Shown here piece by piece: positions 1 to 34,321 of a DNA stretch of 34,321 nucleotides (position 1 is the first letter of the stretch; each line of letters starts with the position of its first letter). The DNA comes from an uncultured Erythrobacteraceae bacterium. GTDB taxonomy: Bacteria > Pseudomonadota > Alphaproteobacteria > Sphingomonadales > Sphingomonadaceae. The position numbers and the translations under genes were made by a program. Location of the stretch: NCBI GenBank assembly GCA_950071875.1, contig CATMNW010000003.1:1-34321 (forward strand), in the 5' to 3' direction. The notes below the pieces were generated by a model, which had not been told where the DNA came from, searched no databases, and saw nothing but the letters and a program-made list of their open reading frames with translations.

Positions 1-866
1 GTCAGGAACAGGGATCCAAGCAAGAGATACCCCATCGCGAAATAGACGATGCCGAAAAGCACGAAGAGCGGCCAGCCGAGCGCAGGCTCGGGCAGGCTGG
101 GAAGCGCGTTGCCGGCAAGCAGGGCGATGCCGCCGCCGACGACTGCCCAGACTGCGATACCAACGAAGCTGATACCCAGCATGGCAACCAGTTTGCCCAA
201 GAACACCGCGTCCATCGGTATGGCCGCCGCCAATACCTCAATCACCTTGTTGGCCTTCTCCTCGACGAGGTTGGAAAGCACCATCCCGGCAAGCAACATC
301 ATCAGCAGGAACAGAAGCAGTTGGCCCGCTTGTGCAGTCCGGATGCGGTCGGTGCGTTGAGCGGCGACGCTTGTGGCTATGGCATTGATACTGACCGGCG
401 GGTAGGCTGTGGCCTCGCTCGACCCGGCTTCTGCCGCGATCATGGCTATCGGCCCTTCCCAGAAATCCACCGCTTCCTGTGTTCCGGTGAGTATAGGAGC
501 TTCGAGCGTACCGCCGACAACGGCAGTGAAATTGCGTCCCGGCTCACGCAGGATTTCCGCGGCCGCTTTTTCGCCCGGCGCAATCTCGAGCTCGGGCAGT
601 ACGTTGCCGATTTTCGCGGCGAGGGTCTGGCGCGCATCGACCATTGCCCGGGCATCGTCTTCTGCCATGGCCACCGCGACGAGCCTTGTCGTGGCATCGC
701 GCTGCGCCTGCCCACCGATACCTCCGGCAAGCGCGCCCACGATGATCGGGAACAAGGGCCCAAGCAGGAAGAAGAAAAACGCCCGGCTGAACAGGATAGC
801 CTGAAAATCCCGTCGCGCGACGACGCGTGCTGCATCGAACAGCGAAAGGCGGGTTGTGTCGCTCAT
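1..866 (-). CDS. ABC-2 type transporter permease (NatB-like), partial: C-terminus runs off the left edge
   Basis: Continuous open frame from ATG at 866 (MSDTTRLSLFDAARVVARRDFQAILFSRAFFFFLLGPLFPIIVGALAGG...) to the window edge with no in-frame stop. Hydrophobic segments near the edge (LVAMLGISFVGIAVWAVVGGG...). ATGA overlap with the ATPase gene upstream. Confidence 0.85.
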   Translation of the reverse strand, partial: MSDTTRLSLFDAARVVARRDFQAILFSRAFFFFLLGPLFPIIVGALAGGIGGQAQRDATTRLVAVAMAEDDARAMVDARQTLAAKIGNVLPELEIAPGEKAAAEILREPGRNFTAVVGGTLEAPILTGTQEAVDFWEGPIAMIAAEAGSSEATAYPPVSINAIATSVAAQRTDRIRTAQAGQLLLFLLMMLLAGMVLSNLVEEKANKVIEVLAAAIPMDAVFLGKLVAMLGISFVGIAVWAVVGGGIALLAGNALPSLPEPALGWPLFVLFGIVYFAMGYLLLGSLFL

Positions 867-1849
867 GCTGCCGACTCCTTTGCCTGATCGTCTTCGAGTG
901 CGCGGGCTGCCGCCTCCCCTGCGATCTCCACGAAGGCATCGTGCAGGCCCGCCCTTTCGATGGACAGGGAAAGAATACCCGCCTCGCCGTCCAGCAGACG
1001 CTTGAGAAGCGCTTCGATGCCGACATCGGGCACAGGGAAATACCAGAAGTGGCTTCCGTCCGATTTCGCATCGTGCCGCACATCGGCTGGGAAGGCCGTT
1101 CGCCAATCGCCCGACGCGGTGCGTGTCTCCAGCCGCACTTGCGCAGGAATACGATCGCGTGCGAGATCCACTGACCCGGCGTAAGGCACCTTCCCTGCAG
1201 CGATGATCGCCACTTCATCGCAAAGCCGTTCGGCGTGGTGGATCACATGGGTCGAGAAAATGACCGTGGTCCCTCTATCGGCCAATTCGCGGATCATCAC
1301 CTCGAGCTTGCCTTGGTTGATCGCGTCGAGGCCGCTGAAAGGCTCATCGAACACCACCAGCTTTGGGCGATGCACCAGTGTTCCGAGCAGCTGGACCGTC
1401 TGCGCCATACCTTTCGAAAGCTGGCGGATCTGCCGGTCTACCGCGTGGCCCAATCCATGTCGTTCAAGCAATTCGCGACCTCGGGACTTGCCCTCTTCCA
1501 GCGAAAGTCCGCGAAGCGCACCCATGAATGCGATGGCATCATCGCACTTCATCGCGGGGTACAGGCCACGTTCTTCCGGCAGATAGCCGATCAGCTTGGC
1601 AACTTCGTGCGGTCGATCGTTACCGAACACCCGCCGAACGCCTTCGTCGGGATCGATAATACCCAGAAGCATGCGCAGTGTCGTGGTCTTGCCGGCACCA
1701 TTCGGACCGAGGATGCCGTAAATGGCACCTTCCGGCACCGCGATGTCGACGCCATCGACCGCAAGCGTGTCATCGAAGTGCTTGACCAGACCGCGCGCCT
1801 CGATAGCGAGCGGATGCGTATCGTGCGAAGCGGCAAGGGGTCGCGTCAT
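863..1849 (-). CDS. ABC transporter ATP-binding protein (NatA-like)
   Basis: Walker A GPNGAGKTTT, signature-like LSKGMAQ, Walker B KLVVFDEP. The ORF extends to an ATG at 1870; MTRPLAASH at 1849 is an alternative start. Confidence 0.92.
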   Translation of the reverse strand: MTRPLAASHDTHPLAIEARGLVKHFDDTLAVDGVDIAVPEGAIYGILGPNGAGKTTTLRMLLGIIDPDEGVRRVFGNDRPHEVAKLIGYLPEERGLYPAMKCDDAIAFMGALRGLSLEEGKSRGRELLERHGLGHAVDRQIRQLSKGMAQTVQLLGTLVHRPKLVVFDEPFSGLDAINQGKLEVMIRELADRGTTVIFSTHVIHHAERLCDEVAIIAAGKVPYAGSVDLARDRIPAQVRLETRTASGDWRTAFPADVRHDAKSDGSHFWYFPVPDVGIEALLKRLLDGEAGILSLSIERAGLHDAFVEIAGEAAARALEDDQAKESAA

Positions 1850-1915
1850 GGCGCCTGTCCTAGTAAGCATGGACGCATGGGTAGTGGCTGGCAGTGAACG
1901 GGAGCCTGTGCAAGC

Positions 1916-2956
1916 ATGGTTAAGGCCGGATTACAGCACGCCCTGTGCGAAGAGGCTGCACGGCTGGGCTTCGCAGCCTGTGGCTTCACGTCGCCATCAC
2001 CCGATCCTGCGCGTGCCCGTCGGCTGGAACACTTCCTTGGCGAAGGACGCCACGGTTCCATGGAATGGATGGAAACACGCAAGGTGCAGCGGGCTTCTCC
2101 CCAAGGGCTGTGGCCCGAAGCGAGGAGCGTCATCGCGCTCGGAATGAGCTACGCACCGGATGTCGATCCGCTGGCGCTGGAAAGCGATCCGGAAAAGGCC
2201 CGAATATCCGTCTATGCCCAAGGGCGGGACTATCATGATGTCGTCAAGAAAGCCCTGAAGGCGCTTGCGCGGTGGTTGATCGAACGAGAGCCCGAGAGCG
2301 AACTGAAGGTCTTCGTTGATACGGCACCGGTCATGGAAAAGCCGCTGGGTCAGGCTGCGGGGATCGGCTGGCAGGGCAAGCATACCAATCTCGTCAGCCG
2401 CGAACACGGCTCCTGGCTGTTCCTTGGCGCGATCTACTCGACGCTCGACTTCGTGCCGGACGCATCGCATCCGGACCGCTGCGGCAATTGTCGTGCATGT
2501 CAGGATGCGTGTCCCACCGATGCCTTTCCAGCGCCGTACCAGCTCGATGCACGCCGGTGCATTTCCTATCTCACGATCGAGCACAAGGGTCCGATACCGG
2601 AGGAATTCCGGTCAGCCCTGGGCAATCGCATCTACGGCTGCGACGATTGCCTCGCCGTATGCCCGTGGAACAAGTTCGCCGATACGGCGCACCGCCATAT
2701 CAAGCTGGCGCCGCGCGAAGAACTGGTTACTCCCGACCTCGCCAGCTTTCTGCAGTTCGACGACGCATCTTTCCGACAATTCTTTTCCGGATCGCCGATC
2801 AAGCGTATCGGCCGGAACCGCTTCGTGAGGAATTGCCTCTACGCGGCGGGGAATAGCGGTTCGAAGAGCCTCGAGCCTTTCGTTGTCGCACTATTGGAAG
2901 ATCCAGATCCTGCAGTGGGCGATGCGGCCGGTTGGGCGGCGGCGCAACTTCGCTAA
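1916..2956 (+). CDS. queG: Epoxyqueuosine reductase QueG
   Basis: Two 4Fe-4S cysteine clusters ([29 protein letters not shown]) and the typical QueG order [13 protein letters not shown]. Confidence 0.93.
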
Positions 2957-4113
2957 CGCTTGCGGAACTCGCCAGTATTTTCGCCAAGAAGCGGGGCATG
3001 GCCCGGTTCGGGTGCATCCCAAGCGGAAAATCGCGACGGCTCCCGCATTTCAACAACCTGACCCTCGCTGGGATGTTCGCGCCGAAGAAAGAAGCCGGAG
3101 GCGTTCAAATGGGGTTCTTCGGCTATGTCGGCCATGTCGCGGACCGGCATTGCCGGGATTGAATTGGCATGCATCAGAGCGACCAGATCCTCGGTCGTGA
3201 AGGTGGCAGTCAATTCTGCAATGCGACCGTACAGTTCGGACTGACCGGCAATCAGCCCTTCGAGCGATGCGAAGCGTTCCTGGCCGGCAAATTCTTCATC
3301 GCCCATGATGGCGATGACCTTGGTGAAGTGGTCGAGCTTGTACGGGACAACGCTGACGTAGCCATCCTTCGTCGCAAAAGGCTGGCGATCAGGATCGACC
3401 TGCCGCGCATAACAGGCTTGCCCGACCGGCGGTTCGAACGTGTTACCGCCCAAGTGCTCTTTCAGCATGAAGCTGCTGAAAGCCTCCAGCATCGGTATCT
3501 CCACGTGCTGCCCTTGTCCGGTGCGCAGGCGGTGGATCACCGCGGCCATCACGGCATAGGCAGCGTGCAGCCCTGCAACCTTGTCTGCAATCAGCGATGG
3601 CAGATAGCGTGGGCGCGCGTCTCCATCTGCTCGCGGTAACAGTGTGCAGGTTCCGCTCGCCGCCTGGATCACATCATCATATGCTTGCAGGCCGGAGTAG
3701 GGGCCGCCGGACCCGAAGCCTACGCAATGTGCATAGATGATGTTTGGGGCATAACCGCGCACCGTATCGTAATCGAAGCCAAGCCGCCCGATCGCTTCGG
3801 CGCGTACATTATGGATAAAGGCGTCGGCCCCCTCCAGCAGGTCCCGCAAAGCGGCCTTGTCGCCATCCTGCTTGAGGTCGAGCACGAGCGATTTCTTGCC
3901 GCGGTTCAGCGCCATGAAGGCGGGACCCATTCCGGCGGAATGCGCGGGCTTGGCAGCATAGCGGAAACCGTCACCGCCCGGCGCTTCGACCTTGATGACT
4001 TCTGCCCCGAAGTCGGCCAGGATCTGGGTGCAGTAAGGACCGAAGACAACCGAAGTCATGTCGATCACCCGAAGCCCTTCGAGCATCGGACGGCCGTCCC
4101 CGGTTTCGATCAC
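2953..4113 (-). CDS. CaiB/BaiF family CoA-transferase
   Basis: [39 protein letters not shown]...; [12 protein letters not shown]; characteristic CaiB/BaiF layout. Start is either GTG at 4113 (GTGA overlap with the upstream gene stop) or ATG at 4086. Confidence 0.9.
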
Positions 4114-5336
4114 CGCATTTCCTTCAATTGGACTTCGCTGTCGACCAGTAATTCGGGATCGATCTCGGCGCGTTCGGTAACCAGTTTGCGCCCCTGCACG
4201 TAATCCTTGGTATTGTTCACGCAGTCGAGCGCGATGACCCTTCCTTCCTTGAGGTAGATTACGCTGAACTTCTTCTCTGCCGGATCGCCGCGCACCACGC
4301 TCGCATCGAAGCCGGTGGAAATGCCGACAGTCTGCAAACGCAAATCGTACTGGTTCGACCAGAACCACGGGATCGCGTCGTAATCCTGCTTGTCGCCCAT
4401 GATGGCCTTGGCTGCGCAGGTCGCCATATCGTTAGCGTTCTGAACCGATTCCAGCCGGATCACCATATTGTCCGCATATGGATTGGCGTGCGCGGCACAG
4501 TCGCCGATGGCGTAAATATCGTCCAGCGTCGTCCGCCCGTACGTATCGACATCCACTCCGTTCGAACCGGCGGCACCGGCTGCGATCAGCGGGCCAACCG
4601 ACGGCACGATACCGATCCCGGCGATGATGACATCACAGGGAATTTTCTCGCCGCTGTCCGTCAGCACGGACATGACACGCCCGTCTTCGCCTTCGATACT
4701 CTCGACCCCGGTGGAGAGGCGCAGATCGACGCCCTGGCTGCGGTGATAGTCGGCGTAGAAATCCGAAAGCTGCGGTCCGGCAACGCGCGCCAGCACCCGA
4801 TCGAGCATTTCGACCACCGTCACCTCGCATCCCAGCTTGCGCAGGACAGCTGCCGCTTCGAGACCGATATAGCCGGCCCCGACGATAACTGCGCGCTTGG
4901 CTCCGGAAGCAAGCTCCTCGCGGAGCAGGTCGACGTCACGGCGTGACCTGACGTAATGGATGCCATTCAGGTCGCTGCCCGGGCATGACAGCCGCCGCGC
5001 ATCGCCGCCACCGGCCCAGATCAGCTTGCGATAGCCAACCCTCGTGTCATCGGACAAAGTCAGCGTACGGGACTGCGCATCAACCTCGTTGACGTTACGC
5101 CCCGGGCGCAATTCAATGCCCTTGTCGGACCAGAATTGTTCCGGGCGGATCTGGATTCGATCGAAAGATTTTTCGCCGGCCAGATAGTCCTTGGACAGCG
5201 GTGGGCGCTCGTACGGCGGGTTACGGTCCCTGCTGACCATCAGAATAGATTCTTCATGCCCGTTCTGGCGCAACGCGATCGCGGCCTGGGCTCCACCGTG
5301 GCCCGAACCGACGATGATGATATCGTAATGTTCCAT
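4110..5336 (-). CDS. FAD-dependent oxidoreductase, ferredoxin/rubredoxin reductase-like
   Basis: N-terminal FAD dinucleotide fold [20 protein letters not shown]-binding [30 protein letters not shown]-terminal reductase domain. Confidence 0.9.
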
Positions 5337-5407
5337 CGCCGCGCTGGCTGGCGCGAAAACGCCAGCCGGTCAAGCCCGCCCGGTCGAGACGTGCGCTCAG
5401 CGCGTTC

Positions 5408-8400
5408 TCACCTCGCGAGCAGGTTGCGGGCCATGCTGGCGACCTGCGCTAATGTAGCAGGAGCGACTTCGCCCTGCGCCTGCGCTCGCCCGACCATCGA
5501 ACGGAACTGCCGGATCGCTGCAGCGTGTTCGGCAGCCCAGCCTTCGACCGCAGCAAGGGGATCTTCCTTCGCTCCCTTGCGTCGCGCCAGACGTCGCAGG
5601 AACTCCAGCCGCATCTGCTGGAAGTCGCGCGAAAGCCCGGAAACAAGCAAGCGCTCCCAAATGTCCGACGGATTCATCATGGCCGAAGTGCTCTGCGCCC
5701 AGTCGAGGCCGATGCGCTCACCCAGATCGGTAAACGCGGAGGTCAACGCGCGAACGTCGATGTCGGCATTGCGGGCCAGTGACGAGAGGCCAACCGCACC
5801 GTCCATGTCGTAGAGGTGCGTCACCTTCGCGGCCAGCTTCTCGGGCGCGCCCATGTCGATGAACTCGGTGCGCAGCTTGTCGGACTGACGCATCGATGCG
5901 GCGGTCAGCAATTCCTCCGAATCGGTCATCAGCTTCGACACCCGGTCCTTCAGGCTGTCGATCAGTTCGCTCGGCGGCATAGTGCTGGCACCGGCACGGA
6001 TGAGATCGGCCATCTGGCTGCGCAACGCGCCTGCCGTATGGCGGAAAAGGTAGATACGCACCTCTTCAGGCATGTCGGTGGTTTCCAGCTCTTCCCATAG
6101 CTGGCTTGCACCCAGCAGCTTGTCGGCAACGACGAACGCCGCGGTCACATCGGCCAGCCCGACGCCTTCTTCCTCGCTCAGTTCGAACGGGTGGACGAAG
6201 CCCATGCGGTTGACCAGGCGATTGGCCAGTCCGGTTGCAATGATTTCCCGCCGCAATTGGTGGCTTTCGATCTGGGCCCTGTATTTCTTGCGCATCGCCG
6301 TCGGGAAATATTCGATCAGCAAATCATGAACCGCCGGATCGTCTGGCAGCCCGCTGGCCTCGATGGCATCTTGCAGCACCAGCTTGGTCGAGGACAACAG
6401 CACGGCAAGTTCCGGGCGGGTGAGCCCGCGTCCGTCGGCTGAACGGCGCGCCAAGGTCTCGCTCGGCGCGAGGCCTTCGGTCTGGCGGTCCAGCGCGCCG
6501 CGATCTTCGAGCGCTTCGATCAGCCGTAGCTGTGGCGGCACTGCTCCCGCGCCGCCCTGTTCGGCGATCGACAGCGCAAGCGCCTGCAGGCGATTATCCT
6601 CCAGCACGATTTCGGCGACTTCGTCGGTCATCGATTCGAGCAGTTTCACGCGCTTGGGCTCGGTCAAATCACCCGAGCGCTTCGCGGCAGCCAGCGCGAT
6701 CTTGATGTTGACCTCGTTGTCCGAGCAATCGACGCCTGCCGAATTGTCGATGAAATCGGTATTGCAGCGCCCGCCGTGGAGCGAAAACTCGATGCGCGCT
6801 GCCTGGGTTATACCAAGGTTGGCGCCTTCGCCGATAACCTTGGCCTGCAGATCTGCAGCATCGACACGCAAGGCGTCGTTTGCCGGATCGCCTACCTGCA
6901 CATTGTTTTCGTGGCTGGCCTTCACGTAGGTGCCGATCCCTCCGAACCAGATCAGGTCGACCTGCGATTTGAGGATCGCCGATATAAGGGCCTCGGGCTC
7001 GACTTCCTTCGAGTCGATGCCGAGCTTGGCCTGTATCGCCTTCGTCAGCTTGATGCTTTTCGCATCCCGGCGAAACACGCCGCCGCCACGCGAAATGAGC
7101 TTTTCGTCATAGTCTTCCCAGCTCGAACGCGGTAGTTCGAACAGGCGCTTTCGTTCCTTCCAGCTCGCAGCCGGGTCGGGATCGGGATCGAGGAAGATGT
7201 GACGGTGATCGAATGCGGCGACGAGCTTGATCGCCTTCGACAGCAGCATGCCGTTGCCGAACACGTCGCCCGACATGTCTCCGCAGCCCGCGACTTCGAT
7301 ACTGTCGGTCTGTACGTCGACACCCATCTCGAGGAAGTGTCGCTGGACACTGACCCACGCACCCTTGGCCGTGATGCCCATCGCCTTGTGATCGTAGCCC
7401 TTCGAGCCACCCGAGGCGAAGGCATCGTCGAGCCAGAAATCCCGCGAGTCCGCAATCGCATTCGCGACGTCCGAAAAAGTCGCTGTCCCCTTGTCGGCCG
7501 CGACAACGAAATAGGGATCTTCGCCGTCGTTTATCACGACCTGGTCGGGGTGGACGACCTTTTCGTCGACGATATTGTCAGTGACGGAAAGCAGCGTACG
7601 GATGAACACCTCGTAGCTGCCGCGACCTTCGGCCGCCCAGGCCTCGCGGTCCAGCGCAGGGTTGGGCAATTGCTTGGGGTAGAAACCGCCCTTGGCACCT
7701 GTCGGTACGATGACCGCGTTCTTCACGCGCTGTGCCTTCATCAGACCCAGGATTTCGGTGCGGAAATCGTCGCGGCGGTCAGACCAGCGAAGGCCCCCGC
7801 GTGCAACCGGGCCGCTACGCAGGTGAATGCCTTCGACCCGGCGCGAATATACGAAAATCTCGCGATAGGGGACAGGTTTCGGGAGACCTGGAACCATGCT
7901 CGAATCGATCTTGAAAGCAAGCGCCTCTGCCGCGGCTGGGGCGAAGGCGTTGGTGCGTAGAATCGCATCCACCAACGAATTGTACAGGCGTAGCAATCGA
8001 TCGTCGTTGATCGCCTTTACCTTGGACAGGCCCCGTTTGATTGCCGAGCGCGCTTCTTCCACCGCGCTGTCGCGATCGCCGGAAAATTCGGGATCGTGGC
8101 GCGCGATGAAAAGAGCGACGAGCGCGCGGGTGACGTCCGGCGCGGCGGCCAGTGCATCCACCACCGTGTAGATCGTGAAGCCCATGCCGACCTGGCGCAG
8201 GTAACGGTAGAAGGCGCGCAGCCAATTCGCTTCGCGCGCAGCGAGGCCGGCTTCCGGCACAAGCCGGTTGAACGGGTCGTTCTCGGCTTCTTCGTTGAGT
8301 ACCGCGGCAATCGCTTCCTCGATACCGCCGGCGCGTTCGATCAGCGCCTTCGAATCGGCACCCGGTTTCAGGTCGAGCAGGAAATCGTGGATGGTGCCAA

Positions 8401-10096
8401 GGCGGCCATCATCGAGGACCGTCGGCATTTCCGATCGAACATAGAAACCGAAATCTTCCAGCGCGGGCACCCCTTCGGAAAGGGGCAGGCTTCCTTCCGA
8501 CTGGTAAAGCTTCAGGCGCAGGCAGCCTTCGGCTTCGCGCTCGCAGAAATACATGCGAGCCCCGCGTACGACTTCCTCGCTCTCGATGCTGGCACCAAGA
8601 TTGTGCAAGCGATCAATGTCCAGTGCGGCTTCGCGCGGGCCCCAGCGGCCGCGAAAGGCAGTGGGGAAATGATCGGCAAAGCGCATGGCCAGACCGGCGG
8701 CCCGGCTGGGTTCTTCCAGGGTTGCAAGCTCGGCCTCCACTGCCTCGGTCCAGCCGCGCAGCAAGGTTTGCATCTGCTCTTCCAGCCGCCCCTCGTCGAG
8801 CGCGCTGTCGCCGTCGCGAATGTCGAAAACGAAACGAATGGTGGCAAGATTGCCGCCTTCGACCTCGAGGCTCCAGTCGAGCAGGCGACCGGACGATGCC
8901 TCTTCCAGCAGCGCCTGAATTTCGAGACGCACCTGCGTCGCAACCATGTCGCGCGGCAGCCAGACGAATGCGAACAGGTGACGTGCCAGCGGCGCTTCGA
9001 CCATCGAGAGGCGAGGGCGCGGGCGATCGACCAGGCTCATCATGGTCGTCGCGACACGTTCCACATCCTTCTCGGAGAAGCCGATCAGAAGGTCGTGCGG
9101 CAAAGTGGTCAAAGCATGGACCAGTGCCTTGCCGGCATGACCGGCTTCGTCGAAGCCATGCTTGTCGCGCAATTCGTCAAGCTGGCGACGCAGACGGGGA
9201 ACGCTGCGTGGAGGAGCGGCCAGTGCTGCGCTGGTCCAGACACCGGCATGGATCGACAGCGCGACGGTTTTCTTCCCTTCCATCACCGGAATGATGAAAA
9301 GGTCCAGCGGCACCCGACGGTGTACGTTGCTGAGATGGTTCGCCTTGATGATCAGCGGGCGGCGCGTGTCCGCCCCCTTGTCGAACCAGTCGAAAGCGCG
9401 GTCGAAGGAGGGTTCTGCGAGCAACTGTGGAGTGCTCTTGCGACAGATCCCCAATTCGTCGCTTTGCGTACCATCGCGGTGGCGCTTCGCGTGGCCGAGC
9501 TGAGTGAGCATGCCCGAATTGAGCCAGTCCAGCAGATCGGCGCCTTCCGAATCGTCCTGACGAATACGCTCTGCATCGGAAGCCATGGCTTCCTGCAGCT
9601 TTGTCCAATCGACAACTGCGGCCCGTACGTCGGCGAGGGTTTCCTTCAATCGATCTTGGAGAAGTCGGCGCGTCTTCGCATCGACACGCGCGGCCTCAAT
9701 GTAGATCATCGATTCCCAATAGCCATCTTCGGGATCGCCCTTCGGAATGCCGGTCAGCACTCCTTTTTCGTCACGCTCTACGGGAATGACCGGGTGAACG
9801 AGGCGATCGATCGAGAGGCCGAGCGCAGCGATCGAAGCTGCGACGGAATCGACCAGAAACGGCATGTCGTCGTTGACGACAGCAATGCGGGTAAGGCGTT
9901 TGTCGTCGCTGACGCTTTCGATTGCCATCGCCGACTTGCCGAGCACCCGTTGTGCGGCAACTTCGCCGAGGAACTGGGCGGCATCGCGCAGCTGCGTCTT
10001 GTCGAACGGTGTGTCACCTGAAAGCAGCGACTGCTGCATGCGCTCGGTGATAGCGGTCTGAAGCTTCTTGGGAAGCACGGAACTTGTCGAACCCAT
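5408..10096 (-). CDS. Large NAD-specific glutamate dehydrogenase (GDH-160/180 class)
   Basis: Uninterrupted 1562-aa ORF with RGGLRWSDRRDDFRTEILGLMKAQ, VPTGAKGGFYPK, GCGDMSGDVFGNGMLLS, typical of bacterial large NAD-GDH. Confidence 0.95.
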   Translation of the reverse strand: MGSTSSVLPKKLQTAITERMQQSLLSGDTPFDKTQLRDAAQFLGEVAAQRVLGKSAMAIESVSDDKRLTRIAVVNDDMPFLVDSVAASIAALGLSIDRLVHPVIPVERDEKGVLTGIPKGDPEDGYWESMIYIEAARVDAKTRRLLQDRLKETLADVRAAVVDWTKLQEAMASDAERIRQDDSEGADLLDWLNSGMLTQLGHAKRHRDGTQSDELGICRKSTPQLLAEPSFDRAFDWFDKGADTRRPLIIKANHLSNVHRRVPLDLFIIPVMEGKKTVALSIHAGVWTSAALAAPPRSVPRLRRQLDELRDKHGFDEAGHAGKALVHALTTLPHDLLIGFSEKDVERVATTMMSLVDRPRPRLSMVEAPLARHLFAFVWLPRDMVATQVRLEIQALLEEASSGRLLDWSLEVEGGNLATIRFVFDIRDGDSALDEGRLEEQMQTLLRGWTEAVEAELATLEEPSRAAGLAMRFADHFPTAFRGRWGPREAALDIDRLHNLGASIESEEVVRGARMYFCEREAEGCLRLKLYQSEGSLPLSEGVPALEDFGFYVRSEMPTVLDDGRLGTIHDFLLDLKPGADSKALIERAGGIEEAIAAVLNEEAENDPFNRLVPEAGLAAREANWLRAFYRYLRQVGMGFTIYTVVDALAAAPDVTRALVALFIARHDPEFSGDRDSAVEEARSAIKRGLSKVKAINDDRLLRLYNSLVDAILRTNAFAPAAAEALAFKIDSSMVPGLPKPVPYREIFVYSRRVEGIHLRSGPVARGGLRWSDRRDDFRTEILGLMKAQRVKNAVIVPTGAKGGFYPKQLPNPALDREAWAAEGRGSYEVFIRTLLSVTDNIVDEKVVHPDQVVINDGEDPYFVVAADKGTATFSDVANAIADSRDFWLDDAFASGGSKGYDHKAMGITAKGAWVSVQRHFLEMGVDVQTDSIEVAGCGDMSGDVFGNGMLLSKAIKLVAAFDHRHIFLDPDPDPAASWKERKRLFELPRSSWEDYDEKLISRGGGVFRRDAKSIKLTKAIQAKLGIDSKEVEPEALISAILKSQVDLIWFGGIGTYVKASHENNVQVGDPANDALRVDAADLQAKVIGEGANLGITQAARIEFSLHGGRCNTDFIDNSAGVDCSDNEVNIKIALAAAKRSGDLTEPKRVKLLESMTDEVAEIVLEDNRLQALALSIAEQGGAGAVPPQLRLIEALEDRGALDRQTEGLAPSETLARRSADGRGLTRPELAVLLSSTKLVLQDAIEASGLPDDPAVHDLLIEYFPTAMRKKYRAQIESHQLRREIIATGLANRLVNRMGFVHPFELSEEEGVGLADVTAAFVVADKLLGASQLWEELETTDMPEEVRIYLFRHTAGALRSQMADLIRAGASTMPPSELIDSLKDRVSKLMTDSEELLTAASMRQSDKLRTEFIDMGAPEKLAAKVTHLYDMDGAVGLSSLARNADIDVRALTSAFTDLGERIGLDWAQSTSAMMNPSDIWERLLVSGLSRDFQQMRLEFLRRLARRKGAKEDPLAAVEGWAAEHAAAIRQFRSMVGRAQAQGEVAPATLAQVASMARNLLAR

Positions 10097-10265
10097 GCGG
10101 GGCCTCTCTCCTTGCGGCGCATGATGATTTCGTCGCCGCGAAATATGCGAGTCGTGTGATCCACCACTCCGGGGCCGCGCCTAGTCCTGTTGGCACCGGC
10201 TCGCAAGGTGCAGCGCGGGCGAATTTGAAATCGTATGCGACAGACGCGCTGCCGCTACGGCACGC

Positions 10266-11243
10266 TCAAATGGAAAGCGCATCCATTGCCAGTTCCAGCG
10301 ATTTGCTGCGGGCTTCGGGTTCGTACATGCTGCCCCCGAATATGATCTCGTCAGCAGCGGTTCGCTCGATAAAGTTGCGTACCATGTCGGCTGCTTGTTG
10401 CGGCGTGCCGATGGCGCTCGCCTGGCCGATATGAGCAAGCATGGCCTGCGCCTGGGCAGGAAGTTGATCGCGGTAGCCGCGAACAGGCGGCGGAAGCTTC
10501 CCGGGCGTTCCGGCGCGCAGCGCGACGAAGGCCTGTAGCTGGGAAGTCGCGAGGTATTCGGCATCCTCCTCGTTCTCGGCGACGAAAAGGTTCATGGCGG
10601 CCATGACATGGGGCTTCTCACAGGCTTCGCTGGGCTGGAAATCGCGCCGGTATATCTCCAGCGCGGTATCGAGATGATCCGGCGCGAAATGGCTGGCGAA
10701 AGCGTAGGGCAGGCCAAGCTTGGCTGCGAGCTGTGCGCCGAACAGGCTCGACCCAAGCATCCAGAACTCGGGTTTCGCGCCAACGCCGGGCGTTGGATGG
10801 ATCGCCGTTTCGCCCCGCATCAAGGCCATCAGTTCGACCACATCCTGCGGGAACATTTCGGCTGCGCGATGAAGGTCCTTGCGCAGCGCCCGCTGCAGCT
10901 CAGGTCCTGCCCCCGGCGCGCGGCCCAGGCCCAGGTCAATCCGGCCGGGAAAAAGGGCGTCGAGAGTGCCGAACTGTTCGGCAATCTGGAACGGCGAATG
11001 GTTGGGCAGCATGATGCCGCCGGACCCGATGCGGATTTTTGAAGTTGCATTTCCGATGTGTGCAAGCACGACGGAAGTCGCACCTCCGGCGATCCCGGCC
11101 ATCGCATGGTGTTCAGCCACCCAGAAGCGTTTGCAACCGACCTGTTCGGCTGTTCTGGCAAGTTCGGTCGCCGCGCTGAACGCTTCGCTGACCGTACCCC
11201 CTTCACGGACCGGCACGAGGTCGAGAATCGAGAAGTCGGTCAC
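10266..11243 (-). CDS. LLM class (luciferase-like) flavin-dependent oxidoreductase
   Basis: SILDLVPVREGGT, RFWVAEHHAMAGIAGGATSVVLAHIG, IRIGSGGIMLPNHSPFQIAEQFGTLDALFPGRIDLGLGRAPG. GTG start overlaps the upstream TPR gene stop. Confidence 0.9.
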   Translation of the reverse strand: MTDFSILDLVPVREGGTVSEAFSAATELARTAEQVGCKRFWVAEHHAMAGIAGGATSVVLAHIGNATSKIRIGSGGIMLPNHSPFQIAEQFGTLDALFPGRIDLGLGRAPGAGPELQRALRKDLHRAAEMFPQDVVELMALMRGETAIHPTPGVGAKPEFWMLGSSLFGAQLAAKLGLPYAFASHFAPDHLDTALEIYRRDFQPSEACEKPHVMAAMNLFVAENEEDAEYLATSQLQAFVALRAGTPGKLPPPVRGYRDQLPAQAQAMLAHIGQASAIGTPQQAADMVRNFIERTAADEIIFGGSMYEPEARSKSLELAMDALSI

Positions 11244-12076
11244 GATTGCAATTGCTCCAGATATCCGCGCGCCTTGTTTGCCTCGTTGCTTTGTGGCGCC
11301 ACCTCGAGAACGCTTTCGAAGCTGCGGCGCGCCTCTTCATCTCTGCCGGACAGCGCGGCAATAACGCCTGCTTCGAGTCCTACCGCCGGATCCTGCGGCG
11401 AAAGCAGTGCAGCCTGCGCGATCTGTTCGCGAGCCTCCCCCAGCCTTTCCAGGCGCCGGGCAAGCGTAGCCGAGAGCAGCCATGCCCGTGCATTCGCCGG
11501 GTTGCTGGCCCGAGCTGCAGCGAGTGCCGCAACCGCCTCGTCGTTGCGTCCGAGAGCGACGAGGGCGCGCGCGCGGTCGACATGGACGCTTGCGGTAAGT
11601 TCGGTGTCGCCAGCTTCCGTGGCATAACTCACGGCGCGGCCGAACGCGATTTCGGCGATGGCTGGCTTGTCCTGCGCCATCGCGGCATTTCCGGACATGG
11701 CGGCAAGGCGCGATTGATAGGAGGGGGCGCCCGGCGGAACTTCACCCGCAGCGAGGTCGAAGGCTCGCTGGGCGCCATCGAAATCTTCCTGCCGCACGAG
11801 GGCAAGGCCGAGGCAATGGGCCGATTGCGCAAGTTCGAGCTGGTGGCCAGCGGTTTCGCGCCAGGTCTGCGCCATATCGCTGGCGGCTTCCGGATCATCG
11901 GCTGCAAGAGTGACGCATTCGGCCAGCTTGCCGCCGGAGTTGACCGATGTTTGGGGGGCGGTTTCTACCGTACGCTCCGGCCGCTCGCGCAGTTCATCCG
12001 GTAGACCGGGAAAGGCGTTGGCAGTCGGATTGGGGCCGACCTGCATCACAAGCAGGGCGATTGCGGAGGCGATCAT
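11240..12076 (-). CDS. TPR-repeat protein, probably exported
   Basis: Internal start MIASAIALLVMQVGPNPTANAFPG (signal-like N-terminus), then alanine-rich TPR-like repeats (LARRLERLGEAREQIAQAALLSPQDPAVGLEAGVIAALSGRDEEARRSFESVLEVAPQ). ATGA overlap with the upstream hydrolase. The longer ORF start in the track is not needed. Confidence 0.8.
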   Translation of the reverse strand: MIASAIALLVMQVGPNPTANAFPGLPDELRERPERTVETAPQTSVNSGGKLAECVTLAADDPEAASDMAQTWRETAGHQLELAQSAHCLGLALVRQEDFDGAQRAFDLAAGEVPPGAPSYQSRLAAMSGNAAMAQDKPAIAEIAFGRAVSYATEAGDTELTASVHVDRARALVALGRNDEAVAALAAARASNPANARAWLLSATLARRLERLGEAREQIAQAALLSPQDPAVGLEAGVIAALSGRDEEARRSFESVLEVAPQSNEANKARGYLEQLQS

Positions 12077-12852
12077 GCGGTACCTTTCGAAAGAGCTTCG
12101 ACCGTGCGCAGCAGCAGGGCAATATCCTGTTCCCGCGAAAGCCGGTGATCGCCGTCCTTTAGCAGCGTGACCTGTATATCGTCCGAACGCAGGGCTTCGG
12201 CCAATTGCATGCTGATGTTCCACGGAACGTCGGTGTCGCGCTGGCTGTGGATCAGGCGAACCGGGGCATCGATCGGAATTTCGGCGCCAAGAAGGAGCTG
12301 TGACTGCCCATCCGCCCAGAACGCCGGGTGCATCGGTGTGGGGTCCGGACCATAGGGGTTTTCGTCGTACACCGTTTCGCCCCCGGCGAGTTTCGCCTTG
12401 TCCATGTCCGACCGGCCCCAGTCGGTGAAATCGGGTGCGGAAGCGACGCCGATCATTCCGGCCAGCCGGCCTTCCAGCTTCATGCCGACCATCAGCATAA
12501 GCCAGCCACCCATCGATGATCCTATTATAATAACCGGGCCGTCGAGTACCGATTCGATCAGCGCAAGGACTTCGTCGCACCAGCGTGAGAGCGTTCCATT
12601 GGCAAAATCGCCCTCGCTCTGACCGCAGCCGGAGTAGTCCAGCAGCAGGCAGGCGCGACCTTGTTCGCGTGCCCAGTCGAACAGGGCCGTCGCCTTGCCG
12701 CCGGTCATGTCGGACAGGTACCCGGGCAGGAACACGAGTGCGGGGCCTGAGCCGCGAATGTGCCGATAGGCGATACGCCGCCCGTCGGGCATGGCGAAAT
12801 GTTTCGTGTCGAACATGGCTCTCGATGTCGCGTCGAGACCCGTGGATTGCAA
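12073..12852 (-). CDS. Alpha/beta hydrolase
   Basis: GSGPALVFLPGYLSDMTGGKA, LLLDYSGCGQSEG, nucleophile elbow GSSMGG, C-terminal DGDHRLS. Confidence 0.9.
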   Translation of the reverse strand: MQSTGLDATSRAMFDTKHFAMPDGRRIAYRHIRGSGPALVFLPGYLSDMTGGKATALFDWAREQGRACLLLDYSGCGQSEGDFANGTLSRWCDEVLALIESVLDGPVIIIGSSMGGWLMLMVGMKLEGRLAGMIGVASAPDFTDWGRSDMDKAKLAGGETVYDENPYGPDPTPMHPAFWADGQSQLLLGAEIPIDAPVRLIHSQRDTDVPWNISMQLAEALRSDDIQVTLLKDGDHRLSREQDIALLLRTVEALSKGTA

Positions 12853-12856
12853 GGCC

Positions 12857-13933
12857 TCAGAAAAACTCGAATTCCTCGACTTCGGGATCCTGCTCGCACA
12901 TGGTTTTGAGAGCTTTGAATTCGTCTTCGGTCAGCACGGGGGGATATTCCGCACCTTTCCGCGCGGCATCGCGATAGGCTTTGGCACGTTCGCCGGATGA
13001 CGGATGGCTGGCCAGCCATCCCACCAGCGCGTTGCTGTCTTCGGTATCGCCGTATTCGTCGGCCATGCGTTCGAAGAACCCGGCTGCACCCAGTGGCGAG
13101 ACATTGCTTTGTGCCATGCGGGCGCGGGCGTAATCGTCCGCTTCGCGTTCCGCGTCGCGTGAATACCCCATGGAAGCGAGGCCGAAGACCGAATTGGTCA
13201 CCCCCGAATCCGCACCTGCAAGCAGGATCGAAAGACCGAACTGGCGTAGCAGCGCGGTCATCACGTGCCTTTCGCGTACGTGGCCGACTTCGTGTGCCAG
13301 CACGCCTGCCAATTCCTCGGCACTTTCCGCCTGCTGTACCAGCCCGTCGAACAGCAGCACCTGTCCACCGGGTAGGGCCACGGCGTTGACCATTTCCATG
13401 TTGGCCACGCCTGCGCGCACCTTTTCCTCTTCCGGATCGACCTTCTCGAGCAGCTTGGCGAGTGCAGCGTCGCCGGCAGGCGTGTGGCAGATGCGGCCAC
13501 CGAAATCGCCGACCATTGCGTCACCGATGTTGCGTTCCCAGCTTGTCGGGATGCGCGGGCCGAGCCAGTCGGGCGCGGTCATGAACAGCGCGACTGCCGC
13601 GATACTGACGACTGCGAAAATACCGGCTGCTTTCCCGAGGCCGAGGCGGTCGACCCAGGCTCCATACGTATGCGCGGCCGGAAGCCGTGCGGCGAGGCCC
13701 GGCGGGATATCTGCTGGCAATATCAAACGGAAATCGGGCGTGCTTTCGCGGCGATAGATGACGGTCCGGGACCGCGCTTCGCCAAAGACAAGGTCGCTGG
13801 CGGCGAACCCGTCCCTTGCTGTCGGGGACGTTAGCTCGAAAGTCTCACCCCCGTCCCACGTCAATTCGCCCGAATGGCGAACCGCGCTCGTGCCGTCGTA
13901 CCATTGCGCTTCTGTCTTGAATGGGCTCTCCAT
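12857..13933 (-). CDS. M48 family metalloprotease
   Basis: HEVGHV zinc motif in LAGVLAHEVGHVRERHVM, EREADDYA downstream, one N-terminal transmembrane segment. MESPFKTEAQWYDG start at 13933. Confidence 0.92.
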   Translation of the reverse strand: MESPFKTEAQWYDGTSAVRHSGELTWDGGETFELTSPTARDGFAASDLVFGEARSRTVIYRRESTPDFRLILPADIPPGLAARLPAAHTYGAWVDRLGLGKAAGIFAVVSIAAVALFMTAPDWLGPRIPTSWERNIGDAMVGDFGGRICHTPAGDAALAKLLEKVDPEEEKVRAGVANMEMVNAVALPGGQVLLFDGLVQQAESAEELAGVLAHEVGHVRERHVMTALLRQFGLSILLAGADSGVTNSVFGLASMGYSRDAEREADDYARARMAQSNVSPLGAAGFFERMADEYGDTEDSNALVGWLASHPSSGERAKAYRDAARKGAEYPPVLTEDEFKALKTMCEQDPEVEEFEFF

Positions 13934-13937
13934 CGGG

Positions 13938-15029
13938 TCAGATCGCCCCCATGTCGAACGCATCCAGCAGCCCTTCGCCATGTTTGGCCGTACTGGTCTG
14001 TGACTGGGTCAGCTCGTCGAGCAGTATCTCCCCTCCAGCCTCGAGATGGGTCATGAAGAACTTCCAGTGTCGATAGGACAGGAAGATCAATCCGATGCCG
14101 AAAGTGAAGACGACCAGCACCGCATCGATGACGAGCAGCTTGATCCAGTCGATGGTGGAAGCTTCGAAAGTGAAGTGCAATTCGCGCCACCGTGTAGCGC
14201 CTACGACCTCGCGGTAGAATTTCGCATAGAAAGCCACCGCGATCAGGCCCAGTCCAAGATAGAAGAACAGGATAAGGCCGAGAAATCCCAGGAAGCCGCC
14301 TATCGCCACCCCGTCTTCACCGCCGACGCCATACCCCGCAAGCATACCCATGCCGGCCATGATGACGCCACCCACGAACAGCACGAACGGGGCAAGGTAG
14401 AACAGCAGGAACCGTGCGAAAACACCGCCTGGTTCCGCACTTGTTTCGAACGCGAAGGGGCCGAAACTCATCTTGTTCCAGCGTTCGTTCCAAAGGCTGG
14501 TCATCGACCATGGGATCAGAAGGCCAGCCGGCAACCAGCCGACAATGTTCTTCCACATGTAGGACAGACCGAAGACGAACCCGTTGTGATCGCTTCCGCC
14601 ACGGATGCCGCGCCAGCGGGTGCGCGACAAGCGGTACCTCAGACCCCGGAAGCGCGCCACGCCGCCCAGATAGAAGATGGAAGCAAAGGCCAGCACACCA
14701 AGCGCTGTGCCGATGGCTTCGTGCCCCCGGGCGATCAGCGCCTGCGCGATGAAGGTCACGCCGAAATAGGGTACGCCGAACAGGACCAGCACGATCAGGA
14801 ACCCGAGGAACAGTTCCTTGCCGGTGCCGGACCATTCCAGGTGTTCGTCCACGAAACGCGTGCGCGACCAGAGGTATTGTCGCTCGCGTGCAGTGGCCCA
14901 GAACCGGTATATGCCCAGCGTGACGATCGTCAGCAGCAGGTTCGGCAAGGCAATCCGGGCGAAATCCTTCCAGTTGCCTTCGAATACGAAAGCACTGTCT
15001 GCTCCATCGATATCGTGCGACCCGCCCAT
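13938..15029 (-). CDS. DUF898 / YjgN-like multipass membrane protein
   Basis: FEGNWKDFARIALPNLLLTIVTLGIYRFWATARERQYLWSRTRFVDEHLEWSGTGKELFLGF, typical of DUF898; immediately upstream of M48. MGGSHD start chosen. Confidence 0.85.
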   Translation of the reverse strand: MGGSHDIDGADSAFVFEGNWKDFARIALPNLLLTIVTLGIYRFWATARERQYLWSRTRFVDEHLEWSGTGKELFLGFLIVLVLFGVPYFGVTFIAQALIARGHEAIGTALGVLAFASIFYLGGVARFRGLRYRLSRTRWRGIRGGSDHNGFVFGLSYMWKNIVGWLPAGLLIPWSMTSLWNERWNKMSFGPFAFETSAEPGGVFARFLLFYLAPFVLFVGGVIMAGMGMLAGYGVGGEDGVAIGGFLGFLGLILFFYLGLGLIAVAFYAKFYREVVGATRWRELHFTFEASTIDWIKLLVIDAVLVVFTFGIGLIFLSYRHWKFFMTHLEAGGEILLDELTQSQTSTAKHGEGLLDAFDMGAI

Positions 15030-15101
15030 TCCTGAAAACCCCCTTCGATCCCTGTCCGGCCACGTCGGGTATCGAAGGGGTCGTGTCAATCGGCGTCGGT
15101 G

Positions 15102-15296
15102 CTATTCGTCGCGCAGGAAAATCTCTTCGATTGCCATTTCGAATACGTCGGCGATGCGAAAGGCGAGCGGTAGAGAAGGGTCATAGCGGCCGGTTTCGAT
15201 GGCGTTCACGCTCTGGCGGGAAACGTCGAGACGTGTGGCGAGGTCCTGCTGGCTCCAGTCGCGTTCGGCGCGCAGGACCTTGAGGCGGTTCTTCAT
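15102..15296 (-). CDS. Small XRE-family helix-turn-helix transcriptional regulator
   Basis: MKNRLKVLRAERDWSQQDLATRLDVSRQSVNAIETGRYDPSLPLAFRIADVFEMAIEEIFLRDE, a classic compact HTH. Confidence 0.92.
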   Translation of the reverse strand: MKNRLKVLRAERDWSQQDLATRLDVSRQSVNAIETGRYDPSLPLAFRIADVFEMAIEEIFLRDE

Positions 15297-15868
15297 GCGC
15301 CGCGCACCTTCTGCCACAGTTGCGCAAGGCCCAGTCCGATGGCCCAGACAGGCAATACCCACCAGGCCCAGATATGCGGGACCAGTTCGAACATCTCCAG
15401 GAAACCCCAGAAAATGCCTACGGCCAGCACGAAGCCCAGTGCTACGAGCGATGCCATGATCGTGCGGTGGCGCAGGTATTCGTCCTGTTCATCCGCAATA
15501 TAGCGGGCCATGGCCCAGATGATCCCGAAGGTCGGCAGGGTCGGCAAAAGCGAAATCGCGAAAACGACCGGGCGGCTGAGTTCGTAATCGTTCCACAATG
15601 TTACCGCGATGCCGAGACCGAGCACATAGCCAAAGCTGCTCAACAGTACGCGCTGGTTATAAGTGGCCATGGCCGGGCTGGCGCAGGAACCTGCGCGCCG
15701 CATGGGAATGATGAGTGAACCGGTAGCGATTGCCAGCAGGATGAAGCCGGTTGTCCCGTTGATCGCACCGCTGATCCTGAGTGCGCCGATGATCGCCGTG
15801 CTCAGGAAAAAGAGGCTGACCCACAGGCGGTGCGAGCGCTTCGGAGGCACGGTGTCGCCGCCGGTCAT
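15293..15868 (-). CDS. Integral membrane protein of unknown function
   Basis: Open frame with multiple hydrophobic segments. ATGA overlap with the XRE gene and with the next upstream ORF. Confidence 0.8.
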   Translation of the reverse strand: MTGGDTVPPKRSHRLWVSLFFLSTAIIGALRISGAINGTTGFILLAIATGSLIIPMRRAGSCASPAMATYNQRVLLSSFGYVLGLGIAVTLWNDYELSRPVVFAISLLPTLPTFGIIWAMARYIADEQDEYLRHRTIMASLVALGFVLAVGIFWGFLEMFELVPHIWAWWVLPVWAIGLGLAQLWQKVRGA

Positions 15869-16038
15869 GCCCGCACCTTTTGGCAGGTGCCCGGTTTGAT
15901 GAAGCCCAATGTCGCCAGCACCGGCAGGGCGATGACGCTGTACTGTGCCAGCTCTTCCGGCACGATGCCGAAAACTGCGAGCAGGGCGATGCCGAGCAGC
16001 GCAGCGGCCCAGAACAGCGAGTGTCTGAATATGTTCAT
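15865..16038 (-). CDS. Small membrane protein of unknown function (57 aa)
   Basis: MNIFRHSLFWAAALLGIALLAVFGIVPEELAQYSVIALPVLATLGFIKPGTCQKVRA. First gene of the XRE cassette, with AAGGAAAGG SD-like sequence upstream. Confidence 0.75.
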   Translation of the reverse strand: MNIFRHSLFWAAALLGIALLAVFGIVPEELAQYSVIALPVLATLGFIKPGTCQKVRA

Positions 16039-16058
16039 GGCAATTGTCCTTTCCTTGA

Positions 16059-16109
16059 TGTAAAGCAACATTTACATCGAACGCGCAATCTAGTCAAGCA
16101 AACTTTACA
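16059..16109 (-). promoter_or_regulatory. Candidate operator pair and promoter for the XRE/membrane-protein cassette
   Basis: TGTAAAGCAACATTTACA at 16059-16076 contains a perfect TGTAAA-N6-TTTACA inverted repeat. A related AGTCAAGCAAACTTTACA lies at 16092-16109 (14/18 identical, same register). On the minus strand a TTGACT -35-like element lies in the distal copy, and a weak -10-like TAAATG in the proximal copy. Confidence 0.6.
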
Positions 16110-16198
16110 TTATGTCGCTCCTCCTTGCCATGGCCGCGAATTGTCTTGTCATGACAATGTCTTCGGACGCAGGCAGTCAGGCGAGATAGGAGAGCCCG

Positions 16199-17863
16199 AT
16201 GATCGCAACCGAACCGCCTGCCGCCGCCCGAATGCCTGCACTCGATCGCCGATCCTTGCTGAAGGGCGGAATTCTTGCAGGCGGGCTGGCTGGCTCACCG
16301 CTCGCTGCCCGGCTCGATCCGGCCTCCGCCGGTTTCACCCACGGTGTCGCCAGCGGGGAGCCGGGCCCCGACCGGGTCCTGCTCTGGACGCGTCATGTTG
16401 CGGGACAGGACACGCGGCTCGAATTCGAAGTCAGCGGATCGCTCGATTTCTCGACGGTTTCAGCCGGTGGTTCGGTTACGGCCAGCGCTGACAACGACTG
16501 GTGTTGCAAGGCTTGGGCGGACGGGCTCGAGCCGGGGCGATGGTATTACTATCGGTTCACTGCACCCGATGGATCGCATTCCGACATAGGTCGCACGAAA
16601 ACCTTGCCGGTCGGCGCTACCGACCGTTTCAGGATGGCGGTTTTCTCATGTTCGAATATCGGCTTCGGCTGGTTCAACGCTTACGCCCATGCCGCTGCCG
16701 ACGGTGATTTCGACTGCGCCTTGCACCTCGGCGATTATTTCTACGAATACGGTCCCGACACTTATCCCGACCGCGGGCAGGCGGCGCGAAAGGGGCTGCT
16801 TCCTGCGCATGAAATCGTGGCCCTGGCCGATTATCGCATCCGCTATGCCCAATATCGATCGGATGCCGACTTGCGCCGCCTGCACCAGCTTTTTCCGATG
16901 ATCGCAGGCTGGGACGATCACGAAAGTACGAACGATAGCTGGGAAGGCGGGGCACAAAATCACCAGGGCGAAAGCGAAGGTGAATGGTCCGTGCGCAAGG
17001 CCGCTGCGATCAAGGCCTATCGCGAATGGATGCCGGTTTCGGAGGAACCCTGGGCGGCTTATGAGGTCGGCGATCTCGCTACGCTGTTCCGGCTTGAAAC
17101 GCGCCTCACCGCTCGCGCCGAACAGTTTTCGATCGGCAAGATCCTTAGCGGCAAAACTGCTCCCGAAGATGCAATGGCTGCGCTGGTCGCATTCCGCGAA
17201 GGGGATTATCGCGATGGCGACCGCGAATTGCTCGGGATGCAACAACAGGCGTGGCTGGCCGACGGCCTCAAACGCTCGGCAGACGCTGGGAAGGTCTGGC
17301 AGGTTCTGGTGCAACAGGTCCTGATGGGGCGCCTCGCAAGTTCGCCGGACCTCACCGACAACCTGCCGGCAAACCTTCCCGATTATATTCGCCAGCGCAT
17401 CCTTGCCGGGGCCATGGCCAGCCGCGCCGAACTGCCGCTCAACATGGATGCCTGGGATGGTTATCCCGCAGCGCGCGACCGCGTTTTTTCAGCCGCGCTG
17501 GAGGCGAATGCCAATCTGGTCAGCCTGGCAGGCGACACGCATAATGCCTGGGCTTTCGACCTCGACCGTGCAGGCGAGAAAGTGGGTGTGGAATTCGGCG
17601 GCCACTCCGTGACCTCGCCCGGCTTCGAAAGCTATCTTTCCCATCTCGCCCCGCGCGATCTGGAACGGGCGACGGTGGCCCATAATCCACAGTTGAAGTG
17701 GATGGATGGACAGCATCGTGGTTACATGGCGGTCGAACTAAGCCCTGGCAGTGCGACCAGCGAATACCGGATGCTTTCGAATGTCCGCGAAAAAGGGGCG
17801 GGCCTGGTTTCCACCAAGCGTATCGCGACTTTGGCAGGCAGCCGCACGCTTGACGTGGGTTGA
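16199..17863 (+). CDS. phoD: PhoD-like alkaline phosphatase, Tat-type N-terminus
   Basis: DRRSLLKGGILAGGLAG (Tat-like), FTHGVASGEPGPDRVLLWTRH, LHLGDYFYEYG, WDDHESTNDSWEGGAQNH, SLAGDTHNAWAFDL. Confidence 0.9.
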   Translation: MIATEPPAAARMPALDRRSLLKGGILAGGLAGSPLAARLDPASAGFTHGVASGEPGPDRVLLWTRHVAGQDTRLEFEVSGSLDFSTVSAGGSVTASADNDWCCKAWADGLEPGRWYYYRFTAPDGSHSDIGRTKTLPVGATDRFRMAVFSCSNIGFGWFNAYAHAAADGDFDCALHLGDYFYEYGPDTYPDRGQAARKGLLPAHEIVALADYRIRYAQYRSDADLRRLHQLFPMIAGWDDHESTNDSWEGGAQNHQGESEGEWSVRKAAAIKAYREWMPVSEEPWAAYEVGDLATLFRLETRLTARAEQFSIGKILSGKTAPEDAMAALVAFREGDYRDGDRELLGMQQQAWLADGLKRSADAGKVWQVLVQQVLMGRLASSPDLTDNLPANLPDYIRQRILAGAMASRAELPLNMDAWDGYPAARDRVFSAALEANANLVSLAGDTHNAWAFDLDRAGEKVGVEFGGHSVTSPGFESYLSHLAPRDLERATVAHNPQLKWMDGQHRGYMAVELSPGSATSEYRMLSNVREKGAGLVSTKRIATLAGSRTLDVG

Positions 17864-18093
17864 GGTAACGGTCTGCGCCCGCTATCTGGCAGGATATGGC
17901 GCATATGCGGATCTTTCACACGACTACCACCACCCCGTGTATCCGGGGGCGGGGGTTCGCAGTTTAAGCGATCCGCCGCCGCCCGGTTTTGGGCGGACTG
18001 GCGTTACCTCCTGAAATCGCAATTCCTCCAAAACGCCGCTTCAAGCGCATGGCGTCCTGTGCCATGGGCTGCGTCAAGGAAACGGATGAGACG

Positions 18094-20106
18094 ATGACGG
18101 AACTGCTCAAGATCAGCCTGCCCGATGGTTCGGTGCGCGAAATGGAAGAAGGCTCGACGCCTGCGGATGTGGCTGCGGCAATCGGGCCGGGACTTGCCAA
18201 GGCCGCCATCGCCGCGAGGGTCGACGGCGAATTGCGCGACATCAATCGCCCCTTCGAAGGCGACGCCGAACTGGCACTGGTCACTGCGCGCGACGAGGAA
18301 GACGCGCTTGAACTTGCCCGGCACGATTTCGCGCATGTGCTCGCCGAAGCGGTCCAGTCGCTCTTCCCCGGTACGCAGATTACTTTCGGCCCCGCGACAG
18401 ACGATGGTTTCTATTACGATGTGAAGGCGCCCGAAACGCGTGAGCCGTTCAGCATGGACGATCTCCCGGCGATCGAGGAGGAAATGCGCCGCATCATCAA
18501 GGCAGACAAGCCGCTTAAGCGGGAAGTCTGGAGTCGCCAGCAGCTGATCGAAAAGTGGGAAGCCGAAGGCGAAGTCTTCAAGGCCGAATGGGCGAAGGAA
18601 CTGCCCGAGCATGAAGAGCTGACGGTTTACTGGTCCGGCGAGGACTGGCTCGACATGTGCCGCGGACCGCATCTCGCCTCTACGGGCAAGCTGGACCCGC
18701 AGGCATTCAAGCTGATGCGGGTAGCAGGTGCATACTGGCGCGGCGATCAGAAGAACGCACAGCTGACGCGCATTTACGGGACGGGCTGGCTCAACAAGAA
18801 GCAGCTCAACCAGCATCTCGTCCGGCTGGAAGAAGCAGCCAAACGCGACCACCGCAAGCTGGGTCGCGAAATGGACCTGTTCCATCTGCAGGAAGAAGCG
18901 CACGGCAGCGTCTTCTGGCACCCTAAGGGCTATCGTATCTGGCGCGAGCTCGAAGCCTATATGCGCCGCAAGATGGACGGCGGCGGATATCGCGAGATCA
19001 AGACCCCGCAGCTCATGGACGTACGCCAGTGGGAGCAATCGGGCCACTGGGGCAAATATGCCGAGAACATGTTCGCCGTCCCCGACATGGTCCCCGAAGT
19101 GGACGACAGCGGGGCAGGTGCGCATCCCAGCGTGGCGAAAGATGCGGACTGGATGGCGATCAAGCCCATGAACTGCCCTGCTCACGTCCTTGTGTTCAAG
19201 CAGGGCATCACCTCATACCGCGACCTGCCGATCCGGCTGGGCGAGATGGGTTGCTGTCACCGCAACGAACCGCATGGCGCGCTGCACGGGCTGATGCGCG
19301 TGCGCCAGTTCACGCAGGACGATGCCCATATTTTTTGCACCGAAGGGCAGGTTGTCGAAGAGGTCCGCGCCTTCTGCAAGCTGGCGGAGGGCGTGTACCG
19401 GGACTTCGGCTTCACCTTCGCGATCAAGCTCGCGCTGCGGCCGGAAAAAAGGCTTGGTTCCGATGCGGACTGGGACAAGGCCGAGCAGGAACTGCGCGAC
19501 GCCGTGGCCGAAGCGGGTATGATGAACGAGGAGTTCGGCTGGGAAGAGCTGGAAGGCGAAGGCGCATTCTACGCGCCCAAGCTCGAATGGCACCTCACCG
19601 ATGCGATCGGGCGAACCTGGCAGGTGGGCACGATCCAGGGTGACCGTGTTCTGCCCGATCGCCTCGATGCAACCTATGTGGGCGAGGATGGCGAAAAACA
19701 CCGCCCCGTCATGCTGCACCGCGCGATCTTCGGGTCTTATGAACGCTTCATCGGCATCCTGATCGAACACTATGCCGGCCGTCTGCCAAGCTGGCTCGCC
19801 CCCGTGCAGGCGGTTGTCGCGACCATCGTGTCCGATGCCGACGATTACGCGGGAGAAGCGGTTGGCAAGTTGAAGGCCGCCGGCATCCGCGTGGAAAGCG
19901 ATCTGCGCAACGAGAAGATCAACTACAAGGTCCGCGAACACTCCTTGGCCAAGGTTCCGCACCTGCTGGTCGTCGGCAAACGTGAGGCCGAGGAGGGCAC
20001 CGTTGCGGTTCGGACGCTAGGCGAGAAGGAACAGAAGGTGATGTCGCTCGACGAAGCGATTGTAATGCTTCGCGAAGAAGCGACGCCGCCGGACCTTCGC
20101 AACTGA
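18094..20106 (+). CDS. thrS: Threonyl-tRNA synthetase
   Basis: N-terminal TGS domain, second additional domain, class II motifs ([57 protein letters not shown]). [16 protein letters not shown] start chosen over the extended TTG ORF start. Confidence 0.96.
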
Positions 20107-20107
20107 G

Positions 20108-20209
20108 ATGAGCGTGTGCAATGCGGACCCACCGGCGGCCGTTACGATCCTGGTCGAGACGATTGGTGGGCGTGGCGGAACCGTGACCGTTACGCATCCG
20201 GCTCGATAG
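20108..20209 (+). CDS. Possible 33-aa small ORF between thrS and tauE
   Basis: ATG one nt after the thrS stop, reading MSVCNADPPAAVTILVETIGGRGGTVTVTHPAR, stop 3 nt before the tauE ATG. No homology evidence. Confidence 0.25.
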   Translation: MSVCNADPPAAVTILVETIGGRGGTVTVTHPAR

Positions 20210-20212
20210 GCT

Positions 20213-20959
20213 ATGGATTTGTTCGCGGACTACACGCCGGTCCAGATTGTGGCCGCACTGTTTGCTGCGTTCGGTTCGGCCTTCGTGCGCGGGTTGACCG
20301 GATTCGGCATGGCAATCCTGATCGTGCCCGTGCTGGCGCTTGCGCTTACGCCCGTCGATGCCGTGCTGCTGACAAATTTCCTCTCGATATTCATCGGACT
20401 TTCGGAAATCCGTCGCCTTTTGCGGGATGCCGAGCGATCTGCCTGGGCGATCATCGGCCTGGTCGCGGTGACCACGCCAGTCGGGCTCTACCTGCTCAGC
20501 GTGACTACCCCGGACATCGCACGCGTGGTCATCGCTTTCATCGCGCTATCCGCTTTCGTTGCCATCCTCCTCCCGCGCCGTGATGCGGTCGAACATCATT
20601 CTGCGACCACTGGCGGGGTGGGCATATTGAGTGGCCTCATGACGGGTTATGCCGGCATGCCGGGGCCGCCCGTAGTACCCTATTACGTCGGAAGAGACAT
20701 TCCGAGGAACGTGGCCAAGGCATCGATGCTGCTGATCTTCACCTGCGCTTCGTCTGCGGGGATCGCGAGCGGTGCGGCAATGGGAATGCTCGATTGGGTG
20801 CAGGCGCAGCTCGCGGTACTTCTGTTTCCGGCAGTTCTGCTCGGCAACTGGCTGGGCAACAAGGCATCTGGCCGCATTGAAGACCGAACATGGCGCATAT
20901 GCGTTGGGATGGTACTGGGTGCAGCAGCTCTGGCCGCCTTATGGAAAGCCTTCGGCTAA
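20213..20959 (+). CDS. Sulfite exporter TauE/SafE family membrane protein
   Basis: Multipass protein with AALFAAFGSAFVRGLTGFGMAILIVPVLALAL near the N-terminus and GLMTGYAGMPGPPVVPYYVG in the middle. Confidence 0.88.
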   Translation: MDLFADYTPVQIVAALFAAFGSAFVRGLTGFGMAILIVPVLALALTPVDAVLLTNFLSIFIGLSEIRRLLRDAERSAWAIIGLVAVTTPVGLYLLSVTTPDIARVVIAFIALSAFVAILLPRRDAVEHHSATTGGVGILSGLMTGYAGMPGPPVVPYYVGRDIPRNVAKASMLLIFTCASSAGIASGAAMGMLDWVQAQLAVLLFPAVLLGNWLGNKASGRIEDRTWRICVGMVLGAAALAALWKAFG

Positions 20960-20964
20960 CCCGG

Positions 20965-21081
20965 TCAGAAAGGGAGGACTGGCCCGGCCACGATCAGCGC
21001 AAGCGCGCAGCCGCCGACCAGCGCAGTTCGTGCGATATCAAGCGTGCTGGCGAAGGAAAGGGCTTGGGCCATGCCGTGCAT
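20965..21081 (-). CDS. Possible 38-aa single-pass membrane microprotein
   Basis: Minus-strand ATG at 21081: MHGMAQALSFASTLDIARTALVGGCALALIVAGPVLPF, stop at 20965. Fills most of the tauE/agmatine deiminase intergenic gap and has a hydrophobic helix. Confidence 0.4.
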   Translation of the reverse strand: MHGMAQALSFASTLDIARTALVGGCALALIVAGPVLPF

Positions 21082-21129
21082 TTTCGACCCCAACCCCTAA
21101 CAAACAGTTAAGGCGGGGGTCCCCCCACG

Positions 21130-22107
21130 TTATGCAGGCATCTGCTGACTGGCGCAGTGAAAGCCGCCCCCTCCGGCAAGTACGGCGTCGCCTGGCAGGC
21201 CGATGGTTGCGCGGTCAGGAAACAGGGCGCTGACCGCCTCGATCCCGGCTTCGTCATGTGGGCTGCCAAACGTCGGTACGACCACCAAGTTCGTGGTAAT
21301 GGCAAAATTGGCGTAGCTTGCCGGCTCTACATGGTCGCCCGAAGTAACGAGACCGGGGGAAGGAATGCGAGCGAGCTCGACCCCGGCGGCCTCGATCCGC
21401 CGAGCTGCATCGGCATAGATTTCGGCATTGGGATCATCGCTTCCGGTTGGCTCGGGTAACGCAACCTTCCCCGGCGCAACGAACCGCGCCAGATTGTCGA
21501 CATGCCCGTCAGTATGATCGTTGACGAGCCCGTCGCCCAACCAGAGCACGCGCTCAAAGCCGAGGTCGCGCTTCAACCGGTGCTCTATGTCTTCGCGAGA
21601 TAGCTCCGGATTGCGGTTCGGGTTCAACAGGCACTGTTCGGTCGTGATGACAAGGCCGGTGCCATCGCCATCGATAGCTCCGCCTTCGAGAATCCAGTCG
21701 GCAAGTTCCAGTGACAACCCCGCATCCCCGGCAAGTTCGGCACCGACCGTCTGGTCTCCATCCATCAGGTACTTGCCGCCCCACCCATTGAAGCCGAAGC
21801 GACGAGCGGCGCGGGCACCGTCATCGTCTTTCAGCACCAGCGGGCCAGTGTCGCGCAGCCAGACATCGCCGTAGATACGGCGTTCCAGCTTTACGTCGGG
21901 AGTGACAAGCTGACTGGCACGCGCTTCGTTGGCCGCATCGCGCACCAGTAGCCTGACCTCCTGCCCGCTCTCGGCCACCGCATTGGCGAAAGCCGCGATC
22001 TGTTCCTGCGCGCGAGGGAGAACTTCTGGCCATTCGTCCGCATCGTGGGGAAAGCCGATCCACAACCAATCCTGCGGTGCCCATTCGGGCGGCATCATGA
22101 ACCCCAT
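21130..22107 (-). CDS. aguA: Agmatine deiminase family protein
   Basis: MPPEWAPQDWLWIGFPHDADEWPEVL, VWLRDTGPLVL, GWGGKY, LEGGAIDGDGTGLVITTEQCLLNPNRNP, DGHVDNLARFVAPGKV, AGGGGFHCASQQMPA (catalytic Cys region). Confidence 0.93.
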   Translation of the reverse strand: MGFMMPPEWAPQDWLWIGFPHDADEWPEVLPRAQEQIAAFANAVAESGQEVRLLVRDAANEARASQLVTPDVKLERRIYGDVWLRDTGPLVLKDDDGARAARRFGFNGWGGKYLMDGDQTVGAELAGDAGLSLELADWILEGGAIDGDGTGLVITTEQCLLNPNRNPELSREDIEHRLKRDLGFERVLWLGDGLVNDHTDGHVDNLARFVAPGKVALPEPTGSDDPNAEIYADAARRIEAAGVELARIPSPGLVTSGDHVEPASYANFAITTNLVVVPTFGSPHDEAGIEAVSALFPDRATIGLPGDAVLAGGGGFHCASQQMPA

Positions 22108-22138
22108 GGATCGGTTCTCCGCAGCGTCAGCGTCAGCG

Positions 22139-23845
22139 TCAGGCGGCCGGCGCACAGCCGGCGCCGTCCTCGGCGCAATTCTCGTCACGTGTCGCCTTGA
22201 ACTCGTCGCCTTCGTTCCAATTCGGCCAGCTTGTGCTGTCGGCCAACATCCGGCCGATACGATAGAACAGCGAAAGGTCGCTCATCACGCCCGACCAATC
22301 CCAGTTCGGATCGTATTCGTCCTTCGGCCCGTGGTAGCGGTTCTCGCGGTAATCGCTGGCCACGGCTGCACCAGCTTCGGTTCCGCCCTCGATCAGGTCT
22401 TCACCGCCATCGAGATACAGCATCGGCACGCCGCGTTTCGCAAACGCAAAATGGTCCGAGCGATAATAGTAACCGGCTTCCGGATTGGGGTTGGGCGTTG
22501 TGACCCGGTCGTCGTTCATCAAGGCCTTGTCGAGGAACAGGTCGAGTTGCGATTTACCCGGGCCGACAACAGTCACGTCTTTCGCTGCGCCAGCCATCAG
22601 AAAGGCATCCATATTGATCCCGCCAACGGTCTTGTTGAGCGGGAACACCGGGTTGGCCGCATAATAATCCGCGCCAAGCAAACCCGATTCTTCTGCCGTC
22701 ACGGCCAGGAAGACCAGGCTTCGCGCCGCCGGTCCGGCCTTGGCGTGGGCTTCTGCCAGCGCGACGAGTGCGGCAGTACCGGTCGCATTGTCGACCGCGC
22801 CGTTGCAGATGTCATCGCCATCCGGCGCGGCAGTACACCGCCCGAGGTGATCCCAATGCGCAGTGTGCATGACATACTCGTCTTCGCGTTCGCTGCCGGG
22901 CAACATGCCGATCACGTTCTTCGACGCGAAAGTCCGGATGTCGTTGGAAAAGCTGGTCGAGGCGGTAAGACCAAGCGGAACGGGCGTGAAATCCTTCTTG
23001 CGGGCAGCCGTCATCAGCTCGTCGAGATCCTGCCCTGCGGCGGCAAGGATCTGGCGCGCCTTTTCTTTCTGCACCCAGCCGTTGACCTGTGTCATCGGGG
23101 GCGGGTTGTCGCCGCGCGAAGCATACGCCTGTGGGCCGGACCAGCTGCTTTCGACCACGTTCCAGCCATAGCTGGCCGGTTCGGTATCGTGGATGATGAT
23201 CGCCCCTGCCGCGCCCTGGCGGCCAGCTTCTTCATATTTATAGGTCCAGCGGCCGTAATAGGTCATCGCCTTGCCGTTGAAGGGCCCATCGAGGGTTTCG
23301 GTGCCATAATCGGGATCGTTAACGAGGATGACCGCGGTCTTCCCGGTCATGTCCAGCCCTTCGTAGTCGTTCCATCCCTTCTCGGGCGCATTGACGCCGT
23401 ATCCGACGAAAACGAGCTCGCTGTCTTCAAGGCTTGTATCGGCATCTTCGCGGTAGGAAACGCCCACCCAATCCGTGCTGTAGGCAAGCTGCATGTCGCC
23501 ACCTTCTCCGCCGGAAATCGTCAGCGGCGCGTAGTCCCTGCCCGTGATTTCCACCAGGGGAACGTCCTGCACCCAACTACCGTTATTGCCCGGCTGGAGG
23601 CCTGCCTTCTCGAACTCCTCGATCAGATAGGCGACAGTCTTCTCCTCGCCGGCAGTGCCGGGCGCGCGACCTTCGAATTCGTCGGAGGAAAGGCGTTCGG
23701 TCACGCGCTTCATCGTCTCTTCGGAAATGGTGCCATCGGCGACATCGGGCAGGTCGAGCGCATCCGCCCCGGTATCGACAGAGCCGAGATCCTGGCACGC
23801 GGTGAGCAACAGAGCCGAACAAGCGGCAAGGGCTATGCGTTTCAT
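22139..23845 (-). CDS. M28 family metallopeptidase, predicted lipoprotein
   Basis: Lipobox-like LLLTACQ in MKRIALAACSALLLTACQ; zinc-site motifs HTAHWDHLG, AVDNATGTAAL, TAEESGLLGADYY, RSDHFAFAKRGVPMLYL. Start at 23845; the ORF track extension to 24307 is antisense to glnE. Confidence 0.93.
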   Translation of the reverse strand: MKRIALAACSALLLTACQDLGSVDTGADALDLPDVADGTISEETMKRVTERLSSDEFEGRAPGTAGEEKTVAYLIEEFEKAGLQPGNNGSWVQDVPLVEITGRDYAPLTISGGEGGDMQLAYSTDWVGVSYREDADTSLEDSELVFVGYGVNAPEKGWNDYEGLDMTGKTAVILVNDPDYGTETLDGPFNGKAMTYYGRWTYKYEEAGRQGAAGAIIIHDTEPASYGWNVVESSWSGPQAYASRGDNPPPMTQVNGWVQKEKARQILAAAGQDLDELMTAARKKDFTPVPLGLTASTSFSNDIRTFASKNVIGMLPGSEREDEYVMHTAHWDHLGRCTAAPDGDDICNGAVDNATGTAALVALAEAHAKAGPAARSLVFLAVTAEESGLLGADYYAANPVFPLNKTVGGINMDAFLMAGAAKDVTVVGPGKSQLDLFLDKALMNDDRVTTPNPNPEAGYYYRSDHFAFAKRGVPMLYLDGGEDLIEGGTEAGAAVASDYRENRYHGPKDEYDPNWDWSGVMSDLSLFYRIGRMLADSTSWPNWNEGDEFKATRDENCAEDGAGCAPAA

Positions 23846-23943
23846 GAAGGTTGTCCTCTCAGGTGTCGTTGCAATTGAGGGCGCTTCTAGTCGCGGCGGA
23901 AGGGAAAGGGCAAGCTTGCACGTCTGGCCGGGTGGCGGCAGTG

Positions 23944-26627
23944 ATGCTGGCAATGGCAGCCGACTGGACATCTGCGCTCGATCGCGCACGGGCCCATGCG
24001 CCCTTCCTGGCCCGCGCACTCGAGCGACGGCCGCAGCTTGCCGAACTGCTTGCGGCGGGCGATGGCGAGGAGGCGCTGCTTGCCGCCAAAAAGGTGGAAG
24101 CAGCCGACGTTGCGACTGCGCTCCGCCGCGAACGCTGGCCCTGGTGCTGGCCGTGGGCGACCTTGCGGGTGCATTCGATCTCGACAAGGTGATGCGGGAG
24201 CTTTCGACGCTGGCCGACCGCGCCCTCCATTCCGCGATCGACGCGGCGATCGAGCGACGCGTACCGGATGCACAGCCTGCCGGAATGATCGGCCTTGCGC
24301 TGGGCAAGCACGGGGCGGGGGAATTGAACTATTCTTCCGACATCGATCCGATCCTGATTTACGATCCCGAGACGCTGCCCCGGCGCGAGCGGGATGAGCC
24401 GGGAGAGGCGGCGCAGCGCTATGCGCGCGAAGTCGTTCGGCTTCTTTCCGAAGTGACAAGCGAAGGCTATGTTTTCCGTGTCGACCTGAGGCTGCGACCG
24501 GCATCCGAAGTCAGCCCGCTGGCGATCCCTCTCGATGCCGCGATCACGCATTACGAAAGTTCGGCGCTCGCCTGGGAGCGCGCAGCCTATATCCGTGCGC
24601 GCGCCAGTTCGGGGGACATTGCCGCGGGAGAAGCCTTTCTGGATCATATCCGTCCGTTCGTCTGGCGGCGCAGTCTCGATTTCGGGGCCATTGACGAGGT
24701 CCGCCGGCTGACACATCGGATCCGCGAACAGCAGAGCGGCCCTCGCACACCGGAACCGGGTTACAATCTCAAGCTCGGACGCGGGGGCATCCGCGAGATC
24801 GAATTTTTTGCCCAGACACACCAATTGATACACGGTGGTCGCGACCCTTCGCTCAGGGTGCGCGGTACACGCGCGGCGCTGGATGCGCTTGCCGCAACGG
24901 GACGCATCTCGCAGCAGGACGCCGTTGCACTCGGCGAAAGCTACGATGGTCTGCGGACTATAGAGCACCGGCTACAAATGGTCGGCGACCAGCAGACCCA
25001 CTCCCTACCTGCCGGGGAGGCTCTCGATAACATTGCGCGCCTTCATGGACTGGTCGATGGAGCGGCCCTGATCGATCATGTCCGGGCTCTTGCTCATCCC
25101 GTCGCCGAACGCTTCGACGCGCTTCTGGACGAAGACCGTATTTCGGTGCCTTCCAGCGCCCCGCACGTCGTGGCAGAGGATGAGGGAACTGCCGAACCTT
25201 CGGGCCAGCTCGTCGCGCGGGTATCGGAATGGACACAGGGAAAATACGCCGCGCTGCGCAGCACGGCAGCGCTCGGTGCTTTCGAATCGATCCGGCCCGA
25301 ACTGGTAGCCTCGATCGCGGCCTCTCCCGATCCGGACGCTGCCGTTGCCAGATGGGAAGATCTGATTGCCCGTCTGCCAAGTGCCATCAACTTGTTCCGC
25401 TTGCTTGAAGCGCGTCCCGGCCTGTTCGCGTTAATTGCCGATTGCCTCACCCTTGCTCCTCCCATGGCCGACGAACTGTCGCGACGACCCGACCTGCTCG
25501 ATGCTTTGATCGACCGCACGGCTCTCGATCTTCCCGGCGACATCGACGCGCTCGCCGCACGGATGGGGCGGCGCGATCGGGGTGACGACTACGAAACGCG
25601 CCTGGATCGCCTACGCATTGTTACCGGGGAAACGCGATTTGCCTTGGGTGTGCAGCTGATCGAAGCTGCGCATGATCCGCTGGCCATAGCTGCCGGTCTT
25701 TCCCGTACTGCGGAGGCGGCGCTGAAAGTTGCGCTCGAAGCGGCGGAAGAGGAATTCGCTTCGAGGCATGGCAGGATTGCGGGAGGCGAGCTGGTCATAC
25801 TCGGTCTGGGCAGGCTGGGCGGGGGCGTCCTCACCCATGCTTCCGACCTCGACATAATCTATCTGTTCACGGGCACGCACGAAACCGAATCCGATGGCCA
25901 GCGTCCGCTGGGCGCTACTCTCTACTTCAATCGACTTGCGCAGCGCGTGACGGCAGCGCTCAGTGTGCCGACCGCACAGGGCGCGCTGTACGAAGTCGAT
26001 ACGCGGCTCAGGCCCCAGGGCAATCAGGGGCCGTTGGCGGTCAGCATCGACAGTTTCGCCCGCTACCAGCGCGAAGACGCCTGGACCTGGGAGCATATGG
26101 CCCTCACCCGGGCACGCGTGCTCGTGGGTAGCGAAGCTGCGCGGGCTGAGGTCGCAGACGTCGTGACGTCAATTCTGCAGAAAGATCGGGACAGCGGGAA
26201 GTTGCGCGATGCCGTTCTCAAGATGCGCGGCGAAATGGCGGCGCACAAGAAGTCCAAGGGACCGCTCGATGCCAAACTGCTGCGCGGCGGGCTCGTCGAT
26301 ATCGAATTTCTCGTCCACTATCTCCAGCTTAGATACGGCGACGCGCTGACGCCCGATTTGAGTGACGCCATTGCCCGGCTGGAGGACGCAGGCCATCTGC
26401 CTGCGACGATCGCCAATGCGCACGGCTTGATGACCAGACTGCTCGTAGGTACCCGACTTCTTGCGCCCGATCTGACCCGGCCGAATGCCGCGGCTGCCGC
26501 GATCCTCGCCCGGCAAAGCGGATGTGAGGACTACGATTGCCTGATCGAGCGCTTGCAGGCCGCGCGATCTGACGTCTCGAAGGCGTGGCAGGATATTTTC
26601 GGAGAAGGACTGGAGTTGGACGCATGA
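23944..26627 (+). pseudogene. glnE: Bifunctional glutamine synthetase adenylyltransferase/deadenylyltransferase, frameshifted near codon 64 (or sequence error)
   Basis: N-terminus in one frame (MAADWTSALDRARAHAPFLARALERRPQLAELL...VATALRRER, to ~24135). The remainder is in another frame from ~24135 (LALVLAVGDLAGAFDL...GKHGAGELNYSSDIDPILIYD...VDTRLRPQGNQGPLAVS...). Both halves are GlnE-like; a single missing base reconciles them. Confidence 0.85.
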
Positions 26628-27097
26628 CAAAGACCTATGGTGAAGGCGATGCCTTTCCCGACTTTTCGATGGAGACGCCTGACGGCGGCACGGTGACGAA
26701 GGCCGACCTTGCGGGCGGAAAGGCGGTGATCTTCTTCTATCCCAAGGACAATACGCCCGGCTGTACGACAGAGGCGAAGGATTTCACCGCGTTGAAGCCC
26801 GAGTTCGAAAAAGCAGACGTGCGACTTCTCGGGGTCAGCAAGGACTCGGCGAAGAAGCACCAGAATTTCATCGCCAAGCACGACCTTGACGTCGAGCTGG
26901 CAACGGATGCCGATGAAGCCGGTTTGTCGGACGAATTGGGCGTATGGACCGAGAAGAAAATGTACGGCAAAACCTTCATGGGTATGGTCCGTTCGACCTT
27001 TCTTGTCGGAGCGGACGGCACGATCTTGCGCGTCTGGCCCAAAGTGAAGGTGAAGGGGCACGCCGAGGAAGTGCTCGAGGCTGCCCGCTCGGCATGA
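26624..27097 (+). CDS. bcp: Thioredoxin-dependent peroxiredoxin, Bcp family
   Basis: YGEGDAFPDFSMETPDGGTVTKADLAGGKAVIFFYPKDNTPGCTTEAKDF. ATGA overlap with the glnE stop. Confidence 0.93.
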   Translation: MTKTYGEGDAFPDFSMETPDGGTVTKADLAGGKAVIFFYPKDNTPGCTTEAKDFTALKPEFEKADVRLLGVSKDSAKKHQNFIAKHDLDVELATDADEAGLSDELGVWTEKKMYGKTFMGMVRSTFLVGADGTILRVWPKVKVKGHAEEVLEAARSA

Positions 27098-27894
27098 CGT
27101 CGCAACGTCGCACTGTTGCATCTGCAATCCGCAGTGCCTTGCTGACCGGCGATGCGAGGGCAAAGGTTTTTGCCGCAAGACAGGTCGCGCGCGACTGGCG
27201 CCGTGGGCAGCTCGACTTTGCGTTCGATGTCGCGATGCCCAACCGGCCTGCGTGGCCGGCCGATCTCCAGCTTTTGCCGCCAGCCCAGATGCCGAGGCGC
27301 GGCAAGATGGGCTCGCTCAAGAACCGCCTCGCGCTGTGGCATGCGCTCGCTCATATCGAATTTGTCGCCATCGACCTTGCGCTCGACATGGCCGGGCGTT
27401 TCGGCGAATCGATGGGAGAAAGATTCGTTTCCGACTTTCTATCGGTAGCAGCAGACGAGGCGATGCATTTCGCCCTGATTGCTCGAAAGCTCGATTCGCT
27501 GGGTAGCTGCTACGGGTCGTTGCCTGTGCACGACGGGTTGTGGTCGGCCGCTCAGGATACGGCGCATGATGTCTCGGCCCGGCTTGCGATCGTTCCCATG
27601 GTACTGGAAGCGCGCGGTCTCGACGTGACGCCTGCAACCCTTGAGCGGGTTCGTGCGCAAGGTGATGAAAACGGGGCGAAAATTCTCCAACGAATCCTTG
27701 ACGACGAAATCCGCCACGTAGCCTTCGGTTCAAAGCATTTTCATGCGGTCTGCACCGCGCGAGCCGACAACCCGCGGGAAACATGGCGAAATCTTGTCGA
27801 AAAACATTTCAGGGGAGGCGTGAAAGGGCCGTTCAACGACTCAGCGCGTTTCGCAGGCGGTCTGCCGCGCTCATACTACGAGCCACTTGTTTGA
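27094..27894 (+). CDS. DUF455 family, ferritin-like protein
   Basis: MPRRGKMGSLKNRLALWHALAHIEFVAIDLALDMAGRF, ADEAMHFALIARKLDSLG, VPMVLEARGLDVTP, DDEIRHVAFGSKHF (repeated E/D-x-x-H). ATGA overlap with bcp. Confidence 0.88.
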   Translation: MTSQRRTVASAIRSALLTGDARAKVFAARQVARDWRRGQLDFAFDVAMPNRPAWPADLQLLPPAQMPRRGKMGSLKNRLALWHALAHIEFVAIDLALDMAGRFGESMGERFVSDFLSVAADEAMHFALIARKLDSLGSCYGSLPVHDGLWSAAQDTAHDVSARLAIVPMVLEARGLDVTPATLERVRAQGDENGAKILQRILDDEIRHVAFGSKHFHAVCTARADNPRETWRNLVEKHFRGGVKGPFNDSARFAGGLPRSYYEPLV

Positions 27895-27929
27895 TTAACC
27901 TTTCCGGTCATAACCCATACTCACGAGAC

Positions 27930-28019
27930 GCCGGGGGGTTCCGGCAGTGACAGAAAATATCGGCAGGAGCAGCACGGGACGCCGCTTTTGCCAGGGATCG
28001 TAAAGGCGCGCAAAGCGCC
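27930..28019 (+). other. Candidate structured 5' leader upstream of the M23 peptidase
   Basis: GCCGG-ggggtt-CCGGC (27930-27945) and GGCGC-GCAAA-GCGCC (28005-28019). CGCTTTTGC at 27983-27991 can alternatively pair with GCAAAGCG in the second hairpin. Confidence 0.3.
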
Positions 28020-28037
28020 AGATGGACGGGTTTTAGC

Positions 28038-28718
28038 ATGATCAACAAGCTCAATAAGCTTGCTCTTGCAGCAGTGGCAGCCTTCGGCATCGCAGCAACT
28101 CCGGCACAGGCCAATGAAACCAATACCGCAGCCGCGGTCGGTGCCATTGACATGAGCAAGGTCGCCGCCCCTGCGCAGGAAGGTGACGATGCCCAGTTCC
28201 AGCAGCTCTTCGCGAAATGGGACGAACTCGACCGTGCGGCCTCGCCTGCACTTCGGGTTTCGGTTCCGTCGCGGATGCCTCTCGACAATGCGCGCCTCTC
28301 CAGTGACTACGGAATGCGTACGCATCCGGTTCTGGGTGGCCTGCGCAGCCACAAGGGTGTCGATCTTTCGGCTCCCACAGGTACGCCGATCTATGCCACG
28401 GCCGACGGCTACGTAAGCAAGGCCGAATGGTTCTCCAGCTACGGTAAGTATGTTTCGATCGAACACGGTGCCAACCTCCAGACCCGTTTCGCGCACATGT
28501 CACGCATTGCGGTCGATGCGGGAACCCGCGTGAAGAAAGGCCAGCTGATCGGTTATGTCGGTTCGACCGGCCGTTCGACCGGTCCCCACCTTCATTATGA
28601 AGTCCGCATCGATGGCAAGGCCGTGAACCCGGTTCCCTACATGGTCGAATCGGAAGCGCAGCGCGCGTTTGCACTTGCCACCGGCCAAGGCGGTCAGGGC
28701 GGCGGCGACGACGAATAA
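28038..28718 (+). CDS. M23 (LytM-type) peptidoglycan metallopeptidase, secreted
   Basis: Signal peptide MINKLNKLALAAVAAFGIAATPAQA; SSDYGMRTHPVLGGLRSHKGVDLSAP and GPHLHYEVRIDGKAVNP zinc motifs. Confidence 0.94.
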   Translation: MINKLNKLALAAVAAFGIAATPAQANETNTAAAVGAIDMSKVAAPAQEGDDAQFQQLFAKWDELDRAASPALRVSVPSRMPLDNARLSSDYGMRTHPVLGGLRSHKGVDLSAPTGTPIYATADGYVSKAEWFSSYGKYVSIEHGANLQTRFAHMSRIAVDAGTRVKKGQLIGYVGSTGRSTGPHLHYEVRIDGKAVNPVPYMVESEAQRAFALATGQGGQGGGDDE

Positions 28719-28752
28719 GTCCTTCGCTTAGCCCCTTGGGGCAGCGCGAAAG

Positions 28753-28783
28753 AGGCGGCGGGAGCGATCCTGCCGCCTTTTTT
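28753..28783 (+). terminator. Rho-independent terminator after the M23 peptidase
   Basis: AGGCGGCGGGA-GCGA-TCCTGCCGCCT (11-bp stem with one G-T pair, GNRA loop) followed by TTTTT. Confidence 0.85.
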
Positions 28784-28874
28784 CTTGCCCGCAGCCATGG
28801 GTAAGGTAGGTTTCTAATGGAAACCGGACGAGTCTGCGCAAGATGCGGAACGCCGGAAGAGGAGAGAGACCGAA

Positions 28875-30422
28875 ATGCACCCCATCACGCACGCCCAAAC
28901 CCGACCGGACCATCCCGCGATCATCATGGCTGGCAGCGGCGAGACCGTGACCTTCGGCGAGATGGATTCCTATGCCAATCGCTTCGCGCATCTCCTTCGC
29001 GCGCGCGGACTGGGTAGCGGCGACCATTTCGCCGTTCTGATGGAGAACAACCCGCATTATCTGCAGGTGGTCTGGGGGTCGCAGCGCGCCGGTACGATGA
29101 TGGTACCGATCTCGACCCGCCTTACCGCATCCGAAATCTGTTACATTCTCAAGGATGCGGGGGCGAAGTTTCTTCTGACGACGGCTAAATTTGCCGAGGT
29201 CATAGAGGGTATCCGCGCGGACTGTGCCGACCTGCCCTTGCTGATCGTAGGCGGAAACGGCGATGAAGATTACGAGGCCGCGCTGGCTGCCCAGCCCGCA
29301 GAGCCCATCGCCGATCAGGCACCAGGGCAATACATGCTCTATTCCTCGGGCACTACCGGGCGGCCTAAGGGGGTCAAACCGGCACCGCCTGCCGATGACG
29401 ACATCCTTGCGACCAACCCGCTTGTCGCACTGGCGATGATGGGGGCGGGCATGCCTGCGGATGGATCCATGGTCTATCTATCCCCTGCGCCGCTGTATCA
29501 TGCCGCACCGTTGGGATGGGGCACGACCGCGCAGCGTCTCGGGGGCACTGTGGTCGTAATGGAAAAGTTCGATCCCGAGCACGCGCTGGAGACGATCGAG
29601 AAATACAAGATCACCGACAGCCAGTGGGTGCCGACACATTTCGTGCGTATGCTCAAGCTCGATCCCGCGCTGCGGACCCGGTATGACTTGTCGAGCCACC
29701 AGCGTGCGCTTCACGCCGCGGCGCCCTGTCCGGTGCCGATCAAACGCGAGATGATCGAATGGTGGGGGCCGATCATCAACGAATATTACGCCGGTTCGGA
29801 AGGGATCGGCATGACGCTGATCAAGGCCAAAGACTGGCTCGACCATCCCGGAAGCGTCGGCCGCGCGATCCACGGGACGCTGCATGTCTGTGACGAGAAT
29901 GGGGAAGAATTGCCCGCAGGGCAGGACGGGCTGCTATTCTTCGAAAACGACCTCATCCCGACCTATCACAACGATCCCGAAAAAACGCGCGAGGCGATGC
30001 ACCCGAAGGGGTGGATGACACTTGGCGACATCGGCCATGTCGATGACGATGGCTACCTCTATCTCACCGATCGCAAGAGCCACATGATCATATCCGGCGG
30101 GGTGAACATCTACCCGCAGGAGATCGAGAACCTGCTCGTTACCCATGACAAGGTCATGGATGCAGCCGTGATTGGCGCACCCTGTCCCGACTTCGGCGAA
30201 AAGGTAGTCGCCGTGGTGCAACCGATGGACATGGGCGATGCGGGCGATGCATTGGAGGCAGAGCTACGCGATTACCTCGCCCCCAATCTCGCCAAGATAA
30301 AGATGCCCAAGCTGTTCGATTTTCGCGCCGATCTGCCACGCGAGGCTAACGGCAAGCTCTACAAGCGCGAACTGCGCGACGAATACGAGAAAACGGCCGA
30401 ACAGCAGACGGAGCAGGCGTGA
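28875..30422 (+). CDS. Acyl-CoA synthetase / AMP-dependent ligase
   Basis: YSSGTTGRPKGVK P-loop motif, NEYYAGSEG, GDIGHVDDDGYLYLTDRKSHMIISGGVNIYPQEIE, C-terminal REANGKLYKRELR. Confidence 0.94.
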   Translation: MHPITHAQTRPDHPAIIMAGSGETVTFGEMDSYANRFAHLLRARGLGSGDHFAVLMENNPHYLQVVWGSQRAGTMMVPISTRLTASEICYILKDAGAKFLLTTAKFAEVIEGIRADCADLPLLIVGGNGDEDYEAALAAQPAEPIADQAPGQYMLYSSGTTGRPKGVKPAPPADDDILATNPLVALAMMGAGMPADGSMVYLSPAPLYHAAPLGWGTTAQRLGGTVVVMEKFDPEHALETIEKYKITDSQWVPTHFVRMLKLDPALRTRYDLSSHQRALHAAAPCPVPIKREMIEWWGPIINEYYAGSEGIGMTLIKAKDWLDHPGSVGRAIHGTLHVCDENGEELPAGQDGLLFFENDLIPTYHNDPEKTREAMHPKGWMTLGDIGHVDDDGYLYLTDRKSHMIISGGVNIYPQEIENLLVTHDKVMDAAVIGAPCPDFGEKVVAVVQPMDMGDAGDALEAELRDYLAPNLAKIKMPKLFDFRADLPREANGKLYKRELRDEYEKTAEQQTEQA

Positions 30423-31723
30423 TGGCAACTTCGGCGAAACCGGTGCTGGATGCCGACACAGCCCGCCAGATCATCGATCCGGCAAGCTATGCGTCATGGG
30501 ACCCGTTGCTGGACACCTTCGACCGGCTTCGCGATGAGAATCCCGTGGCCTGGGTCGAGCCTGCCCGTGATGCTGTCCACCCGCCCTTCTGGCTGGTTAC
30601 GCGCTACGACGACGTGATGCGCATGTCGAAGGACAATGCGACATTTCTGAATAACCCGCACACGGTCGTTTTCAGCCTCACCGAAGGGATCGAGTTCGCG
30701 AAGGCGATGACCAACGGAAGCGAGCATCTGGTCGCCAGCCTGGTCACATTCGATGGCGATACCCATCGCAAGTATCGCAAGCTGACGCAGGACTGGTTCA
30801 TGCCCAAGAACCTGCGCACTGTGGAAGACGAGATCCGCGGTATCGCGCATGGGGCGGTCGACCGTCTTCTGGAAGGGGGTGCCGAAGCGGATTTCGTGAA
30901 GACGGTATCCGCACCCTATCCACTCCATGTCGTCATGCAGATCATGGGCGTCCCCGAAGAGGACGAGCCGCGAATGCTCATGCTGACCCAGCAGCTGTTC
31001 GGCGGACAGGACGACGATCTCAACCAGTCGGGCATGAAGGACCTGCCGCCGGAAGCCATCACGCAACTTGTCGCAGGAGCCGTCGCCGATTTCGAAGCCT
31101 ATTTCGCCCGCCTCACCGCCGAGCGGAGGGCCAATCCGACGAACGATGTCGCCAGCACCATCGCGAATGCCGTGATTGACGGCGAACCGCTGAACGACCG
31201 CGACATGATGGGGTGTTACATCATCCTCGCCGCAGCGGGCCATGATACGACGAGTGCCAGCACGGCGGGTGCGATGCTCGCGCTCGCACAGGATCCGGAA
31301 CAATGGGTAAGGGTGAAGGCGGATCGATCGCTGCTGCCCGGTATCGTGGAAGAAGCAATCCGCTGGACCACGCCCGTCCAGCACTTCATGCGCACGGCGG
31401 CAGAAGATACAGAGGTCGGCGGACAGGCCATAGCGAAGGGTGACTGGTTGATGATGAATTATGTCGCCGCCAACCACGATCCGGCACATTTTGACGATCC
31501 ACGCAGGTTCGACGCCGCGCGTAGCCCGAACAGGCATCTCGCCTTCGGGGCGGGCGCGCACCAGTGCCTCGGACTGCATCTCGCCAGGCTCGAAATGCGG
31601 ATCCTGTTCGAGACACTGCTCGACCGTATCGAGACTGTCGAACTGGCAGGTGAACCGGCGCGGTCGAGATCGACGTTCGTCGGCGGACTGAAAGCGCTAC
31701 CGTTGAGAATCGTCGCTGCCTGA
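30422..31723 (+). CDS. Cytochrome P450
   Basis: I-helix AAAGHDTTSAS, ExxR-like EEAIRWTTPV, heme-binding loop HLAFGAGAHQCLGLHLARLE. Start ATG overlaps the ligase TGA (TGATG). Confidence 0.95.
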   Translation: MATSAKPVLDADTARQIIDPASYASWDPLLDTFDRLRDENPVAWVEPARDAVHPPFWLVTRYDDVMRMSKDNATFLNNPHTVVFSLTEGIEFAKAMTNGSEHLVASLVTFDGDTHRKYRKLTQDWFMPKNLRTVEDEIRGIAHGAVDRLLEGGAEADFVKTVSAPYPLHVVMQIMGVPEEDEPRMLMLTQQLFGGQDDDLNQSGMKDLPPEAITQLVAGAVADFEAYFARLTAERRANPTNDVASTIANAVIDGEPLNDRDMMGCYIILAAAGHDTTSASTAGAMLALAQDPEQWVRVKADRSLLPGIVEEAIRWTTPVQHFMRTAAEDTEVGGQAIAKGDWLMMNYVAANHDPAHFDDPRRFDAARSPNRHLAFGAGAHQCLGLHLARLEMRILFETLLDRIETVELAGEPARSRSTFVGGLKALPLRIVAA

Positions 31724-31908
31724 AATCATTGTGCCTGGCCACCGGGATGTCAGGGAGGACCCTCAAGAACCGAACTCGGTTCGTCGCATATTCCTACGGT
31801 TTTTCATGCGGATCTGCTAGGTGATCCACATGACTACAACAGTAGGACGATGCACTTTCGGCTAGCGCCGGAGGCCTCGATTTCCTACGCCTGTGAAAGG
31901 GGGGTGGG

Positions 31909-32535
31909 ATGACATTGCTGGAACCCTATAACGCACCTTTTGCGGTAGCCTTGCTGCTGATGGTGGTGATGCTGGCAATTCAGTTGCTCGGCGTGCTCGA
32001 CATCGATTTCGATCTCGACGCCGATGGCGACGGAGCCATCGGGGCCGGACCGGTTGATGGGCTGCTTACTTTACTGGGCCTGGGACGTGTCCCGCTGACA
32101 GTTTGGCTTGTCGTGTTCCTGTTCCTCTTTGCGGCTCTCGGCCTTTCCATCCAGGAGCTGGCGCTCAGCCTGACTGGCGGAGCGCTCGACGCGTGGCTGG
32201 CTGGTATCCTCGCGGGTGCGGTGGCGGTGCCGGTAACAGCGGTCGTCGCACGCCCGCTGGGCCGCATCCTGCCACAAGACGAAACCAGCGCAGTCGGTGT
32301 CGATACGCTGGTTGGACGCCGCGCCACCATTACCGACGGTATTGCGCGGCAAGGCTTTCCTGCCCGGGCGCGGGTCCGAGATATGCACGGCCAAACCCAT
32401 TACGTCATGGTGGAGCCCCATGAAACCGCGTCCGAAATCCATGCCGGCGACGAGGTTCTGCTCGTCCGCCGCGATAACAACACATTCTTTGGCACAGCCC
32501 TGGCCGAGCGCCGCCTGTCGCCTGCGCAATCTTGA
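31909..32535 (+). CDS. yqiJ: YqiJ-like (NfeD/OB-fold) membrane protein
   Basis: N-terminal hydrophobic region with LDIDFDLDADGDG, C-terminal OB-fold-like GVDTLVGRRATITDGIARQGFPARARVRDMHGQTHYVMVEP. Adjacent to a YqiK-like flotillin. Confidence 0.82.
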   Translation: MTLLEPYNAPFAVALLLMVVMLAIQLLGVLDIDFDLDADGDGAIGAGPVDGLLTLLGLGRVPLTVWLVVFLFLFAALGLSIQELALSLTGGALDAWLAGILAGAVAVPVTAVVARPLGRILPQDETSAVGVDTLVGRRATITDGIARQGFPARARVRDMHGQTHYVMVEPHETASEIHAGDEVLLVRRDNNTFFGTALAERRLSPAQS

Positions 32536-32547
32536 GAAGGAGGCAAA

Positions 32548-34005
32548 ATGGACGTCCTATCCAACACACTGGTCCTGATCGTGGCTGGCATCGTGGCCGT
32601 GCTCACCCTGGGCCTGTTCCTGGCGAAACTGTATCGTCGTGCGTCCAAGGAAGTCGCCTTCGTCAGGACGGGCGTGGGGGGCGAAAAGGTTGTGATGAAC
32701 GGTGGTGCACTGGTGCTGCCGGTCTTCCACGAAACCATGCCGGTCAACATGAACACGCTGGTACTCAGCGTCGTACGCCGCGACGGCGAGGCGCTGATCA
32801 CGCTCGACCGCTTGCGGATCGACGTGAAAGCGGAATTCTATGTCCGCGTTAAGCCCGATAGCGAAGCGATCGCGATGGCTGCGCAGACGCTCGGCCAGCG
32901 CACGATGCAGCCCGAGATGCTGAAAGACCTTGTCGAGGGCAAGTTCGTTGATGCGCTGCGCTCGGTTGCAGCTGGGATGACGATGAACGAATTGCACGAA
33001 CAGCGTGCCGATTTCGTCCAGAAGGTGCAGCAGGTTTCGTCCAACGATCTGGCGATGAACGGACTCGAGCTGGAGTCCGTTTCACTGACCGGTCTCGACC
33101 AGACGAGCATCGAACACTTCAACGCCAACAATGCCTTCGACGCCGAGGGTCTCACGAAGCTGACCGAGCAGATCGAGGCGCGCAAGAAACTGCGCAACGA
33201 TATCGAGCAGGACACGCGCGTGCAGATGGAGACAAAGAACCTCGAAGCCGATGCCCGCAGCTTCGAGATCGGGCGCGACAAGGAATATGCCCGCCTCCAG
33301 CAGGAACGAGAGGTGGAGATCCGCCGCGCCGCGCAATCTTCGGAAATCGCACGCGAGCAGGCTGAGCGTAGCCGCGAAGCCGATGCCGCGCGGATCGAGG
33401 CGAAGAAGCAGGTGGATGCGCAGCAAATCGAGGCCGACCGTCTTGTCGAAGAGGCCCGGATCGACCAGCAGCGCGCGCTCGAAATCGCCCGGCAGGAACA
33501 GCAGATCGCGGTCCAGAACAAGAGCCGCGAGGAAAGCCAGGCCAAGGCCAATGCCGACGAGGCACGTGCCAAGGCGGTCGCTGCGGAAGAACAGGTGGCC
33601 ACCAGCCGCGAGACCGAGATCGCCGAGCGCCAGAAGCGCATCGAACTGATCGAAGCCTCGAAGCAGGCCGAGCGTGACGCGATCAAGATCCGGGTCGATG
33701 CCGAGGCGGAGAAGGATGCGGCCCAGAACCGCGCCGAAGCCGCCCGCCGCGAAGCTGAGGGCGAGGCCGAGGCCGAGAAGCTGCGCGCCGAAGCCGCGCG
33801 CGTGCGCTTCGAAGTCGAGGCTGCGGGCCAGCGCGCCATCAATGAGGCGGCGAACATCCTCTCGATGGAGCAGATCAGCCTGCAGACGAAACTCGCTCTG
33901 CTGAAGGTCCTCCCCGAAGTCATCCGCGAGAGCGCCAAGCCGATGGAGGCGATCGATACGATCAAGATCGTCCAGGTCGACGGGCTCACCAATGGTGGCG
34001 GAAAG
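32548..34005 (+). CDS. yqiK: Flotillin (YqiK-like), SPFH domain; apparently lacks its usual C-terminal tail
   Basis: MDVLSNTLVLIVAGIVAVLTLGLFLAKLYRRASKEVAFVRTGVGGEKVVMNGGALVLPVFHETMPVNMNTL..., long charged coiled coil, ending IDTIKIVQVDGLTNGGG before the sequence changes character. Confidence 0.85.
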
Positions 34006-34321
34006 GGGCAGGGCGGCTGTTACTGGGAACCGGTGGCGGCGGCGCTGGCTCGCAAATCAGGCCAGCCGGTCAAAATCACCATGAGCCGCACCGAGGTTTT
34101 CCACGGCACCGGCCCTACTTCAGGCACCCAAATTACGGTGAAGATGGGAGTCACCAACGCTGGAAAGATCACAGCAGCGGAAGCCCATTTGGTCTTTGAA
34201 GCCGGAGCGTTCCCCGGATCGCCGGTCCCTTCCGGTTGCCGTACAATATTCGGTCCCTACGATATTCCCAACGCCTATATAGAAGGGCTTGATGTTGTCA
34301 TCAACAGCCAGAAGTCGGCTG
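34000..34321 (+). other. Fragment of a xanthine/aldehyde dehydrogenase-family molybdopterin-binding subunit, fused in frame to the flotillin ORF; partial at right edge
   Basis: Same frame as flotillin: GGKGQGGCYWEPVAAALARKSGQPVKITMSRTEVFHGTGPTSGTQITVKMGVTNAGKITAAEAHLVFEAGAFPGSPVPSGCRTIFGPYDIPNAYIEGLDVVINSQKSA, typical of the XDH/CoxL large-subunit family interior. Confidence 0.8.

Follow-up and report, generated by a model that had tools for sequence, protein, structure and literature searches.

The 3′ end of the contig analyzed here is almost certainly (probability of about 98%) chimeric, the product of an assembly error and not a gene fusion. The window (34,321 nucleotides) comprises the entire contig C3, bases 1 to 34321. 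Its plus strand carries an open reading frame (ORF) of 591 codons (32548-34320, ATG at 32548) with an open 3′ end, and the locus cut around this ORF ends 1 base past it, where the contig stops (34321). The initial annotation had described a flotillin frame that continues, with no intervening stop, and enters the interior of a xanthine dehydrogenase (XDH)/aldehyde oxidase large subunit. This was confirmed by the ORF translation, which reads ...DTIKIVQVDGLTNGGGKGQGGCYWEPVAAALARKSGQPVKITMSRTEVFHGTGPTSG... across the join, and by Pfam. Band_7 (PF01145, residues 36-213) and Flot (PF15975, residues 402-508) were found in the first 508 of the 591 residues, and the last 108 residues yielded a match to MoCoBD_1 (residues 484-587, E value of 6.6e-19). 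Since this match spans profile positions 98-203 of 244, the MoCoBD_1 piece represents an interior fragment. The proposed absence of the N-terminal XDH part also held: the hammerhead and the start of MoCoBD_1 are missing from the window, which thus does not contain the combination of hammerhead, complete MoCoBD_1 and MoCoBD_2 that marks members of the XDH family.

The upstream part of the ORF represents a flotillin in the familiar yqiJ-yqiK arrangement. It resembles YqiK-type flotillins in its Band_7 and Flot domains, in the yqiJ-like gene upstream and in its identity to same-genus genes, which reaches 97% for amino acids and lies at 79-88% for DNA. The DNA similarity to the same-genus loci covers both the yqiJ-like gene and the flotillin. 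Judged by these identities, the flotillin part belongs to the binned genome. The difference from the known type lies in the native C-terminal tail and stop, which are missing from the window ORF. In all 19 same-genus loci that were read, the VDGLTNGGGK region is followed by a Gly-rich linker and a conserved stretch close to SGNLATDAVSAALAYRAQAPVLDGLMKELGLDGSSL; in each of them the gene has the conserved tail SGNLATDAVSAALAYRAQAPVLDGLMKELGLDG, which is absent from the window ORF. The earlier suspicion that a further C-terminal flotillin segment is lacking was thereby borne out. The window flotillin is devoid of a native tail of about 100 residues and of its own stop because the contig switches source. 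The true flotillin tail did not turn up in any other part of the bin, a negative result of little weight because the bin is only 76% complete. An agmatine-deiminase-like (PAD_porph) gene is located at 21130-22188 of the window, about 10 kb upstream of the flotillin. One relative (L003) has a PAD_porph homologue directly downstream of the flotillin, and its gene order therefore differs from that of the window.

The 109-residue tail was searched against one genome per species (85,462 species), which returned 27 relatives, mostly from Dehalococcoidia and other Chloroflexota. The best relative was found on contig NVWX01000066.1 (locus L022) of the marine Dehalococcoidia metagenome-assembled genome NORP26 (Chloroflexota). 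Window positions 33996-34321 are identical to this contig at 325 of 326 DNA bases, up to the last base of the window. At the source, the segment forms the interior of an 872-codon XDH ORF, a full-length gene with hammerhead, MoCoBD_1 and MoCoBD_2, whereas the window holds only the interior 326-base piece. Chloroflexota also supplied the next-best relatives, whose DNA identity was about 78% or lower. In the other genomes of the window's genus, the tail was matched only weakly (34-40% amino-acid identity), within frames of ordinary XDH length. Searching the PDB with the 109-residue tail alone returned no match at an E value of 0.001. The single mismatch to the source is located at 34025, about 30 bases from the join, where the window has G and the Dehalococcoidia contig has T; it replaces Leu by Trp at a position where every close relative carries Leu or Ile. 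Due to this mismatch, the two assemblies are not letter-identical. It probably reflects an error (low coverage, near the join) or a strain variant. The rest of the Dehalococcoidia contig is represented in this bin solely by one 89-base match at 80%, located elsewhere; thus, a tail was joined, and the bin does not contain the whole foreign contig. The second half of the source XDH gene (positions 1666-2906 of L022) is rich in N bases, and the NVWX01000066.1 record is itself an imperfect, or partly masked, consensus.

Immediately upstream of 33996, the match to NVWX01000066.1 breaks off abruptly, and the same-genus flotillins cease to match just downstream of the linker. The join is located at 33996 or later. 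About 22 bases at the boundary could belong to either side, as the Gly-rich linker of the flotillin has sequence in common with the GGKGQGG motif of XDH (Table 1). At the join, a same-genus flotillin allele (L004, genome G008) reads GGCGGAAAGGGGCAaGGCGGC, and the Chloroflexota locus L022 reads GGCGGAAAGGGGCAgGGCGGC. The linker of the L004 flotillin has the peptide NGGGKGQGGAQ and the DNA GGCGGAAAGGGGCAAGGCGGC; the Dehalococcoidia gene has the peptide GGFGGKGQGGCYL and the DNA GGCGGAAAGGGGCAGGGCGGC. The two are alike at 20 of 21 bases and share the codon frame, which substantiates the microhomology that had been considered plausible for this tract. As both genes encode G-G-K-G-Q-G-G in the same frame, the frame is kept across the join. 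The binned genome's own flotillin presumably has the same linker as the L004 allele. This would provide about 20 shared bases, a stretch that should be sufficient for a crossing in a short-k assembly graph.

Table 1. Features at the 3′ end of the window
Feature	Position	Strand	Basis
yqiJ-like gene with YqiJ_N and YqiJ_OB domains	31909..32535	+	Pfam PF21001 and PF07290; adjoins the yqiK-type flotillin upstream
Genuine YqiK-type SPFH flotillin, codons 1 to about 483	32548..33995	+	Band_7 and Flot; same-genus identity
Junction of 22 bases, TGGCGGAAAGGGGCAGGGCGGC, assignable to either source	33996..34017	+	Same-genus allele L004 and Chloroflexota locus L022
Foreign 326-base piece, MoCoBD_1 interior of a Dehalococcoidia XDH-family large subunit	33996..34321	+	325/326 match to L022, positions 1340-1665

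Two taxa thus meet abruptly near a contig end, with a short shared sequence at the join that is nearly identical in a same-genus flotillin. This corresponds to chimeric contigs known from short-read metagenome assemblies, which belong to fragmented bins and change source close to a contig end, where the two sources have a short sequence in common; the bin studied here comprises 382 contigs, with a completeness of 75.9% and a contamination of 3.9%. The present case differs in that the switch is in frame and mimics a fusion protein, since the peptide encoded by the shared stretch is the same in the two genes. The assembler would have followed the flotillin of the binned genome up to the Gly-rich linker codons GGC GGA AAG GGG CAG GGC GGC, passed over a stretch of about 20 bases common to both genes into that for the XDH large subunit in a Dehalococcoidia population, and run out of contig 326 bases past the join. 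The shared stretch of about 20 bases would also account for the crossing being in frame.

The crossing itself presumably arose either in this way, during assembly, or from a chimeric read pair. A wet-lab origin, in which a library molecule or read pair was ligated or amplified into a chimera, would fit the position of the join at the contig end, and a tail of 326 bases would be comparable in length to a short-read insert. We nevertheless regard this origin as an unlikely, though not negligible, variant of the artefact, since an assembler that followed a shared k-mer would account more naturally for the near-match of about 20 bases at the join.

A natural flotillin-molybdoenzyme fusion, which would have arisen in one population by a recent cross-phylum transfer of a Dehalococcoidia XDH fragment, is highly improbable. 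The frame is open through the join, and recombination at about 20 shared bases is conceivable. However, such a fusion would demand a transfer recent enough to leave 325 of 326 bases unchanged, and the contig would have to end exactly there, 326 bases past the join. It would also have removed the conserved flotillin tail that all 19 same-genus genes retain, and in return it would have gained an XDH part without hammerhead and MoCoBD_1 start, at best a broken enzyme. The search for the same fusion in other genomes, suggested in the initial annotation, was carried out: the fusion is absent from 400 other genomes of the order, 137 of which matched the query, mostly in the flotillin part, and no flotillin was found beside the XDH relatives at 27 XDH loci. 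The five longest partial matches extending past the flotillin part (G087, G373, G137, G417 and G322) were read and ruled out as fusion candidates, as none of them contains XDH sequence. Their overrun results from a chance resemblance between the native tail VSAALAYRAQAPV and the XDH segment VAAALARKSGQPV.

The preference for a chimeric contig end over a real fusion expressed in the initial annotation was therefore upheld by the near-identical tail from another phylum, the abrupt loss of similarity, the short distance between join and contig end, the absence of the fusion from the 400 other genomes of the order and the L004 allele. One of its arguments did not stand. A shift in base composition had been noted after the join, and the tail indeed has a lower GC content at third codon positions (GC3) than the flotillin (0.64 versus 0.81). 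Yet this value lies inside the spread of the window's own genes (mean of 0.71, standard deviation of 0.06, in windows of 108 codons), and a codon-usage score did not single out the tail from these genes. Base composition was therefore set aside, as it does not decide on the nature of the join.

The chimeric protein most likely exists in no cell, and we therefore propose no functional mechanism for it; the contig end holds no new biology. It does call for caution, as a stop-free, in-frame chimera may enter gene calls and protein databases as an apparent fusion protein. Such mimicry arises when unrelated genes have a Gly-rich motif in common. We recommend trimming the final 326 bases from the contig and not treating the 591-codon call as a single protein. 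Within the order, the closest sequence observed to the Chloroflexota-type tail was an XDH frame in another genome (G060:C67:2330-2569; 80 contigs, 85% complete), which is 53% identical to the tail over 80 residues. This frame could stem from transfer or from contamination of that bin.
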